Assembly: GCF_001483745.1 (NCBI RefSeq)
Contig: NZ_LQBL01000033.1
Location: 51,759-115,758, forward strand
DNA from: Serinicoccus chungangensis
Lineage (GTDB): Bacteria; Actinomycetota; Actinomycetes; Actinomycetales; Dermatophilaceae
DNA length: 64,000 bases
Direction of reading: 5' to 3'
In this document: positions 1 to 64,000 of the stretch, in pieces
How the letters are laid out: the number at the start of each line of letters is the position of its first letter
How positions within the stretch are numbered: the stretch's first letter is position 1
Program-made: the position numbers and the translations under genes
Notes under the pieces: model-generated
The model's input: only the letters and a program-made list of their open reading frames with translations
The model's database searches: none
What the model was told of the DNA's origin: nothing

Positions 1-672
1 GTCAACGTCAGCCTGGACACGCTGCGGCGCGACGTCTTCATCGCCCTGGCCAAGCGGGACCGGCTGGCCGACACCCTCGCCGGGGTCCACGCCGCTGCCG
101 AGGCAGGCCTGGTCCCGGTCAAGATCAACACCGTCCTCATGCGCGGGATCAACGACGCCGTCGAGGACGTCGTGGCCCTGCTGACCTTCGCCCTCGAGCA
201 CGCCTACGAGCTGCGCTTCATCGAGCAGATGCCGCTGGACGCCCAGCACGGCTGGGACCGCTCGCAGATGATCAGCGGCGCCGAGATCCTGGACATGCTG
301 CGCACCGGTTACGACCTCACCCCCCAGCCGGACGAGTCCCGCGGCAGCGCACCGGCCGAGCTCTTCGACGTCCGGCCCCTGGGGGCCTCCCCCGACAGCC
401 GGCCGCTCGGCACCGTCGGCGCCATCGCCTCGGTGACGATGCCGTTCTGCGGCAGCTGCGACCGCGTCCGGCTCACCGCCGACGGCATGATCCGCAACTG
501 CCTCTTCGCCGCCGGGGAGACCGATCTGCGGACCCCCCTGCGCGAGGGCGCCTCGGACGACGAGCTGGCCGCGCTGCTCCGGGGCTCGATCACCGCCAAG
601 CTGCCCGGGCACGGCATCAACCAGCCCGACTTCCTGCAGCCGCCCCGGCCCATGAGCGCCATCGGCGGCTGA
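1..672 (+). CDS. moaA: GTP 3',8-cyclase MoaA, C-terminal part (truncated by window edge)
   Basis: The reading frame is open from base 1, so the start and the radical-SAM CxxxCxxC motif lie outside the window. MoaA with MoaC converts GTP to cyclic pyranopterin monophosphate, the first step of molybdenum cofactor synthesis, in the cytosol. The visible part holds the C-terminal [4Fe-4S] cysteines: FCGSCDRVRLT followed by a third Cys in RNCLF. It also has the family's GHGI segment and the terminal Gly-Gly tail (MSAIGG). Other cofactor genes (moaD, mobA, moeZ-like) lie downstream on the other strand, and a molybdenum enzyme is encoded at 13-18 kb. Confidence 0.95.
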   Translation, partial: VNVSLDTLRRDVFIALAKRDRLADTLAGVHAAAEAGLVPVKINTVLMRGINDAVEDVVALLTFALEHAYELRFIEQMPLDAQHGWDRSQMISGAEILDMLRTGYDLTPQPDESRGSAPAELFDVRPLGASPDSRPLGTVGAIASVTMPFCGSCDRVRLTADGMIRNCLFAAGETDLRTPLREGASDDELAALLRGSITAKLPGHGINQPDFLQPPRPMSAIGG

Positions 673-763
673 GCCGGCCCGACCCGCCGAACCGCCGCGG
701 CCGCGCACACCCCGAACCCGACCCCACGGGGTCGGGCCAGAGGTCGCACCGTCGGCCGAGAGG

Positions 764-2569
764 TCAGACCCCGGCGCCGACCGGCTCCTTCTCGCCGCCC
801 TCGCCGTCCTCCCCGGTGCTGCCCGCGTCGGCCCGGGCCTCCTCGTGGGCTCTCCGGTCCAGCGCCTTGCCCCGCCGCAGCTCCCAGTAGGCGGCGACGA
901 AGTAGATCACCGTGCCGGTGATGGCGATGGTGTAGAACGTGTTGCGCTGCGTCAGGTAGGTGTAGATGTCCGGGCTGGCGAGGAAGACCACCAGGGCGTC
1001 GACGAGGATGACGGCGAGCGCGAGCATCCAGACCCCCCGCAGCACGCGGGTCAGCGTGGACGTGTCCTTGACGTGCCCCGGCAGCGACTTCGCCTGCTCG
1101 CGCTTGAACGCCTGGGCGCGTTCGAGGAACAGCTCGTTGTCCTTCACCTCCTCCGTGTAGTCGTCGGCGGCTCCGGCCCGTCGGGCCAGGGCGACGTAGA
1201 GCAGGCTGGCGACGATCCACGCGGGCACGAAGGCGAAGTAGGGCGAGATGATCTGGGTGATGTTCAGCACGGCACCCAGGCCGAAGGCGGTCCCCCAGGC
1301 GATGATGGCGGGCACGTTGGTGACCCCCTTGAACCGCGCCCAGTACTCCGTGAGGCCGAAGCGGGGGAAGAGCTTGTGCTCGGCATACACGATGCCGCCG
1401 ACCGGCGCCAGGAGGACCCCGGCCCAGGTCACCAGCGGGGCGTAGTTGCGGTAGACGAACGGGAAGCACGCGACGACCACGACGATGACGCCGACGATGA
1501 GGGTCGCCCGACCGCGCGACATCGACGGGAAGACGCCCTGGGTGGCCAGCCCCGCGCGGTAGAGGTTGGCGTTGGCGGTCGTCCAGCCCGCGACCACGAC
1601 CGTGACGTAGCCGGCCCACCCCAGGGCGACCCAGGAGACGTCGCCCGGGGACAGGACGGTGATGCTCGTCAGCGTGAGCGCGGCGGTGGCGGCGCCCATG
1701 AGACCGGCGGAGAACCAGGCGACGTAGTGACCGAAGAGCATGCCGGTCGAGGTCATGAGCCCGTGCCAGCCCTTGCGGGCGTAGCGCAGGAGCGCCATGT
1801 CGATCATCCCCGCGTGGGCGAAGCTGTTGGCCGCCCACGCCAGGCCGGCGACCTCGATCATCCCGATGCCAGGCTCCCCCTCGGGCGTGACGCCGGTGAA
1901 GACCGTCGCCCCGGCGATGTCGACGAACTCGCCGAAGCTGCCGATGGTGGTCACGCCGGTGACCGACTCGGCGACGGCCGGCAGCAGCACGAGACCACCG
2001 ACGGTGAACATCGTCGCGAGCCACGGCCCGCAGATCGTCGCGAACTCGGCGAGCGCGTTGAACCCGAACACCGCGACGAGCACGGCGACGATGCTGAAGG
2101 CCACGACGAGGATGACGAAACCGAGATGCGTGGGGTATGCCTCCGCCTGGGTCGGGATGCCGATGACCCGTTGGACGGCGGTCGCCGACACGGTGAGCAT
2201 GGCCGCGGAGATGACGGCGAAGACGATCGCGTTGGCGAGGTTGTAGATCCGGGAGATCGAGCCGCCGCCGAACCGCAGCAGGTAGGTGTAGACGCTCAGC
2301 CCGACCTCGCGGGCGACCGGGGTGGTGATGAGCCAGAAGGTGAGGACGGCCAGGGCGTTGCCGATGAGCAGCCCGATGAGCACATCCCAGATCCCGGCGC
2401 CGAGGATGACGAAGGTGGCGCCGAAGACGAACTCGGTCCCGGCGACGTTCTCCGCGGCGTAGAGGCCGGCGAAGTGCTTGGCGCCGTGCTTCTCGTGCTC
2501 GCCGACGGGCAGCAGCTCAGGGTCGGTGTTGGCGATCTGGCGGTCGATCTGCTCGGCGGTCCGTGCCAT
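764..2569 (-). CDS. NCS1-type (cytosine/purine permease-like) membrane transporter
   Basis: This is a protein of about 601 residues with roughly 12 hydrophobic segments and a hydrophilic C-terminal tail rich in Glu and Gly. The N-terminal pattern (GLYAAENVAGTEFVFGA, then a long membrane core) resembles the NCS1 nucleobase/cation symporter family; the substrate cannot be read from sequence. The ATG at 2569 is chosen because it lies 5 bases after the stop of the upstream binding protein and has GAGGA inside that gene's end as ribosome site. The frame stays open further upstream, but only as a shadow of the binding protein. The pairing with a binding protein and no ABC components is unusual. Confidence 0.8.
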   Translation of the reverse strand: MARTAEQIDRQIANTDPELLPVGEHEKHGAKHFAGLYAAENVAGTEFVFGATFVILGAGIWDVLIGLLIGNALAVLTFWLITTPVAREVGLSVYTYLLRFGGGSISRIYNLANAIVFAVISAAMLTVSATAVQRVIGIPTQAEAYPTHLGFVILVVAFSIVAVLVAVFGFNALAEFATICGPWLATMFTVGGLVLLPAVAESVTGVTTIGSFGEFVDIAGATVFTGVTPEGEPGIGMIEVAGLAWAANSFAHAGMIDMALLRYARKGWHGLMTSTGMLFGHYVAWFSAGLMGAATAALTLTSITVLSPGDVSWVALGWAGYVTVVVAGWTTANANLYRAGLATQGVFPSMSRGRATLIVGVIVVVVACFPFVYRNYAPLVTWAGVLLAPVGGIVYAEHKLFPRFGLTEYWARFKGVTNVPAIIAWGTAFGLGAVLNITQIISPYFAFVPAWIVASLLYVALARRAGAADDYTEEVKDNELFLERAQAFKREQAKSLPGHVKDTSTLTRVLRGVWMLALAVILVDALVVFLASPDIYTYLTQRNTFYTIAITGTVIYFVAAYWELRRGKALDRRAHEEARADAGSTGEDGEGGEKEPVGAGV

Positions 2570-2574
2570 CGCGG

Positions 2575-3990
2575 TCAGTCCTCGGTGCTCTCGGAGTCGG
2601 CCTCGGCGTCCTCCTGGTCGGCGAGCAGTCGGGTCTGCTCGATGGTCTGGTCGGCGACCCACTGGCTGCGCTCCAGCGCCTCGTCCAGGTCGAGGTCGCC
2701 GGTGACGGCCTGGGTCAGCTGCTGCCCGACGGCGTTGCCGAGGCTCTGGAAGGCGGGCACGTCGACGTACTGCATGCCGACGTAGGGGACCGGCTCCGAG
2801 CTCGGCTCGGTGATGTCGGAGGTGCGGATCGACTCCAGGGTCAGCTCGGCGAAGGGCTCGGCGGCCTCCAGGTAGTCGGGGTTGTCGTAGAGGTCGACCC
2901 GGCTCCCCGGCGGCACCGCCGCCCAGCCCCGGTCCTCGGCGACGAGCGCGGCATACTCGCTGGACGTCGCCCAGGTGACGAACGCGCGCGCGAGCTCGCT
3001 GTTGTCGGAGGACGCCGGGATGGCGAGCGCCCACGACCAGAGCCAGTTGCTCGCCCGCCCCTCGGGCGTGCCCGGCGCCCGGGCGAAGCCGACGTCCTCG
3101 GCCACCGTCGAGGCCTCCGGGTCGGTGACGAAGCTGGCGGCCGAGGTGGCGTCGACCCAGACCGCGCACTCCCCCTCCTGGAAGAGGGCGAGGTTCTCGC
3201 TGTAGCCGGCCTCGGCGACACCCTCGGGCGCCAGGGCGGCGAGGGCGAGGTAGGTCTCGGCGGCCGCGCGCCACTGCTCGCTGTCGAGCGTGGCGCGCCA
3301 GTCCTCGTCGAACCAGCGGGCGCCGTAGGAGTGGGCCATCGCGGTGACGACGGCGCCGTTCTCGCCCCAGCCGGCCTTGCCGCGGATGCAGGCGCCGGCC
3401 GTGTCGGTCTGCTCGTCGACGGCGGTGGCGGCAGCGAGCACGTCCTCCCACGTCGGCTCGTCGGGCATCTCGACCCCGACCTCCTCGAGCAGGTCGGTGC
3501 GGTACATCGTCATGCTCGACTCGCCGTAGAAGGGAGCCGCCTGCATGGTCCCGTCCGCGCTGAGGGCGTCCCGCACCTCCGGCACGAAGGCCTCGGGGTC
3601 GAACCCCTCCGGCATGTCGGTGAGGGGTGTCAGCAGCTCCTGACCGGCCCAGACCTGCGCCTCGTAGGTCCCGACGGTCGCCACGTCGAAGCGGCCGGCG
3701 CCCGTGCCGACGTCGGTCGAGACCGTCTCCCGGAGCTCGTTCTCCCCCTCGCGCACCCACTCGATCTCGACGCCGGGGTGCTCGTCGAGGAAGGCGGTGC
3801 TCAGGTCCTGCAGCACGTCCAGGTCGCCGTTGTCGACGACGGCGACGGTGAGGGTGTCGGGGCCGGTGTCCTCCTCGCCGCTGCACCCGGCCAGGGCCAG
3901 CAGCGACATCGCACCGACGAGCGCCCCCGCCCTGCCGGCGCGCGCCGGGGACGGTCGCCGCGAGGCGGGTGCGGACGGCTCTGGTCGCAT
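2575..3990 (-). CDS. Extracellular solute-binding lipoprotein, family 1 (MalE-like)
   Basis: This 471-residue protein has a lipoprotein signal: a basic N-terminus, then LLALAGCSG with the lipidated Cys near residue 36. The mature part reads as a family 1 periplasmic binding protein, normally the ligand receptor of a sugar ABC importer. AAGGAG lies 7 nt before the ATG. No ABC permease or ATPase follows. The next gene, 5 bases on and probably translationally coupled, is an NCS1-type permease. It may serve an importer encoded elsewhere or assist the neighbouring secondary transporter; the sequence cannot decide. Confidence 0.85.
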   Translation of the reverse strand: MRPEPSAPASRRPSPARAGRAGALVGAMSLLALAGCSGEEDTGPDTLTVAVVDNGDLDVLQDLSTAFLDEHPGVEIEWVREGENELRETVSTDVGTGAGRFDVATVGTYEAQVWAGQELLTPLTDMPEGFDPEAFVPEVRDALSADGTMQAAPFYGESSMTMYRTDLLEEVGVEMPDEPTWEDVLAAATAVDEQTDTAGACIRGKAGWGENGAVVTAMAHSYGARWFDEDWRATLDSEQWRAAAETYLALAALAPEGVAEAGYSENLALFQEGECAVWVDATSAASFVTDPEASTVAEDVGFARAPGTPEGRASNWLWSWALAIPASSDNSELARAFVTWATSSEYAALVAEDRGWAAVPPGSRVDLYDNPDYLEAAEPFAELTLESIRTSDITEPSSEPVPYVGMQYVDVPAFQSLGNAVGQQLTQAVTGDLDLDEALERSQWVADQTIEQTRLLADQEDAEADSESTED

Positions 3991-4129
3991 GCGGTGACTC
4001 CTTCGTCAGGGGCGCCGGGCCCGCTCGGGTCCGTCGACCGACCCCCGGACCACCAGGCTGAATGACCCCGCCCGAGCGTCAGCTCCTCGCTCATGTGAGC
4101 ATCACCCGATGCACGTATGAGACACCTCT

Positions 4130-4158
4130 AGCAAACGACAGGTGGAAGGACCTGTCAA
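4130..4158 (-). promoter_or_regulatory. Predicted promoter and operator of the binding protein/NCS1 operon
   Basis: On the minus strand there is TTGACA (4158-4153), a 17-bp spacer and TTTGCT (4135-4130). A perfect inverted repeat, GACAGGT-N6-ACCTGTC at 4137-4156, covers the -35 box and spacer, which fits a repressor site. A second repeat, GCATC-N4-GATGC at 4099-4112, lies in the roughly 130-nt leader. No regulator gene is adjacent. Confidence 0.5.
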
Positions 4159-4245
4159 GGTGGGGCGCCGAGGGCCGCTGCCGGCCCTGGCGGCGTTCGC
4201 CGGCGGGGTGGCTGCGGCTCCGGCGCGTCGCCGGGGACCGGGGGC

Positions 4246-4485
4246 TCAGCCGCCGGCGAAGGGCGGCAGCACGTCCAGGACGGCGTCGTGGCGCAGCGGC
4301 AGGGCCGGGTCGGCGACGTACTGACCGTCGTGCAGGACCGTGCTCAGGGCCAGGACCCGGGTGAGCTCGGCCCCGTGCCGCTCGCGCAGGTCGGCGAGCA
4401 GCGAGCCGAGGTCGTCCGCCTCGACGTGCTCGCTCTCGGTGCCGGCGGCCTCGGCGGCCGCGGCGAAGAACCTCACCGTCGCCAT
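4246..4485 (-). CDS. moaD: MoaD/ThiS-family sulfur carrier, molybdopterin synthase small subunit
   Basis: This is a 79-residue ubiquitin-fold protein ending in the diagnostic Gly-Gly (PPFAGG), the site that is adenylated and then thiocarboxylated. MoaD with MoaE inserts the dithiolene sulfurs into precursor Z. The length is typical of MoaD. Activation is probably by the MoeZ-like protein encoded at 6.1-7.3 kb. ThiS or another sulfur carrier is possible, but the surrounding moaA, mobA and moeZ-like genes favour MoaD. There is no Shine-Dalgarno; a weak -10-like GAGACT lies 6 nt before the ATG, suggesting a leaderless mRNA. Confidence 0.85.
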   Translation of the reverse strand: MATVRFFAAAAEAAGTESEHVEADDLGSLLADLRERHGAELTRVLALSTVLHDGQYVADPALPLRHDAVLDVLPPFAGG

Positions 4486-4527
4486 GGGGCCAGTCTCGCA
4501 GATGCTCCGGTATGTCGCGCCGGGACC

Positions 4528-5052
4528 TCAGCACCGCAGGTCGCGCACCCGGCGCCGCTCCAGCAGGACGTGCTCGCCACGCCGGTCGAGCTGGGTCCCG
4601 CCGTCCTCGTACCAGCCGTGCCGGCCGTAGAACTTGGCCGCCCGCTCGTTGCCGTCGAGCACCCAGAGGTGCGCCTCGGCATACCGGCAGGCGCGCAGGT
4701 GGTCCTCCACGGCGAGCAGCAGCCGGTGCCCGATCCCGGAGGACCACCGGCTGGGCAGGACGTAGAGCGCGTGCAGCTGTCCGGACGCCTCGCGGTCCGC
4801 GTCCGTGGAGGCCCCACCGATGGCCCACCCGACCACGACGCCGTCGAGCTCGGCCACCAGCTCACGGTCGTGCAGATGGCTGTGGCGCCGGCCCCACGTC
4901 CTGCGCCGGCGTGCGGCCTCGGTCGCCGGATCCAGCGCGGCCAGCAGGGGCTCCGGCACCAACCCGCGGTATGCCGCCCGCCACCCGGCGACCCGCAGGG
5001 CCGCGATGGCCTCGGCGTCGTCCGGCACCGCGCGACGCAGCAGGAGGCCCAT
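4528..5052 (-). CDS. GNAT-family N-acetyltransferase
   Basis: This 174-residue protein has the GNAT fold order: an N-terminal beta strand (LLLRRAVPDDAEAIAALR), a central LYVLPSRWSSGIGHRLL segment matching the acetyl-CoA pyrophosphate-binding motif (usually Q/RxxGxG/A), and a late FYGRHGW element typical of the final strands. The substrate is unknown. It lies 42 bp upstream of moaD on the same strand, so the two may be cotranscribed, but nothing links it chemically to cofactor synthesis. Confidence 0.85.
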   Translation of the reverse strand: MGLLLRRAVPDDAEAIAALRVAGWRAAYRGLVPEPLLAALDPATEAARRRRTWGRRHSHLHDRELVAELDGVVVGWAIGGASTDADREASGQLHALYVLPSRWSSGIGHRLLLAVEDHLRACRYAEAHLWVLDGNERAAKFYGRHGWYEDGGTQLDRRGEHVLLERRRVRDLRC

Positions 5053-5348
5053 GACCTCCAGGCTCGACCATCCGAGGAGCCTGCGCCACCGGCGGTGTCC
5101 CCTCTGCCAGCCGGTTCGTCATCTGTCAGCCTCGTCGTCATCCATCAGCCCCCTCGAAGGGGCTGCCAGCTGACAAGCCGGAGGACAGATGACGACGCGG
5201 CTGTCAGAGGGCAGCCGTCGGGGTGGGGCCGGGTGGGTCGCGGTGAGGCGCACCGACCGGAGCCGGGTGGAGCGGGGTGGGGTGGCAGCCGACCGGAGCC
5301 GGGCGGGGCGGGAGTGCTCGATCCTCGAGGCTGCGCCCGACCCTGACC
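5053..5348. repeat. Gene-free gap with nested inverted repeats and a short direct repeat
   Basis: No convincing gene is present. A perfect 10-bp inverted repeat, GTCATCTGTC (5118-5127) and GACAGATGAC (5184-5193), encloses a GTCAGC/GCTGAC pair (5125-5130, 5169-5174) and an inner hairpin CAGCCCC-CTCGAA-GGGGCTG (5146-5165). Further on, the 15-bp word CCGACCGGAGCCGGG occurs at 5253 and 5289. The structured part lies upstream of the GNAT gene and could act at DNA or RNA level. Confidence 0.6.
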
Positions 5349-6065
5349 TCACGGGTCCCAGCGCCGCAGGTCCTCCCAGGTGTCGATGTCCCCGAGGTGC
5401 TCAGGGCCGACGACGACGTCGTGCCAGCTCAGGTCGGCGACGAGCGTCCGCATGGCGGCGTGCCGCGGCTGCCCGACGCGCTGCAGCGCGGACCGGAGGG
5501 CGGTCTGCCGGTAGACCGCGAGCAGCCACTGGCGGCGGCCCTGGCCGTCCACAGGGCCCACGGCGTCGACGGACGGGTCGGCCCCGGGGAGGGCGTCGCG
5601 AAGCAGGCCCAGGCCCACGGTGGCCGCCGGTTGGTCGACGGCACAGACGGCGACCCAGGCCGCCGGCGCAGGGTCCGGGGTCGCGGCGCCACCACGGCCC
5701 GCTGCCGGGGCCTCGGGCACCGCCGACCCGACGCCGTCGAGCAGGTCCAGCCCCGCGGCGATGCCGGCCACGGGCCCACCGCCGGGCGGGTCCTCGAGCG
5801 TGCGGTGCACGCCGTCGGGGACGGGGGTGTCGCCGACCACCACGACCCGGCCGCCGAGGTCGACGTCGAGGACGCGCTCCAGCAGGGTGCGGCCGTCGAC
5901 GACCAGCGCGGCCTTGTCGGCGCCGCCGAGGCGCTCCCCCCGCCCACCGGCGAGGACGACCAGGTCGACGGCGGGCAGCTCGCCGCCGACACCGTGCGCC
6001 CCGTGCCCGGGCCCGCCCTCGGGATCACGGCCACCGCGCTCGTCGCCGGGCTCCACGTCCGTCAT
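5349..6065 (-). CDS. mobA: MobA-like NTP transferase, molybdenum cofactor guanylyltransferase
   Basis: This 238-residue protein carries the nucleotidyltransferase signature LAGGRGERLGGADKA (about residues 38-52), with the Lys that contacts the nucleotide phosphates, followed by DPPGGGPVAGIAAGL. MobA joins GMP to molybdopterin to make the MGD form used by enzymes such as the formate dehydrogenase in this window. The first 30 residues, rich in Gly and Asp, precede the conserved fold and may not be structured. It begins 22 bp after the MoeZ-like gene and is probably in its operon. A MocA-like cytidylyltransferase is an alternative, but the context favours MobA. Confidence 0.8.
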   Translation of the reverse strand: MTDVEPGDERGGRDPEGGPGHGAHGVGGELPAVDLVVLAGGRGERLGGADKAALVVDGRTLLERVLDVDLGGRVVVVGDTPVPDGVHRTLEDPPGGGPVAGIAAGLDLLDGVGSAVPEAPAAGRGGAATPDPAPAAWVAVCAVDQPAATVGLGLLRDALPGADPSVDAVGPVDGQGRRQWLLAVYRQTALRSALQRVGQPRHAAMRTLVADLSWHDVVVGPEHLGDIDTWEDLRRWDP

Positions 6066-6087
6066 CAGCAGGTCGGCAGCCAGGCCG

Positions 6088-7311
6088 TCAGTAGCTCGGC
6101 AGGGTCGGGTCCACCTGCTCGATCCACGCCAGGATGCCGCCGGTCATGACGCTCACCTCGTCGTGACCGAGCCGCACCAGGTGAGCCGCCGCGCGCTGCG
6201 CCCGCGGGCCGGCCTTGCAGTAGACGACGACCGGTCCCGGTGGCAGGTGGTGGTCCAGGTCCTCCCAGCTGAGGACCTCTCCCACGGGGACGAGGAGGGC
6301 TCCCGGGACGGTGCCGAGCTCGTGCTCCGCCGGCTCCCGCACGTCCAGCACCACGGGCACCGCCCCCGCGGAGCCGTCCCCCGTGGGGCAGGAGCCGACG
6401 ACGTCGGGCCGGGTGGGCACCTCACCACCACCGGCGGCGGACGACGGGGAGCCTGCCCCGAGCATCGCGGCCACCTCTGCGGCACCGAGCTCGGGCAGCG
6501 GCACGACCGGCCGGAGCTGCTCGCGCTGCTCCGGCTGCACCACGGCGCCGACCGGACGCAGCGGCACCTCCCGCGTGCGCTGGGTGAGGGCGTCGACGAG
6601 CAGGACGCGACCGACCAGCGGCTCCCCGAAGCCGCAGACCAGCTTGACCACCTCCGCCGCCATGATCGAGCCCACCTGGCCGACGAGCGCCCCGAGCACC
6701 CCCGCCTCCGAGCAGCTGGGCACGTCCTCCGCGCGCGGGGGCACCGGGAAGAGGTCCCGCAGCGACACCGCGTCCTCGACGTCCGGCACGAAGGTCGACA
6801 GCTGCGCGTCGAAACGCAGCACCGCGGCCCACACGAGGGGGATCCCCAGGGCGACGCAGGCGTCGGACACGGCATACCGGGTCGGGAAGTTGTCCGCACC
6901 GTCGAGCACGACGTCGTGCCCGCGCAGCAGCTCCTGGGCGTTGTCCGCGTCGATGCGGGTATGCCGCACGGTCACCGACACGTCCGGGTTCAGCCCGCGC
7001 ACGAAGGCCTCGGCAGAGGCTCCCTTGGGGGTGCCCACGGCGTCGGCGCGGTGGATGACCTGGCGCTGCAGGTTGGTGAGCTCGACGTCGTCGTCGTCGA
7101 TGACCGTGAGGTGCCCGACGCCGGCGGCGGCCAGGTAGGCCAGCACCGGGCTGCCGAGCCCGCCCGCACCGATCACGGCCACCCGGGCGCGGAGCAGGCG
7201 GCGCTGCGCGGTCATGCCCAGTCCGGGCACCAAGAGGTGGCGCGAGTAGCGGGTCACCTGCTCGGGCGTCAACGGCGGGCCGGGCTCGACCAGCGGCGGC
7301 AGGGAGGTCAT
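6088..7311 (-). CDS. moeZ: MoeB/ThiF-type adenylyltransferase fused to a rhodanese domain (MoeZ-like)
   Basis: This 407-residue E1-like protein has an ATP-binding GAGGLGSPV loop near residue 50, the DDDDVELTNLQRQ segment, the CSEAGVLG active-site region, and a C-terminal rhodanese domain with VVYCKAGPRAQRA holding the persulfide Cys. MoeZ proteins adenylate and sulfurate MoaD-type carriers. The two CxxC zinc motifs usual in MoeB/MoeZ are absent: the first site reads VSLRDLFPVPP where PCYRCLFP-like sequence is expected. The ATG at 7311 is preferred over an in-frame GTG at 7326. The gene lies between the glycosyltransferase and mobA on the same strand. Confidence 0.85.
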   Translation of the reverse strand: MTSLPPLVEPGPPLTPEQVTRYSRHLLVPGLGMTAQRRLLRARVAVIGAGGLGSPVLAYLAAAGVGHLTVIDDDDVELTNLQRQVIHRADAVGTPKGASAEAFVRGLNPDVSVTVRHTRIDADNAQELLRGHDVVLDGADNFPTRYAVSDACVALGIPLVWAAVLRFDAQLSTFVPDVEDAVSLRDLFPVPPRAEDVPSCSEAGVLGALVGQVGSIMAAEVVKLVCGFGEPLVGRVLLVDALTQRTREVPLRPVGAVVQPEQREQLRPVVPLPELGAAEVAAMLGAGSPSSAAGGGEVPTRPDVVGSCPTGDGSAGAVPVVLDVREPAEHELGTVPGALLVPVGEVLSWEDLDHHLPPGPVVVYCKAGPRAQRAAAHLVRLGHDEVSVMTGGILAWIEQVDPTLPSY

Positions 7312-7342
7312 GGACCCAGTGTGCACGCTCGCCGCGCGCGGC

Positions 7343-8221
7343 TCACCGCCGTGCCGGGGCGGGGATGCGGCCGGAGCCGTCGCGCTGCACGACGCCCTCG
7401 CCCACGAGGCGGCTGAGCCAGGGGTGGTCCGGCTCGGCTCCCCACCGCTCGCGCCAGACGGCGGCGTGGGCCCGGGCGTAGCGCGCCTCCTGGTCCGGCG
7501 TCAGCCGCTCGCTGGGCTGGCGGTAGGCCTCCGCGCCGCCGACCCAGACCAGGGTCCCGCCCGCCCGGGACACGACGTGGGCGAAGTCGTGCGCCTCCAG
7601 TCCCGGGCCGACGTAGTCGGTGCAGAAGCCACCGGTCCGGTGGAAGTCGTCGGCGCTGAGCGCGAAGCTGGCCGGGGTGAAGAGGTGCAGGCGCTGGTTG
7701 ACCTGGGTCTCCCCCGGCGCGAGGGCCGGCGCACCGGGAGCCCGGAGGCTGAGCTCGTGCATCTGACGCAGCGGGTAGCCCAGCGCGGGGTTCTCCAGGG
7801 CCGGGAGCCGCAGGACCGGGGAGCTCCACACCACCGGACCGGGTGGGGTGCCGGTCTCCTGCTGGTCGGTGACGGCCGTGACGTAGCGCTCCAGCGTGCG
7901 CGGCCCTGGGATGACCGCGGCGTCGAGGAAGACGAGGACGTCGGCGCCCTGCTCGACGGCGAGCTCGGCGGCACGGTTGCGGGCGGCGGCGTAGGGCAGG
8001 GCGCGACGGTCGGTGGTCACGGGCTTGACGATGGTCTGCCAGCGGTCGGTCCCGAGGGGCAGCCGACCACGGGTGAGGTCGCGGTCCCCCATGGAGATGA
8101 CGACGTGCAGGTCGGGCGGCATCGTCCCGACGGACAGGCCGTCCACCTGCGCCAGCAGGTGGTCGTGGTGCCCGCGCGTCATGGTCAGCACAGCAACAGT
8201 CACGGGCACGCGCCGAAGCAT
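7343..8221 (-). CDS. Family 2-type glycosyltransferase
   Basis: About 292 residues starting TVAVLTMTRG, the usual first strand of the GT-A fold. AAARNRAAELA and VLVFLDAAVIPG follow, the latter in the place of the DxD metal/nucleotide site but degenerate (LDAA). The C-terminal half contains GGFCTDYVGPGLEAHDF, like the acceptor-side GG(F/L)(D/E)xxxGxE(D/E) motif. The acceptor is unknown. The ATG at 8221 is used; GTG codons at 8209 and 8203 are also possible because no Shine-Dalgarno is visible. It is 31 bp upstream of the MoeZ-like gene and may head that operon. Confidence 0.75.
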   Translation of the reverse strand: MLRRVPVTVAVLTMTRGHHDHLLAQVDGLSVGTMPPDLHVVISMGDRDLTRGRLPLGTDRWQTIVKPVTTDRRALPYAAARNRAAELAVEQGADVLVFLDAAVIPGPRTLERYVTAVTDQQETGTPPGPVVWSSPVLRLPALENPALGYPLRQMHELSLRAPGAPALAPGETQVNQRLHLFTPASFALSADDFHRTGGFCTDYVGPGLEAHDFAHVVSRAGGTLVWVGGAEAYRQPSERLTPDQEARYARAHAAVWRERWGAEPDHPWLSRLVGEGVVQRDGSGRIPAPARR

Positions 8222-8316
8222 AGGCAGCCCGCGCGCGCGAGGACTACATCCGAAAGGGTGACTTCTCGGGCCCGGGCACGCGGCGCTTCGGCGTGCCAAG
8301 CCCTGCTCCCCCGGCG

Positions 8317-8322
8317 TAAGGT
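8317..8322 (+). promoter_or_regulatory. -10 hexamer TAAGGT, 7 nt before a start codon
   Basis: TAAGGT ends 7 nt before the ATG of the LuxR-type gene. The AAGGTG within it could instead act as a ribosome site, so leaderless and leadered readings are both open here. Confidence 0.4.
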
Positions 8323-8329
8323 GCGGGTC

Positions 8330-9016
8330 ATGGCTGGGACAGAGCCGCTCCGCGTGGCCCTGATGAACGACTTCGAGGTGGTCGTCCGGGGCCTGCAGGC
8401 CATGCTCGAACCGTTCGAGCACCGCGTGTCGGTGGTCGAGCTCGGGGCGCAGTCCGAGGTCGAGCAGTCGGTCGACGTCACGCTCTACGACACCTTCTCC
8501 GAGCCGCAGGTGGACGGGGACGACTTCGACGAGGTGCTGGAGAGCGACGACCCGGGGGCCGTCGTCGTCTACACCTGGAACGTCGACCCGGCGCTGGTCG
8601 AGATCGCGCTCGCCAAGGGGTGCCGCGGCTACATCGGCAAGACGGTGAGCGGCGCCGAGCTCGTCGAGTGCCTGGAACGGGTGGCCTCGGGCGAGGTCGT
8701 GGTGGAGCCGGCGACCAGCCGCGTCCCGGCCGCCGAGCCGCACTCACCCGGCGACTGGCCCGGACGCGTCGAGGGCCTCTCGGCGCGGGAGGCCGAGATC
8801 GTCACGCTCATCACGCAGGGGCTCACCAACAACGACATCGCGCTGCGGACCTACCTGTCCATCAACTCGGTCAAGACCTACATCCGGACGGCCTACCGCA
8901 AGATGGGGGTCACCCGCCGGTCGCAGGCGGTCCGCTGGGGCCTCGAGCACGGGCTGACCCCCGACACGATGCGCCGGGACGTGGACGACGAGTCGTCGTC
9001 TCAGGCCGGCGCGTAG
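8330..9016 (+). CDS. LuxR-family regulator with atypical receiver domain
   Basis: This 228-residue protein has an N-terminal receiver-like domain and a C-terminal LuxR helix-turn-helix (LSAREAEIVTLITQGLTNND, then SINSVKTYIRTAYRKMGV). The receiver has Asn-Asp (N13, D14) where an acidic pair is usual. It has Asp54 (LYDTF) at the phosphoacceptor position and Lys104 (YIGKT) at the conserved lysine. No sensor kinase is nearby, so phosphorylation is uncertain. The gene overlaps the convergent GH13 gene by 16 bp. Confidence 0.85.
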   Translation: MAGTEPLRVALMNDFEVVVRGLQAMLEPFEHRVSVVELGAQSEVEQSVDVTLYDTFSEPQVDGDDFDEVLESDDPGAVVVYTWNVDPALVEIALAKGCRGYIGKTVSGAELVECLERVASGEVVVEPATSRVPAAEPHSPGDWPGRVEGLSAREAEIVTLITQGLTNNDIALRTYLSINSVKTYIRTAYRKMGVTRRSQAVRWGLEHGLTPDTMRRDVDDESSSQAGA

Positions 9017-10740
9017 ACGACGACCGACCACGGGCCGACATCGAGCGTCCCCCGGCCGTCCTGGACGTCCACGGCGGGCGTCTGGTGGTCTCCGAACAGC
9101 TGGCTGTAGGTCTGCGCGTCGCTGTTGAAGAGCACCTCCCAGCGACCCCCCGGGAGCTCGACCGGGCGGCTGACGGCGTGCGAGGACAGGTTGACCGCGA
9201 CCAGGACGTGCTGGTCGTCATCGGTGGAGCGCACGTAGGCGAGCAGCGCGGCCTCCTCGTCGGCGAGGACGAGCGTGGTGCGAGGGCCGCACAGGCCGGC
9301 GGTGGTGCCGTCCCGGTTCAACCGCATGCCGATGAGGTCCCGGAACATCTGGGTGATGTCCCGGAAGCCCCAGGCCCGCTCCCAGTCCAGCGGGACGTCG
9401 TCGCGGAACCACTCGCCCTCCAGGAACTCCTGCCCCTGGAACAGCATCGGCAGCCCGGGCGCGGTCAGGACGAGCGCGGCCCCGAGGGTGGCGCGCTTCT
9501 GGGCGTCCCACCCGCCGGGGTTGTCCCCCTGGACCTCGGAGGTGATGCGCGCCTTGCCGTTGGACACCTCGTCGTGGGACTCGGTGTAGATGACCCGGTC
9601 GAAGGCGTGGTGATAGGTATGCGTCACCGCCCGGGCCACCGCCTCGACCGACCCCTGCCCGTCGTCGCCGGCGATGAGCGCCTCGCGGACCGGGTGGACG
9701 AACTGGTTGTCCCACTGGGCGTGCATGGCCGCGCCGCCCGGCTCGGTCGAGGTGACGGCGGCGACGCCGTGCAGGTCCTCGGCGATGACGAGGTGGCGGG
9801 GGAACTCGGTGCGCACCATCTCCCCGATGCTGCGCATCATCTCCCAGCCCTCGGGGATCTCGTCGCCGTGCGTGCCGTCCACCCGGCGCATGTAGGGCGT
9901 CATGTCCAGCCGCAGCCCGTCGGCGTGGTAGTCACGCAGCCACATCCGGGCGTTGTCGAGGATGAAGTCGCGCACCTCGTGCCGCCCGTAGTCCGGGCGG
10001 GTGTCACCCCAGGGGGTCGCGCTCCGGTGGTCGTTGTAGAAGTAGATGCCGCCCTTGCCGTTCTCGGACCACCCGTCGAACTGCCAGGTCGGCAGGTCGC
10101 TGGGACCGAAGTGGTTGTAGACGACGTCGACGTAGACGGCGATGCCCCGGCGGTGCGCCTCCCGGACGAAGGTCTTCAGGGCCTCCGGACCGCCGTAGCT
10201 GGACTCGACGGCGAAGACGTGCGCCGGGTTGTAGCCCCACGAGTAGTCACCGGCGAACTCCATGAGGGGCATGAGCTCGATGGCGTTGACCCCCAGGCCC
10301 ACGAGGTAGTCGAGCTTGCCCATGAGGTCACCCAGGTCGGCCGGGCGCCCGTGGTCGGTGGCGACGAAGGACCCGATGTGGGTCTCGTAGACGACGGTCT
10401 CGTGCTGACGCGGCGGGGTGAAGTCGTCACCCTCCCAGTCGAAGGCCCCGTGGTCGTAGAGCAGGCCGTTGCCGACCGAGCTGGTGACGGCGAGCGCCCG
10501 TGGGTCGATCCGGTGGAAGGTCTGCTCACCGTTGGTCACCAGCAGCTGGTACTCCTGCCACATCCGCGCGCCCGGCACCTCGGCATACCAGTGGCCGTTG
10601 CCCTCGGACGCCATGCCGTGGGCCTCGGGGTCCCACCCGTTGAAGTCACCGACGACGCTGAGGGCGGTGGCGTGGGGGGCCCACACCCGGAAGGCGTAGC
10701 CGCCCTCGATCGGGATGGCACCCATACCGGTGACGCTCAC
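9001..10740 (-). CDS. GH13 alpha-glucan enzyme (branching or trehalohydrolase type)
   Basis: This 579-residue protein has an N-terminal CBM48-like domain (FRVWAPHATALSVVGDFNGW), a TIM barrel and a C-terminal beta domain. Catalytic residues are visible: region I DVVYNH (205-210), nucleophile Asp279 in GLRLD, acid/base Glu321 in VIAED and Asp390 in ESHDE. The length and the single N-terminal domain suggest a short branching-enzyme-like or maltooligosyl trehalose trehalohydrolase-like protein; the exact reaction is not assigned. No signal peptide is seen, so it is cytosolic. The GTG start has AAGGAG 5 nt upstream. Confidence 0.85.
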   Translation of the reverse strand: MSVTGMGAIPIEGGYAFRVWAPHATALSVVGDFNGWDPEAHGMASEGNGHWYAEVPGARMWQEYQLLVTNGEQTFHRIDPRALAVTSSVGNGLLYDHGAFDWEGDDFTPPRQHETVVYETHIGSFVATDHGRPADLGDLMGKLDYLVGLGVNAIELMPLMEFAGDYSWGYNPAHVFAVESSYGGPEALKTFVREAHRRGIAVYVDVVYNHFGPSDLPTWQFDGWSENGKGGIYFYNDHRSATPWGDTRPDYGRHEVRDFILDNARMWLRDYHADGLRLDMTPYMRRVDGTHGDEIPEGWEMMRSIGEMVRTEFPRHLVIAEDLHGVAAVTSTEPGGAAMHAQWDNQFVHPVREALIAGDDGQGSVEAVARAVTHTYHHAFDRVIYTESHDEVSNGKARITSEVQGDNPGGWDAQKRATLGAALVLTAPGLPMLFQGQEFLEGEWFRDDVPLDWERAWGFRDITQMFRDLIGMRLNRDGTTAGLCGPRTTLVLADEEAALLAYVRSTDDDQHVLVAVNLSSHAVSRPVELPGGRWEVLFNSDAQTYSQLFGDHQTPAVDVQDGRGTLDVGPWSVVVYAPA

Positions 10741-10840
10741 GGAGGCTCCTTGCTGCAGCGGGACACGACGAGGGGCGCAGGCGCTGTCGAACCCGCGCCC
10801 CGAACCTCGATCGTAGCCGCGCGCCAGGGGACGCCGAGAC

Positions 10841-11521
10841 CTACGACGACGGCTGCATCACCATGAAGACCCCTCCCTGCGGGTCGGACACCGTGGCCAT
10901 GCGCCCGACCCCGGCCATGTCGTCGGGTCCGTGCACCAGCGCGCCACCCAGCTCCTTGACCCGGGCGATCGTCGCGTCGGCGTCGTCGGTGCTGAACTAG
11001 ACGGTCCAGTAGCTCGGGATCTCGTCGGGCACGTTCGGGGGCATCGCCATCAGCCCGCCGAGACCACCCTCGTCGGCGCCGGAGATGACGCGATAGGTGC
11101 CGTACGGCATCGGCATGTCCTCGTAGCCCCAGCCGAACACGGCGCTGTAGAACGCCGAGGCCGCCTCGAGGTCGCGGGTCATCAGCTCGTTCCAGGACCA
11201 GGTGCCGGGCTCGTTGCAGACCTCGGCGCCCCGGTGGGAGCCGGGCTGCCAGGCGCTGACGACGGCACCGGTCGCGACGTAGGTGCTCCACGCCGGCGGC
11301 ATCCCGGCCGCCGACATCTCCTCCGGCTGGCGGCCCAGGCCGGCCGCGACCTGGCCGTCGTGCAGGAAGTTGGTGTAGATCCAGGTGCCGTCGTCGTCGT
11401 GGCTGTCCTGCGCGGTCCAGCCGAAGAGCGAGGTGTAGAACTCCTTCGCCGCCTCGACGTCGGGGGCCATCAGGTCGATCCAGCAGGGGGTGCCTGGGGC
11501 ATAGCTCTCACGGGTGGACAT
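10841..11521 (-). pseudogene. VOC/glyoxalase-family protein interrupted by an in-frame amber codon
   Basis: The frame from ATG 11521 (GAAGGAG upstream) encodes two VOC domains, but a TAG at 10999-10997 ends it after 174 residues (DEIPSYWTV). The same frame continues without shift for 52 codons to a TAG at 10843-10841. It includes FSTDDADATIARVKELGGAL and DPQGGVFMVMQPSS, the expected end of the second VOC domain. Family members commonly have an aromatic residue at the stop position (YWTVYF-like), so a Tyr codon to TAG change is the simplest explanation. A sequencing error or amber readthrough would restore about 226 residues. Confidence 0.8.
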
Positions 11522-11608
11522 GGGTGCTCCTTCGCTCGTCTGCCACGTCCGGGGCGGCTACTCTCGAATGTAGGACCGGCCACCGACGCACGTCCACCGT
11601 CCCGCGGC

Positions 11609-11614
11609 TACCGT
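11609..11614 (+). promoter_or_regulatory. -10 hexamer TACCGT, 6 nt before a GTG start
   Basis: TACCGT is followed by 6 nt and the GTG of the MFS exporter, with no Shine-Dalgarno. This spacing fits a leaderless transcript and supports the GTG as the true start. Confidence 0.55.
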
Positions 11615-11620
11615 GAGGCG

Positions 11621-12892
11621 GTGACGTCCACCGACCGCGACCCGCAGACCGGGGCCGCGGCATACCCCCGGCGGGCGACCCTCCTGGTCACGACCACGCT
11701 CGCCTCCCTGGCGATGATCGGCCCGTTCACCATCGACACCGTCTTCCCCGGTTTCGAGGCGATCGGTCGGGACTTCGACGCCGACACCGCGGCGCTGCAG
11801 CAGATCACCAGCGTCTACCTGCTCAGCTTCGCGCTCATGAGCGTCTTCCACGGGCCGGTCTCCGACGCGCTGGGGCGCAAGCCGGTGATGATCGGCGGGC
11901 TGATCGGGTATGTCGTCGCCTCGGTCGCCTGCGCGCTCGCCCCGACGCTCGCGGTGCTGCTCGTGGCGCGCGTCTTCCAGGGGCTCTTCGCCGGGGCCGC
12001 GACGATCGTCAGCCGCGCGGTCATCCGCGACCTCTTCTCGGGCGCCGAGGCGCAGAGGCTCATGGCGCGGGTCATGATGATCTTCGCCGTCGCCCCCGCC
12101 GTCGCGCCCGTCATCGGCGGGGAGATCCTGCGCTTCGGTCCGTGGCACTGGATCTTCTGGTTCGTCGCCGCCTACGGCATCGGGGCGGCCGTCCTCACCG
12201 CCGTCGTGCTGCCCGAGACCCATCCGAAGGAGCTGCGCAGCCCGCTGCGGGTGGGAGCCGTGCTGCGGTCGCTGGCCCACGTCGCGCGGTCCGGCCGGTT
12301 CCAGCGGCTGGCCCTCTCCTCGGCCTTCGTCTTCGCCTCCTACTTCCTCTACGTCGTGGCCGCCCCGATCGTGGTCGTCGACCTGCTGGGCCGCGGCGAG
12401 CAGGACTTCTGGATGCTCTTCGTCCCGATGATCGGCGGCATGGTCACCGGGTCGATGCTGACCAACCGGCTGGCCGGTCGGGTGGAGGCCGACCGCATGG
12501 TGGACGTGACGATGCTCGGCCTCGTCGCGGCGGTAGCCGTCAACGTGCTCCTGTGCGCGGTGGCGCCGACGCTGCCGTGGGCGGTGCTCGGGCCGGCGGC
12601 GATGGGGGTGGCGATCGGGGTGGCCTTCCCGGTGCAGCAGCTGGCCATGCTCGACCTGTTCCCGGAGGCGAGGGGCGCCGCGGCGTCCATGGCCTCCTTC
12701 GCCGCGCTGGTCTTCAACGCCCTGCTGGCGGGGGTCATCAGCCCGCTGGTGACCGGCACGCTCCTCACGGCAGCGTCGACCAGCGCGCTCTTCGCGGTGC
12801 TGGGCGCGGCCCTGTGGGTGTGGCACCGGCGCGCCACCGCGTCCGGGACGGGAGCACCGGCGGTCGGTGCAGCCGGGGCCGAGGCGGCCTGA
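11621..12892 (+). CDS. MFS drug-resistance transporter, Bcr/CflA type
   Basis: This 423-residue protein has about 12 membrane segments. The motif-A-like loop VSDALGRKPVMIGG follows helix 2, and the fold matches the DHA1 Bcr/CflA drug/proton antiporters (SVYLLSFALMSVFHGPVSDALG). The GTG start gives VTSTDRDPQTG before helix 1 and has TACCGT 6 nt upstream. The substrate is unknown; extrusion of small toxic compounds is the family role. Its stop lies in a 31-bp tandem duplication shared with the convergent fdsD end. Confidence 0.85.
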   Translation: MTSTDRDPQTGAAAYPRRATLLVTTTLASLAMIGPFTIDTVFPGFEAIGRDFDADTAALQQITSVYLLSFALMSVFHGPVSDALGRKPVMIGGLIGYVVASVACALAPTLAVLLVARVFQGLFAGAATIVSRAVIRDLFSGAEAQRLMARVMMIFAVAPAVAPVIGGEILRFGPWHWIFWFVAAYGIGAAVLTAVVLPETHPKELRSPLRVGAVLRSLAHVARSGRFQRLALSSAFVFASYFLYVVAAPIVVVDLLGRGEQDFWMLFVPMIGGMVTGSMLTNRLAGRVEADRMVDVTMLGLVAAVAVNVLLCAVAPTLPWAVLGPAAMGVAIGVAFPVQQLAMLDLFPEARGAAASMASFAALVFNALLAGVISPLVTGTLLTAASTSALFAVLGAALWVWHRRATASGTGAPAVGAAGAEAA

Positions 12893-12948
12893 GGGTCAGC
12901 CCCCGGAGGGTTCGGCGGCCTGAGGGTCAGCCCCCGGAGGGTTCGGCG
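12883..12948. repeat. 31-bp tandem duplication across two convergent gene ends
   Basis: Bases 12883-12917 match 12914-12948 exactly at a period of 31. Each copy contains TGAGGGTCA, which reads as TGA on both strands. Copy 1 supplies the exporter's stop and copy 2 the fdsD stop. Before duplication the two convergent stops would have been 3 nt apart. Confidence 0.9.
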
Positions 12949-13352
12949 ACCTCGGCGCGGTCGATCTCGCCCTGGCGGTAGAGCTGGACCCCGGCCCGGA
13001 GCAGGTCGTCCATCGGTTCCCCGGCCTCGACCCGACCCACGATCGAGGACCGCATGCGCGGGTCCCAGAACTTGCGGATGTGCGTGGCGATCTCCTCGGC
13101 GGCCCGCTGCGGCGGGTGGTGGGCCATGGCGCGGGCGATGTCCTCGCCCATCCGCACCTCGGCGGGCAGCCGCTGACGTCTCTGCGCGTCCGCGGCCTCC
13201 CCGGTCGGGGGACCCTGGGTCGGGGCCGGGTCGGCGTCGGTCGGGGCGTCGAGGTCAGGCTCGTCAGGTGCCGGTCGACCGTCCGACAGACCGCCGGAGG
13301 GCTCCTGCGGGCGCGCGTGCCGACCCGACGGGTCCGTCTGGCCCTGTGTCAC
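12927..13352 (-). CDS. fdsD: NAD-dependent formate dehydrogenase delta subunit
   Basis: The last about 75 residues (EDIARAM, AEEIATHIRKFWDPRMRSSI, then LYRQGEIDR) match the small FdsD subunit that accompanies soluble FdsABG formate dehydrogenases and is linked to assembly or cofactor insertion. The GTG at 13352 overlaps the fdsA stop in a GTGA junction, giving 141 residues with a 66-residue Pro/Asp-rich N-terminal extension. An internal ATG at 13151 would give a usual-length 74-residue FdsD. The coupling favours the longer form, but the extension looks unstructured. Confidence 0.8.
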   Translation of the reverse strand: MTQGQTDPSGRHARPQEPSGGLSDGRPAPDEPDLDAPTDADPAPTQGPPTGEAADAQRRQRLPAEVRMGEDIARAMAHHPPQRAAEEIATHIRKFWDPRMRSSIVGRVEAGEPMDDLLRAGVQLYRQGEIDRAEVAEPSGG

Positions 13353-16300
13353 CGGCGTGCCCCGACGACCTCGACCGTCGGGTCGACCGGGTCGTGCCCG
13401 TCGCTGGTCTCCTCGGTCGCGGGGTGGTCCCGGCCGGCGTTGGCGACCCCGACCTGGACGGCGGTGACCTTGTACTCCGGGCAGTTGGTGGCCCAGTCGG
13501 AGTTCTCGGTGGTCACGACGTTGGCACCGGTGACCGGGTGGTGGAAGGTCGTGTAGACGACCCCGGGCTGCATCCGGGTCGACACCAGGGCGGTGAGCGT
13601 GGTGGCCCCCACCCGGCTGGACAGCTCGACCCGGTCCCCGCTGCGGATCCCCCGCACCTCGGCGTCCGCCGGGTGCAGCTCGAGGACGTCCTCGGGGTGC
13701 CAGGTGGAGTTGGCGGTGCGACGGGTCTGCGCGCCGACGTTGTACTGGGTGAGGATCCGCCCTGTGGTGAGGATGAGCGGGAACCGCCGGTTGGTCGTCT
13801 CCGTCGTCGGCACGAAGACGGTCGGGATGAGCTTGCCCTTGCCCCGGACGAACGCGTCCACGTGCATCGTGGGGGTGCCGTGCGGCGCTCGGTCGTTGAC
13901 CGGCCACTGCATCGAGCCCTCGGCGTCCAGCCGCGCGAAGCTGACCCCCGCGAAGGTGGGCGTGGTCGCGGCGATCTCGTCCATGATCTCCGAGGCGGAG
14001 GCATACTCCATCGGGTAGCCCATCGCGGTGGCGATGTCGCAGACCACCTGCCACTCGTCCTTGCCCACCCTGCTCGGCATGACCGGGCGCACCCGGCCGA
14101 GCCGGCGCTCGGCGTTGGTGAAGGTGCCGTCCTTCTCCAGGAAGCTGCTGCCGGGCAGGAAGACGTGGGCGTAGCGCGCGGTCTCGTTGAGGAAGAGGTC
14201 CTGGACCACGACCATCTCCATGCTGGTCAGCGCCGCCCGCACGTGCCGCAGGTTGGGGTCGGACTGGGCGATGTCCTCGCCGTGCACGAACAGCCCCTTG
14301 AAGCTGCCCCCGATGGCGGCGTCGAACATGTTGGGGATCCGCAGCCCCGGCTCCGGGTCGAGGGTGACCCCCCATAGGTCCTCGTAGATCGCCCGCACGT
14401 CCGGCAGCGAGATGTGGCGGTAGCCCGGCAGCTCGTGCGGGAAGGAGCCCATGTCGCAGCTGCCCTGCACGTTGTTCTGGCCGCGCAGCGGGTTGACGCC
14501 GACACCGGGCCGACCGATGTTGCCGGTCACCATGGCGAGGTTGGCCATGCCCATGACCATCGTCGAGCCCTGGCTGTGCTCGGTGACACCGAGGCCGTAG
14601 TAGATCGAGCCGTTGGGGGCCGCGGCGTAGAGCCGGGCCGCCTCGCGCACCCGCTCCGGGTCCAGACCGGTCGCCTCCGCGGTGGCCTCCGGGGAGTTCT
14701 CCGGCGACCGGATGAAGTCGAGGTATGCCTCGACGTCCTCGCAGCGCTCCTCCAGGAACCCCTTGTCGTGCAGCCCCTCGGTGACGATCGTGTGCGCCAT
14801 CGCGTTGACGAAGGCGACGTTGGAGCCGGGCAGCAGCGGCAGGTGGTGGGCCGCCTCGACGTGCGGGGAGCGGACCAGCGCGATCTCCCGCGGGTCGGCG
14901 ACGATGATCTGCGCGCCCTCGCGCAGCCGCTGCTTCATCCGCGAGGCGAAGACCGGGTGCGCGTCGGTGGGGTTGGCGCCGATGAGCAGGATCACGTCGG
15001 TGTCCTCGACCGAGGCGAAGTCCTGGGTGCCCGCGGAGGTGCCGAAGGTCTGGTTGAGCCCGTAGCCGGTGGGGCTGTGGCAGACCCGGGCGCAGGTGTC
15101 GACGTTGTTGTTGCCGAAGGCCGCGCGCACCATCTTCTGGACGACGTAGACCTCCTCGTTGGTGCACCGGCTGGAGGAGATGCCGCCGATCGAGCCGACG
15201 CCGTGCCGCTCCTGGATCTCCCGGAAACCCTGCGCCACCCGCGAGATCGCCTCCTCCCAGGAGACGGTGCGCCACTCGTCCTCGATGCTGTCGCGCACCA
15301 TCGGGGACAGCTGGCGGTCCTCGTGGTCGGTGTAGCCGTAGGCGAACCGCCCCTTGACGCAGGAGTGGCCCTCGTTGGCCTTGCCCGCCTTGAGCGGCAT
15401 CATGCGCACGACCTGCGTCCGGGTCTGACCCGTCTGCTCGTCCCGGGTGTCGGTGACCTCGGCACGGAAGGAGCAGCCGACCCCGCAGTAGGCGCACGTG
15501 GTCTCCACGGTGCGCTTCGGCATACCGAGGCTGACCACGGACTTCTCGGTGAGCGCGTCGGTCGGGCAGGCCTGCACGCAGGCGCCGCAGGAGACGCACT
15601 CGGAGCCGAGGAAGTCGGTGGGCCCTGGCGCGATGCGGGAGGCCAGGCCCCGGCCCTCGACGGTGAGCGCGAAGGTGCCCTGGATGTCGGCGCACGCGCG
15701 CACGCAGCGGGAGCACGCGATGCAGGCGTCCGGGGTGTAGTCGAAGTAGGGGTTGGAGGTGTCGACCGGACCGCGACCGAGGACCGGTCCGTGACCCGCG
15801 CTGACCCGTTCCCCGCTCCCCCCGGCGGGCTCCTCCTGCTGGACCCCCCCGGACGGGGCCTCCACCTGCGTGCGCAGTGCGGGGGACTCGTCCCTCCGGG
15901 GGGTGGGAAGACCGTAGCGCACCTCCGCCACCCCTGCCTGGTGAGCGAGCGCGGCGACCTGGCAGCTGCCGCGGGCGCACCCGGCGCAGTCGGTCGGGTG
16001 GTCGGAGAGGTAGAGCTCCATCACCCCGCGACGGACCCGGCGGACCTCCTCCGTCTGGGTCCGGACCACGGCCCCGTCGGTGCAGGGGGTGGTGCAGGAG
16101 GCGGGGGTGCCCTTGCCCCCTTCCACCTCGACGAGGCACAGACGGCACGAGCCGAAGGCCTTGAGCGAGTCGGTGGCGCACAGGCTCGGGACCTGCACGC
16201 CGGCCTCGCGGGCGGCCCGCATCACCGAGGTGCCCTCCGGCACGGTGACCTCGCGGTCGTCGATGGTGAGGGTGACGGTCCTCTCGCTGCGCACCTCGGG

Positions 16301-16471
16301 GGTGCCGAAGTCGGGTTCGGGCAGGTATGCCGCACCCGTCGCGCCGTCGGGGGCGTCGGCGGCACCGGGGGCGCCGGGGGCGACCCCCGGCATACCGGTG
16401 CCGTCGCCGTCCCGGCTCGCCTGGCCGAGCCGGCTGGCGACCTGCTCGGCGGTGGGGATGGTGGCGGTCAT
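13349..16471 (-). CDS. fdsA: NAD-dependent formate dehydrogenase alpha (catalytic) subunit
   Basis: This 1040-residue molybdenum/MGD enzyme oxidises formate to CO2. Metal sites are visible in order: [2Fe-2S] at C98, C109, C112, C126; NuoG-like His-Cys3 at H158, C162, C165, C170; two ferredoxin clusters (C250-C260 and C292-C302); and the cluster of the Mo domain (C326, C329, C333, C371). The Mo ligand is Cys464 in ARVCHSP, so this is a cysteine rather than a selenocysteine enzyme; the next residue, H465, is the conserved catalytic His. About 55 poorly conserved residues precede the first domain. The start overlaps the fdsB stop in ATGA. Confidence 0.95.
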   Translation of the reverse strand: MTATIPTAEQVASRLGQASRDGDGTGMPGVAPGAPGAADAPDGATGAAYLPEPDFGTPEVRSERTVTLTIDDREVTVPEGTSVMRAAREAGVQVPSLCATDSLKAFGSCRLCLVEVEGGKGTPASCTTPCTDGAVVRTQTEEVRRVRRGVMELYLSDHPTDCAGCARGSCQVAALAHQAGVAEVRYGLPTPRRDESPALRTQVEAPSGGVQQEEPAGGSGERVSAGHGPVLGRGPVDTSNPYFDYTPDACIACSRCVRACADIQGTFALTVEGRGLASRIAPGPTDFLGSECVSCGACVQACPTDALTEKSVVSLGMPKRTVETTCAYCGVGCSFRAEVTDTRDEQTGQTRTQVVRMMPLKAGKANEGHSCVKGRFAYGYTDHEDRQLSPMVRDSIEDEWRTVSWEEAISRVAQGFREIQERHGVGSIGGISSSRCTNEEVYVVQKMVRAAFGNNNVDTCARVCHSPTGYGLNQTFGTSAGTQDFASVEDTDVILLIGANPTDAHPVFASRMKQRLREGAQIIVADPREIALVRSPHVEAAHHLPLLPGSNVAFVNAMAHTIVTEGLHDKGFLEERCEDVEAYLDFIRSPENSPEATAEATGLDPERVREAARLYAAAPNGSIYYGLGVTEHSQGSTMVMGMANLAMVTGNIGRPGVGVNPLRGQNNVQGSCDMGSFPHELPGYRHISLPDVRAIYEDLWGVTLDPEPGLRIPNMFDAAIGGSFKGLFVHGEDIAQSDPNLRHVRAALTSMEMVVVQDLFLNETARYAHVFLPGSSFLEKDGTFTNAERRLGRVRPVMPSRVGKDEWQVVCDIATAMGYPMEYASASEIMDEIAATTPTFAGVSFARLDAEGSMQWPVNDRAPHGTPTMHVDAFVRGKGKLIPTVFVPTTETTNRRFPLILTTGRILTQYNVGAQTRRTANSTWHPEDVLELHPADAEVRGIRSGDRVELSSRVGATTLTALVSTRMQPGVVYTTFHHPVTGANVVTTENSDWATNCPEYKVTAVQVGVANAGRDHPATEETSDGHDPVDPTVEVVGARR

Positions 16472-18003
16472 CGCGGGCTCCCTCCGAAGTCCTCCGGGAA
16501 GTGGGTGAGGGCGCTGCGGACCGGGACGGGCGTGAGGCCGCCCATGGCGCACAGCGAGCCGGTGGTCATGGTGGCGCAGAGGTCCTCGAGGAGGACGAAG
16601 AGCTGGTCGCGGCCCTCGGTGCCGGCCGGTGTGCTGGTGATGCGGTCGATCGTCTCGACGCCGCGGGTGGAGCCGATGCGGCACGGGGTGCACTTGCCGC
16701 AGGACTCGACGGCGCAGAACTCCATGGCGAACCGGGCCATCCGGGCCATGTCGACGGTGTCGTCGAAGACGACCAGACCGCCGTGCCCGAGCATGCCGCC
16801 GGCCTCGGCCAGCTCCTCGTAGCCCATGGGGACGTCGAGGCGGTCGGCCGGGAGGTAGGCGCCGAGCGGGCCTCCGACCTGGACCGCACGCACCGGGCGT
16901 CCGCTGCGGGTGCCGCCGCCGACGTCCTCGACCAGCTCGCGGAGGCTGACGCCGAGCGGCGCCTCGTAGACGCCGCCGCGGGCGATGTTGCCGGCCAGCT
17001 GGAAGATCTGGGTGCCGCGGGACCGGCCGACACCGCGTGCGGCATACGCCTCGCCCCCGTCGGCCAGGATCATCGGGATCGCGGCGAAGGACAGCAGGTT
17101 GTTGACGACCGTGGGACTGCCCCACAGCCCGCGCAGGGCCGGGATCGGCGGCTTGGCGCGGACCTCGCCGCGACGGCCCTCGAGAGACTCCAGCATGGAG
17201 GTCTCCTCGCCGCAGATGTAGGCGCCGGCACCGACCCGGACCTGCAGCCGGAAGGACCGGCCGCTGCCGGCCACGTCGTCCCCGAGGTAGCCGTGCTCGG
17301 CGGCCACGGCGATGGCGTCGCGCAACCGGGAGATGGCGTCCGGGTACTCGCTGCGGCAGTAGATGTAGCCCTCGGTCGCGCCGAGGGTGACCGCGGCGAT
17401 GGTCATGCCCTCGAGGAGGGTGAAGGGGTCGGCCTCGGCGAGGATGCGGTCGGCGAAGGTGCCCGAGTCGCCCTCGTCGAGGTTGCAGGCGACGAACTTC
17501 TGCTCCGCCTCCGCCTGCAGGACGGTGCGCCACTTGATGCCCGTGGGGAAACCGGCACCGCCACGGCCGCGCAGCCCGGACGCCACCACCTCCTCGACGA
17601 CGTCGGCGGGGTCCAGCTCGAGCGCCCGGCGCAGTCCGGCCCACCCGCCCTGGGCCTCGTAGGCGTGGATGTCGGTCGGCTCGGCCAGGCCGATCCGGGC
17701 CAGGCTCACCCGGTCCTGCGCGGTGAGCCACGGGTCCTCGTCGACGACCCCGATGCAGGACTCGTGCTCGGAGCCGTCGAGCAGACCTGCCTCGAGCAGG
17801 GACGGGACGGCCTCCGCCGTCACCCCGGCGTAGCCGACCCGCCCCCGGTCGGTCTCGACCTCCACGAGCGGCTCGCGCCAGAGCATGCCGCGGGTGCCGT
17901 TGCGCCGGACCGTGACGCCGTCGACCGCGGCCAGCGCGGCGGCCACCTCGTCGGCGCCGACGGCGCGCGCCGAGGAGTCCTGGGGCACCCACACGGTGGT
18001 CAT
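16468..18003 (-). CDS. fdsB: NAD-dependent formate dehydrogenase beta subunit (NuoF-like)
   Basis: This 511-residue subunit passes electrons to NAD+. It has an N-terminal thioredoxin-like region, then SGLRGRGGAGFPTGIKW, the glycine-rich NADH/FMN-binding segment of the NuoF family, and C-terminal SCGKCTPCRIGSTRG providing three ligands of a [4Fe-4S] cluster. A further Cys near SLCAMGG is the probable fourth. It overlaps fdsG upstream and fdsA downstream by ATGA, so the subunits are translationally coupled. Confidence 0.95.
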   Translation of the reverse strand: MTTVWVPQDSSARAVGADEVAAALAAVDGVTVRRNGTRGMLWREPLVEVETDRGRVGYAGVTAEAVPSLLEAGLLDGSEHESCIGVVDEDPWLTAQDRVSLARIGLAEPTDIHAYEAQGGWAGLRRALELDPADVVEEVVASGLRGRGGAGFPTGIKWRTVLQAEAEQKFVACNLDEGDSGTFADRILAEADPFTLLEGMTIAAVTLGATEGYIYCRSEYPDAISRLRDAIAVAAEHGYLGDDVAGSGRSFRLQVRVGAGAYICGEETSMLESLEGRRGEVRAKPPIPALRGLWGSPTVVNNLLSFAAIPMILADGGEAYAARGVGRSRGTQIFQLAGNIARGGVYEAPLGVSLRELVEDVGGGTRSGRPVRAVQVGGPLGAYLPADRLDVPMGYEELAEAGGMLGHGGLVVFDDTVDMARMARFAMEFCAVESCGKCTPCRIGSTRGVETIDRITSTPAGTEGRDQLFVLLEDLCATMTTGSLCAMGGLTPVPVRSALTHFPEDFGGSPR

Positions 18004-18482
18004 CGGGACCAGCCTGACTCCGCCGCGGCGATGTCGTCAATGGTCACCCGGGCCCGCAACCGGCCGTCGATGCTCGCGCTGGGGCCGAGGGCGCAGTTGC
18101 CGAAGCAGAAGACCTCGCGGACCTCGACGTCCTCCCGGTGGGCGAAGTGGTCCTGGGCCGCGTCGAAGAGGGCTGCCGCACCGACGGACTGGCACGCCTC
18201 CGCGCGGCAGATCTGGACCTGGTGGTCGGGCGCGGGATGCCGGCGGAAGTCGTGGTAGAAGCTCACGGTGCCGTGGACCTCGGCCACCGAGAGGTTGAGC
18301 ACGTCGGCGATCTCGCTGACGTCCTCGTCGGCGAGGTAGCCGTGCTCGGCCTGGACGGCGTGCAGGATCTCCAGGAGCGGCCCCCGCTCCCCGGCATACC
18401 CCTGCGCGACCTCCCGGGTGACCTCGGCCCGGGCCGACCTGGGGGTCAGCTCCTCCGTCTGCTGCCGACCTGCACGCGCCAC
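18000..18482 (-). CDS. fdsG: NAD-dependent formate dehydrogenase gamma subunit (NuoE-like)
   Basis: This subunit of about 160 residues has a thioredoxin-like [2Fe-2S] fold. Ligands are visible as ICRAEACQSVG (two Cys) and VFCFGNCALGPS (two Cys). The start is the GTG at 18482, because GGGAGG lies 6 nt upstream and the length then equals usual FdsG; the frame stays open to 18575. It is the first gene of fdsG-B-A-D. An fdhD sulfurtransferase, usually needed for activity, is not in this window. Confidence 0.9.
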   Translation of the reverse strand: MARAGRQQTEELTPRSARAEVTREVAQGYAGERGPLLEILHAVQAEHGYLADEDVSEIADVLNLSVAEVHGTVSFYHDFRRHPAPDHQVQICRAEACQSVGAAALFDAAQDHFAHREDVEVREVFCFGNCALGPSASIDGRLRARVTIDDIAAAESGWSR

Positions 18483-18679
18483 GTCGCGCCTCCCGTCGTT
18501 GGGTGATGCTCCCACTCTACGACGGCGGACCGACAGTGAGCAGGACCGAGATCCCGCGCCGTGCGCGGTGGGCACGGCGCTCGGGTCTGTGAGCAGGCGG
18601 GCCGGCTGGCCGAGGTGGCCCTGGAGGCGGATCGCCGCAGGTCAGCAGGTATGTCGGTGGTCGCTGGTTGGGTGGGTTC

Positions 18680-20203
18680 ATGGAAGAGCTCGGGGGAGTG
18701 CAGGAGCGGCGGCTCGACGCGTGGTCGGCCGGGTCGATCGCCGCGGCGGCCCCGCCAGAATGGGTGGGTGCGCCGACGTGGGAGTCGCTGTCGCGGGACC
18801 ACACCACCGACCATGCCGCAGGCGGCGCTGGGTGGCGTCACGGCGACGAGGGCGAGGACACCGAGGACGCCGGTGGGTGGGACCCCGAGGACGAGATCGA
18901 CGGTCTGGGTGCGGAGGCGTACGCCGCGTTCATGGCGGAGGTCTACGACGCGCTGGACGGGCGGGGTCGGGACCTGCCGGCGCGGGAGCTGCACGGTGGT
19001 CTGGTCGAGGCGCGGTCCGCGTTGGGGCGGGCGGCCCTGACGCCCGAGGAGGCCGTCACCGTCCTGGACGACGCCCTGGTGGAGGCGATCGAGTCGGTCG
19101 GGCGGTTGCACACGCAGCTGGGGGCGGTGGGGTTCAGGCTGGCGAGGGAGGCCGCCGCCCGGGGCCTGCACCGGGAGGTCGCGCTGTCGTTGACGGACTG
19201 GTTGCGGGTGCGCTGCCCCTGGCTGAGCACGCAGGAGGCCGCGCAGGTCACCGATGTGGTGAGGGCGTGCGACTCACCGGTCACGGCGCAGATCGGTGAC
19301 GCGGTCGCCGGCGGGACCGTGCCGGTGCACCGGGCGGCGCTGGTCGCGCGGACGATGAGGCGGCTGGAAGGGTGCCTGGACGTCGACCAGCGGGAGGCCT
19401 ATGCCGAGATCGCCACCCGGGCCGCGGCGCGCCGGGACCTGCCGGACAAGGACCTGGCCCGGGTCTGCCACCAGCTCGTCGAGGACCTGCTGCACGAGGC
19501 GAGGCCGGGGGAGCGTGAGCGGGCCGCGCACGAGCTGCGGTCGGTCACCGCGCGTCGGGTCGGCCCGGGGCTGACCCGCTTCACGGTCGACGCCCCCGAC
19601 GGCGTCGCCGCCACGATCAACGGGGTGCTGACCTCGGCGCTGGCCGCGCCGGCACCCGTCAAGGACGACCGGGGCGAGGTCGTCGAGCCCGACGTCCGCA
19701 CCCCCGCCCAGCGACGCTTCGACGCGCTGGCCACCACCATCGGACGAGGCATCGGCAACCCGGGGGCACCGCCCTCGACGGCACGGGCCACGGTCCTGCT
19801 GGTCATCCCCTTCGACCCCGCCCGCGGGGTGCCCTTCGGTCCGGCCACGACGGCCACCGGTGACTACGTGCCGCCCCGGCAGGCCGTCGAGATCGCGTGC
19901 GGTGCCGACGTGACGCCGGTGTGGCTGTCCGCCGACGGCGCTCCGCTCGCGCTCGGCCGCGGCGCCCGCTATGCCACCCCCGCGCAGTGGAAGGCCCTGG
20001 TCGTGCGGGACGGAGGCTGCTCCTTCCCGGGGTGCAGCGCGCTCCCGCAGTGGTGCGACAGCCACCACGTCGACCACTGGGCCCGAGGCGGCCAGACCGA
20101 CGTGGACCGGATGACCCTGCTGTGCGGACGGCACCACACCCACGTGCACCAGCACGACCTCACCGCCACCATCAGCGGCGGCACCGTCACCTGGCACGTC
20201 TGA
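18680..20203 (+). CDS. DUF222/13E12-type protein with C-terminal HNH nuclease domain
   Basis: This 507-residue protein has a long DUF222-like helical region and a C-terminal HNH motif with zinc-type cysteines: CSFPGCSALPQWCDSHHVDH, then LLCGRHHTHVH. Such proteins are multicopy in many actinobacteria (REP13E12 family in mycobacteria) and are sometimes linked to mobile elements, but their function is not established. No terminal repeats or transposase are seen around it. The start is the ATG at 18680; the frame also allows 18668. Confidence 0.85.
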   Translation: MEELGGVQERRLDAWSAGSIAAAAPPEWVGAPTWESLSRDHTTDHAAGGAGWRHGDEGEDTEDAGGWDPEDEIDGLGAEAYAAFMAEVYDALDGRGRDLPARELHGGLVEARSALGRAALTPEEAVTVLDDALVEAIESVGRLHTQLGAVGFRLAREAAARGLHREVALSLTDWLRVRCPWLSTQEAAQVTDVVRACDSPVTAQIGDAVAGGTVPVHRAALVARTMRRLEGCLDVDQREAYAEIATRAAARRDLPDKDLARVCHQLVEDLLHEARPGERERAAHELRSVTARRVGPGLTRFTVDAPDGVAATINGVLTSALAAPAPVKDDRGEVVEPDVRTPAQRRFDALATTIGRGIGNPGAPPSTARATVLLVIPFDPARGVPFGPATTATGDYVPPRQAVEIACGADVTPVWLSADGAPLALGRGARYATPAQWKALVVRDGGCSFPGCSALPQWCDSHHVDHWARGGQTDVDRMTLLCGRHHTHVHQHDLTATISGGTVTWHV

Positions 20204-20276
20204 CCACCCCGCCCCGCAGCCGACCCGAGCGGATCGGCGGCACGGGCGTGTCCGACGACAGGTCCCATGCTCCTCC

Positions 20277-20366
20277 GCCAGCCGGCGCTGGCCCTCTCAC
20301 CCCATGGTGCGCTGCCCGTCGCCAGCCCGGCGCTGGCCCTCTCACCCCATGGTGCGCTGCCCGTCG
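20277..20366. repeat. 45-bp tandem duplication with repeated hairpin between convergent genes
   Basis: A 40-bp identical block occurs at 20282-20321 and 20327-20366. Each copy begins with a hairpin, GCCAGC-CGGC-GCTGGC at 20277-20292 and GCCAGC-CCGGC-GCTGGC at 20321-20337. The second copy contains the last codons and stop of the DinB-like gene, so the first is a duplicate of that gene end. The paired hairpins could terminate transcription from both sides. Confidence 0.85.
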
Positions 20367-20896
20367 ATCGACTCCCGGATGATGTCGGCGTGCCCGGCAT
20401 GCTGCGAGATCTCGGCGATCAGGTGCAGGGCCACGCGGCGCACGGACCACGAGACACCCTCCTCGAACCACGGCGCGGCCGGGAGCGGGTGCGACAGGTC
20501 CAGGTCCGCCTCCTGCACAAGGCGCGCCGTCTCCCGTCCCACGTCGAGGACCCGCTGCCGCAGGACGGGCAGCGTCTCGTCGTCGGTCAGGTCGAAGCGG
20601 TGGTCCTCCCACTCGCCCCAGTCCTCACCGCCCTCCGCCGCGACGGCGTCGACCGCGTCCCAGTCGACGTCCTGGTCGTACGAGGCCCCGAACGCCTCGG
20701 CCCCGCGCAGGGCGAACTGCATCCACTCCGCCTCGGTGTCCGCGACGTGCTTGAGGATCGAGGCGATGCTGAGCGCGCTGACCGTGCTCGCCGTCCGGGC
20801 CTGCTCCTCCGTCAGCCCCTCGCTGGTCTGCAGCAGGAAGCCTCGGTGCCGGTCGAGCGCGGAGATGAGGTCGCTCCGCTCGGTGTGCGATGCCAT
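20342..20896 (-). CDS. DinB-family (DUF664-like) protein
   Basis: This 184-residue four-helix-bundle protein has the DinB/DUF664 pattern: an N-terminal RSDLISALDRHRGFLL helix, ASILKHVADTEAEWM carrying a putative metal His, and ALHLIAEISQHAGHADIIRE, the conserved C-terminal HxxxHxGH-type segment. Family members are metal-binding and some act as thiol transferases; the substrate here is unknown. The ATG at 20896 is preferred over an upstream TTG because TAGATT lies 7 nt before it and there is no Shine-Dalgarno. Confidence 0.85.
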   Translation of the reverse strand: MASHTERSDLISALDRHRGFLLQTSEGLTEEQARTASTVSALSIASILKHVADTEAEWMQFALRGAEAFGASYDQDVDWDAVDAVAAEGGEDWGEWEDHRFDLTDDETLPVLRQRVLDVGRETARLVQEADLDLSHPLPAAPWFEEGVSWSVRRVALHLIAEISQHAGHADIIRESIDGQRTMG

Positions 20897-20903
20897 GGGA
20901 GGC

Positions 20904-20909
20904 AATCTA
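20904..20909 (-). promoter_or_regulatory. -10 hexamer TAGATT, 7 nt before a start codon
   Basis: On the minus strand TAGATT is followed by 7 nt and the ATG of the DinB-like gene, consistent with a leaderless transcript. Confidence 0.5.
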
Positions 20910-20987
20910 GGACTCCCCGGGGCCTGATGACCAGGGGTGGAGGGGTGACCGCGCCTGTGATGACGGCGCTCGACACCACTTCTCCTG

Positions 20988-21011
20988 CACCCTGCTCCTC
21001 CGAGCAGGGTG
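20988..21011 (-). terminator. Hairpin downstream of the small membrane protein gene
   Basis: A perfect 10-bp stem, CACCCTGCTC and GAGCAGGGTG with loop CTCC, begins 10 bp after the stop of the 21021-21431 gene. There is no T-run, which is common for actinobacterial terminators. Confidence 0.6.
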
Positions 21012-21020
21012 TGGGCCAGG

Positions 21021-21431
21021 TCAGCCGTGGAGAGGGCTCGGTGGTCCGTCTCGTTCGACCCCCTCAGAAGGCCTCCTGAGCAGCAGCGCGACGGTCAGCA
21101 CGAAGCCCACCGGCCAGGCCACCAGAAGCAGCAGCAGGATCAGGTCGGTGCCCGACCCGCCGAGGGTCGACCCCGGCTGCTCCAGCTCGGCCAGCCGTGA
21201 GCCGACGAGATGCACACCCAACGCGACGGTCGCGAAGGCGAACAGCGCCGGGGCCCATCCAAGGGGGTGCCGAGGCGCCAGTGCCGTCACCACGAGCGCG
21301 ACGGACGCTCCCCCGACCAGTCCGGAGGCCGTGGCGCGGGACGCGGGATAGTCGTCCACGAGCACCCACAGGACACCGAGCACCACCAGGGTCGCGTAGC
21401 CCCACGTCGCCCAGACGACTCCTGACCTCAT
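21021..21431 (-). CDS. Small membrane protein of unknown function
   Basis: This 136-residue protein has four predicted membrane segments (near residues 9-27, 38-53, 58-77 and 96-118) and a short basic C-terminal tail. I recognise no family. Its ATG overlaps the stop of the MOSC gene (ATGA, 21428-21431), so it is probably translated with that gene. It is followed by a terminator-like hairpin. Confidence 0.7.
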   Translation of the reverse strand: MRSGVVWATWGYATLVVLGVLWVLVDDYPASRATASGLVGGASVALVVTALAPRHPLGWAPALFAFATVALGVHLVGSRLAELEQPGSTLGGSGTDLILLLLLVAWPVGFVLTVALLLRRPSEGVERDGPPSPLHG

Positions 21432-22306
21432 CGGCTGTCCGCCGCCCCCGCCTCCCCCGCCGCCCGCGTCGTCTCAGTCGTCTCCGCCCTCTCCGGCACG
21501 AGCTCGTCCCCCACGGCGACGGTCCCCCGTCCGCCGGTCAGTCCCACGGGCACCAGGCGGATGCCGAACCAGGTGGTGCCGTCCCACCTGCGGTGCCGAG
21601 CGAGGGTGCGGATCGGCTCCTTGCCCGTCTCCAGCGTCTGCGTGTCGATCTGCGTCATGACGCAGCGGTCGCACAGCTCGGTGCGGCGGTAGCGGACCTG
21701 GCCGACCGTGACGAACTCCCAGGTGTCCTCGACGAAGGGCTCGACGCCCGGACCGTCGACGACGAGGTTGGGACGGAACCGGCTCATCGGTACCGGCTCG
21801 CCACCGCCCTCGAGGATCCAGTCGCCGAGCCGAGCCAGCGAAGCCTCCGTCGTCAGCAGCAGCGGCCCGGTGTCGGCGAGCGACACCGACTCCCCCTCCT
21901 GGCCACCGTGCGCACCGGAGATCCGGCGCACGGTCGGGTCCTCCTGCCACACCAGGCGCAGCCCTCGCCCCGCCCTGTCGCTGACCCACTCGCTGACGTC
22001 CTGGTCGGCCGGCGGCGCGAACCCCTGCCGCGAGTGACCGACCGGGACCGGGGGCACCCCGAGCGGGGTCTCCACGAGGATGGAGTCGCCGTCCCGCGCG
22101 GTGATCCGGATGGTCTCCTCGTCCACGGTCGTCGCGGTCAGCCCCAGCAGCTCGTGGCACTCGCGGGCGGTCACCGGGAAGCCGTCCGGCCCCACGACAC
22201 CCCAGCGCCGGTCCCCCTCCAGCCCCCACGGCTCGACCACGGACTCGCCCACCGACTCCCCGCCGAAGGACTTGACGGGATACCTCCACAGCTCGCTCAC
22301 GCGCAT
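21428..22306 (-). CDS. MOSC-domain protein (mARC/YcbX-like)
   Basis: This 292-residue protein has an N-terminal MOSC beta-barrel domain (ELWRYPVKSFGGES, then GLEGDRRWGVV) and a C-terminal MOSC domain with CDRCVMTQID, the conserved Cys region that in mARC and YcbX binds the molybdenum cofactor. Such proteins reduce N-hydroxylated compounds, usually with a separate or fused ferredoxin; no ferredoxin domain is present here. It is probably another consumer of the cofactor made at 1-7 kb. Only a weak GAGG lies directly before the ATG. Confidence 0.85.
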   Translation of the reverse strand: MRVSELWRYPVKSFGGESVGESVVEPWGLEGDRRWGVVGPDGFPVTARECHELLGLTATTVDEETIRITARDGDSILVETPLGVPPVPVGHSRQGFAPPADQDVSEWVSDRAGRGLRLVWQEDPTVRRISGAHGGQEGESVSLADTGPLLLTTEASLARLGDWILEGGGEPVPMSRFRPNLVVDGPGVEPFVEDTWEFVTVGQVRYRRTELCDRCVMTQIDTQTLETGKEPIRTLARHRRWDGTTWFGIRLVPVGLTGGRGTVAVGDELVPERAETTETTRAAGEAGAADSR

Positions 22307-22384
22307 ACCTCAGCGTGTCACGACACCCCCGACCCCGCGCGGGAACGCCACGGTCCCGCCCCCCGCCTCGTGTAGACAGGACCC

Positions 22385-23653
22385 ATGACATCGCCGTCGC
22401 AGACCACCAAGAGCTCGCGGGAGGGTTGGAGCCTCGTCGGCCCGGGCCTCATCGTCGCCGCCACCGGCGTGGGCGCCGCCGACCTCGTCGCCACCGTCAT
22501 CGCGGGGCAACGCTTCGGCTACGCCCTGCTCTGGGCGGTCGTCGTCGGCTGCCTGCTCAAGGTGGTCCTCGTCGAGGGCGCCGGCCGGTACTCCCTCGCG
22601 ACGGGCAACACGATCTACGAGGGCTGGGCGACGCTCGGCCGGTGGACGAGCTGGTACTTCGCTCCCTACATCGTCATCTGGGGCTTCGTCTACGGCGCCG
22701 CCGCCATGGCGGGGACCGGCCTGCCGCTGCACAGCCTCTTCCCGTGGCTCTCGGTGACCGGCTGGGGGGTCCTGTCCGGCCTCGTCGGCGCGGCGCTCGT
22801 GTGGTTCGGCCGGTATGCCTTCTTCGAGAAGGTCTGCGCGGCGCTGGTGGGCGTCATGTTCGTGACGATGTTCCTGGCCGCGCTGCTCACCCTCCCCAAC
22901 ATCCCCGAGCTCGTCGCCGGCCTGGTCCCGCGGATCCCCGAGGGGGGCCTCATCAACGTCCTGTCCGTCGCGGGCGGGGTCGGCGGCACCATCACGCTCG
23001 CGGCCTACGGCTACTGGATCCGGGAGAAGGGCTGGACCACCCCCGGCCACATGCGGGTCATGCGCCTCGACAACACCGTCGCCTACACCGTCACCGGCAT
23101 CTTCGTCATCTCCACGCTCATCGTCGGAGCCGAGCTGCTCTACTCCGCCGGCATCGCGGTCGAGACCGGGGACGAGGGTCTGCTGGACCTTTCCGAGGTC
23201 CTGCGGGACCGGTACGGCGCATGGGCGGGGACCGTCTTCCTCGTCGGCTTCTGGGCGGCCGCCATGAGCTCACTGGTGGGCGTGTGGAACGGCGTCTCGA
23301 TGATGTTCGCCGACTTCGTGGGTCACGCCCGGAAGCTCCCCAAGGACCACCCGAGCACCCGGCTGGGCGGCACCTGGTACCGCGCCTACATCCTCTGGCT
23401 GACCTTCCCGCCCATGATCATGCTGTTCCTGGGCCAGCCGGTGTGGCTGATCCTGGCCTACGGCGTGCTCGGAGCCTTCTTCATGCCCTTCCTCGCCGTC
23501 ACCCTCCTGTGGATCCTCAACACGTCCCGGACCCCGCAGGAATGGCGCAACGGGCCGGTGGTCAACGTCCTCATGGCCATCTGCGCGCTGCTCTTCGCCT
23601 GGCTGGCCGTCACCCAGGTCCAGAGCGCGCTCGAGCGGGCGTTCGGCGGCTGA
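22385..23653 (+). CDS. Nramp-related membrane transporter lacking the usual metal-binding motifs
   Basis: This 422-residue protein has about 11 membrane segments and an Nramp-like N-terminus (GWSLVGPGLIVAATGVGAADL). In canonical Nramp proteins helix 1 carries DPGN and helix 6 carries an MPH motif, both contacting the metal. Here helix 1 reads GAAD at the equivalent place, and the helix 6 region reads GGTITLAAYGYWIREKG. It therefore belongs to a divergent Nramp-related branch, and transport of Mn or Fe should not be assumed. Confidence 0.75.
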   Translation: MTSPSQTTKSSREGWSLVGPGLIVAATGVGAADLVATVIAGQRFGYALLWAVVVGCLLKVVLVEGAGRYSLATGNTIYEGWATLGRWTSWYFAPYIVIWGFVYGAAAMAGTGLPLHSLFPWLSVTGWGVLSGLVGAALVWFGRYAFFEKVCAALVGVMFVTMFLAALLTLPNIPELVAGLVPRIPEGGLINVLSVAGGVGGTITLAAYGYWIREKGWTTPGHMRVMRLDNTVAYTVTGIFVISTLIVGAELLYSAGIAVETGDEGLLDLSEVLRDRYGAWAGTVFLVGFWAAAMSSLVGVWNGVSMMFADFVGHARKLPKDHPSTRLGGTWYRAYILWLTFPPMIMLFLGQPVWLILAYGVLGAFFMPFLAVTLLWILNTSRTPQEWRNGPVVNVLMAICALLFAWLAVTQVQSALERAFGG

Positions 23654-23775
23654 GCCGACGACGTCGGTGGTATGCGGGGGTGGGCGGCCGACGCCCTGCG
23701 CCCGGCCGGCACAGGGACCGCTGTACGACCTGATGTAGTAGCATGGCTGCACGCCGTCGACGTCAGGAGCAGCCC

Positions 23776-24207
23776 ATGAGCGACTCGCCCACGACCACCC
23801 TCTCCGAGCGGGAGTGCTGGGACCTCCTGGCCGCGCACGAGTTCGGCCGGCTGGCCTACCACCTCACCGACGAGGTCCACATCGCCCCGGTGAACTACGC
23901 CGTCGACCGCGACCGCCTCGTCTTCCGGACCGCCGAGGGCTCCAAGCTGCTGGGCGTCGTCATGGACTCCGACGTCGCTTTCGAGATCGACCAGGTCGAC
24001 GACGACGCGGAGACCGCCTGGAGCGTCATCGCCCGCGGCACGGCCGGGGTCCTCGAGGGCCAGGAGGCCCGCGAGGTCGACAACCTGCGGCTGCGGCCCT
24101 GGGTCGGCACCGAGAAGTTCAACGTCGTCGCCATCACCATCACCGAGGTCAGCGGGCGGAGGTTCGCTCTGAGCCGTCCGTGGCGGCACCTGCGGCGGCA
24201 CGGCTGA
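23776..24207 (+). CDS. Pyridoxamine 5'-phosphate oxidase-like flavin/F420-binding protein
   Basis: This 143-residue split-barrel protein has LSERECWDLLAAHEFGRLAY, VHIAPVNYAVDRDRLVFRT and EGSKLLGVVMDSDVAFEID, the order typical of the actinobacterial PPOX-like group that binds FMN or F420. The exact reaction is unknown. The ATG at 23776 has AGGAG 6 nt upstream and is preferred over an in-frame ATG at 23743. The last 59 bp overlap the convergent TauE gene. Confidence 0.85.
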   Translation: MSDSPTTTLSERECWDLLAAHEFGRLAYHLTDEVHIAPVNYAVDRDRLVFRTAEGSKLLGVVMDSDVAFEIDQVDDDAETAWSVIARGTAGVLEGQEAREVDNLRLRPWVGTEKFNVVAITITEVSGRRFALSRPWRHLRRHG

Positions 24208-25063
24208 CCCGCAGCGCCGCCACGACGTAGCTCAGCGCACCCAGCCAGACCGCGACGATCACGGCATACACGACGGAGCGGGTCACGTCGCCGGCGTCGA
24301 CGAGCTCAGCGCGCAGGAGCGTCCGGGCGTTGGTGAGCACGATGAGCCCGCCGACCCCCACCCCGAGCAGCCGCGGCGGGATGACCCGCACCAGCCAGGC
24401 GGCGATCGGCGCCGCGACGATCCCCCCGGCGAGCAGCGCCAGCACCCACGTGACGTTGATCCCCTGGTGCCCCAGACCCACGAGGAAGCCCAGGCTGGCG
24501 GCCAGCGCGACGAGGAACTCCGAGGCGCTGATCGAGCCGACGACCCGCCGCGGCTCCATCCGGCCGCTCGCCAGCAGCGCGGGCGTACCCACGGGACCCC
24601 ACCCGCCGCCACCGGTCGCGTCCAGGAAGCCCGCGAACAGGCCGAGCGGGGCCAGGAACCGGTGCCGCAACGGCTGGCCGATGCGGTCGGTCCGCATGCC
24701 GGCCCGGGTGAACCGGGCGAGCAGGTAGACCCCCAGGACCAGCAGGATGGTGGCGGTGATCGGCCGGGCGACCTCGGCGTCGATCGAGCTGAGCACGGTG
24801 GCACCGAGGAAGGCGCCCACCGCACCCGGCACACCCACCCGCCAGACGACCGCCCAGTCGACGTTGCCGAACTTCCAGTGCGACGCGCCGGAGGCCAGCG
24901 TCGTCCCGATCTCGGCCAGGTGGACCGTCGCCGAGGCTGCCGCCGGGTTGGTGCCGAGCATGAGCAGCAGCGTGGTGGTCGTCACGCCGTAGGCCATGCC
25001 GAGGCCGCCGTCGACCAGCTGGGCCGCGAGCCCGACGAGCGCGAGCAGGATGAGTTGACGCAT
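24149..25063 (-). CDS. TauE/SafE-family sulfite/organosulfonate exporter
   Basis: This 304-residue protein has about eight membrane segments and the family pattern of two repeats: VDGGLGMAYGVTTTTLLL near the start and FAGFLDATGGGGWGPVGTPALL in the middle. TauE/SafE proteins move sulfite, sulfoacetate or other organic anions; the substrate here is not known. AGGAGG precedes the ATG. An AT-rich promoter with GGATTAA repeats separates it from a divergent Rrf2 regulator, which suggests control by that protein. Confidence 0.85.
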   Translation of the reverse strand: MRQLILLALVGLAAQLVDGGLGMAYGVTTTTLLLMLGTNPAAASATVHLAEIGTTLASGASHWKFGNVDWAVVWRVGVPGAVGAFLGATVLSSIDAEVARPITATILLVLGVYLLARFTRAGMRTDRIGQPLRHRFLAPLGLFAGFLDATGGGGWGPVGTPALLASGRMEPRRVVGSISASEFLVALAASLGFLVGLGHQGINVTWVLALLAGGIVAAPIAAWLVRVIPPRLLGVGVGGLIVLTNARTLLRAELVDAGDVTRSVVYAVIVAVWLGALSYVVAALRVSRAAAGAATDGSERTSAR

Positions 25064-25111
25064 GAGCCCCTCCTGAAGGGGTGAGAGCCACGGGACCGGC
25101 CGGGGTCGGCC

Positions 25112-25156
25112 GGATTAATCCTGCTAATCCTGTCGGTCGACTAGGATTAATGTCAA
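25112..25156 (-). promoter_or_regulatory. TauE promoter with GGATTAA/TTAATCC operator repeats
   Basis: On the minus strand: -35 TTGACA (25156-25151), an 18-bp spacer and -10 CAGGAT (25132-25127). TTAATCC/GGATTAA half-sites lie in the spacer (25144-25150), as CTAATCC over the -10 (25124-25130), and as the perfect palindrome GGATTAATCC (25112-25121) at the expected transcription start. This AT-rich patch is unlike its surroundings and fits a repressor site for the adjacent Rrf2 protein. Confidence 0.65.
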
Positions 25157-25235
25157 GCGGCGCCCTCGCACTCTCGTGCGGTGCCAGGAGAGCGGGGTAT
25201 GCCTGTGGGTCGGGCGGGTGCGAGACACTGGGCCG

Positions 25236-25730
25236 GTGGACATCTCGGCACGCTCGGACTACGCGGTGCGGGCCATGCTCGCCCTCGCCGCCGGCCAGGG
25301 CGGGCAGGACGGCCAGGACGAGCCCGCGGCACGGGAGGCCACTCCCGTCTCGGTCGACCGGCTCGCGCAGGCGCAGGACCTGCCGGTGAAGTTCCTCGAG
25401 GCGATCGTCGCCGACCTCCGCCGAGCAGGCCTGGTTGCCTCCCGTCGGGGGGCACGCGGCGGCTACCTGCTGGCCCGCCCCGCCGCCGAGATCGCCGTCG
25501 GCGACGTCATCCGTGCCGTCGACGGGCCGCTGGCCGAGGTGCGGGGCCTGCGGCCGCACGACACGGCATACCCCGGAGAGGCCCAGCACCTGCCCGCGCT
25601 GTGGGTGGCCACCCGGGCCGCGCTGCGCGCCGTGCTCGACGGGACCAGCCTGGACCAGCTGCGGCACGGCGCCTGGCCCGCCGAGGTCACCGAGCTGCTC
25701 CGCCAGCCCGACGCGTGGGAGAGCCGCTGA
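25236..25730 (+). CDS. Rrf2-family transcriptional regulator
   Basis: This 164-residue protein begins DISARSDYAVRAMLALAA, followed by RLAQAQDLPVKFLEAIVADL and RRGARGGYLLARPAAEI, the winged helix of the Rrf2 family. The protein contains no cysteine, so it cannot hold the Fe-S cluster of IscR or NsrR and is more like CymR-type members. The GTG start has GACACT 6 nt upstream. It is divergent from the TauE exporter, with repeated GGATTAA sites between them. Confidence 0.85.
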   Translation: MDISARSDYAVRAMLALAAGQGGQDGQDEPAAREATPVSVDRLAQAQDLPVKFLEAIVADLRRAGLVASRRGARGGYLLARPAAEIAVGDVIRAVDGPLAEVRGLRPHDTAYPGEAQHLPALWVATRAALRAVLDGTSLDQLRHGAWPAEVTELLRQPDAWESR

Positions 25731-25773
25731 GCCGTCGTCGGCGCCCGGCGGTCCCGCCGACACCCCCGACGAG

Positions 25774-25809
25774 GACGGCTCAGGTACGCACGTGCGTACC
25801 TGAGCCGTC
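25774..25809. terminator. Perfect 36-bp palindrome between convergent rrf2 and acs
   Basis: GACGGCTCAGGTACGCAC is followed at once by its exact reverse complement (18-bp arms, no spacer). It lies 43 bp after the Rrf2 gene and 29 bp before the acs stop, where a bidirectional terminator is expected. There is no T-run. A DNA-level role such as a protein-binding site is not excluded. Confidence 0.65.
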
Positions 25810-25838
25810 GGCGACCGGCGCGTCCCCGGCCGGGAGGG

Positions 25839-27812
<1,974 letters not shown>

Positions 27813-28058
27813 GGGTTCTCCTTGCGCTCGGGGTCGTCCTGCCGAGTATGCCGTGCCCTCCCCGACGCGCGCAGGTCCGGGGCGACCAGGGGTCGAGGAC
27901 CTGCGCCGAGCGGTCGCGGGTGCGCGGCGAGCGGGACCGCCGGGCGGGTGGCAGGCTGGAAGCCTGACCGGAGTCTGGGAGCTGGCGGGGCGGATCGCCC
28001 ACGGGAGCGTGCTACGTTCGCCGGCTTGTCCACCCGAACCCGATGAGGGAGATGGAAC

Positions 28059-28889
28059 ATGTCCGCCACGAGGAGGCTCGCAGCCGTGAGCCTGAGCGTG
28101 ACCCTGAGCCTGGTGGGGCTCTCCGCCTGCGGCGGCTCCGACGACTCCGGTGACACCGACGCAGCGAGCAGCAGCTCCCCCGCCGGGTCCGACGACGCCG
28201 CCGCCAGCAGCGCCCCCGACCGGGCCGCGCCCGACGCGATGCCCGAGCCCGACCTGGAGCAGATCCCGGACCCGGTGGCCACGGTCAACGGCCAGGACGT
28301 GACGAAGGAGGAGTTCGTCACCTACTACGAGAGCCAGTTCGCCAGCGCGGCCGGTCAGGCGCAGATGAGCGGCGAGGAGCTGGACGAGGAGCAGCTGCAG
28401 CAGGACACCCTCGAGGTCGTCGTCGACAGCGTGCTGCTGCGTCAGGCCGCCGAGGAGGAGCGCCTGGACCCCTCCGACGAGGAGGTCGACACCCTGCTCG
28501 AGGAGCTGGCCACGGGCAACGGCCTGGAGTCGGTCGACCAGTTCCTGGAGGTGCTCGCGCAGCAGGGCATGGACGAGGAGACCGCGCGCCGGGAGGCGGC
28601 CAGCCAGCTCGCCATCCAGGCCTACGTCGAGCAGGAGGCGCCCGTCGAGGAGCCCTCGGAGGAGGAGCTGCGCGCCTACTACGACGAGCTCGTCGCCCAG
28701 CAGGAGGACGCCGGAGGCGGCGAGGACGACGCCGCGGGCACAGCCGCCCCGCAGCAGCCGGAGATCCCCGAGTTCGACCAGGTCCGGGACCAGCTCGCCC
28801 AGCAGCTGCAGTCCGAGGAGCAGGCCGCGGCCACCGACGAGCTGGTGGCCGGGCTGCGCGAGGACGCGGAGATCACCAGCAACCTCTGA
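28059..28889 (+). CDS. SurA-like N-terminal domain lipoprotein (putative chaperone)
   Basis: This 276-residue lipoprotein has a signal ending LVGLSACGG (lipidated Cys near residue 24), a Ser/Asp-rich linker to about residue 60, then VATVNGQDVTKEEFVTYYES and a helical, strongly acidic region like the SurA/PrsA N-terminal chaperone domain. A parvulin prolyl-isomerase domain is not evident. It probably acts outside the membrane on secreted protein folding. Regions near 130-150 and 225-235 are runs of Glu, Asp and Gly. Confidence 0.8.
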   Translation: MSATRRLAAVSLSVTLSLVGLSACGGSDDSGDTDAASSSSPAGSDDAAASSAPDRAAPDAMPEPDLEQIPDPVATVNGQDVTKEEFVTYYESQFASAAGQAQMSGEELDEEQLQQDTLEVVVDSVLLRQAAEEERLDPSDEEVDTLLEELATGNGLESVDQFLEVLAQQGMDEETARREAASQLAIQAYVEQEAPVEEPSEEELRAYYDELVAQQEDAGGGEDDAAGTAAPQQPEIPEFDQVRDQLAQQLQSEEQAAATDELVAGLREDAEITSNL

Positions 28890-28904
28890 GCACCAGCGCA
28901 CCCC

Positions 28905-28928
28905 TGAGCCGGGAGGGTCCCCGGCTCA
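28905..28928. terminator. Bidirectional hairpin between lipoprotein and symporter genes
   Basis: A perfect 9-bp stem, TGAGCCGGG and CCCGGCTCA with a 6-nt loop, lies 16 bp after the lipoprotein stop. Its distal arm contains the stop codon of the convergent symporter gene (28928-28926). Confidence 0.65.
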
Positions 28929-30437
28929 CGCGATGAGGTCCTCCGGGGTGTGCAGCCGCACCAGCGTGCGCGCCGCACCCCGGGGGATCCCGTGCGGGGT
29001 GAGCAGCGAGACCACCACCATGACGACCCCGACCAGGGGCACGATCCACGCCGCCGGCTGGGCGAGCAGCGCGTCGGCCCAGCCGCCCTGGTCCCCGGCG
29101 AGCACGGTCACCGCCACCGCGCCGATGGCCAGGACGGCACCCGTCAGCAGCCCGGCCGTGGCGCCCTGCACCGACAGCCGCGGCCACCACACCCCCAGCG
29201 CCAGCAGCGGGAAGAACGTCGAGGCGGCGATGACGAAGGCCAGGGTGACGAACGCCGCCAGCGGGACCTCGGGGAAGACGCCGACCCCGGCGAAGGGCAC
29301 GAGCACCGCCACCACCGCGGCGATCCGGAAGCCGGCCACCTCGGAGTGGTCCCCGGGCACCGCCCGGGCGAGCAGGGGCCGCACGACGTCCTGGTTGAGG
29401 ACCCCGGTCACCGCGAGCGCCAGGCCGGAGGACGTCGAGAGGAAGGCCGCGAAGGCACCACCGGTCAGCGCGGCCAGGAGCACCTCGCCGCCGACCCCGG
29501 GCAGCACCTCCGCCGGCAGCCGCAGGACCACCGTGTCCGCCCGCACCCCCGGCCCCAGGGTGGGCAGGTAGGCCCGGCCGAGCACGGCATACACCACCGT
29601 GACGACGTAGAACAGGCCGAGGAGCACGAGCACCCGCACCGTCGTCGCCCGGGCGCCGGTGCCGTCCGGGTTGGTGTAGTAGCGGACCACCACGTGCGGC
29701 AGCCCCATCGTCCCCAGCGCCAGCGCCAGCATGAGCGAGAGGGTGCGGTAGAGCCCGTGGCCGTCGGTGTGCGGGCCGCTGCCGGGCAGCACCCACGCCT
29801 CGGTGACCTCCAGCCCCGGCCCCTGCGTCCCCCACCACACGGCCAGCAGCACCCCGGCGGGGATGGCGAGCGCGGAGAGCTTGATCCAGTACTGCACCGC
29901 CTGCACGAGCGTGATCGAGCGCATCCCGCCGGCCGCCACGGAGAGCACGACCACCCCGACGACCAGCACCGGCCCCAGCCACAGCGGGGCGCCGGAGACG
30001 AGCCGCAGGGTGAAGCCGGCGCCCTGCAGCTGCGGCAGCAGGTAGAGCCACCCGATGAAGACCACGAGGACCGAGCACAGGTGGCGGACCGAGCGCGACT
30101 CCAGGCGGGCCTCGGCGAAGTCGGGCAGCGTGTAGGCCCCGGACCGGCGCAGCGGGGCGGCGACGAGCACGAGCAGCACGAGGTAGCCGACGGTGTAGCC
30201 GACCGGGTACCAGAGCGCGTCCACCCCCTGGTCGTAGATGAGGCCGGCGACCCCCAGGAAGCTGGCGGCCGAGAGGTACTCCCCCCCGATCGCGGCGGCG
30301 TTGCGCTGCGGTGAGACGGCGCGCCCGGCGACGTAGAAGTCGCTGGTGCGCCGGGACAGCCGCAGCCCGAAGGCGCTGAGCGCGACGGTGACGAGGCAGA
30401 CGAGCAGCACCGCCGCCCCGGCCGGGCTCGGGGCCAC
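28926..30437 (-). CDS. Sodium:solute symporter (SSS family, ActP-like)
   Basis: This 503-residue protein has about 13 membrane segments and SSS features: DFYVAGRAVSPQRNAAAIGGEYLSAASF near the start and a late GGAFAAFLSTSSGLALAVTG. ActP-type members import acetate or related monocarboxylates with sodium, which fits the acs gene nearby, but the substrate is inferred. The GTG at 30437 starts 2 bp after the stop of the small membrane gene. Kinase, regulator, small protein and symporter form one likely operon. Confidence 0.85.
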   Translation of the reverse strand: MAPSPAGAAVLLVCLVTVALSAFGLRLSRRTSDFYVAGRAVSPQRNAAAIGGEYLSAASFLGVAGLIYDQGVDALWYPVGYTVGYLVLLVLVAAPLRRSGAYTLPDFAEARLESRSVRHLCSVLVVFIGWLYLLPQLQGAGFTLRLVSGAPLWLGPVLVVGVVVLSVAAGGMRSITLVQAVQYWIKLSALAIPAGVLLAVWWGTQGPGLEVTEAWVLPGSGPHTDGHGLYRTLSLMLALALGTMGLPHVVVRYYTNPDGTGARATTVRVLVLLGLFYVVTVVYAVLGRAYLPTLGPGVRADTVVLRLPAEVLPGVGGEVLLAALTGGAFAAFLSTSSGLALAVTGVLNQDVVRPLLARAVPGDHSEVAGFRIAAVVAVLVPFAGVGVFPEVPLAAFVTLAFVIAASTFFPLLALGVWWPRLSVQGATAGLLTGAVLAIGAVAVTVLAGDQGGWADALLAQPAAWIVPLVGVVMVVVSLLTPHGIPRGAARTLVRLHTPEDLIA

Positions 30438-30439
30438 GC

Positions 30440-30826
30440 TCAGCGCTCCCGGGCCACGGCGGAGAGCCGCCGCTCGATCCGCGTCGCCGCCCGGGTGTAC
30501 CACGCGGCCACCGCGACGAGGACGGGGTAGACGAGGACGGCCAGCACCGGCCACACGACGGGGACCCCGGCGACCTGCACCGACCGTGCGGCGGGGAGCA
30601 CGGCATACAGGACGGGTATGCCGCCCAGCACCACCGCGAGCCCGGCCAGCACCCCGAGGGCGAGGCGGAGCTGGGCCCGCAGCAGCCCGCGGAGGTAGAG
30701 CTCGCCGGCCCCGGTCTGCTCGACCAGCGCGGCGGCCATCGGGCGGCGCCGGGCGGTGGCCGCCTCGCGCCGCGAGGAGGTGACCCGGACCCGCGTCTCG
30801 AACCGCGGCGGCGTCCCCTCGCTCAC
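30440..30826 (-). CDS. Small membrane protein, probable symporter partner
   Basis: This 128-residue protein has two hydrophobic segments (about residues 50-77 and 85-109) between basic ends. Position and size resemble the small DUF485-type protein often cotranscribed with acetate symporters, but sequence similarity is weak and I do not claim the family. The GTG start overlaps the regulator stop (GTGA), and the symporter follows directly. Confidence 0.7.
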   Translation of the reverse strand: MSEGTPPRFETRVRVTSSRREAATARRRPMAAALVEQTGAGELYLRGLLRAQLRLALGVLAGLAVVLGGIPVLYAVLPAARSVQVAGVPVVWPVLAVLVYPVLVAVAAWYTRAATRIERRLSAVARER

Positions 30827-31590
30827 GCGCCCTCGCCGAGGACCCGCTCGCGCACGGTGCGGGCGTGCCGACGCGCCACCGGCAGCTCGGGGCCGTCGGG
30901 CAGCAGCCGCAGGCTGAGGCGTCCCTGTGCCTGGCGCACCTGACCGACGTGGGCGAGGTTCACCAGGGTGGAGCGGTGGATCCGGATGAAGCCGGCCGCT
31001 GCCCAGCGCTCCTCCAGGGTGGTGAGCGGCAGCCGCAGCAGGTGCGACGCGGAACCGGTGAAGAGGCGCACGTAGTCGCCCTGGGCCTGGACGTAGCGCA
31101 CCGACGAGCGCTGGACGAAGCGGGTGACGCCACCGAGCTCGACCGCGATGCGTTCCTCGGCGGGATCCGGCGGGGTGCCCGGGGCCCGGCCGGCGACCTC
31201 CGCCGGCTCGACCGTCGCGGGGCCGCGTTGCGCGAGGGCGGCGACCACCCGGTCGACGGCCTGGGAGAGCCGTGCCGGCGGCACCGGTTTCATGACGTAG
31301 TCGACCGCGCGGACCGCGAAGGCGTCGACCGCGTGCTGCTCGTGCGCGGTGACGAAGACGACCAGCGGGGGCCGGGCGAACCGGTTCACCACCCGGGCGA
31401 GCTCCATGCCGTCCAGGCCCGGCATCGAGATGTCGGAGAAGACGACGTCGATGTCGCCGTCCTCGAGCGCGCGCAGCGCGTCGGTGCCCGAGGCCACCGG
31501 GTGCACGCTGCCCAACCGGCCGTCCTGCTCCAGCAGGTAGGTCAGCTCGGACAGGGCCGGCGGTTCGTCGTCGACGACGAGGGCACGCAT
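30823..31590 (-). CDS. LytTR-type response regulator
   Basis: This 255-residue protein has a receiver domain (acidic pair VDDE at residues 7-9, phosphoacceptor Asp53 in FSDISMPGLDG, conserved Lys in YVMKPVPP) and a C-terminal LytTR DNA-binding domain (FVQRSSVRYVQAQGDYVRLF, then FIRIHRSTLVNLAHV). It is the partner of the LytS-type kinase upstream. Control of the downstream symporter is likely by analogy with BtsSR/YpdAB systems. TACCAT lies 6 nt before the ATG, suggesting its own leaderless promoter. Confidence 0.9.
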   Translation of the reverse strand: MRALVVDDEPPALSELTYLLEQDGRLGSVHPVASGTDALRALEDGDIDVVFSDISMPGLDGMELARVVNRFARPPLVVFVTAHEQHAVDAFAVRAVDYVMKPVPPARLSQAVDRVVAALAQRGPATVEPAEVAGRAPGTPPDPAEERIAVELGGVTRFVQRSSVRYVQAQGDYVRLFTGSASHLLRLPLTTLEERWAAAGFIRIHRSTLVNLAHVGQVRQAQGRLSLRLLPDGPELPVARRHARTVRERVLGEGA

Positions 31591-31596
31591 GGGGTC

Positions 31597-31602
31597 ATGG
31601 TA
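31597..31602 (-). promoter_or_regulatory. -10 hexamer TACCAT, 6 nt before a start codon
   Basis: On the minus strand TACCAT is followed by 6 nt and the ATG of the LytTR regulator. It would give a leaderless transcript separate from the kinase gene. Confidence 0.4.
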
Positions 31603-31611
31603 GGGCCGGGC

Positions 31612-32829
31612 TCAGCGGTCCGGATGCACGCCGGGCGCGTACTTCGGCACCCGGAAGGTCACCTTGGTGCCCAGGCCCGGCGCGGTCTCGACGACCAGGC
31701 CGTGCTCGTCGCCGTAGACCTGCCGCAGCCGGGCGTCGACGTTGCCCAGCCCCACGCTGCCGCTGTCGCGGGCCACCGCCTCCCCGCTGCGGTCGCCGTC
31801 GAGGGCCCGCCGGACCAGCTCGGGGTCGGAGCCGACGCCGTCGTCCTCGATGGCGATCTCCGCGAGGTCGCCCAGGTCGGTGCCGGTGATGGTGATGGTC
31901 CCGACGCCCTCCTTGTCGGCCAGGCCGTGCCGCACGGCATTCTCCACCAGGGGCTGCACGGCGAGGTAGGGCACGGCGACCGGCAGCACCTCGGGGGCGA
32001 TGAGCAGGTTGACCCGCAGCCGCTCCCCGAAGCGCGCCTGCTCGAGCACGAGGTAGCGCTCGATGTTGCGCAGCTCGTCGGCCAGCGTCGTGTAGGCGCC
32101 GCCGCGCCGCAGCGCGTAGCGGGTGAAGTCGGCGAACTCCAGCAGCAGCTCCCGGGCCCGGTCGGGGTCGGTGCGCACGAAGGAGGCGATGGCGCCGAGG
32201 GAGTTGTAGATGAAGTGCGGGCTGATCTGCGCCCGCAGGCTGCGCAGCTCGGCCTCCATCGCGCGGGTGCGCTCGCGGTCCAGCTCGCCCAGCTCGAGCT
32301 GCCCGCTCACCCACGTCGCGACCTGCTCGGTCGCCCGGGCGAGCCCGGCCGACGGACGCGGGGAGTATGCCGCGAGCGCCCCGATGACGCGGTCGTCCAC
32401 CACGAGCGGGGCGACGACCCCGGCACGCACCGGGCACTCCGGAACCTCGCAGGGCAGGTCGGTCCGGGTGAGCACGACGACGTCACCGCCGCGCAGCACC
32501 CGGTGGGCGTGCTCGGACGCCTGCGCGCGGTGGTGCTCACCCAGGCCGCTCCACGCGAGGGTCTGCTGGCTGTCGCAGATCGCCAGGGCGGTGCCGCCGA
32601 GCATCATGCGCAGGTGCCGCGCGGCCGGCTCGGCGTGCTCCGGGGTCAGCCCGGCCCGCAGGTTGCGGCCGGCCTGGGCCCCCGAGCGCAGCGTCTCGTA
32701 GGTGATCCGGTCGGTCTCGGAGAGGAAGCCCCGGGCGGCCCGGCGTCGACGCCACCACGCCACCAGCCAGACCAGCAGGCACGCCGCCAGGACCAGGAGC
32801 GCGGTCGGCAGGTGCAGGACTCCGAGCAT
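31612..32829 (-). CDS. LytS/YpdA-type sensor histidine kinase
   Basis: This 405-residue protein has one N-terminal membrane helix (about residues 5-26), a GAF-like sensory region with three Cys, then the His_kinase domain with phospho-acceptor His205 in QISPHFIYNSL and an ATPase domain (LVENAVRHGL, then EDDGVGSD). Most LytS proteins have many more membrane segments; here sensing is probably in the cytosolic GAF-like domain. The gene lies 21 bp upstream of the LytTR regulator. TAGCCT lies 6 nt before the ATG. Confidence 0.9.
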   Translation of the reverse strand: MLGVLHLPTALLVLAACLLVWLVAWWRRRRAARGFLSETDRITYETLRSGAQAGRNLRAGLTPEHAEPAARHLRMMLGGTALAICDSQQTLAWSGLGEHHRAQASEHAHRVLRGGDVVVLTRTDLPCEVPECPVRAGVVAPLVVDDRVIGALAAYSPRPSAGLARATEQVATWVSGQLELGELDRERTRAMEAELRSLRAQISPHFIYNSLGAIASFVRTDPDRARELLLEFADFTRYALRRGGAYTTLADELRNIERYLVLEQARFGERLRVNLLIAPEVLPVAVPYLAVQPLVENAVRHGLADKEGVGTITITGTDLGDLAEIAIEDDGVGSDPELVRRALDGDRSGEAVARDSGSVGLGNVDARLRQVYGDEHGLVVETAPGLGTKVTFRVPKYAPGVHPDR

Positions 32830-32835
32830 GGCCGG

Positions 32836-32841
32836 AGGCTA
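32836..32841 (-). promoter_or_regulatory. -10 hexamer TAGCCT, 6 nt before a start codon
   Basis: On the minus strand TAGCCT is followed by 6 nt and the ATG of the LytS-type kinase, with no Shine-Dalgarno. This fits a leaderless promoter for the four-gene operon. Confidence 0.5.
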
Positions 32842-32887
32842 CTCCGTGCGGTGTGACGCGCCGCTCGGGCGCGTGCGAGGCTGAGCC

Positions 32888-33892
32888 ATGCCCGCGGCGT
32901 ACCAGGACCTGGACGAGCCCTCCCAGGTCGAGCTCCTGCGCGGGGTGGCGGAGCAAGCGGCACCTCTGTTCGGCCTGACACCGACCGCGATCCGCCTCGT
33001 CCTGCACGGCTTCAACACCACCTTCCGCCTCGACACGCCGGGCGGGGCGGTGGCCATGCGGGTCAACACCAACTCCCTGGGCTCGGCGGGCAACGTGCAG
33101 GCGCAGCAGGCCTGGCAGCACGCCATCCGGCGCGACACCGACGTGCTCGTGCCGGACCCGCTGCCGGTCGGGGACGGGGGCTACCTCGCCGTGGTGGGGT
33201 CGGCCGAGCTCGGTCGGGAGGTCATGGTGACGGCCAGCACCTGGCTCGAGGGGGAGGACCTGGGCACCGTCAGCACCCGCGAGCAGTGCCGGGCCCTGGG
33301 GGGGCTGATGGCGACGCTGCACCGGCACGCGGAGTCCTGGGAGCCCGAGGGGCACCACCGGTTCCCGCGACTGGCGGGGACCCTCTTCGGCGACCCGGAC
33401 CTGCTGACGGCGGCCGTCGCCCACGACCGGGGGCTCGCGGCCCTGGTGTCGGCGGCCGGGCAGCGGTGCGAGGCTGCCTTCGAGCGGCTGGCCCACGAAC
33501 CCGTCTTCCCGCTGCACGCCGACCTGCACGGCGGCAACCTCACGTGGCACGAGCACCGGCTCGCGGTCTTCGACTTCGACGACAGCGGGCTCGGCGTGCC
33601 GGCGCTGGACCTCGCGATCTGCGCGTTCTACCTGCGCGGCGGCGAGGACGAGCACGGTCCGGAGGCCCAGGTGCGGGAGGGGTATGCCGCCCGGCGCCCG
33701 CTCCCGGACCTGCCGACCGAGGACTTCGAGGCGCTGGTGGCCGCCCGTCAGCTGCTGCTCGCCAACAGCATCCTCGCGAGCACGACCGCAGGCCAGCGCT
33801 CGGACGCGGCGGCCTACCTGCGGATCACCGGCGAGCGGCTGCGGCACTGGCTGGACACCGGCCGGTTCACCCGCGCCGTGCCCGGCGGCTGA
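32888..33892 (+). CDS. APH-fold phosphotransferase
   Basis: This 334-residue kinase-fold protein has the catalytic loop HADLHGGNLTW (Asp212) and the metal-binding VFDFDDSG (Asp229, Asp231). The N-lobe has AMRVNTN in place of the usual Lys strand. Relatives include homoserine kinase II-like, SrkA-like and aminoglycoside phosphotransferases; the substrate is not evident. GAGGCT lies 5 nt before the ATG with no Shine-Dalgarno. Confidence 0.8.
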   Translation: MPAAYQDLDEPSQVELLRGVAEQAAPLFGLTPTAIRLVLHGFNTTFRLDTPGGAVAMRVNTNSLGSAGNVQAQQAWQHAIRRDTDVLVPDPLPVGDGGYLAVVGSAELGREVMVTASTWLEGEDLGTVSTREQCRALGGLMATLHRHAESWEPEGHHRFPRLAGTLFGDPDLLTAAVAHDRGLAALVSAAGQRCEAAFERLAHEPVFPLHADLHGGNLTWHEHRLAVFDFDDSGLGVPALDLAICAFYLRGGEDEHGPEAQVREGYAARRPLPDLPTEDFEALVAARQLLLANSILASTTAGQRSDAAAYLRITGERLRHWLDTGRFTRAVPGG

Positions 33893-33907
33893 TCGGAGGG
33901 GCCGCCG

Positions 33908-33923
33908 GGCCCGGCACCGGGCC
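33908..33923. terminator. Short GC hairpin between convergent genes
   Basis: GGCCCG-GCAC-CGGGCC forms a 6-bp stem in the 33-bp gap between the phosphotransferase and DHA2 exporter ends. There is no T-run. Confidence 0.35.
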
Positions 33924-33925
33924 GG

Positions 33926-35560
33926 TCAGCCCTGGTCGGCGGGCGCGTCCTCGAGGGTCTCCTTGAGCGGCACGTGCTTGATCATCGCCGTGGCGAGGAA
34001 GACCAGCGCCAGGATCGGCAGGCCCAGGAGGAAGGCACCGTGCAGCTGGTCGGCCAGCCCGGCGCGCAGCGCCTGCTCCACCACCGGCGGCACGTCGCCG
34101 AGCGAGCCGGGGTCGAGGACCGCCCCCACGTCCAGGCTGCCGGCCTGCGCGGCGGCCTGGTCGCGCATCTGCGCCGGCAGGTGCGAGGCGACGGCCGCGC
34201 CGAGCCCACCGGTCATGACCGAGCCGTAGACCGCGATCCCGACGGTGGAGCCGATGTTGCGGCTGAACTGCGTCGTCGCGGTGGCGACCCCGAGGTCGCG
34301 CCGGGCGACGACGTTCTGGACGACGAGGGTGAACTGCTGCATCGCCATACCCAGGCCGACGCCCACGACCGCCATCGACCCGAAGAGCTCCCACGGGCTG
34401 GACGTCTCGGACAGCAGCGTGAGCAGCCACACCCCCGTGGCCATGATGGCCACCCCGGTGAGCATGAACGGCTTGTAGTGCCCCGTCCTCGTCACCAGCA
34501 GCCCGGTGAGGATGCCCATGACGATGAGGCCCAGCATCATCGGCATGAGGATGAGCCCGGACTGCGTGGCGTCGACGCCGAGCACCCCCTGCGCGAAGAC
34601 CGGGATGTAGATGATCGACCCGAACATCACCATGGCCAGGCCGAGACCGGCGACGTTGGCCCAGCTGAAGACGCTGATGCGGAACAGGCGCAGCGGCAGC
34701 AGCGGCTCGCTCGCCCGCAGCTCCACGACGACGAAGGCGGCCGCGGTGACCAGCCCCAGGCCGTAGAGGCCGAGGACCTGCCAGGAGGCCCAGGGGTAGG
34801 TCGTCCCGCCCCAGCTGGTGGCGAGCAGGATGGACACCATCGCGACCGAGAGCGTGACGATCCCGGCGACGTCGATCCGCGCCTCGCGCCGCTGGTGCGG
34901 CAGGTGCATGTGCCGCAGGACGAACCACAGGGTGAGCAGCCCGATCGGCAGGGTCGTGAAGAACAGCCAGCGCCACCCGAGGTGGTCGGTGATGAGGCCG
35001 CCGGCGAGCGGCCCGGCCACGGAGGTGACGCCGAACACGGCACCCATGAGGCCCTGGTACTTCCCGCGCTGACGGGCCGGGATGATGTCGCCGATGATGG
35101 TCTGGGACAGCGGCATGAGCGTGCCCATGCCGGCGCCCTGGATGGCGCGGCCGGCGACGAGCATCCAGAAGCTCCCGGCCAGGCCGGAGACGGTCGAGCC
35201 GACCATGAAGATGACGAGCCCGGCGAGGTAGAAGGTCTTGCGCCCGTAGAGGTCGGACAGCTTGCCGACGACCGGGACGACCACGGCCGAGACGAGCATG
35301 GCGGCGGTGGCGACCCAGGAGTAGTGGCTCATCCCCCCGAGGTCGGCGACGATCTGCGGCAGGGCCGGGCCGACGATGGTCTGGCTGATGGAGGCGACGA
35401 ACATGCCCATCATCAGGCCGGCGAAGACGATCTTGTGCTCCCGGCTCAGGCGGAAGGCGGGGGCGGCCGAGGCCGTCGGGTCGACCGCGGTCGCCGTGGC
35501 CGAGGGGGTCTCGTCCCGGGTGTCGACGGGGCTGCGGCCCGTGCTGGTGCTGGCGGTCAT
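33926..35560 (-). CDS. MFS exporter, DHA2 (EmrB/QacA) family
   Basis: This 544-residue protein has about 14 membrane segments. Motif A is visible as GKLSDLYGRKTFYLAG and motif C as GPLAGGLITDHLGWRW. It probably extrudes drugs or metabolites by proton antiport; the substrate is unknown. AAGGA lies 7 nt before the ATG. A MarR-family gene 62 bp upstream on the same strand is the likely repressor. Confidence 0.9.
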   Translation of the reverse strand: MTASTSTGRSPVDTRDETPSATATAVDPTASAAPAFRLSREHKIVFAGLMMGMFVASISQTIVGPALPQIVADLGGMSHYSWVATAAMLVSAVVVPVVGKLSDLYGRKTFYLAGLVIFMVGSTVSGLAGSFWMLVAGRAIQGAGMGTLMPLSQTIIGDIIPARQRGKYQGLMGAVFGVTSVAGPLAGGLITDHLGWRWLFFTTLPIGLLTLWFVLRHMHLPHQRREARIDVAGIVTLSVAMVSILLATSWGGTTYPWASWQVLGLYGLGLVTAAAFVVVELRASEPLLPLRLFRISVFSWANVAGLGLAMVMFGSIIYIPVFAQGVLGVDATQSGLILMPMMLGLIVMGILTGLLVTRTGHYKPFMLTGVAIMATGVWLLTLLSETSSPWELFGSMAVVGVGLGMAMQQFTLVVQNVVARRDLGVATATTQFSRNIGSTVGIAVYGSVMTGGLGAAVASHLPAQMRDQAAAQAGSLDVGAVLDPGSLGDVPPVVEQALRAGLADQLHGAFLLGLPILALVFLATAMIKHVPLKETLEDAPADQG

Positions 35561-35622
35561 CAGATCCTTGCTGGGTGGTGCGGTCGGGAGGCCTGGTGGG
35601 TGGGCGTGGCCGCCCGGGTGCC

Positions 35623-36060
35623 TCAGGGCGACTGCCCGGAGGTATGCGTGCCGCGGGCCGACTCCAGCGAGTCGGCGAGGCGTCCGAGCAGGTCCGCGAG
35701 CTGCGCCTTCTCCGTCTCCGGCCAGTCGGCCAGGGTGTCGGTGACGAGCTCGACGCGGCGGGCGCGCTCCTGGGTCAGGGCCTCCAGCCCGGCCTCCGTG
35801 AGGCCGAGCACCTGGGCACGACGGTCGGCGGGGTCGGGGTGGCGCTCGACGAGGCCGCGCTCAGCCAGGGAGGCGAGGCGGCGGCTCATGGTCGAGGGGT
35901 CCAGGCCCTCGGCCTGGGCCAGGTCGCGGGAGCGGGTGCACTGCTGCCCGGCCAGCCGGACCAGGACCGCGACGTCGGTGGGCGCGAGATCACCCTCCCG
36001 CTCGCGCAGGAAGCGGCCCATCGCCGCGAAGGTCCGTGCCAGCTCCTCAGATAGTTGCAT
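35623..36060 (-). CDS. MarR-family transcriptional repressor
   Basis: This 145-residue winged-helix protein has RDLAQAEGLDPSTMSRRLASL (recognition helix) and VERHPDPADRRAQVLGLTEAG (the DxRxxxxxLT wing of MarR). The ATG at 36060 is preferred over one at 36099: TATGAT ends 9 nt upstream, no Shine-Dalgarno is present, and an inverted repeat overlaps the start. It probably represses itself and the downstream DHA2 exporter. Confidence 0.9.
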   Translation of the reverse strand: MQLSEELARTFAAMGRFLREREGDLAPTDVAVLVRLAGQQCTRSRDLAQAEGLDPSTMSRRLASLAERGLVERHPDPADRRAQVLGLTEAGLEALTQERARRVELVTDTLADWPETEKAQLADLLGRLADSLESARGTHTSGQSP

Positions 36061-36075
36061 GATGCACACATCATA
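36059..36075 (-). promoter_or_regulatory. MarR promoter and overlapping operator
   Basis: On the minus strand the -10 TATGAT (36075-36070) lies just upstream of the MarR start codon (36060). The inverted repeat ATGATG-CACA-CATCAT at 36059-36074 covers most of the -10, the expected transcription start and the first bases of the start codon, which fits autorepression of a near-leaderless gene. Confidence 0.55.
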
Positions 36076-36160
36076 CACCCGTGCGTCGTGACCACGCACG
36101 TCCGTCGGTGCGGGGTACTAGCGTTAGAGGGGTCAGGCCGCACGGGTCGAGGGAGTCCGG

Positions 36161-37177
36161 ATGTCCACCACGCTGAGCCCGCAGCAGGAGCGCGAGTTCG
36201 AGGAGCTGACCGCACCGCTGCGCGGTGAGCTCATCGCGCACTGCTACCGCATGCTGGGGTCCGCCGGGGAGGCGGAGGACCTCGTGCAGGAGACCTACCT
36301 GCGGGCCTGGCGGGCCTTCGACCGGTTCGAGGGGCGTTCCTCGGTGCGGACGTGGATGTACACCATCGCCACCAACTCCTGCCTCACCGCGCTCAAGGGC
36401 CAGTCCCGGCGCCCGCTGCCCAGCGGGCTCGGGCAGCCGCCCGGCGACCCCGGCGTCCCGGTCGTCGAGGACCGCTCGCGCGACTGGCTCGAGCCGCTGC
36501 CGGACCGCGTCGTGTGGGGGCGTGACGTCGTCCCCGTCGACCCGGCGCAGGCCGCCGTCGAGACCGAGGACACCCAGCTGGCGTTCGTCGCCGCGCTCCA
36601 GGACCTCCCCCCGCTCCAGCGGGCAGTGCTCGTGCTGCGCGACGTCCTCCAGCTCTCGGCGGCCGAGACCGCGCAGGCCCTGGAGACCACGGTGGCCGCG
36701 GTCAACTCCGCGCTCCAGCGCTCACGGGCCACCATCGGCGACGGGCTGGAGCGGGCCGGACGCCGGGTCAGCGAGCTCAGCCACGCCGAGCGCGAGGTGT
36801 TCGCGGCCTTCTGCGACGCCTTCGAGCGCTACGACGTGCCGGCCGTCGTCGGGGTCATGACCGAGCAGGCCGTCTGGCAGATGCCGCCCTACGACCGCTA
36901 CTACCTGGGCCCGGACGACATCGCCGCGCTCATCGGTGGCCAGTGCCCGGCGACCGGGCCGAGCGACCTGCGGATGGTGCCGACCGTCGCCAACGGCCAG
37001 CCCGCGGCGGGGATGTACCTCCGCGGGGAGGACGGCACCTACGAGGCCTTCCAGCTCTGCGTCGTCGACCTGCGGGACGGCCAGGTCAGCGGCGTCGTCG
37101 GCTTCTTCTCCGCCGACGCCTTCCGCCGGGCCGGGCTGCCCCTCGTGCTCGGCCAGGACACCACGAGGACGCACTAG
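36161..37177 (+). CDS. ECF sigma factor with C-terminal SnoaL-like domain (SigG/SigJ type)
   Basis: This 338-residue protein has sigma region 2 (IAHCYRMLGSAGEAEDLVQETYLRAWRAF), region 4 (LPPLQRAVLVLRDVLQLSAAETAQAL) and a C-terminal domain of about 120 residues (FCDAFERYDVPAVVGVMTE, then GFFSADAF) with a SnoaL-like fold. In this group the C-terminal domain replaces a separate anti-sigma factor in controlling activity. No anti-sigma gene is adjacent. GGGAG lies about 8 nt before the ATG. Confidence 0.85.
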   Translation: MSTTLSPQQEREFEELTAPLRGELIAHCYRMLGSAGEAEDLVQETYLRAWRAFDRFEGRSSVRTWMYTIATNSCLTALKGQSRRPLPSGLGQPPGDPGVPVVEDRSRDWLEPLPDRVVWGRDVVPVDPAQAAVETEDTQLAFVAALQDLPPLQRAVLVLRDVLQLSAAETAQALETTVAAVNSALQRSRATIGDGLERAGRRVSELSHAEREVFAAFCDAFERYDVPAVVGVMTEQAVWQMPPYDRYYLGPDDIAALIGGQCPATGPSDLRMVPTVANGQPAAGMYLRGEDGTYEAFQLCVVDLRDGQVSGVVGFFSADAFRRAGLPLVLGQDTTRTH

Positions 37178-37205
37178 CACCACCCGCACCCCCTGCCGCA
37201 CAGTC

Positions 37206-37236
37206 CCTTGACACCACGTCAAGGCAGCAGGACCAT
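37206..37236 (+). promoter_or_regulatory. Predicted promoter with inverted repeat over the -35
   Basis: TTGACA (37208-37213), a 17-bp spacer and GACCAT (37231-37236) lie upstream of the ScyD/ScyE-like gene. The perfect repeat CCTTGAC-N5-GTCAAGG (37206-37224) covers the -35, which suggests repressor control. The same repeat could instead be a weak terminator of the sigma factor gene. Confidence 0.45.
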
Positions 37237-37329
37237 GCGAGCAGCGGCGGCCGGGTGTGACGCAGGGGCCGTCGCGTCAGGACGAGCCCAACCGAGCCCG
37301 CCCTCCACTCGTGAACCGGAGGTCTCGAC

Positions 37330-38442
37330 ATGCGTCGTTCCACCCTTGCCGTGGCAGCCAGCGTGCTGGCGCTCACGGCGTCTCTTCTCACCGCACCGGC
37401 ACAGGCCCGCACCAGCGAGCCTCGTGTCGTCGTCGACGGACTGGTCGGGCCGCTGAGCCTGGCCGTCGGGTCCGGACACGTCTACCTGACCCAGAACTTC
37501 AGCGGTCAGCTGTCCAAGGTCAAGCGGGGCACGGTCAGGACCGTGTACCAGGTGCCGGAGACCGGCGGCCTGGGCGGCGTGGCCACCAGCCGAGGCAGGA
37601 CCTACCACCTGGAGAGCGACTTCTCCGGGGAGACGCCGACCAGCCACGTGGTGCGGACCTCCTGGGACGGCACCCGGACCGTCGTCAGCGACGACCTCTG
37701 GCAGCACGAGATCGAGAACAACCCGGACGCCGGGGTCAGCTACGGCTTCGTCGGGCTGAACCCCTCGTGCGCCGCGGAGCTCGGTGCCTGGGAGGAGGCC
37801 GCGGGCTCCCCGCCGCTGTCGGAGTACACCGGCATCGTGGAGTCCAACGCCTATCAGCTCGAGGTCAGCGGGCACCGTGCCTACGTGGCCGACGCGGCGG
37901 CCAACGCCATCCTCGAGGTCGACCTGCGCACCGGCGACATCTCGACCGCGGCCGTGCTGCCGGTGTTCGACATCACCTTCACCGAGGAGCTCAAGGCGGG
38001 TCTCGAGGCGTCGCTGCCCCCGGAGGCGGCCCCGCTCCCGGACTGCCTGGTCGGGGAGGACTACGTCCCCGAGTCGGTGCCCACCGACGTGGCGGTCGAC
38101 CACCGGGGTCGGCTCTACGTCACCACGCTGGGCGGTGGCGCCGGCGAGATCGTCCCGCTGAGCCGGGTCTATCGCATCGACCGCCACGGGCACGCCACCA
38201 CGGTCGCCCGCGGGCTGCACGGCGCGACGGGGCTGGACCGGGCGCGCGACGGCCACCTCGTCGTGGCGGAGCTGTTCGGTGGTGAGGTCTCGGTGGTGCG
38301 TCCGGGCAGCTGGAAGGCCCGCACCCTCTTCACCGCCGACTCACCGGCGGACGTGGCGCTCTCCGGCAAGCGGGTCTACGCGACCACGGGTGCGTTCGGG
38401 AACGGCGCCCTGGTGACGTACGACCTCGGTCGACGCCGCTGA
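37330..38442 (+). CDS. Secreted ScyD/ScyE-family beta-propeller-like protein
   Basis: This 370-residue protein has a cleavable signal peptide (RRSTLAVAASVLALTASLL, cut near AQA at residue 26) and repeated strands such as LSLAVGSGHVYLTQNFSGQL, VPTDVAVDHRGRLYVTTL and ATGLDRARDGHLVVAELF, typical of NHL/SMP-30-like propellers and of the ScyD/ScyE family. The role is unknown; it is probably extracellular. GGAGG lies 8 nt before the ATG. Confidence 0.85.
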   Translation: MRRSTLAVAASVLALTASLLTAPAQARTSEPRVVVDGLVGPLSLAVGSGHVYLTQNFSGQLSKVKRGTVRTVYQVPETGGLGGVATSRGRTYHLESDFSGETPTSHVVRTSWDGTRTVVSDDLWQHEIENNPDAGVSYGFVGLNPSCAAELGAWEEAAGSPPLSEYTGIVESNAYQLEVSGHRAYVADAAANAILEVDLRTGDISTAAVLPVFDITFTEELKAGLEASLPPEAAPLPDCLVGEDYVPESVPTDVAVDHRGRLYVTTLGGGAGEIVPLSRVYRIDRHGHATTVARGLHGATGLDRARDGHLVVAELFGGEVSVVRPGSWKARTLFTADSPADVALSGKRVYATTGAFGNGALVTYDLGRRR

Positions 38443-38448
38443 CCCGGC

Positions 38449-39048
38449 TCAGGCGGTGCTGCGGCCGGCGACCGAGGCGATCCCCAGCCAGGTGTGCCGG
38501 TTGCCGGCCCAGCACCAGCCGAGCTTCGGCGCGTCCCGGCGGTCCCGGCCGTCACGGCCGGTGCCGTTGCTGATCCACAGCGCCGGGACCCGCGCATCGA
38601 GCCCCGGACCGCTCACGCGCGCACGGCGCGACCCGGTGGTCATGAAGCAGTGGTTCCGCTCCAGCACCTCGGGCTGCTGGATCACCCACGCCACGCCCTC
38701 CGCGACGGTCATGAGGTCGCGCCCCCGGGCCCGGATCTGCGGGTCGACCTCGTCCGGGCTGCGGTCGGCGTGCTCGTCGCCGCGCTCGGGCGCGTGCACG
38801 GCATACAGGTCCGCGTCCGGGACCTGCACCCCCGGAGCGGGGTCGAACTCGGCGAGGTCGGTCAGGTCCTCGACGACGAACCCGGGCCGGTCACCACGGC
38901 GCAGCAGCGGCACGAGATCGGCGACCGGCACCCGTCGGTGGTGGACGACGAGCAGGTCACCGGTGAGCCCCGGGGGCAGGTCGGGGAGCCGCAGCCCCAG
39001 GTCGTTGAGTCGTCGGTGCTGGGCGGTCAGGTCGGGCAGCGGGCGCAC
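38449..39048 (-). CDS. DUF5701-like protein of unknown function
   Basis: This 199-residue protein has LVVHHRRVPVADLVPLLRR, EGVAWVIQQPEVLERNHCFM and LGWCWAGNRHTWLGIASVA, which resemble the actinobacterial DUF5701 family; the function is unknown. The GTG at 39048 is chosen because AGGAGG lies 4 nt upstream. The frame runs on to 39213 but without support. Its stop is 6 bp from the convergent ScyD/ScyE-like gene. Confidence 0.75.
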   Translation of the reverse strand: MRPLPDLTAQHRRLNDLGLRLPDLPPGLTGDLLVVHHRRVPVADLVPLLRRGDRPGFVVEDLTDLAEFDPAPGVQVPDADLYAVHAPERGDEHADRSPDEVDPQIRARGRDLMTVAEGVAWVIQQPEVLERNHCFMTTGSRRARVSGPGLDARVPALWISNGTGRDGRDRRDAPKLGWCWAGNRHTWLGIASVAGRSTA

Positions 39049-39150
39049 GGTCCTCCTGGGTGTCGGGGCCTCTCCAACGCTCGCGCGGCCGGTCTCATTC
39101 CCGCCGTGGCGCGGCCGGGGGTCGGGCAGGACGCGGCGGGGGACGCGGCA

Positions 39151-39156
39151 TACCGT
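39151..39156 (+). promoter_or_regulatory. -10 hexamer TACCGT, 7 nt before a start codon
   Basis: TACCGT is followed by 7 nt and the ATG of the aldo/keto reductase, with no Shine-Dalgarno. This fits a leaderless transcript. Confidence 0.5.
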
Positions 39157-39163
39157 GGTCGGC

Positions 39164-40168
39164 ATGGAGTTCAGATACCTCGGAAACAGCGGCCTCAAGG
39201 TCAGCGAGATCACCTACGGCAACTGGCTCACCCACGGGAGCCAGGTCGAGAACGAGGTCGCCCACCAGTGCGTGCGCGCGGCCCTCGACGCCGGCATCAG
39301 CACCTTCGACACGGCGGACGTCTACGCCAACACCAAGGCGGAGTCGGTCCTCGGCGAGGCGCTCAAGGGCGAGCGCCGCGAGAGCCTGGAGATCTTCACC
39401 AAGGTCTACTGGCCGACCGGCCCGGGCGGCAAGAACGACACCGGCCTGTCCCGCAAGCACATCATGGAGTCGATCGACGGCAGCCTCTCCCGGCTGCAGA
39501 CCGACTACGTCGACCTCTACCAGGCCCACCGCTACGACACGGAGACGCCGCTGGAGGAGACGATGCAGGCCTTCGCCGACGTGGTGCGGCAGGGCAAGGC
39601 GCTCTACATCGGCGTGAGCGAGTGGACCGCCGACCAGATCCGGGCGGGGCACGCGCTGGCCGAGGACCTGGGCATCCAGCTCATCTCCTCCCAGCCGCAG
39701 TACTCCATGCTGTGGCGGGTCATCGAGCCCGAGGTCGTTCCGACCTGCGAGGAGCTCGGGATCTCCCAGATCGTCTGGAGCCCGATGGCGCAGGGCGTGC
39801 TCTCCGGCAAGTACCTCCCCGGCGAGCAGCCGACCGAGGGCCGTGCAGCGGACGAGTCGATGGGCAAGGGCATGCAGGGCTTCATGCGCGACGAGACGCT
39901 GCGCGCCGTGCAGGAGCTCAAGCCGCTAGCTGAGGAGGCCGGGCTCACCATGCCGCAGCTCGCCGTCGCCTGGGTGCTGCAGAACCCCAACGTCGCGGCC
40001 GCCCTGGTCGGCGCCTCGAAACCGTCTCAGGTGGAGGACAACGTCAAGGCCGCCGGCGTCACCCTGGACGCCGACCTCATGGCCAAGATCGACGACGCCA
40101 TCGGCGGCGTCGCCGAGAAGGACCCGGGCAAGACCGCGGAGAACGCCCCGCAGACGCGGGTCGCCTGA
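39164..40168 (+). CDS. Aldo/keto reductase (potassium-channel beta-subunit-like)
   Basis: This 334-residue TIM-barrel oxidoreductase has MEFRYLGNSGLKVSEI at the start, the catalytic Asp/Tyr pair in FDTADVYANTKAESVLG, a Lys in FTKVYW, and QAHRYD. The NADPH-binding end reads ALVGASKPSQVEDN. The sequence is closest in style to YghZ/Kv-beta-type AKRs. The physiological substrate is unknown. A strong hairpin follows. Confidence 0.9.
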   Translation: MEFRYLGNSGLKVSEITYGNWLTHGSQVENEVAHQCVRAALDAGISTFDTADVYANTKAESVLGEALKGERRESLEIFTKVYWPTGPGGKNDTGLSRKHIMESIDGSLSRLQTDYVDLYQAHRYDTETPLEETMQAFADVVRQGKALYIGVSEWTADQIRAGHALAEDLGIQLISSQPQYSMLWRVIEPEVVPTCEELGISQIVWSPMAQGVLSGKYLPGEQPTEGRAADESMGKGMQGFMRDETLRAVQELKPLAEEAGLTMPQLAVAWVLQNPNVAAALVGASKPSQVEDNVKAAGVTLDADLMAKIDDAIGGVAEKDPGKTAENAPQTRVA

Positions 40169-40187
40169 CCGGCACCGCACCGCGTGA

Positions 40188-40228
40188 CCCCAGCGCCGTG
40201 TCCGGCACCGCCGGACGCGGCGCTGGGG
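40188..40228 (+). terminator. Long hairpin after the aldo/keto reductase gene
   Basis: CCCCAGCGCCG (40188-40198) pairs with CGGCGCTGGGG (40218-40228). A T-G wobble and six more pairs inside give an 18-bp stem with a CACCG loop, 20 bp after the stop. A short mixed-T stretch follows. Confidence 0.75.
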
Positions 40229-40265
40229 CGTTGTGCGGCCCCGTCGGCGGTGGCACTCTTGGACC

Positions 40266-40889
40266 ATGAGACTGTCCGAGGTCTTCGCCCGCCACAGCGA
40301 CGCCGGCTCTGACGCGCCGATGCTGGTCACCCCGGCCATCCGGCCGTCCGCCCGGGAGCAGCTCGCGACGCTGGAACGCCTGGGGCTCTCCCCCCAGGAC
40401 GGCGTCACCGAGGCCGACCTGCTCGCCGACCGGGAGGTGGCCCAGGCGGTGCGCCAGCACCCCTACGTCGCCGTCATGCACTGCCTGGCACGCGACGCCG
40501 ACGGTGGGCTGACCCACCACCCGCACGTCACGACGGTCGACCTGGAGCACGTCGTCGGGCCCGACTCCTACCCCGACCTCGTGCGCAAGCTGGCCGCCGC
40601 GGCCGGCTCGACCGGCGAGCTGGGGGAGGTGCGCGGCGGCGTCGACCGCGAGCGCAACCGGTGGGTTGTCCGTTTCCGGCTGGGGCGCATCACCCGCGAG
40701 ATCCACCCCCGCCTGGACCACGACTACGCCGACATGGACGTGCTGCCGTGGATCTTCGACGCGGTCTGCCTGCCCGGCCAGGCCAGCGCCTACGTGCGGC
40801 ACGGCCAGCGGATCACCGTGGCCTACGTGCCCCGCTGGCACGTCGACGAGCTGCAGCGGGTGCTGGACCGCTGGGCGTTCGCCGCCTGA
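40266..40889 (+). CDS. Protein of unknown function
   Basis: This 207-residue protein starts at the ATG at 40266 (CACTCT 6 nt upstream, no Shine-Dalgarno). It is mixed alpha/beta, with no signal or membrane segment, and contains HPYVAVMHCLARDAD, HPHVTTVDLEHVV and ITREIHPRLDHDYADMDVLP. I do not recognise the family. It is isolated from its neighbours by a terminator upstream and a LacI promoter downstream. Confidence 0.7.
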   Translation: MRLSEVFARHSDAGSDAPMLVTPAIRPSAREQLATLERLGLSPQDGVTEADLLADREVAQAVRQHPYVAVMHCLARDADGGLTHHPHVTTVDLEHVVGPDSYPDLVRKLAAAAGSTGELGEVRGGVDRERNRWVVRFRLGRITREIHPRLDHDYADMDVLPWIFDAVCLPGQASAYVRHGQRITVAYVPRWHVDELQRVLDRWAFAA

Positions 40890-40953
40890 GCGCGCGCCGA
40901 GATGGGCGCCTGCCGGCAGACCACCACCGGTGCCGAGCGCGACCGGGGTAGGG

Positions 40954-40959
40954 CAGGCT
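40954..40959 (+). promoter_or_regulatory. -10 hexamer CAGGCT, 7 nt before a start codon
   Basis: CAGGCT is followed by 7 nt and the ATG of the LacI gene. It sits in the word GTAGGGCAGGCTG, which also precedes the MalY-like gene at 46.45 kb. Confidence 0.4.
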
Positions 40960-40966
40960 GGGGGGC

Positions 40967-42022
40967 ATGACCACGCGTCCGAGGGCCACCGACGTCGCAC
41001 GCCGGGCCGGGGTGTCCCAGACCGCGGTCTCCTTCGTCATGAACGGGTTGGCCGAGGGCAACGTGTCGCCAGCGACGCGCGACAAGATCCTGCGCGCCGC
41101 CGAGGACCTCGGCTACGAGCCCAACGAGGTCGCGCGGAGCCTGCGCAGCAGCCGGACCCGCACCCTCGGCATGGTCACCGACGCCATCGCCTCCTCCCCC
41201 TTCGCCGGCCGCATCATGGGCGGCGCAGGGGAGCGGGCGGCGGCCGACGGGTACGCGGTCATGACCATCGACACCCACGGCCACGCCGAGCGGGAGGCCG
41301 GTGCCCTGGCCGAGCTGGTGCGCCGACGGGTCGACGGCCTCATCTACGCCTCGATGGGATTCCGCGTCCTCGACCGGGCACCCGCGGCCCGCATCCCGGT
41401 GGTGCTGGCCAACTGCACCGCCCGCTCCGAGGAGGAGCTGAGCGTCGTCCCGGACGACGCCGGCGGGGCGCGGGTCGCCGCGGAGCACCTGCTCGGGCTC
41501 GGTCACCGGGACCTCGCGATGCTCTCCGGTCACTACGAGCGGGGCGCGGACGGCACCGTCGCGGGCAACGTCTCCGGCCCCATCCGCGCCCGCGCCTTCG
41601 AGGAGGCGGTGCGCTCCACGGGAGCCGCGGTGAAGGTCGTGCCCGGGGGCTGGGAGATCCGGACGGGGTATGCCGCCGCGCTCGCGCTCCTGGACGGTGC
41701 TCCGCCCACCTCCGGGTCCGCCGGGGGGGGGCCCACGGCGATCTTCGCCACGACCGACCGGGCGGCGCTCGGTGTGCTCCTCGCGGCCGCGCACCTGGGT
41801 CTGCAGGTGCCGCAGGACCTGTCGGTGGTGGGCTTCGACGACCAGGACGGTCTGGCGGCCGACGTCGTGCCAGCGCTCACGACGGTGGCCCTGCCGCACG
41901 CCGCGATGGGCGAGGTCGCCGTCGACATGGCGCTGGAGGCGGTCGGCGGGCGGCTCACGCCTCGGCGCGAGGTGCTCCCGTGCCCGCTCGTGCAGCGCGA
42001 CTCGACGTCAGCACCGCGCTGA
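40967..42022 (+). CDS. LacI-family repressor of the fructoside operon
   Basis: This 351-residue protein has the LacI helix-turn-helix (ATDVARRAGVSQTAVSFVMN) and hinge region, and a periplasmic-binding-like sensor domain ending VALPHAAMGEVAVDMAL. The next operon, convergent with this gene, has a LacI-type operator at 46379-46392, so sucrose, fructan or a related sugar is the likely signal. The last 68 bp overlap the end of the GH32 gene on the other strand. Confidence 0.9.
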   Translation: MTTRPRATDVARRAGVSQTAVSFVMNGLAEGNVSPATRDKILRAAEDLGYEPNEVARSLRSSRTRTLGMVTDAIASSPFAGRIMGGAGERAAADGYAVMTIDTHGHAEREAGALAELVRRRVDGLIYASMGFRVLDRAPAARIPVVLANCTARSEEELSVVPDDAGGARVAAEHLLGLGHRDLAMLSGHYERGADGTVAGNVSGPIRARAFEEAVRSTGAAVKVVPGGWEIRTGYAAALALLDGAPPTSGSAGGGPTAIFATTDRAALGVLLAAAHLGLQVPQDLSVVGFDDQDGLAADVVPALTTVALPHAAMGEVAVDMALEAVGGRLTPRREVLPCPLVQRDSTSAPR

Positions 42023-43211
42023 CGTCGACGTCGCCCTCCACCTCCCAGGCCGCGGTGTGCCGCAGGGTCGCCGGAGGCCCGGCCGGGGGGTATACCTCCA
42101 GCACCTCGCCGTCGACGTAGGCCACCGCCCCGGGCGCGAGCGGGCGGGACCCCAGCTCGGGGTGGCGCAGCGACCCGCCACCGGGACCCGCGACGAGACG
42201 GGCCCGGCGGAGGGACGTCCCCGCGGTCGCCTCCTCCACCTCCAGCGCGCCGGCCACCCTCGGGTCGAGCACCAACCGGGCGCCGTCGCCGTCGGGCACC
42301 AGGCGCCGGGGCAACGTCATACACCCCGCGTGGTCCCGGACCGACGGGTCCCGGTCGAGCTCACGGATCCAGCCCATGAGCCACCAGCCATCGGCGTCGT
42401 CCGCCGCGAGCTGCGGCGCGTAGAAGTCGGTGCCCTCGTCGAGGACCTGCACCTGCTCGACCCGCAGCCGGGGGAGGCCGCCGTCGTCCACGAGCGCCCC
42501 GGTGCATCCCACGACCTCGCCGAGCACGCCCCGGTCGTGCAGGGACAGCACGAGCGTCGCCCGGTCGCCCCAGACCGCCAGCTGCGGGCACTCCCAGACG
42601 TCGGCGGGCAGCGCTCCCTCCAGCGGCAGCTCCGCGCCGGTGAGCCAGATCCCCAGGTAGTCCCAGTCCTCGATGTCGTCGCAGGAGTAGAGCAGGATCG
42701 CGGGCGTGCCGTCGCGCAGCCCGGCGCCGACCAGCGCGAACCGGCGACCTGCGTGCGTGAGCACGAAGGGGTCGCGCATGATGGCGACGTCGTCCGCGTC
42801 CGGCGTGGTCGCGACGACGAGGGGAGCGCCCCAGTCGTCCAGCTCCTCACCCTCACCCCAGCGCAGGCATACCGTGCTGGCGTGGTCGGGCCCGGTGACG
42901 CCCGAGTAGACGACGGCCGGCCGCTCCAGGCCGTCGACGAAGACACCGGACCAGCACCCGGCGGCGTCCGGACCACCGGGCGTGGGCTCGAAGGCGACCC
43001 GGTGGTCGCGCCAGCTCACCAGGTCCGCGCTGCTCGCGTGGCCCCAGGCGATCTGGTCGTGCCGGGGCGCGTCCGGGTTGTGCTGGAAGAAGACGTGCCA
43101 GCGACCGTCGCGGTGCACCATGCCGTTGGGGTCGTTGAGCCAGCCGCTGTCCGGTCTCAGGTGGTATGCCGTCACGGCGGACCCTGCGGCGGAGTCGGGG
43201 CGGTAGGTCAT
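41955..43211 (-). CDS. GH32 beta-fructosidase (sucrase/sucrose-6-phosphate hydrolase type)
   Basis: This 418-residue enzyme has the GH32 catalytic set: nucleophile Asp27 in WLNDPNG, transition-state Asp147 in MRDPF and acid/base Glu207 in ECPQ. No signal peptide is seen, so it cleaves imported fructosides in the cytosol. The ATG at 43211 overlaps the permease stop (ATGA), with GGGAG upstream. The C-terminal beta-sandwich domain appears short compared with many GH32 enzymes. Confidence 0.9.
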   Translation of the reverse strand: MTYRPDSAAGSAVTAYHLRPDSGWLNDPNGMVHRDGRWHVFFQHNPDAPRHDQIAWGHASSADLVSWRDHRVAFEPTPGGPDAAGCWSGVFVDGLERPAVVYSGVTGPDHASTVCLRWGEGEELDDWGAPLVVATTPDADDVAIMRDPFVLTHAGRRFALVGAGLRDGTPAILLYSCDDIEDWDYLGIWLTGAELPLEGALPADVWECPQLAVWGDRATLVLSLHDRGVLGEVVGCTGALVDDGGLPRLRVEQVQVLDEGTDFYAPQLAADDADGWWLMGWIRELDRDPSVRDHAGCMTLPRRLVPDGDGARLVLDPRVAGALEVEEATAGTSLRRARLVAGPGGGSLRHPELGSRPLAPGAVAYVDGEVLEVYPPAGPPATLRHTAAWEVEGDVDVSAVLTSSRAARAGTGAPRAEA

Positions 43212-44014
43212 CGGTGGCTCCCTGCGGTCAGGCCCTCGCGCAACGTGCGCTGGCCGAAGATGAAGACGACGAAGGCGGGGATCATCGAGATCACCACACC
43301 GGCGAGGACGGTCGCGACCGACCCGGTCCCCATGTTGCCCTGCAACGACACGAGCCCCAGGGGCAGCGTGAAGTTCTCCTCGCTGATCGTCATGATGAGC
43401 GGCCGGAAGAACTCGTTCCAGTGGAAGTTGAAGGCGAGGATGCCGACGATCGCCATGCCGGGCACCGCGAGCGGAGCGTAGATCGAGAAGAACGTCCGCC
43501 ACGGGCTCGCGCCGTCCACCGACGCCGCCTCCCCGAGCTCGACCGGCAGGCCGAGGAAGTACTGCCGCATGAGGAAGGTGCCGAAGGCCGTCGGGATCGC
43601 CGGCAGGATGAGGGCCATGAGGGTGTCGGCCAGGCCCATCCCGCGCACCAGCATGAAGACTGGCACGATCGTCACCTGCATCGGCACCATCATCGTCGCG
43701 AGGATGGTCGCGAACATGAGTCCCTTGCCGGGGAACTCCATCCGCGCGAAGACGTAGCCGCCCATCGCCGCGGTGAGCATCTGGCCGAGCGCGATGGCCG
43801 CGGTGACGAGCACGCTGTTGAGGATGAGCAGCCACATGTCCACCTGGGCGAAGACGTCCTGGTAGGCCACGAAGGTCAGGCTGGACGGGATGACGCTGCC
43901 CGATCCCAGGCTCTGGCTGGGCGGCTGCAGCGAGGTGAGGACGGTCCACACGACGGGACCGAGGGTGAGGGCGGTGGCCACGCCCAGGATGAGGTACTTC
44001 CACAGATGCTTCAT
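43208..44014 (-). CDS. Sugar ABC importer permease (MalG type, CUT1)
   Basis: This 268-residue protein has six membrane segments and the EAA loop ELGEAASVDGASPWRTFFSI, which contacts the ATPase. It forms the channel with the permease encoded upstream. No ATPase gene is in the operon; a shared MsiK-type ATPase elsewhere is the usual actinobacterial solution. It overlaps the GH32 start by ATGA. Confidence 0.92.
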   Translation of the reverse strand: MKHLWKYLILGVATALTLGPVVWTVLTSLQPPSQSLGSGSVIPSSLTFVAYQDVFAQVDMWLLILNSVLVTAAIALGQMLTAAMGGYVFARMEFPGKGLMFATILATMMVPMQVTIVPVFMLVRGMGLADTLMALILPAIPTAFGTFLMRQYFLGLPVELGEAASVDGASPWRTFFSIYAPLAVPGMAIVGILAFNFHWNEFFRPLIMTISEENFTLPLGLVSLQGNMGTGSVATVLAGVVISMIPAFVVFIFGQRTLREGLTAGSHR

Positions 44015-44029
44015 CGCACGCGCTCCTTC

Positions 44030-44977
44030 TCAGCCGTAGAAGACGAATCGACGGGACAGGCGGAACTGCAGCGCGGTGACGAGCATGATGACGATCGTCA
44101 GCACGATGCCGATGGCCGAGGCGCGGCCGAACTCCAGCTGCTTGAAGGCGGTCTCGTAGATCACCATCACCGCGGTGCGGGTGGAGTCGCCCGGCCCGCC
44201 CCGGGTGAGGACGTAGGGCTGGTCGAAGATCTGCAGCGCGGCGATGATCGCCATGACCGAGGCCACCAGGGTCGTGGGGCTGACCAGCGGGAACGTGATG
44301 GTCCAGAACTGCCGCCAACCGGTGGCGCCGTCGACCGAGGCCGCCTCGTAGACCTCCTTGGGGATGGAGGACAGGCCGCCGAGGAAGAGCAGGAAGGAGA
44401 AGCCGAAGTTCTGCCACACGTAGACCAGGACGACCATGATCATCGCGCCGGTCGGCGAGGTCAGCCATGGCACCGCGGGGACGCCGATCTGGCCGAGGAG
44501 GTGGTTGACGAGCCCGAAGTTCTCGTTGAAGAGGTAGCTCATGATGATCGAGACCGAGGCGGCCGAGAGCACGAGCGGGAAGAAGAGCACCGACCGGAAG
44601 AAGCCGCGCAGCCGCTCGGGCATCGCCGACTGCACGAGCACCGCCAGCCCGAGGGCGACCGCGAGCTGCAGCACCACGGCGACGCCGACGAATAGCAGGG
44701 TGTTGCCGAAGGCCACCCGGATGGTGCGGTCGGTGACGATGTCGGCGAAGTTGCCCAGCCCCACGAACTCCGGGGCGGTGATGATGTCCCAGGAGAAGAA
44801 GGCCAGGACGAAGCTGGCGACGATGGGCAGGAAGGTGAAGACGCCCAGGCCGATGATCGTCGGCAGCAGGAAGACGGCGATGAGGGCGCGTCGGCCGGTG
44901 TCCTGGCGACGCGTCGTCGGTGGCGTCGTCGGCGCCGCGGTCCCGGCGCCCCGACCCGGGGCGGTGGTCACAGTCAT
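44030..44977 (-). CDS. Sugar ABC importer permease (MalF type, CUT1)
   Basis: This 315-residue protein has a 30-residue cytosolic N-terminus, six membrane segments and the EAA loop VYEAASVDGATGWRQFWTI. It pairs with the MalG-type permease 15 bp downstream. The ATG at 44977 shares a base with the stop of the binding protein (TGATG), so translation is coupled. Confidence 0.92.
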   Translation of the reverse strand: MTVTTAPGRGAGTAAPTTPPTTRRQDTGRRALIAVFLLPTIIGLGVFTFLPIVASFVLAFFSWDIITAPEFVGLGNFADIVTDRTIRVAFGNTLLFVGVAVVLQLAVALGLAVLVQSAMPERLRGFFRSVLFFPLVLSAASVSIIMSYLFNENFGLVNHLLGQIGVPAVPWLTSPTGAMIMVVLVYVWQNFGFSFLLFLGGLSSIPKEVYEAASVDGATGWRQFWTITFPLVSPTTLVASVMAIIAALQIFDQPYVLTRGGPGDSTRTAVMVIYETAFKQLEFGRASAIGIVLTIVIMLVTALQFRLSRRFVFYG

Positions 44978-46362
44978 CAGGCCCTCCCGAGGGCGGAGTT
45001 GAGGTCGGCATCGAGGCGGCGCAACGCCCGCCCCACGTTGGCCTCGGAGCCGGTGACGGCGCCGAGCACGTTCTTGATGAGCGCGGTCTCGACGGCGGCC
45101 TGCTCGGGCGGCGCCGGGATGGGTGCGGCCGGCAGCTCGTCGAGGGTGTCGTAGAAGACCTTCCAGTGCTCCGGCCCCTTGCCGGCATACAGCTCGGCAT
45201 CGACCATGGAGCGACGTGTCGGGGTGGTGTTGGGCGTGGGGAAGGCGAGCTCCATCCCGGGGCGCGAGATGCAGAACTTCACCCACTCCCAGGCCTCGTC
45301 CTTGCGCTCAGAGGTCTTGAGGATCGCATAGCCGGCGGCGCCGAACTGGTGCCGCTGGCTCTTCCACCGCGGGAAGAACTGCACGTCGTAGTCGTCCGGG
45401 CCCATGCCCGCCTCGGAGAGGCCCTCGACCCAGAAGCCTCCGGCGGGGGTCATCCCGATGACGCCGCCGGCGAACTGGCCGACGAGCTCGTTGCCCCCGC
45501 CCTGGGCCGGGCTGGTGCCGAGGTCGTCGGCGACGAGGCGCCGGACGAACTCGAAGGACTCCTCGACGGCGGGATCCAGCGCGTTGGACGCCTCCCAGAG
45601 GTAGCCGCCGGAGCGGCCGGTCTCGCCGGGGTAGAACTGGTCCCACAACCACTCCCCGCCCGGTGCCTTCTCCTCGGTGAGGAAGCTGGTGTCGTTGACG
45701 TAGAGCCACGGCACGATGCCGCCCCAGAGCCGGTTGGTCCAATAGTAGGGGACGAAGCGTCCGGAGGCGGCGTCCTGCATCTGCCGAGCGGTGGCGAGGA
45801 AGTCCTCGTGGGTCCAGTCGGCGGGCGGCAGCTCCAGCCCCGCCTGCCGGAGCGCACCGTTGTTGAAGTAGATGTTGGCGGCGTTGAAGTCGATCGGCAG
45901 CTGGAAGAGCTGGCCCCGATACATGAAGGCCTCGACCAGGCTGGGGTGGACGTCGTCGAAGTAGTCCTGGACCTCGTCCTGGTCCCGCATCACGTAGTCG
46001 TCCAACGGCTCCGCCAGGCGGTCGGCGAAGAGCTGGGCACCCTCTGTCGCGACGACGCAGACGTCCGGCGGCGTGCCGGCTGCGACCATGGTGAGGATCT
46101 TGGCGAAGAAGTCGGCCCAGTCCGCGCCCTGGATCGCCTGGATCCGCACCGGGATGTCGGGGTGGATCTCGCGGAAGGCGTCCACCAGGCCCTGCCGGGC
46201 GGCGGCGTCCTGGTTGGTGCCCAGCATGGCGATGGTCAGGGTGTCGTCCCGCCGGCCGGGGATGTCTGCGGCGAAGAGCCGGTCCACGTTGAGACCGAAG
46301 AGGGCCGCCGCGCCCACCCCGGTGGCTCCGGTGAGCAGTGCTCGTCTGCTGATGTCAGGCAT
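44977..46362 (-). CDS. Sugar-binding protein of a CUT1 ABC importer
   Basis: This 461-residue protein has a Tat-like signal (DISRRALLTGATGVGAAALF, with twin Arg) and no lipobox Cys. The mature part reads as a family 1 binding protein (TLTIAMLGTNQDAAARQGLVD, then WEWVKFCISRPG). It is the first gene of the fructoside operon; the ligand is probably a fructose-containing sugar, given GH32. The ATG at 46362 has GGGAGG 6 nt upstream. Confidence 0.88.
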   Translation of the reverse strand: MPDISRRALLTGATGVGAAALFGLNVDRLFAADIPGRRDDTLTIAMLGTNQDAAARQGLVDAFREIHPDIPVRIQAIQGADWADFFAKILTMVAAGTPPDVCVVATEGAQLFADRLAEPLDDYVMRDQDEVQDYFDDVHPSLVEAFMYRGQLFQLPIDFNAANIYFNNGALRQAGLELPPADWTHEDFLATARQMQDAASGRFVPYYWTNRLWGGIVPWLYVNDTSFLTEEKAPGGEWLWDQFYPGETGRSGGYLWEASNALDPAVEESFEFVRRLVADDLGTSPAQGGGNELVGQFAGGVIGMTPAGGFWVEGLSEAGMGPDDYDVQFFPRWKSQRHQFGAAGYAILKTSERKDEAWEWVKFCISRPGMELAFPTPNTTPTRRSMVDAELYAGKGPEHWKVFYDTLDELPAAPIPAPPEQAAVETALIKNVLGAVTGSEANVGRALRRLDADLNSALGRA

Positions 46363-46378
46363 CGATGCCTCCCGTGGA

Positions 46379-46426
46379 CTAAAACGAATTAGGTGCCAGC
46401 ATGGCGCGCCTCGCAAGCCCTGTCAA
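46379..46426 (-). promoter_or_regulatory. Fructoside operon promoter with LacI-type operator
   Basis: On the minus strand: -35 TTGACA (46426-46421), a 17-bp spacer and -10 CATGCT (46403-46398). The 14-bp CTAAAACGAATTAG (46379-46392) has the central CG and CTAA/TTAG arms of LacI/GalR operators and lies at the expected transcription start, 16 bp before the binding-protein ATG. Confidence 0.65.
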
Positions 46427-46457
46427 CCCCCTGCTGCGGCGACGGAGGGAGGTAGGG

Positions 46458-46463
46458 CAGGCT
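46458..46463 (+). promoter_or_regulatory. -10 hexamer CAGGCT, 6 nt before a start codon
   Basis: CAGGCT is followed by 6 nt and the ATG of the MalY-like gene, suggesting a leaderless transcript. Confidence 0.4.
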
Positions 46464-46469
46464 GTCGTC

Positions 46470-47621
46470 ATGACCTCGCCCTTCGACCTCACGCTCGAGG
46501 ACATGCGCACCCACCGCAGCGCCAAGTGGAGCCGCGTGCCCGACGACGTCCTCCCCGCCTGGACCGCCGAGATGGACGTCCGGACGGCCCCCGCGATCGC
46601 GGCCGCGCTGCATACCGCGGTGGAGCGCAGCGACTTCGGGTATGCCGGTGAGCCGTCCGCCGTGATCGACGCCTTCGCCGGCTTCGCCAGCGACACCTGG
46701 GGCTGGGACCCGCAGAGCACGCCGGGCCGCACCAGGCTCTTCGCCGACGTCGGCCAGGGGGCCAAGGAGACGCTGCGCGCGCTCACCTCCCCGGGTGACC
46801 GGGTCGTCCTCAACCCCCCGGTCTACCTCTCCTTCTACCCCTGGCTGCGCGACCTGCGCCTGGAGCCGCTGGAGGTGCCGATGCTCGACGTCGCCTCCGG
46901 CGGCCGCCTCGACCTCGACGGCATGCGCGCCGCGCTCGCCGACGGGGCGAAGGTGGTCCTGCTGTGCACCCCGCACAACCCGCTCGGCTACGTCTACTCG
47001 CGCGAGGAGCTGGCCGCGCTGGCCGAGATGGCCGCCGAGCACGACGCCGTGGTGATCTCGGACGAGATCCACGCCCCGCTCGTGCACCCCGGCAGCCCGC
47101 GGCCCTTCGTGCCCTTCCTCACCGTGAGCGAGGCCGCGCGCCAGGTCGGCATCGCCCTGCACTCGCCCTCCAAGGCGTGGAACACGGCCGGCCTGAAGCT
47201 GGCGCTCGGGGTGACCGCGGTGGAGGGGAGGTGGCCGGCGCTGCAGGCGGAGACCGACTGGGCGCCGAGCATTCTCGGGCAGTATGCCGCGATCGCCGCC
47301 TACACCAAGGGCCGCGAGTGGCTCGCCGGCACGGTGGCCGAGCTGCAGGCGCGCACCCAGGAGCTGCCCGCCCTGCTCCAGGAGCACCTGCCGCAGGTGC
47401 GCTTCCACCCGGGGCACGCCTCCTACCTCGCCTGGCTCGACTGCCGGGACCTCGGCCTCGGCGACGACCCGTCGCAGGCCTTCCTGGAGCGGGGCCGGGT
47501 GCTGCTGTCGCCGGGGCCGGCGTTCGGGGCCACCGGCGAGGGCTTCGCCCGACTCAACATCGGCACCAGCGAGGAGCTCGTCCACGAGGCCGTCCGCCGC
47601 ATGGCCGCCGCCCTCGGCTGA
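46470..47621 (+). CDS. MalY/PatB-type PLP-dependent C-S lyase or aminotransferase
   Basis: This 383-residue fold type I PLP enzyme has TPHNPLG (about 167-173), SDEIHAPL (Asp198), PLP Lys235 in SPSKAWNTAGLK and a late Arg in FARLNIGTS. These match the MalY/PatB group, which cleaves cystathionine and related thioethers. The ATG at 46470 is preferred over 46401 because CAGGCT lies 6 nt upstream. Its relation to the divergent sugar operon is unknown. Confidence 0.85.
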   Translation: MTSPFDLTLEDMRTHRSAKWSRVPDDVLPAWTAEMDVRTAPAIAAALHTAVERSDFGYAGEPSAVIDAFAGFASDTWGWDPQSTPGRTRLFADVGQGAKETLRALTSPGDRVVLNPPVYLSFYPWLRDLRLEPLEVPMLDVASGGRLDLDGMRAALADGAKVVLLCTPHNPLGYVYSREELAALAEMAAEHDAVVISDEIHAPLVHPGSPRPFVPFLTVSEAARQVGIALHSPSKAWNTAGLKLALGVTAVEGRWPALQAETDWAPSILGQYAAIAAYTKGREWLAGTVAELQARTQELPALLQEHLPQVRFHPGHASYLAWLDCRDLGLGDDPSQAFLERGRVLLSPGPAFGATGEGFARLNIGTSEELVHEAVRRMAAALG

Positions 47622-47628
47622 GCCACCC

Positions 47629-47680
47629 CGCACCGGACGCGCGCACAGACCGCACCGGACGCGCGCACGGACCGCACCGA
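47629..47680. repeat. 22-bp tandem repeat, about 2.4 copies, between convergent genes
   Basis: Units starting CACCGGACGCGCGCAC at 47631 and 47653, and a partial CACCGACC at 47675, have a period of 22. They fill most of the gap between the MalY-like and MFS gene ends. Confidence 0.8.
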
Positions 47681-47698
47681 CCGCAGGTATGCCGTTCC

Positions 47699-48964
47699 TC
47701 ACGCCTCGCGCGGCGGCGTCACCTTGCTGCGCGCGTAGCGGAAGGGCTCGCGCGGGGGCCGGGTGAGCAGGTCGGCGGTGAAGCGGCTGCGGGCCAGCAG
47801 GACGAGCAGGCCGGCGACCGCGAAGCAGCCGGCGGCCACCGCCCAGGTCAGCGGGAAGCCCACCGCCTGCGAGAGACCGCCGAGCAGCGCCGGCCCCAGG
47901 GCGCCGCCCGCGAAGGCACCGGCCTGGACCGCTCCCGAGGCCTGCGCGGGGTTGTCCCGGCCGAGGCGCGCCACGGCATACAGGAGCAGGCCGGGCCAGG
48001 ACCAGCCGATGCTGAAGGCCAGCAGCCCGAAGACCCACACGGCCCACGGCTGGGCCACCACGAGGCCGGCGCAGGCCAGGGCACCGACCCCCATCTGGGC
48101 GGCGACGACCGGCAGGTTGGCCCCGTGCCGGTGGTCCGCCCGCCAGCCGGAGAACACCCGGACCGCGATCGAGCCCCCCGAGCCGAGGGCCATGAGGACC
48201 CCGGTCTGGGACGGGGTCAGGCCCACCTCGAAGCCCCACGAGGCGGTGAAGGCGCCGACGAAGTTGGCGGCCGCGCTGGCGAAGGTGATCGCGAGCGCGG
48301 CGAGCAGGAGCGGCAGCGTGGGCGGCGACTCCATGAGCTCGGGCAACGAGACCGGTGCACCGGCTCCGCGTCGGCCCCGGCGACGCTCCCGGACGAGCAC
48401 GGCCACGGCCCCGCCCACGACCACCACCCCCAGGCAGGCGGTGATGACGAAGGTGGAGCGCCACCCCCACAGCGCGCCCGTCGTCGGGACCGCCAGGCCG
48501 CCGAGCATGATCGCCAACGGCACCGCCGACTGCTTCACCCCGAAGCCCAGACCTCGCCGTCCGGGCGGCAGCGTGCGCGCCATGAGCAGGTTGGCCGTCG
48601 CCTGCGAGGCGGCGTTGCCCAGGCCGAGGACGACCATGACGAGCATCAGGGTCCACCAGCCGCGGGCCAGCGTCGTCATGGCCACGCCCCCACCGGACAC
48701 GAGCAGGCCCGCCGCGAGCAGCAGCCGCCCGCGCCCCAGCCGGTCGACGACCCCGGAGGTCGACAGCGTGGCGACCGCCGCGGTGGCGAAGAAGACGCTG
48801 ACGGCCACCCCGAACGCGCCCAGACCCAGCCCCAGGTCCTCGCGGATCCGGACCGCCTGGGCGCCCAGGAGGAACGGAGGGATGGCGCCCAGCGTGGTGA
48901 TCGCGGAGGCGAGCACCATCACCAGGGCGGAGCGACCGCGACGAGGGGCTGCTGGCCTGACCAC
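47699..48964 (-). CDS. MFS transporter
   Basis: This 421-residue protein has about 12 membrane segments. SGVVDRLGRGRLLLAAG after helix 2 corresponds to motif A. The family style resembles CynX/NarK-like or DHA1-type transporters; the substrate is unknown. The GTG at 48964 lacks a clear ribosome site; an in-frame ATG 15 codons later is an alternative. Confidence 0.8.
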   Translation of the reverse strand: MVRPAAPRRGRSALVMVLASAITTLGAIPPFLLGAQAVRIREDLGLGLGAFGVAVSVFFATAAVATLSTSGVVDRLGRGRLLLAAGLLVSGGGVAMTTLARGWWTLMLVMVVLGLGNAASQATANLLMARTLPPGRRGLGFGVKQSAVPLAIMLGGLAVPTTGALWGWRSTFVITACLGVVVVGGAVAVLVRERRRGRRGAGAPVSLPELMESPPTLPLLLAALAITFASAAANFVGAFTASWGFEVGLTPSQTGVLMALGSGGSIAVRVFSGWRADHRHGANLPVVAAQMGVGALACAGLVVAQPWAVWVFGLLAFSIGWSWPGLLLYAVARLGRDNPAQASGAVQAGAFAGGALGPALLGGLSQAVGFPLTWAVAAGCFAVAGLLVLLARSRFTADLLTRPPREPFRYARSKVTPPREA

Positions 48965-49019
48965 GCGGGCGCGTCGCCCCCTCTCTGCCGTCGTGCGGGA
49001 TGCCGCCCGCCGGCTCCCC

Positions 49020-50639
49020 CTAGAGCACCATGCCCAGGGCGAAGGGTCCGATCAGCACCGTGAAGAGGGTGATGAGGACCACGCCGACGACGTTGAGGAC
49101 GATTCCACCACGCGCCATCTCCTGGATCTTCACCGCCCCCGTGCCGAAGACGATCGCGTTGGGCGGGGTGCCGACCGGGAGCATGAAGGCGCAGGTCGCG
49201 GCCAGCGCTGCCGGGATGAGCAGCGTCATCGGGTCGACACCGATGCCGACGGCGACACCGCCGAGCACCGGGATGAAGGTCGCGGCCGTGGCGGTGTTGC
49301 TGGTCACCTCGGTGAGGAAGAGCACGATGGTCACGACGGCGGCGAGCAGCAGCACGATCGGCAGCGCCCCGAGGCCGGTCACCTGGGTGCCGAACCACTC
49401 GTCCAGGCCGGTGCCGGCCACCGCGGCGGCCAGGCTCAGGCCGCCGCCGAAGAGCAGCAGCACGCCCCAGGGCAGACCTTCCTCGGCGTCGTCCCACTCC
49501 AGCGTCATCCTGCCCTCGCGGTCGCCGGGGACGAGGAAGAGCACCAGCCCGGCGCCGATCGCGATGGCGGTGTCGTCGAGCTCGCCCAGCCAGGCCGCGT
49601 TCTCGGCGAGGACGGGGATGTTCGACAGCAGACCGGGGACGATCCACAGGAAGGCGGCGCCGCAGAAGACGGTGAGCACGACCTTCTCGCCCTGGCTCAT
49701 CGGGCCCAGCTGGTCGATCTCGTGGTCGATGAGCTCGCGCCCGCCCGGGATCTCCTGCAGCTTGAAACGGAACATGAGGCGGGTGATGAGCATCCACGCC
49801 AGTCCGATGAAGACCACGACGATGGGCACGCCCAGCAGCATCCAGGCGAGGAAGCCCACCTCCTGGTCGAGCTCGTCGGCCAGGTAGCCGGCGACGATGG
49901 CGTTGGGCGGGCTGCCGAGCAGCGTGCCCAGGCCCCCGATGGAGGCGGCCCAGGCGATCGAGAGGACGAGGGCGACACCGAAGAGGCGGACGTCCGGGTC
50001 GTTGACCACGTCGCTCACCGCCCGGCCCTGGCCCACCTCGTCGGCCACGTCCCCGTCGGCCACGGGCGCCGAGGCGGAGGCCGCCTGCCGGCTGTTCTCC
50101 ACGACGAGCGCGAGCACCGAGATGCCGATGGGCAGCATCATCAGGGTGGTCGCGGTGTTGGAGACCCACATCGACAGGAAGGCGGTGGAGATCATCATCC
50201 CGAGGATGATGCGCCGCGGGTGGGTGCCGACCCGGCGCAGCGTGAGCAGGGCGATCCGCCGGTGCAGGTTCCACTTCTGCATCGCGATGGCGATGAGGAA
50301 GCCGCCGAGGAAGAGGAAGACGATGGAGTTGGCGTAGGGGGCCGTGGCATCCGCGACCCCGAGACCGGTGAGCGGCGGGATGAGGACGATGGGCAGCAGC
50401 GAGGTCGCCGCCAGCGGGATCGCCTCGGTCATCCACCAGACCGCCATGAGCACCGCGACCGCCGCGACGAAGCGCGCGTCGCCGGACATGTCCGCCCCGC
50501 CGAGCAGGAGGTACACCAGCACGGCGAGACCCACGCCCCCGAGCCGGAAGGCCCAGGTCCGGCCGGCCGGACGAGGTGGTTCGCGGTCGCTCGGCTCGTA
50601 GTCGTACTCGCCCTGCTCCCGCACGATCTCGCTGCTCAT
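49020..50639 (-). CDS. DASS/SLC13-family sodium:dicarboxylate (or anion) symporter
   Basis: This 539-residue protein has about 12-14 membrane segments and the two SNT signatures of the family: WVSNTATTLMMLP in the first half and TEVTSNTATAATF in the second, each near GxPPNAI-type loops (GSPPNAIVAGYL, GTPPNAIVFGTG). It probably imports succinate or related dicarboxylates with sodium. The first 30 residues are acidic and hydrophilic. The ATG at 50639 has GAGAGGGG upstream. Confidence 0.9.
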   Translation of the reverse strand: MSSEIVREQGEYDYEPSDREPPRPAGRTWAFRLGGVGLAVLVYLLLGGADMSGDARFVAAVAVLMAVWWMTEAIPLAATSLLPIVLIPPLTGLGVADATAPYANSIVFLFLGGFLIAIAMQKWNLHRRIALLTLRRVGTHPRRIILGMMISTAFLSMWVSNTATTLMMLPIGISVLALVVENSRQAASASAPVADGDVADEVGQGRAVSDVVNDPDVRLFGVALVLSIAWAASIGGLGTLLGSPPNAIVAGYLADELDQEVGFLAWMLLGVPIVVVFIGLAWMLITRLMFRFKLQEIPGGRELIDHEIDQLGPMSQGEKVVLTVFCGAAFLWIVPGLLSNIPVLAENAAWLGELDDTAIAIGAGLVLFLVPGDREGRMTLEWDDAEEGLPWGVLLLFGGGLSLAAAVAGTGLDEWFGTQVTGLGALPIVLLLAAVVTIVLFLTEVTSNTATAATFIPVLGGVAVGIGVDPMTLLIPAALAATCAFMLPVGTPPNAIVFGTGAVKIQEMARGGIVLNVVGVVLITLFTVLIGPFALGMVL

Positions 50640-50737
50640 CCGTCCAACCCCTCTCACGCCGATGTGACCGGCTCAACCTAACGCACGGCCGGTCCCGGTG
50701 GCCGGACGTTGACGCAGGGAGAAGCCGGGAGTCGGCA

Positions 50738-50743
50738 TACCCT
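50738..50743 (+). promoter_or_regulatory. -10 hexamer TACCCT, 6 nt before a start codon
   Basis: TACCCT is followed by GGAGGT and directly ATG. The GGAGG lies only 1 nt from the start codon, too close for a ribosome site, so a leaderless transcript is the better reading. Confidence 0.5.
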
Positions 50744-50749
50744 GGAGGT

Positions 50750-51784
50750 ATGAGTCGTCCCCACCTGTGGATCCGCGCCGAGGCCCGCCCGGGCGAGCAG
50801 CGCGTGCCGATCGTCCCCGCCGACGCCGCCCGGCTGGTGGCCGACGGGTATGTCGTGACGGTCGAGGAGTCGCCGAGCCGGGTCGTCGACCTCGAGGAGT
50901 ACGTCGAGGCCGGGTGCTCGGTCGCGCCCTACGGATCGTGGATCGACGCGCCCGAGGGCGCGGTCGTCGTGGGGATCAAGGAGCTGCCGGAGGACCCGGC
51001 CGACCTGGCGCACACCCACGTCTTCTTCGCGCACGCCTACAAGGGGCAGGAGGGCGCCGACGTCACCCTCGACCGGTTCCGTCGCGGTGGCGGTGAGCTG
51101 CTGGACGTGGAGTACCTCACGCTTGACGGCCGACGGGTCGTCGCCTTCGGCTTCTGGGCCGGCTACGTCGGAGCGGCGCTCTCGGTGCTGCGGCACCGCG
51201 GCCTGCTGGACGGTGGCGTGGCCCCCATGGCCCGGGAGGACCTGGACGCGCAGCTGCGCGGCAGCGCCGAGGGACGCGAGCCCGAGCGGGCGCTGGTCAT
51301 CGGCTCGCGCGGGCGCTCGGGCCGGGGTGCGGTCGAGGCGCTCGAGCTCGCCGGGTGCGCGGTGACCCGCTGGGACCGCGGCGACACCGTCACCCTGGAC
51401 AAGGCGGCCCTGCTGGAGCACGACATCCTCGTCAACTGCGTGGTGAGCAGCACCCCGCGCGAGCCGTTCGTCACCGCCGCCGACGTCCCGGTGCCGCGCC
51501 GGCTGCGCACCATCGGCGACGTGACCTGCGACGTGACCTCGGACAACAACCTGCTACCGGTCAACACCGCCATCACCTCGTGGGCCGAGCCGGTGCGGGA
51601 CGTGGGCACGACCGAGCACCCGCTCGACGTCATCGCGATCGACAACCTGCCCTCGCTGCTGCCGCTGGAGTCCTCGGTCAGCTTCTCCGCCGAGCTCACC
51701 CCGCTGCTGGAGGACCTCGCCGAGCGCCGCGGCCCCTGGGCCGCGAGCCTGGAGTGGTTCCGCCGGCACGTGCCCACGGGCTAG
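50750..51784 (+). CDS. Lysine-forming saccharopine dehydrogenase-like protein
   Basis: This 344-residue protein belongs to the alanine dehydrogenase/saccharopine dehydrogenase superfamily: HLWIRAEARPGEQRVPIVP at the start, FFAHAYKGQEGADVTLDRF, VVAFGFWAGYVGAALSV and ALVIGSRGRSGRGAVEALEL for NAD binding. The organisation matches LYS1-type saccharopine dehydrogenase, which in bacteria may act in lysine degradation or on other opines. No partner lysine gene is adjacent. The start is the ATG at 50750. Confidence 0.8.
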   Translation: MSRPHLWIRAEARPGEQRVPIVPADAARLVADGYVVTVEESPSRVVDLEEYVEAGCSVAPYGSWIDAPEGAVVVGIKELPEDPADLAHTHVFFAHAYKGQEGADVTLDRFRRGGGELLDVEYLTLDGRRVVAFGFWAGYVGAALSVLRHRGLLDGGVAPMAREDLDAQLRGSAEGREPERALVIGSRGRSGRGAVEALELAGCAVTRWDRGDTVTLDKAALLEHDILVNCVVSSTPREPFVTAADVPVPRRLRTIGDVTCDVTSDNNLLPVNTAITSWAEPVRDVGTTEHPLDVIAIDNLPSLLPLESSVSFSAELTPLLEDLAERRGPWAASLEWFRRHVPTG

Positions 51785-51790
51785 GGACCA

Positions 51791-51950
51791 CACCCCACCG
51801 GGCGCCGCGAGTGGTTGCCCGACACCCCACCGGGCGCCGCGAGTGGTTGCCCGACACCCCACCGGGCGCCGCGACTGGTTGCCTCACACCCCACCGAGCG
51901 CCGCGAATGGTTGCCGGACACCCCACCGAGCGCCGCGAAGGGTGGTCGCT
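51791..51950. repeat. 32-bp tandem repeat, five copies, between convergent genes
   Basis: Five units begin CACCCCACCG at 51791, 51823, 51855, 51887 and 51919. Units 1 and 2 are identical; units 3-5 differ by a few bases. Each can fold as GGGC...GCCC with inner pairs. There are no unique spacers. The array lies 6 bp after one stop and 4 bp before the other. Confidence 0.9.
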
Positions 51951-51954
51951 GCGG

Positions 51955-52530
51955 TCAGCGCTTCTGCGTCCAGCGCCAGCCCCGCGGCGGCTTGGACCCG
52001 TCGTCCGGCAGCATCGTGCGGACCCGCACGTCGCCGAGCAGGCTGGTGGCGTTGACCCGGACGCACGCCCCGGTCTCGGGCACCCCCTGAGCAGCCGGGT
52101 CGACGTCGTGGCGCAGGTCTCCCATGAGGGTGAAGCCCTGCAGCTCCACCCGGGTCCCGGCCGGCACGACGATCTTGACGTCACCCATCCCGGTGTAGGT
52201 CGAGATGTCCACAGTCTCCCCGGGACGGAGCACCTCGCGAAGGTCCAGCTTGACGTCGCCGAGGAACATCACGAGCGTCGTGCGCTCGGCGACCTGCCAG
52301 GAACCGGTGCGGGTGATGTCGCCCAGGAGCGTGCCCATGGTCTGGCTCGGCTGGCGGCCCCGGACCTGGGAGCCGGACGACGTCGCCGGGGCGTACCGGT
52401 CGCCCACCTCCTCGCGCGGCACGGGCCGCTCCCCCGGCTGGGGGATCGCCGGCCGCCACTCGGGCGGGACCTCGGAGGGGCCGTCGTACCGGCCCTCGGG
52501 CGACGGACCGGGAGTGGTGGGGTTCGCCAT
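51955..52530 (-). CDS. LiaF-like (cell wall-active antibiotics response) domain protein
   Basis: This 191-residue protein has about 75 Pro/Gly-rich hydrophilic residues followed by a beta-helix-like region with repeated GD motifs (LLGDITRTG, FLGDVKLDLRE, GMGDVKIVVPAG, LMGDLRHDV, LLGDVRV). This matches the C-terminal LiaF/DUF2154-type domain. No membrane segment is present. The ATG at 52530 is chosen over one at 52539 because TAGGGT lies 7 nt upstream. Confidence 0.8.
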   Translation of the reverse strand: MANPTTPGPSPEGRYDGPSEVPPEWRPAIPQPGERPVPREEVGDRYAPATSSGSQVRGRQPSQTMGTLLGDITRTGSWQVAERTTLVMFLGDVKLDLREVLRPGETVDISTYTGMGDVKIVVPAGTRVELQGFTLMGDLRHDVDPAAQGVPETGACVRVNATSLLGDVRVRTMLPDDGSKPPRGWRWTQKR

Positions 52531-52537
52531 ACCGCCC

Positions 52538-52543
52538 ACCCTA
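52538..52543 (-). promoter_or_regulatory. -10 hexamer TAGGGT, 7 nt before a start codon
   Basis: On the minus strand TAGGGT is followed by 7 nt and the ATG of the LiaF-like gene, consistent with a leaderless transcript. Confidence 0.5.
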
Positions 52544-52633
52544 GCCGTGCTCCCGGCCGGTGAACGGTGACAGCCGTCAGCCCGTAGCGGCCCCGCCCGA
52601 CGCGACGCGGGGTCGTCTGCCGCGCGCCGTGGG

Positions 52634-53869
52634 TCAGCGGAAGGCGCTGGTGCCCGTCACCGCCCGACCGACCAGGAGGGACTGGACGGTCCGGCTGCCC
52701 TCGTAGGTGTAGGTCGCCTCGAGGTCGGCGAAGTGCCGCGCGACGTGGTGGTCGAGCAGGATGCCGTTGCCGCCCAGCATGTCGCGGGCGGTCGCCACGA
52801 CCTCGCGGGCCGCCGTCGTCGTGTGCAGCTTGGCCATGGCGGCGTGCTCGATGGTGCAGCGCCCCTGGTCCTGCAGCTGGCTCATCCGCGTGCACATGAG
52901 CTGCATCGAGGTGATGAGGGTGACCATCCGGGCGAGGTCGTCCTGGACGAGCTGGTTCTTGGCCAGCGGGCGACCGAACTGCTCCCGGCGCAGGGCGTAG
53001 GTGAGCGCGCCCTCGTAGGCCGCGATCGCGTGGCCGATCGCCTCCCACGCCACCGCCTGACGGGACCGGGCCAGCACCCGGTTGGTGTCGGCGAAGGTGC
53101 GCGCCTCCGCGAGCCGGTGGTCGGCCGGCACCCGCACCCCGTCGAGGCGGATGTGGGCCTGCCACACGCCGCGGTTGCTGATCTTGCCGTCGATGACCTG
53201 CGCGTCCCACCCGTCCAGCTCCTGCGGCGCCTCGACGACGAAGCCGCCCACGTCCCCGTCGTCGTCGCGCGCCCAGACCACCACCAGGTCGGCGACGGAG
53301 CCGTTGCCGATCCACCGCTTGGCGCCGTCCAGCACCCAGTGGTCGCCGTCCCGCCGCGCCCGCGTCTCCATGCTCACCACGTCCGAGCCGTGCGTGGGCT
53401 CGGTGAGGGCGACGGCACCGACCGTCTCGACCCGCGCCATCCCCGGCAGCCAGCGCTGCCGCTGCTCCTCGCTGCCCAGCAGGTGCACCGAGGTCATCGC
53501 CAACCCGGAGTGGACCGCGTTGAAGGTCGCGATGGAGCCGTCGCCCCGGGCCAGCTCGGCGCACATCACGCCGTCGGCGAGCGCCGACACCCCCGCGCAG
53601 CCGTAACCCTCGATCGAGGCCCCCGCGACCCGGGTGGCGGCATAGCCCGGCAGCATCTCGGCGGGGTACCGCGCGGCCTCCCACCACTCCTGCGCGGCCG
53701 GCACGACCGCCTCGTCGCACCAGCGCCGCACCCCGTCGCGCAGCTCCCGCTCCTGCGGGGTGAGCAGCTCGTCGAGGTGCAGGAAGTCGGTCCCGCGGGC
53801 CAGCCCCAGGTCGGCACCCTCCGGCATCCCTCGGTCGGACTCGGGCATCGGCTCCGGCGCGTCGCTCAT
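52634..53869 (-). CDS. Acyl-CoA dehydrogenase (glutaryl-CoA dehydrogenase-like)
   Basis: This 411-residue flavoprotein has ALTEPTHGSDVVSMETRA (FAD/substrate segment), YALRREQFGRPLAKNQLVQD and DMLGGNGILLDHHVARHFADL, with the catalytic base as Glu in ATYTYEGSRTVQSLLVGRAV near residue 390. The late Glu and the ending resemble glutaryl-CoA dehydrogenases, but the substrate is not certain. AAGG precedes the ATG. The gene starts 31 bp after the PIG-L gene on the same strand. Confidence 0.88.
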   Translation of the reverse strand: MSDAPEPMPESDRGMPEGADLGLARGTDFLHLDELLTPQERELRDGVRRWCDEAVVPAAQEWWEAARYPAEMLPGYAATRVAGASIEGYGCAGVSALADGVMCAELARGDGSIATFNAVHSGLAMTSVHLLGSEEQRQRWLPGMARVETVGAVALTEPTHGSDVVSMETRARRDGDHWVLDGAKRWIGNGSVADLVVVWARDDDGDVGGFVVEAPQELDGWDAQVIDGKISNRGVWQAHIRLDGVRVPADHRLAEARTFADTNRVLARSRQAVAWEAIGHAIAAYEGALTYALRREQFGRPLAKNQLVQDDLARMVTLITSMQLMCTRMSQLQDQGRCTIEHAAMAKLHTTTAAREVVATARDMLGGNGILLDHHVARHFADLEATYTYEGSRTVQSLLVGRAVTGTSAFR

Positions 53870-53900
53870 GCCTTGAGGGTATGCCGCAGGTCCGACACGC

Positions 53901-54698
53901 TCAGCCGAGGGGATGGGCGTGGGTCAGGCCCGGCGCACGGCCGGGCTCGATGAACCACTCGTCGCCGAACATCGCGGCGAACTGCTCCGAGGGCATACCG
54001 AGCATCCACCCGACGTCCTCCTGGCTGGCGTGCGCGGAGAGCGCGGCCCGCTTGGTGGCGATGACCTCGCGCACGTCGACGTGCCAGTGGATCTCCGCCT
54101 CCGGGGTGCCCATGGGGTTGCCGTCGTCGGCCGGCCCGTCGGGGTCGAAGTCCTCGTCCTCCCCGATCGTGCCGGCCTGCCGCGCCGCCTCGACCATCCG
54201 GCGCACGTGGTCGCGGTTCATGGTGTTCTCCAGCAGCCGCGGTCGACGGGAGGCGAGCTCGGCCGCCCGGTGCGCGACGGCGTGCACCTTGACGTGGTCG
54301 GGGTGGCCGTAGCCGCCGTGCCAGTCGTAGCCGACGAGGACGTCGGCGTCCTCCTCGTCGAGGACCGCGGCCAGCCGGCGGGCCGCCTCCTCGGTGTCGG
54401 CGGAGTGGAAGGACTGCTCGTGGGCGTTCTGCTCCCACCCGGTCATGCCCGAGTCGGCGTAGCCCAGCCAGGCGATCCGGTCCGTCCCCAGCACCTGGCC
54501 GGCGGCCTGCGCCTCGGCGCGTCGCCGGTCGACCACGGTCTCGCCCTCGCGCAGGTCGGGCGGCAGGGTGCCGTGGTCGCCGTGGGTGGCGAAGACGATG
54601 ACCACGCGGTGGCCGGCGTCGACGGCCAGCCGCGTCGTGCCGGCCGTGCCGCTGGCCTCGTCGTCGGGATGGGCGTGCAGGAGGACGATCGTGCTCAC
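53901..54698 (-). CDS. PIG-L/LmbE-family zinc deacetylase
   Basis: This 265-residue protein has the zinc site AHPDDE (residues 9-14) and GYDWHGGYGHPDHVKVH with the third metal ligand. PIG-L enzymes deacetylate N-acetylglucosaminyl compounds; in actinobacteria MshB and Mca act in mycothiol metabolism. Residue pattern alone does not separate these. The GTG start has TATCGT 6 nt upstream and no Shine-Dalgarno. Confidence 0.88.
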   Translation of the reverse strand: MSTIVLLHAHPDDEASGTAGTTRLAVDAGHRVVIVFATHGDHGTLPPDLREGETVVDRRRAEAQAAGQVLGTDRIAWLGYADSGMTGWEQNAHEQSFHSADTEEAARRLAAVLDEEDADVLVGYDWHGGYGHPDHVKVHAVAHRAAELASRRPRLLENTMNRDHVRRMVEAARQAGTIGEDEDFDPDGPADDGNPMGTPEAEIHWHVDVREVIATKRAALSAHASQEDVGWMLGMPSEQFAAMFGDEWFIEPGRAPGLTHAHPLG

Positions 54699-54704
54699 GG
54701 GCTC

Positions 54705-54710
54705 ACGATA
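54705..54710 (-). promoter_or_regulatory. -10 hexamer TATCGT, 6 nt before a GTG start
   Basis: On the minus strand TATCGT is followed by 6 nt and the GTG of the PIG-L gene, supporting a leaderless transcript and this start. Confidence 0.55.
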
Positions 54711-54786
54711 GGTCGCCCTGCCGACAGACCCACCATCCGCGCCCGGTGCCCCCGCCGCCCGGCACCACCCGTCGTCCGTGGGGTCC

Positions 54787-56565
54787 TCAGCCCCGCAGGT
54801 CGGGGAAGTCGGTGTCCCTCCACTCGGTCGGCGCGTCGCCCGCCCCCGCGCCCGACGCGGCCCCGGCCGCGGTGCCGACGGCGCCGCCGGCCCCCGAACC
54901 CGCGGCCAGCTGCTCCTCGCGCGCCCGCAGCTCGACCCGGCGGATCTTGCCGCTGATGGTCTTCGGCAGCTCGGAGAACTCCAGCCGGCGGACCCGCTGC
55001 CAGGGCTGCAGGTGCTCGCGGGCGTGGGCCAGGATCGAGCGCGCGGTCTCGGCGGTCGGCTCGTGCCCGGCGACCAGGGTGACGTAGGCCTTGGGCACCG
55101 ACAGGCGCACCTCGTCGGGTGCGGGCACCACGGCCGCCTCGGCGACCGCCGGGTGCTCGATGAGCACCGACTCCAGCTCGAACGGGCTGATCTTGTAGTC
55201 GCTCGCCTTGAAGACGTCGTCGGTGCGCCCGACGTAGGTGATCATGCCGGTCGCGTCCCGCTCGGCGACGTCGCCGGTGTGGTAGTAACCGCCGGTCATC
55301 GCCTCGGCGTTGCGCTCGTCGTCCCCCTGGTAGCCGGTCATGAGCGCCACCGGCGACGCGGACAGGTCGAGACAGATCTCGCCCTCCCCCGGGCCCTCGA
55401 CCACCCGCCCCGTCTGCGGGTCGACGAGCACGGAGGGGATGCCGGGCAGCGGCATACTCATCGACCCGGGCTTGACCCGGTCCCCCGGGCAGTTCCCGAT
55501 CTGCGCGGTGGTCTCGGTCTGGCCGTAGCCGTCGCGCAGGGTCAGGCCCCACTGCCGCTGCACCTGGGTGATGACCTCGGGGTTGAGCGGCTCGCCCGCG
55601 CCGATCACCTCGCGCAGGGCGCCGGGGCCGCCGGAGAGGTCGGCGTTGATGAGCATGCGCCAGACCGTCGGCGGGGCGCACAGGCTGGTGACCCGGTGCC
55701 GGCGCACCACCTGGAGGAGGGCGTCGGGGTCGAACCGCCGGTAGGCGTGCACCAGGATCGTCGCCTCGGCGATCCAGGGCGCGAAGAAGCAGCTCCAGGC
55801 GTGCTTGGCCCAGCCGGGGCTGGAGATGTTGAGGTGGACGTCGCCGGGGCGCAGCCCGAGCCAGTACGTCGTCGAGAGGTGGCCCACCGGGTAGCTCACC
55901 TGGGTGTGCTCGACGAGCTTGGGCCGGTTGGTGGTGCCGGAGGTGAAGTAGAGCAGGAGCCGGTCGTCGGGGCCGGTGCCCGGGTGCTCGGCGCGGCTCA
56001 CGTGCTCGGTGTATGCCGTCCGCAGGTCGGTCCAGCCCGCGGCCTCTCCCACGGACAGGCGCGCGTAGTCGCCCGGTACCTCCTCGAACCGGTCCGTGTC
56101 GGCGGCGTCCACGACCACGGCCCGGGCGCCGCCACGCTCCAGCCGGTCGCGCAGGTCGGAGGGACCGGCCGCGGTGGTGGTCGGCATGAGGACGGCCCCC
56201 AGCTTCATCACCCCGAGCATGGTGTCCCACAGCTCGACCTGGTTGCCCAGCATGACCATGACGCTGTCGCCGCGGCCGATGCCCTGGTGGGCCAGCAGGG
56301 CCGCGACCTGGTCGGAGCGGGTGGCCACCTCGTCGAAGGTCAGCGTCTCGTCCGAGCCGTCCTCCTGGACGACGACCAGCGCGGGTGCGTCGTTGCCGCG
56401 GGCGATCGCGTCGAACCAGTCCACCGCCCAGTTGAAGCGCTCGCCCACGACCGGGTAGCGGAACTCCTCCCGTGCCCGTCCCGGGTCGCCGTAGAGCTCG
56501 AGGAGCTGGTCACGGGCGGCGCGGTAGGCCGGGTGCGGCGAGCGGACGGGGTGGTCGGTCGACAT
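54787..56565 (-). CDS. AMP-forming acyl-CoA synthetase
   Basis: This 592-residue ligase has YFTSGTTNRPKLVEHT (P-loop-like A3 motif), DGYGQTETT, GRTDDVFKASDYKISPFELE and a catalytic Lys near residue 540 (TISGKIRR). The sequence is closest in style to medium-chain/MACS-type synthetases. A Gly/Ala-rich linker of about 25 residues near the C-terminus is unusual. The ATG at 56565 lies 10 nt after GGAGG; an ATG at 56574 lies only 1 nt after it. The acyl-CoA dehydrogenase downstream suggests fatty or branched acid use. Confidence 0.88.
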   Translation of the reverse strand: MSTDHPVRSPHPAYRAARDQLLELYGDPGRAREEFRYPVVGERFNWAVDWFDAIARGNDAPALVVVQEDGSDETLTFDEVATRSDQVAALLAHQGIGRGDSVMVMLGNQVELWDTMLGVMKLGAVLMPTTTAAGPSDLRDRLERGGARAVVVDAADTDRFEEVPGDYARLSVGEAAGWTDLRTAYTEHVSRAEHPGTGPDDRLLLYFTSGTTNRPKLVEHTQVSYPVGHLSTTYWLGLRPGDVHLNISSPGWAKHAWSCFFAPWIAEATILVHAYRRFDPDALLQVVRRHRVTSLCAPPTVWRMLINADLSGGPGALREVIGAGEPLNPEVITQVQRQWGLTLRDGYGQTETTAQIGNCPGDRVKPGSMSMPLPGIPSVLVDPQTGRVVEGPGEGEICLDLSASPVALMTGYQGDDERNAEAMTGGYYHTGDVAERDATGMITYVGRTDDVFKASDYKISPFELESVLIEHPAVAEAAVVPAPDEVRLSVPKAYVTLVAGHEPTAETARSILAHAREHLQPWQRVRRLEFSELPKTISGKIRRVELRAREEQLAAGSGAGGAVGTAAGAASGAGAGDAPTEWRDTDFPDLRG

Positions 56566-56648
56566 CGGCGTCATACCTCCATCCCTACACCGGGGCGGGT
56601 ATGCCTGTCAGCAGGAGGCTTGGGCGCGCCACTGTCGGACCCCCGCCC

Positions 56649-56654
56649 TAGAGT
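56649..56654 (+). promoter_or_regulatory. -10 hexamer TAGAGT, 7 nt before a start codon
   Basis: TAGAGT is followed by 7 nt and the ATG of the DUF3072 gene, consistent with a leaderless transcript. Confidence 0.5.
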
Positions 56655-56661
56655 CGGTCCC

Positions 56662-56964
56662 ATGACGAACCCCATGGACGACCAGACCCAGACCGGCGGC
56701 CCCGACGCGGGCGCCGGCGCAGCCGAGGACGCCGACATGCTGGGTGCCCCCAGCCCGCAGTCCCCGGACGACCAGCTCGAGCGCGACCCGGAGAACTGGA
56801 CCACCGGGGACGACCCGGCCACCGAGGCCCAGAAGTCCTACCTCGACCGGCTGGCCAGTGCCGCCGGCGAGCAGATCCCGGCCGAGGGGCTCACCCAGGC
56901 CAAGGCCTCCGAGCACATCGACCGCCTCCAGTCCGCGACCGGCATGGAGCCGCGCGAGTCCTGA
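56662..56964 (+). CDS. DUF3072-type small protein
   Basis: This 100-residue acidic protein has a disordered N-terminal half rich in Asp, Gly, Gln and Pro, and a C-terminal helical part with NWTTGDDPATEAQKSYLDRL and LTQAKASEHIDRLQ. This matches DUF3072 proteins of actinobacteria; their function is unknown. It is monocistronic and convergent with the LysR gene. Confidence 0.8.
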   Translation: MTNPMDDQTQTGGPDAGAGAAEDADMLGAPSPQSPDDQLERDPENWTTGDDPATEAQKSYLDRLASAAGEQIPAEGLTQAKASEHIDRLQSATGMEPRES

Positions 56965-57036
56965 GTCCCACCGGCAGGGGACCGACCGGCGACCCCGGCC
57001 GGGTGACGTGGCCGCCGGCGGAGGACGGCAGACCCG

Positions 57037-57951
57037 TCAGGCGGTGGCGGTGTTCGCACCCCACACCCGACGGACCTCGGCCGCCACCGAGGCGACCGCG
57101 GGGCGTCGCTCGCTGGAGTCGCGGTGCACGAGCATCACGCGCCGGGTGGGGGGGTCCTTCACCGGCAGGGCGACGACGGCGTCGGGCAGCTCGGGGCGGC
57201 CCAGCCGCGGCATGAGACCGATGCCGAAGCCGGCCTCCACGAGGGCGATCTTGCTGGGGTGGGTGTCGGCGGTCGCGGCGATCCGGTAGTCCAGGTGGCG
57301 CTCGCGCAGCGCGGTGAGCAACCAGTCGCTGAAGACCCCCGGCGAGTCGTCCACCCAGTCCCGTCCCCCGCAGTCCCGCAGGTCGACGATGCCGTGACGA
57401 CCGATGCGCAGGTCGTGGTCGTGCCGGGCGATGAGGTCGACGACGTCGTTGCCCAGCACGGTGGACACCAGCCCCTCCGGCAGGGCCTTGTGGTAGTCGG
57501 TCCAGTCGTGCACCACGGCGAGGTCGACCTCGCCGCGGCGCAGCGCCCGCAGCGATCCCTCCGGGGTGAGCTCGCGCACGGTCAGGCGCAGCAGCGGGTA
57601 GAGCTCACGCAGGGTGGGCACGGTCGGCGCGAGCAGGCCGACGATGCCGGTGGGGAACGACGACAGCACCAGCGGACCCGAGACGTCGCTGGTCAGGTGC
57701 TCCAGCTCGGCTCGAGCGGCCTCGTCCAGCTGCTCCACCTGCGCGGCCAGCCGCACCAGCACCTCGGCGGCGTCGGTGGGGACGACGTTGCGGCCACGGC
57801 GGACGAGGACGGGCTGTCCCACCTCCTTCTGGAGGCGGGTCAGCTGCTGGCTGACGGCGGAGGCCGTGAGGCCGAGACGGTCGGCCGCGGCCAGCACCGT
57901 GCCCTCTTCGACGACGGCCTTCAGACTGACCAGGTGCTCGGGCGAGAACAT
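57037..57951 (-). CDS. LysR-family regulator divergent from the micropeptide cassettes
   Basis: This 304-residue protein has the LysR helix-turn-helix (LAAADRLGLTASAVSQQLTR) and a two-lobed effector domain (PLVLSSFPTGIVGLLAPTV, then LVEAGFGIGLMPRLG). The ATG at 57951 is preferred over one at 57960: TAAGAT ends 7 nt upstream and no ribosome site exists, so the mRNA is probably leaderless. This -10 overlaps the dyad at 57961-57978. The usual LysR divergent target, such as an exporter, is absent; the divergent genes are two 30-residue peptides. The effector is unknown. Confidence 0.9.
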   Translation of the reverse strand: MFSPEHLVSLKAVVEEGTVLAAADRLGLTASAVSQQLTRLQKEVGQPVLVRRGRNVVPTDAAEVLVRLAAQVEQLDEAARAELEHLTSDVSGPLVLSSFPTGIVGLLAPTVPTLRELYPLLRLTVRELTPEGSLRALRRGEVDLAVVHDWTDYHKALPEGLVSTVLGNDVVDLIARHDHDLRIGRHGIVDLRDCGGRDWVDDSPGVFSDWLLTALRERHLDYRIAATADTHPSKIALVEAGFGIGLMPRLGRPELPDAVVALPVKDPPTRRVMLVHRDSSERRPAVASVAAEVRRVWGANTATA

Positions 57952-57958
57952 GCAGCGC

Positions 57959-58017
57959 ATCTTACACGTACCGATAAGAAATGTCCGTTTGTGCTAAAGC
58001 AATAATGCTGTCAGAGT
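57959..58017. promoter_or_regulatory. LysR-type dyad and divergent promoters, cassette 1
   Basis: The dyad CTTACACGTACCGATAAG (57961-57978) fits a T-N11-A LysR box. On the plus strand TTGTGC (57989-57994), 17 bp, and CAGAGT (58012-58017) form the micropeptide promoter. On the minus strand the lysR -10 TAAGAT (57964-57959) overlaps the dyad arm. The dyad centre is about 54 bp before the plus-strand start, suitable for activation. Confidence 0.65.
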
Positions 58018-58056
58018 ATTCATTGTCAGATCCCGACGCGAAGAAAGGTGGCCACC

Positions 58057-58149
58057 ATGACCGCTCTGTCCCAGGTTTTCCGCAGCAGCACCCACGTGAT
58101 CCTCGAGATCGGTCGCGCGTGGCGCCCGATCGAGCACATCCGCGGCTGA
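58057..58149 (+). CDS. 30-residue micropeptide, copy 1
   Basis: This ORF is 31 codons including TGA. The peptide begins MTALSQVFRSS, continues through an ILEIGRAW segment and ends RPIEHIRG. It has a net positive charge, one Trp, no Cys and no signal peptide. AAGAAAGGTGG lies just upstream of the ATG, a strong ribosome site inside the palindrome GGTGGCCACC. It is preceded by a LysR-type promoter and followed by an intrinsic terminator, so it is a free-standing gene. I do not recognise the family. Coding identity to copy 2 is 91 of 93 bases. Confidence 0.7.
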   Translation: MTALSQVFRSSTHVILEIGRAWRPIEHIRG

Positions 58150-58164
58150 CCCCACACCTCGTGG

Positions 58165-58201
58165 AAGCCGCCCCCGGGGACCCTCCCCGGGGGCGGCTTT
58201 T
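58165..58201 (+). terminator. Intrinsic terminator of micropeptide copy 1
   Basis: A perfect 15-bp stem, AAGCCGCCCCCGGGG and its complement, with loop ACCCT, is followed by TTTT. It lies 15 bp after the micropeptide stop. Confidence 0.9.
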
Positions 58202-58304
58202 CCCATCCCTCCGCGGATCCGTGCCGATGTCCGCCGGGCACCTCGCGAGGACGTGGACCCGACGGTAGGCCCTGCTCGGCGCCCCCAGAGACCATCAAGA
58301 AAAA

Positions 58305-58361
58305 CTTACTGGTATCCGTAAGCAACGTCCGTTTGTGCTAAAGCAAGAATGGTGTCAGACT
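58305..58361 (+). promoter_or_regulatory. LysR-type dyad and promoter, cassette 2
   Basis: The dyad CTTACTGGTATCCGTAAG (58305-58322) has perfect 5-bp arms. TTGTGC (58333-58338) and CAGACT (58356-58361) sit at the same distances as in cassette 1, exactly 344 bp away. The minus-strand -10 of cassette 1 has no functional gene here. Confidence 0.65.
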
Positions 58362-58400
58362 AGAACCTGTCAGACCCCGACACGAAGAAAGGTGGCCACC

Positions 58401-58493
58401 ATGACCGCTCTGTCCAAGGCTTTCCGCAGCAGCACCCACGTGATCCTCGAGATCGGTCGCGCGTGGCGCCCGATCGAGCACATCCGCGGCTGA
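58401..58493 (+). CDS. 30-residue micropeptide, copy 2
   Basis: This has the same length and ending as copy 1. It differs only at residues 6 and 7 (Lys-Ala instead of Gln-Val), caused by two base changes, with no synonymous changes. The ribosome site AAGAAAGGTGG and the GGTGGCCACC palindrome are identical to copy 1. It has its own dyad, promoter and terminator. Possible roles include a regulatory or membrane-active peptide, a modified-peptide precursor or a dual-function small RNA; none is shown by the sequence. Confidence 0.7.
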   Translation: MTALSKAFRSSTHVILEIGRAWRPIEHIRG

Positions 58494-58506
58494 CCCGACG
58501 CCCTCC

Positions 58507-58543
58507 GAAGCCGCCCCCGGGACCTCGTCCCGGGGGCGGCTTC
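58507..58543 (+). terminator. Hairpin terminator of micropeptide copy 2
   Basis: A perfect 17-bp stem, GAAGCCGCCCCCGGGAC and its complement, with loop CTC, lies 13 bp after the stop. The T-run is shorter than in copy 1. Confidence 0.85.
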
Positions 58544-58592
58544 TGCGTGCGTGGCCTGCTCTCTCGCCCGCACCCTCGACCCCGCCCCGGTC

Positions 58593-58598
58593 TAGGCT
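58593..58598 (+). promoter_or_regulatory. -10 hexamer TAGGCT, 6 nt before a start codon
   Basis: TAGGCT is followed by 6 nt and the ATG of the phosphotransferase gene, consistent with a leaderless transcript. Confidence 0.55.
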
Positions 58599-58604
58599 GA
58601 CCCG

Positions 58605-59426
58605 ATGCCCTTGACGACCGCCCAGCAGGGCCTGCTCGACGCCTGGCTGCCCGGGCACACGGTCCTCGACGACCACTCGTGGGGCCTGGTCAGCAGGACC
58701 GTGCTCCGGGTGCGGCACCGCGGGAGGGACCTGACCGTCAAGGCCAGCTCCCCCGACGACCACCACCTCGCGAGAGAGGTGGCCGCCCACCGCGAGCTCA
58801 CCGCCCCCCTCCTGCCGGACCGCGCGCCGAGGCTGGTCGAGGCCGATCTCCACGCGCACCTCCTGGTGACGACGTGGCTGCCGGGGGAGCTCGTGCAGGG
58901 GACGGCCGCCGAGCAGGACCCGGAGAGCTACCGCCAGGCCGGGCTGCTCCTGCGCCGCCTGCACGGACAGTCCTCCCGCCGCGACGACGACTGGCTGGAG
59001 GAGCAGCGGGCCCGCACGCGTCGCTGGCTCACCCGGCCCCACCGCATCCCCCGGGCCCGCGTCGACCGCGTCGAACGACGCCTCACCCGCTGGCCGGTCG
59101 GCCCGGTGAGGCTCACCCCGACCCACGGGGACTTCCACCCCCGCAACTGGGTCGTGGACCGCGGCACGGTGTCGGTCATCGACTTCGGCCGGGCGCAGTG
59201 GCGACCCGCCGCCACGGACCTGGCCCGGATGGAGCCCCGGCAGTGGCGCGACGACCCCCGCCTCGAGGCCGCGTTCCTCGACGGCTACGGCGCGGACCCC
59301 CGCCCGGCGTGGTGGCGTGACCTCCTGCTCGCCGAGGCGGTGGGCACCGCGGTGTGGGCCTACCAGGTCGGGGACGAGGCCTTCGAGCAGGAAGGACTGC
59401 AGCAGCTCGCCGAGCTCACGGCCTGA
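58605..59426 (+). CDS. APH-fold phosphotransferase
   Basis: This 273-residue kinase-fold protein has LTVKASS (N-lobe Lys46), catalytic THGDFHPRNW (Asp176) and metal-binding VIDFGRA (Asp193). The arrangement is that of aminoglycoside/choline/homoserine phosphotransferases; the substrate cannot be assigned. It has its own leaderless-type promoter after the micropeptide terminator, so it is probably not part of that unit. Its end is 13 bp from the convergent metallopeptidase. Confidence 0.82.
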   Translation: MPLTTAQQGLLDAWLPGHTVLDDHSWGLVSRTVLRVRHRGRDLTVKASSPDDHHLAREVAAHRELTAPLLPDRAPRLVEADLHAHLLVTTWLPGELVQGTAAEQDPESYRQAGLLLRRLHGQSSRRDDDWLEEQRARTRRWLTRPHRIPRARVDRVERRLTRWPVGPVRLTPTHGDFHPRNWVVDRGTVSVIDFGRAQWRPAATDLARMEPRQWRDDPRLEAAFLDGYGADPRPAWWRDLLLAEAVGTAVWAYQVGDEAFEQEGLQQLAELTA

Positions 59427-59439
59427 CGAGGCGCGTGGT

Positions 59440-60150
59440 TCAGCCGCAGGCGGCCTCCTCCAGCGCGGCCAGGCCGGCCAGGTCGGCGTCGGTGAACTCG
59501 TCCTGCCCCGAGTTCTCGGCGGCCATGAGCGCATCCGCGTCGTCGGAGTGACCGAGCCCGAGGACGTGCACGAGCTCGTGGACCAGGACGGTCTCCTCGT
59601 CCAGCCCGCCCAGCCAGCCGCCCGGCATGTCGGTGTCGAGCACGACCATGCCGCCGACCGAGCGGGCGTCGCCACCCGGGCCCACGACGTAGGACGCCCC
59701 TCCCAGGCCGGCTGTCGGGCCGGCGAGCTCGGACACCTCCTCCTCGTCCGCCCACCCGATGAGCACCGGACCGCGCTGGCGGCCCTGGAACTCGCGGTCG
59801 TCGGTCTCGCCGGTCACCACGAAGGTGAAGCCGCTGGCCTCGTTGACCCGCTGGACGGCGGTGGCGACGAGGTCGGCATACCCCTCCGGCGCCCCCTGCG
59901 GGTTGACCTCGACCTCGATGCGGGCGGCGCACCCCCAGGTCACCGGCCGGCCGCCATCGCTGACCTGCATGAAGGTGTAGCCCTCACCTCCCGAACCGGC
60001 GACCCCGGCGGAGCGCTCGGAGTAGACCGTCCGTCGGACGTTGCCGAGGTCGAGGCCGGGCGAGAGGTAGACCACCATGCTGATGACCAGACCCAGGACG
60101 AGCAACAGGCTGAGGATGCTCGTGCACCCTCCGCCACGTCGCTCGTCCAT
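59440..60150 (-). CDS. Membrane-anchored matrixin-like zinc metallopeptidase
   Basis: This 236-residue protein has one N-terminal membrane helix (about residues 10-30), then an extracytoplasmic domain with the zincin site HELVHVLGLGH (His191, Glu192, His195, His201) and a Met-turn candidate in ADALMAAENSG. The HExxHxxGxxH form is typical of matrixin/serralysin-like metzincins, and the domain is small. The substrate is unknown. CAGACT lies 6 nt before the ATG. Confidence 0.8.
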   Translation of the reverse strand: MDERRGGGCTSILSLLLVLGLVISMVVYLSPGLDLGNVRRTVYSERSAGVAGSGGEGYTFMQVSDGGRPVTWGCAARIEVEVNPQGAPEGYADLVATAVQRVNEASGFTFVVTGETDDREFQGRQRGPVLIGWADEEEVSELAGPTAGLGGASYVVGPGGDARSVGGMVVLDTDMPGGWLGGLDEETVLVHELVHVLGLGHSDDADALMAAENSGQDEFTDADLAGLAALEEAACG

Positions 60151-60180
60151 GCGTCCAGTCTGCTCCGCGTGGCTGGGCGA

Positions 60181-60828
60181 CTACTGACCCAGTCCGGCGA
60201 GCAGGTCCTCGAAGTCCGTGACGTCCTGCCCGACCCGCGCCCCGGAGCGACCGGACGCGGGGTCAGACCCCAGCCCGCCGACGCCCGCGGCGACGACCGC
60301 CGTCGCCAGCTCCCCGGCGGCGCGGGAGATCCGCTCCCCCAGCTCGCCGGACCCGGCACCGCCGAAGTCGTCGGTCGCGGCGAAGACCCCGGTCGGCACC
60401 ACCGCGGCGCGCAGGTAGGCGAACAGCGGGCGCAGCGCGTGGTCGAGCACGAGCTGGTGGCGGGCCGTGCCGGCCGTCGCGGCGACCAGCACCGGGGTGC
60501 CCGCGACCGCGTCCGGGTCGAGCACGTCGACGAACATCTTGAACAGCCCGGAGTAGCTCGCGGCGAAGACGGGGCTGACCGCCACGATGGCGTCCGCGCC
60601 GGACACGAGCTCGCGCGCCGCCTCCACGGCCGGCGTCGGCACGCCGCCCGTGGTCATGGTGGTGGCCAGGTCGTGGGCCAGCTCGCGCAGCTCGACCACC
60701 TCGACGGTCGCGGCCTCGCCGCGCGCGCTCACCTGGGTGACGACGGCGTCGGCGAGCCGGTCGGCCAGGAGCCGGGTCGAGCTGGGCTGCGAGAGCCCTG
60801 CGGTGAGGACGACGATGCGGCGGGTCAT
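60181..60828 (-). CDS. NAD(P)H-dependent FMN reductase (CE1759 type)
   Basis: This 215-residue flavodoxin-like reductase has VLTAGLSQPSSTRLLADRLA for FMN phosphate binding and VAVSPVFAASYSGLFKMFVD, the typical P-x-Y-x-x-x-x-x-LK-type segment of the family. It would supply reduced FMN to the luciferase-like monooxygenase encoded just upstream on the same strand; this pair is widespread in actinobacteria as CE1758/CE1759-type proteins. Confidence 0.88.
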   Translation of the reverse strand: MTRRIVVLTAGLSQPSSTRLLADRLADAVVTQVSARGEAATVEVVELRELAHDLATTMTTGGVPTPAVEAARELVSGADAIVAVSPVFAASYSGLFKMFVDVLDPDAVAGTPVLVAATAGTARHQLVLDHALRPLFAYLRAAVVPTGVFAATDDFGGAGSGELGERISRAAGELATAVVAAGVGGLGSDPASGRSGARVGQDVTDFEDLLAGLGQ

Positions 60829-60860
60829 GGCGTGCTCCCTTCGGTATGCCGTGCGGCGGG

Positions 60861-61994
60861 TCAGGCGGAGGCGCCGACCGCGGCGCCCCGGGCCGGGGCC
60901 ACGAGGTGGTGCCGGGCGTCCGGGCCCTGCGCCACCAGCGAGGCGTGGGTGGGCGGGTCGCTCGGCACGTGGGCCGGCCGACGCGCCTCGAACTCGCGGC
61001 GCAGCACCGGCACGACCTCGCGGCCCAGGATCTCGATCTGCTCCAGGACGACGTCCTGGGGCAGCCCGGCGTGGTCGATGAGGAAGAGCTGGCGCTGGTA
61101 GTCACCCACCGCGTCGGCGAAGCCGAGCGTGCGCTCGATGACCATCTCGGGGGTCCCGACCGTCAGCGGCGTCATCCGGCTGAACTCCTCCAGGCTCGGG
61201 CCGTGGCCGTAGACCGGGGCCACGTCGAAGTAGGGCCGGAAGGTCCGCTTGGCCTCGGCCTCGCTGCCGGCGATGAAGGCCTGGCCGCCGAGGCCGACGA
61301 CGGCCTGGTCGGCCGACCCGTGGCCGTAGTGCTCGAAGCGGCGACGGTAGAGGCCGACCATCTGGGCGGTGTGCTCGATGTTCCAGAAGATGTTGTTGTG
61401 GAAGAAGCCGTCGCCGTAGTAGGCGGCCTGCTCGGCGATCTCGGTCGACCGGATCGAGCCGTGCCAGACGAACGGCGGCGTGCCCTCCAGCGGGCGCGGC
61501 GTGGCGGTGAACCCCTGCAGCGGGGTGCGGAACTTCCCCTGCCAGTCCACGACCTCCTCGCGCCAGAGGCGGCGCAGCAGGTGGTAGTTCTCGATCGCCA
61601 GCGGCACGCCCTGGCGGATGTCCTTGCCGAACCACGGGTAGACCGGGCCGGTGTTGCCGCGGCCCATCATGAGGTCGACGCGCCCCCCGGAGAGGTGCTG
61701 CAGGAAGGCGTAGTCCTCCGCGATCCGCACCGGGTCGGTCGTGGTGATGAGGGTCGTCGCCGTGGACAGCTGCAGCCGCTCCGTCTGGGCGGCGATGTAG
61801 GCGAGATGGGTCGTCGGCGCCGAGGAGATGAACGGCGGGTTGTGGTGCTGCCCGCTGGCGAAGACGTCCAGCCCGACCTCCTCCGACTTGAGGGCGTACG
61901 ACGTCATCGCGGCGATGCGCTCGCCGTCCGTCGGCACGCGACCGGTCGTGGGGTCCGGCGTGATGTCGCCGACGCTGAAGATCCCGAACTGCAC
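60861..61994 (-). CDS. FMN-dependent luciferase-like monooxygenase (CE1758 type)
   Basis: This 377-residue TIM-barrel protein of the LLM class has FGIFSVGDITPDP at the start, VFASGQHHNPPF, TTLITTTDPVRIAEDYAFLQHL, DLMMGRGNTGPVYPWFG and GTPPFVWHGSIRS. The start is taken as the GTG at 61994 (9 nt after AGGAGG, and matching usual MQFG starts). The GTG at 62003 directly touches AGGAGG and is unlikely. The substrate is unknown. It is followed by its FMN reductase. Confidence 0.88.
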   Translation of the reverse strand: MQFGIFSVGDITPDPTTGRVPTDGERIAAMTSYALKSEEVGLDVFASGQHHNPPFISSAPTTHLAYIAAQTERLQLSTATTLITTTDPVRIAEDYAFLQHLSGGRVDLMMGRGNTGPVYPWFGKDIRQGVPLAIENYHLLRRLWREEVVDWQGKFRTPLQGFTATPRPLEGTPPFVWHGSIRSTEIAEQAAYYGDGFFHNNIFWNIEHTAQMVGLYRRRFEHYGHGSADQAVVGLGGQAFIAGSEAEAKRTFRPYFDVAPVYGHGPSLEEFSRMTPLTVGTPEMVIERTLGFADAVGDYQRQLFLIDHAGLPQDVVLEQIEILGREVVPVLRREFEARRPAHVPSDPPTHASLVAQGPDARHHLVAPARGAAVGASA

Positions 61995-62015
61995 CTGACT
62001 CACCCTCCTGGGGTC

Positions 62016-62033
62016 GTTGATGTATCAACTATA
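62016..62033 (-). promoter_or_regulatory. Promoter and operator of the monooxygenase/FMN reductase operon
   Basis: On the minus strand an extended -10, TGGTATAGT (TATAGT at 62033-62028), has no clear -35. The inverted repeat GTTGAT-GT-ATCAAC (62016-62029) overlaps the end of the -10 and the expected transcription start, which fits a repressor site. No regulator gene is adjacent. Confidence 0.55.
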
Positions 62034-62148
62034 CCAACGCGCCCCGGGCCGAGATATTCCCCGCCCCCCGACGGGGGTGGTCACCCGGACCCCCACGGCA
62101 TACCCTGGCCGGGACGCGACGACGACGTGGCGTCAGGAGGAGGGGTTC

Positions 62149-63480
62149 ATGGCGACGGTCCAGTCCGAGACCGACCGGCGGGAGGCTCCCCTGGTGGCCC
62201 GCCACCTCCGGGTGCCGTTCGTGCTGCTCATCCTGTGCTTCGCCGCCTGGGGCATGGCGGCGAACCTCACCGACATCCTCGTCGGCGTCTTCCGCGGCAT
62301 CTTCGACATGTCGAACTTCCAGTCCTCGCTGGTGCAGTTCGCCTACTACGGGGCCTACTTCCTGCTCGCCATCCCGGCGGCCGTCATCAACTCCCGCTTC
62401 GGGTTCAAGACCGGCGTCCTCGTCGGGCTCGGCCTGGCAGCGGTCGGAGGCTTCCTCTTCATCCCCGCCAGCCAGATGCTCGCCTACGGCATGTTCCTGC
62501 TGGCGCTCTTCGTGCTGGCGGCCGGCCTGTCGATCCTGGAGACCTCGGCCAACCCCTTCGTCATCGCGATGGGCGACGAGGCGAGCGCGACCCAGCGGCT
62601 CAACCTGGCCCAGTCCTTCAACCCGGTCGGGGCCAACCTGGGCGTGCTCATGGGCGCGGTGCTCATCCTGCCCAACCTCACGCCCGAGGAGAGCAAGACC
62701 ATCATGAGCGAGGGCGAGCTCCTCGCCGCCCAGGAGGCCGACCTCTTCCAGGTCCTGCGCCCCTACGTCTTCATCGCGAGCGTCCTCGTCCTCATCTGGC
62801 TGCTCATCGCGTTCCGCAAGATGCACCTGCCGACCGAGCCGGAGGCGGTGGATCTCACCGAGGGCGGTGGCGGCACCTTCGCCCGGCTGTGGGCCAACCG
62901 GTACTACCGCTTCGGGGTGGTGGCGCAGTTCTTCAACGTCGCGGCGCAGACCTGCACGTGGACCTTCACCATCCTCTACGCCCAGGACGTCGTCGGGCTG
63001 AGCCAGGAGGCGGCCGGGTGGTGGCTGCAGGCGAGCCTCGTCATCTTCCTCGTCTCGCGCTTCGTCATGACGTGGCTGCTCGGGATCTTCCGCCCGGCCA
63101 AGCTGCTGCTCGTCATGGCGCTCTTCGGCGCAGCCTGCTGCCTGACCTCGATGTTCGTCCTCAACATCGTCGGGCTGGTCGCCGTCGTCATGATCTCGGC
63201 GGGGCTCTCCCTCATGTTCCCCACCATCTACGGCATGGCCCTGCAGGGTCTGGGTCCGGACGCGAAGTTCGGCTCGGCGGGACTGGTCATGGCCATCCTC
63301 GGCGGGGCGCTCATCCCGATGGTGCACGCGGCCGTCATGGACGTCTCGAGCTCCGCGCTCGGGTATGCCGTCCCCGGTGTCTGCCTGCTCGTCGTGGCCG
63401 CCTACGCGATGTTCGACCTGCGGACGGACCGACCCGGTCCGGGGGCCCCGGCCGCCCACGAGGCGGAGGCGCGGTCATGA
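62149..63480 (+). CDS. FucP-like MFS sugar transporter
   Basis: This 443-residue protein has about 12 membrane segments with FucP/GluP-type features: FAAWGMAANLTDILVGVF in helix 1, FAYYGAYFLLAIPAAVINSRFGFKTG with the motif-A region, and ETSANPFVIAMG. FucP-type members are proton symporters of fucose or related sugars; the substrate is inferred. AGGAGGAGG lies before the ATG. Its stop overlaps the start of a ribose-type binding protein (ATGA), which is unusual for a secondary transporter. Confidence 0.88.
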   Translation: MATVQSETDRREAPLVARHLRVPFVLLILCFAAWGMAANLTDILVGVFRGIFDMSNFQSSLVQFAYYGAYFLLAIPAAVINSRFGFKTGVLVGLGLAAVGGFLFIPASQMLAYGMFLLALFVLAAGLSILETSANPFVIAMGDEASATQRLNLAQSFNPVGANLGVLMGAVLILPNLTPEESKTIMSEGELLAAQEADLFQVLRPYVFIASVLVLIWLLIAFRKMHLPTEPEAVDLTEGGGGTFARLWANRYYRFGVVAQFFNVAAQTCTWTFTILYAQDVVGLSQEAAGWWLQASLVIFLVSRFVMTWLLGIFRPAKLLLVMALFGAACCLTSMFVLNIVGLVAVVMISAGLSLMFPTIYGMALQGLGPDAKFGSAGLVMAILGGALIPMVHAAVMDVSSSALGYAVPGVCLLVVAAYAMFDLRTDRPGPGAPAAHEAEARS

Positions 63481-64000
63481 GGGCGCGGCGGGGCGCACAC
63501 CCCTGGGTCACCGGCGTCGCCGGCACCCTGCTGGTCGCCGTCGTCGCCGGGTGCTCCCCCGGTGGGCAGGAGGAGGCCGTGACGGTCGGCCTCATCACCA
63601 AGCAGGAGGAGAACCCCTACTGGGTCGAGATGCGCGAGGTCGCGCAGGAGACCGCCGACGACCTCGACGTCGAGCTGCTCACCGCGACCGGCACCAGCGA
63701 CACGGACGTCGCCTCGCAGGAGGCGGCCCTGGACGACATGGTCGAGCAGGGCGTCGACGGGATCCTCCTCGCCCCCACCGATGCCGCAGCGCTGGAGGGA
63801 GCCATCGCCCGGGCGCAGGAGGCGGGGGTGCGGGTCATCGCGGTCGACACGCCGACCGATCCCCCGGAGCTGGTGCAGGCGACCTTCGCCACCGACAACG
63901 AGCGCGCCGGCGAGCTGATCGGGCGTTATGCCGCGGCGAAGGTCGAGGAGCTGGGGCTCGAGCCGCAGGTGGCGACGCTCGATCTCACACCCGGGGTCAG
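63477..64000 (+). CDS. Ribose-type sugar-binding lipoprotein (truncated by window edge)
   Basis: The frame opens at ATG 63477 within the FucP-like stop and runs off the window after about 174 codons. It has a lipoprotein signal (LLVAVVAGCSP, Cys near residue 28), then VTVGLITKQEENPYWVEM, GVDGILLAPTDAAALEGAI and VIAVDTPTDPPELVQATFAT, the Peripla_BP_4/RbsB pattern. Such proteins normally feed ABC importers; genes beyond the edge may encode one. Confidence 0.88.
   Translation, partial: MRARRGAHPWVTGVAGTLLVAVVAGCSPGGQEEAVTVGLITKQEENPYWVEMREVAQETADDLDVELLTATGTSDTDVASQEAALDDMVEQGVDGILLAPTDAAALEGAIARAQEAGVRVIAVDTPTDPPELVQATFATDNERAGELIGRYAAAKVEELGLEPQVATLDLTPGV

Follow-up and report, generated by a model that had tools for sequence, protein, structure and literature searches.

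LysR-type regulators, described in PMC7486931 as the commonest regulator type of prokaryotes, are often interpreted from the enzyme or exporter encoded opposite them. The 64,000-nucleotide stretch of Serinicoccus chungangensis DNA analysed here (the window) contains a lysR gene from a clade whose divergent neighbour is a micropeptide gene, which raises the question of what such a regulator controls. Our answer, which we hold to be rather likely, is that a micropeptide gene, present here in two copies, is the dedicated target of the regulator. Judged from its sequence, the arrangement looks like a conserved and previously undescribed LysR-micropeptide pair.

The initial annotation had proposed twin units at a 344-bp spacing beside a divergent lysR, and this was confirmed: a 249-nt repeat (57944-58192 and 58288-58536) recurred in the window at a spacing of 344 with 82% identity. 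Both copies carried, at matching spacing, a dyad, promoter-like hexamers, a ribosome site, a 31-codon frame (stop included) and a strong hairpin (Table 1). When the 130 bp preceding copy 1 were shuffled 2000 times by mononucleotides, 10 of the shuffles contained a dyad matching at least 9 of the 10 arm bases. The -10 hexamers of the two micropeptide promoters were far from TATAAT, and consensus scans (sigma-70 for promoters) returned neither micropeptide promoter nor either hairpin among their matches. Each unit had also been credited with a perfect intrinsic terminator; the stems were indeed perfect, but hairpin 2 was nearly devoid of a T run and both hairpins were missed by the consensus scan. 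As for the antisense RNA promoter of type I toxin-antitoxin systems, the promoter scan gave one promoter-like site on the minus strand (58029-58002).

Table 1. Features of the lysR gene and the two micropeptide units (positions in the window)
Feature	Position	Strand	Remarks
LysR-type regulator, 304 aa from MFSPEHL	57037..57951	-	HTH_1 and LysR_substrate domains
Candidate -10 of leaderless lysR transcript, TAAGAT	57959..57964	-	Predicted from sequence
Dyad 1, putative LysR site	57961-57978	.	CTTACACGTACCGATAAG; 9/10 arm bases of CTTAC-N8-[AG]TAAG
Dyad 2, putative LysR site	58305-58322	.	CTTACTGGTATCCGTAAG; 10/10 arm bases of CTTAC-N8-[AG]TAAG
Promoter-like pair 1	57989..58017	+	TTGTGC at 57989, N17, CAGAGT at 58012
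Promoter-like pair 2	58333..58361	+	TTGTGC at 58333, N17, CAGACT at 58356
Ribosome site 1	58042..58051	+	AGAAAGGTGG; invariant across 16 aligned units
Ribosome site 2	58386..58395	+	AGAAAGGTGG at 58386
Micropeptide gene 1, 30 aa	58057..58149	+	Product MTALSQVFRSSTHVILEIGRAWRPIEHIRG; conserved in relatives
Micropeptide gene 2, 30 aa	58401..58493	+	Product MTALSKAFRSSTHVILEIGRAWRPIEHIRG; conserved in relatives
Hairpin/terminator 1	58165..58199	+	16-bp perfect stem, short T run
Hairpin/terminator 2	58507..58543	+	17-bp perfect core within a 26-bp, 88% arm pair; T run almost absent

The regulator had the domain order of the LysR-type family, an N-terminal HTH_1 (PF00126, E 4e-16) and a C-terminal LysR_substrate (PF03466, E 9.1e-32), both above the Pfam cut-offs when the longer frame 57037-57960 was searched. 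Membership of the ArgP/LysG subfamily was rejected, as the NCBIfam models NF002964 and TIGR03298 scored 69.3 and 62.7 bits against cut-offs of 197 and 273.55, respectively. The start at 57960 in the open-reading-frame list is probably wrong; we set it at the ATG at 57951-57949 because this ATG is common to the relatives. It lies 7 nt behind TAAGAT on the minus strand, so the message is probably leaderless and its -10 would overlap dyad 1. An overlap of this kind had been claimed before, and it is borne out for the probable TAAGAT at 57964-57959. The best named relatives of the regulator, 87-98% identical, were on Serinicoccus contigs. Among solved structures, two entries for LrhA came nearest in sequence (E 9e-13 and 1e-12) and gave no lead. 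The gene adjoining lysR (56662-56964, plus strand) encodes a DUF3072 protein of 100 aa (E 1.7e-22).

Conservation was examined with a 24-base DNA pattern for the peptide tail, P-[IVM]-E-H-[ILM]-R-G-stop, in 186 genomes of the family, the reversed pattern serving as control. Matches were found at 18 places in 13 genomes, and the control gave none. An orthologous divergent lysR (LysR identity 56-100%) stood beside the peptide at all 18 loci in all 13 genomes, so the check proposed in the initial annotation, conservation of the frame and of its lysR linkage in relatives, was passed. Eight of these genomes had one copy of the peptide and five, including that of the window, had two. Variant tails, namely EHIR in G100, EHLPR in G530 and DHLR in G531, were likewise beside an orthologous lysR. 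When the 3.56-Mb assembly of the window's own genome was searched with the peptide (E up to 10), both window copies were recovered and no other place. A relaxed tail pattern matched 4 of 396 genomes in a sample of the order, two of them of the same genus (control pattern, 2 genomes). Of the two matches outside the genus (L065 and L066), one was the end of an open frame of 471 residues and the other a frame of 34 residues. No LysR accompanied either, and both were taken as chance, indicating that in these samples the peptide family is confined to three genera of one family. A LysR search of the order sample at E 1e-60 retrieved 2 of 396 genomes, both of the same genus. Searching the family with the peptide (E up to 1) gave matches in 27 of 149 genomes; 21 of the 30 loci kept were taken as chance, a LysR relative being present in only nine (L001-L007, L010 and L029). 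The tail-pattern scan of IMG/VR gave 3 contigs without a LysR at E 1e-3 (one LysR match had E 5.5), plasmid records contained no match to the window peptides, and no convincing small gene faced the lysR of a Streptomyces locus (L035) whose LysR was 35-36% identical. No family model of Pfam, NCBIfam, PHROGs or PADLOC matched the window peptides. The earlier statement that they belong to no described family thus holds among the models searched, and the result points to a peptide family that none of these models covers. On comparative sequence evidence, the peptide, its promoter geometry and its linkage to LysR are demonstrably conserved.

The peptide occurred in a short form of 29-30 aa and in an anchored form of 52-58 aa with an N-terminal hydrophobic helix (G104, G534, G527, G530 and G531). 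The best 19-residue Kyte-Doolittle mean was 1.6-2.5 in four anchored forms versus 0.0-0.7 in four short forms. Beyond its membrane helix, the anchored form aligned with the entire 30-aa peptide, and both shared the tail G-x(2,3)-[WYL]-x-P-[IV]-[ED]-H-[IL]-[RP]. The common layout is therefore an N-terminal part, which is a membrane helix only in the longer form, a potentially amphipathic helix and the tail. The helical moment of the window peptides exceeded that of segment shuffles (p 0.002 and 0.004, the segment having been chosen as the best). An AlphaFold model showed a single helix at residues 3-28 with a moderate mean pLDDT of 72 and says little about a partner.

The transcript may act, also or only, as a regulatory RNA, with the frame secondary or the RNA of dual function; we regard this as unlikely. 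Comparison of the window with G528, G119, G127 and G047 revealed no synonymous excess (dN 0.054-0.093, dS 0.048-0.070), so that dN/dS at the depth of Serinicoccus is no proof of selection on the peptide. Against the same four genomes, 0 of 14-15 fourfold sites differed, compared with 39-46% in lysR; against G520, G080, G537 and G538, the values were 0-1 of 14-16 and 20-40%. It is this very low synonymous change in Serinicoccus, where the 5' leader and the frame are near-frozen, that keeps an RNA role in consideration. Codon 3 was GCT in all 16 aligned units, a codon used for 0 of 207 alanines in five window genes (5% of 22 in ribosomal protein L2), and codon 7 was GCT or GTT in 14 of the 16. 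GGT, another kept codon, made up 8% of 157 in the five window genes and 34% of 35 in ribosomal protein L2. The folding z scores of -2.5 and -2.8, which include the terminator, also favour an RNA. However, the T-ending codons near the start may merely ease initiation, synonymous change was present against G511 (2 of 11 and 3 of 12 fourfold sites), and Rfam at gathering scores found nothing in 54000-62000. Of the 50 pairs in the consensus fold, 4 had both partners changed, the terminator holding 2 of these, and covariation contributed an unfavourable term (+1.6). The tail, moreover, was kept as protein where the DNA and the N-terminus differed. Replacement changes were held back in the anchored pair L078/L054 (dN 0.017, dS 0.179, over few sites), and other small-protein pairs showed weak or no constraint (L077/L079, dN 0.191 and dS 0.285; L089/L091, 0.577 and 0.677). 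We read the unit as a translated gene whose DNA or RNA is subject to an additional constraint.

Operator and promoter kept a fixed spacing in the short form: in 11 genomes, counting that of the window, all 16 short-form units had 28 nt between dyad start and -35. Against the preferred reading, only 7 of the 10 arm bases matched in the dyad of G511, and most of its right half was absent from the anchored relatives. With up to 3 mismatches, the combined dyad and -35 pattern had 2 sites in the window's own genome, both at the window units; the pattern is strict and would miss looser sites. These two sites, together with the strict linkage, would also suit a closed circuit in which the peptide itself is the effector of the LysR as a feedback ligand. 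This is improbable, as the known ligands of LysR effector domains are small molecules and any regulator-target pair predicts equal linkage. In G100 (L007, about 1719-1768), an insertion of ~75 bp with the inverted repeat CGCTACCACGCAGTA...TACTGCGTGGTAGCG separated the operator from the lysR frame.

Since a short frame is followed by a hairpin, and an APH-type kinase gene (58605-59426) lies downstream on the same strand in the window, the frame could also be a leader peptide with an attenuator for a downstream gene. We consider this very improbable: by eye, the gene after the last peptide unit in L003 and L004 (from G080 and G119) was a convergent relative of the window's matrixin-like protease, so no downstream gene is common to these two genomes and the window; what follows copy 1, moreover, is copy 2, which has a promoter of its own. 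The matrixin-like metalloprotease of the window (59440-60150, minus strand; Pfam M10, E 2.9e-7) is separated from the peptide units by the APH-type gene, and its relative comes directly after the unit in L003 and L004. Beyond it, a CE1759-family FMN reductase lies beside a CE1758-family luciferase-like monooxygenase (60181-60828 and 60861-62003, minus strand). Chance open frames in duplicated DNA, of a kind in which high-G+C DNA is rich, are refuted in practice by the 13/13 linkage to lysR and by the frame and tail, which persist in 16 units from three genera with no indel in the frame apart from a stop one codon sooner in G100.

The dedicated micropeptide target remains the preferred reading, and the LysR trees place it among related regulators. 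The first tree (family; 43 of 45 rows, L086 and L102 being too short) put the window's LysR in a clade of 18 rows (support 96/89), 18/18 of which faced a small protein; the 29-30 aa form was one group of 11 rows (94/88) inside it. In the second tree (86 rows, also omitting L088, L095 and the near-copies L067, L068, L069 and L072), the micropeptide-facing clade comprised 22 rows (98/98): L083 faced an MFS gene and the other 21 faced small proteins. Partner labels were read by eye from translations, with a Pfam check on 6 EamA, 2 DHDPS and 1 MFS targets from the class and family searches. As the short form was again one clade (99/91) and lies inside the anchored form, the anchor was probably lost once. 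The window's group joined a second LysR group that also faces small proteins; an hhalign comparison of their small proteins gave no support for homology (probability 10.6%), and descent from one ancestral peptide is possible. At two loci (L084 and L085) a related LysR faced two successive small proteins of 74-75 and ~80 aa with hydrophobic N-termini.

Across the class, a related LysR was found in 147 of 394 genomes at E 1e-55. Of 49 loci read, 26 were labelled by eye as facing an EamA-type gene, 8 another leaderless micropeptide, 3 a DapA-like gene and 12 other or unclear genes. The 8 loci (L113, L118, L120, L121, L122, L125, L126 and L130) represent a second LysR-micropeptide arrangement: a leaderless, basic peptide of 36-39 aa (MRIFNKFF... 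and kin) begins 72-73 nt from the related lysR and precedes an EamA-like gene in at least 4 of them. By eye it had no similarity to the window peptide, and it matched DUF3072 weakly (E 0.002), below the cut-off. Six of 7 short-form rows had a hexamer like TTGTGC or TGGTGC at 40 nt from the lysR start, and the remaining one, L074, has an insertion; the distance was 39-40 nt in 14 of 14 anchored rows and 40-41 nt in 30 of 39 EamA-facing rows. The hexamer was found in 4 of 8 rows with the 36-39 aa peptide, 1 of 3 dapA rows, 3 of 14 other rows and 0 of 1 MFS rows, and shuffles placed it at 40 nt in 0.1%. The promoter position is thus shared between peptide- and EamA-facing lysR genes while the target differs, and the micropeptide gene seems to occupy the place of the exporter gene. 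A conceivable origin of the anchored peptides is the first helix of an EamA protein, of which they would be remnants. That the exporter came first and the peptide second is our inference, drawn from midpoint-rooted trees in which the micropeptide clade and the nearest EamA clade join at 90/63. A fuller scenario would have the LysR clade exchange an exporter for an anchored micropeptide while keeping operator and promoter. The peptide of one lineage would then have lost its anchor, been duplicated and become a free effector, possibly acting on LysR and doubling as a regulatory RNA. Taken whole, this scenario is speculative and rather doubtful. An ordered series that leads from exporter-facing regulators through an anchored peptide to a free, duplicated one would illustrate the rewiring of a regulator to a peptide output.

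Divergent LysR pairs commonly have the target activated and the regulator's own gene repressed, and for this reason we suggest the same division here. LysR would bind the dyad that starts 28 nt before the -35, shutting its own leaderless promoter and, together with a small effector, activating each micropeptide promoter. Transcripts of ~180 nt would end at the hairpin, and the translated peptide may bind a protein partner through its tail. For the longer form, this binding would take place at the membrane; the Serinicoccus peptide would bind its partner in the cytosol or at the membrane periphery. The two copies may raise dosage.

Two known systems come closest. The first comprises LTTR-exporter pairs such as NCgl0581-SerE and LysG-LysE of Corynebacterium glutamicum and ArgP-ArgO of E. 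coli; activation of serE, the gene of the EamA homologue, by NCgl0581 with L-serine is reported in PMC7260847. As there, the lysR of the window is divergent from its target, and it has the operator-promoter spacing of its EamA-facing relatives; in contrast, its target is a 30-aa peptide with no Pfam match. Papers on VtlR of the Rhizobiales (PMC7486931, PMC12595884, PMC12501420) describe a LysR-type activator of genes for very small DUF1127 proteins and of the AbcR RNA, leave open whether Atu1667 acts as protein or RNA, and report binding of DUF1127 proteins to the kinase PhoR. No LysR-micropeptide pair was found in the titles and opening abstract lines of open-licence PMC literature on LysR with small membrane proteins, small-ORF proteins or microproteins in actinobacteria, or on Serinicoccus with LysR. 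The lysR locus of the window resembles the VtlR system in pairing a LysR-type regulator with a very small protein, which it would activate, but differs from it in that regulator and peptide gene are neighbours. DUF1127 had no match in the window peptides (E up to 1) or in the ten relatives tested (E up to 5). With a target that is not EamA and lacks DUF1127, the pair belongs to neither system, and NCgl0581-SerE and VtlR-DUF1127 are the nearest precedents for how it would work.
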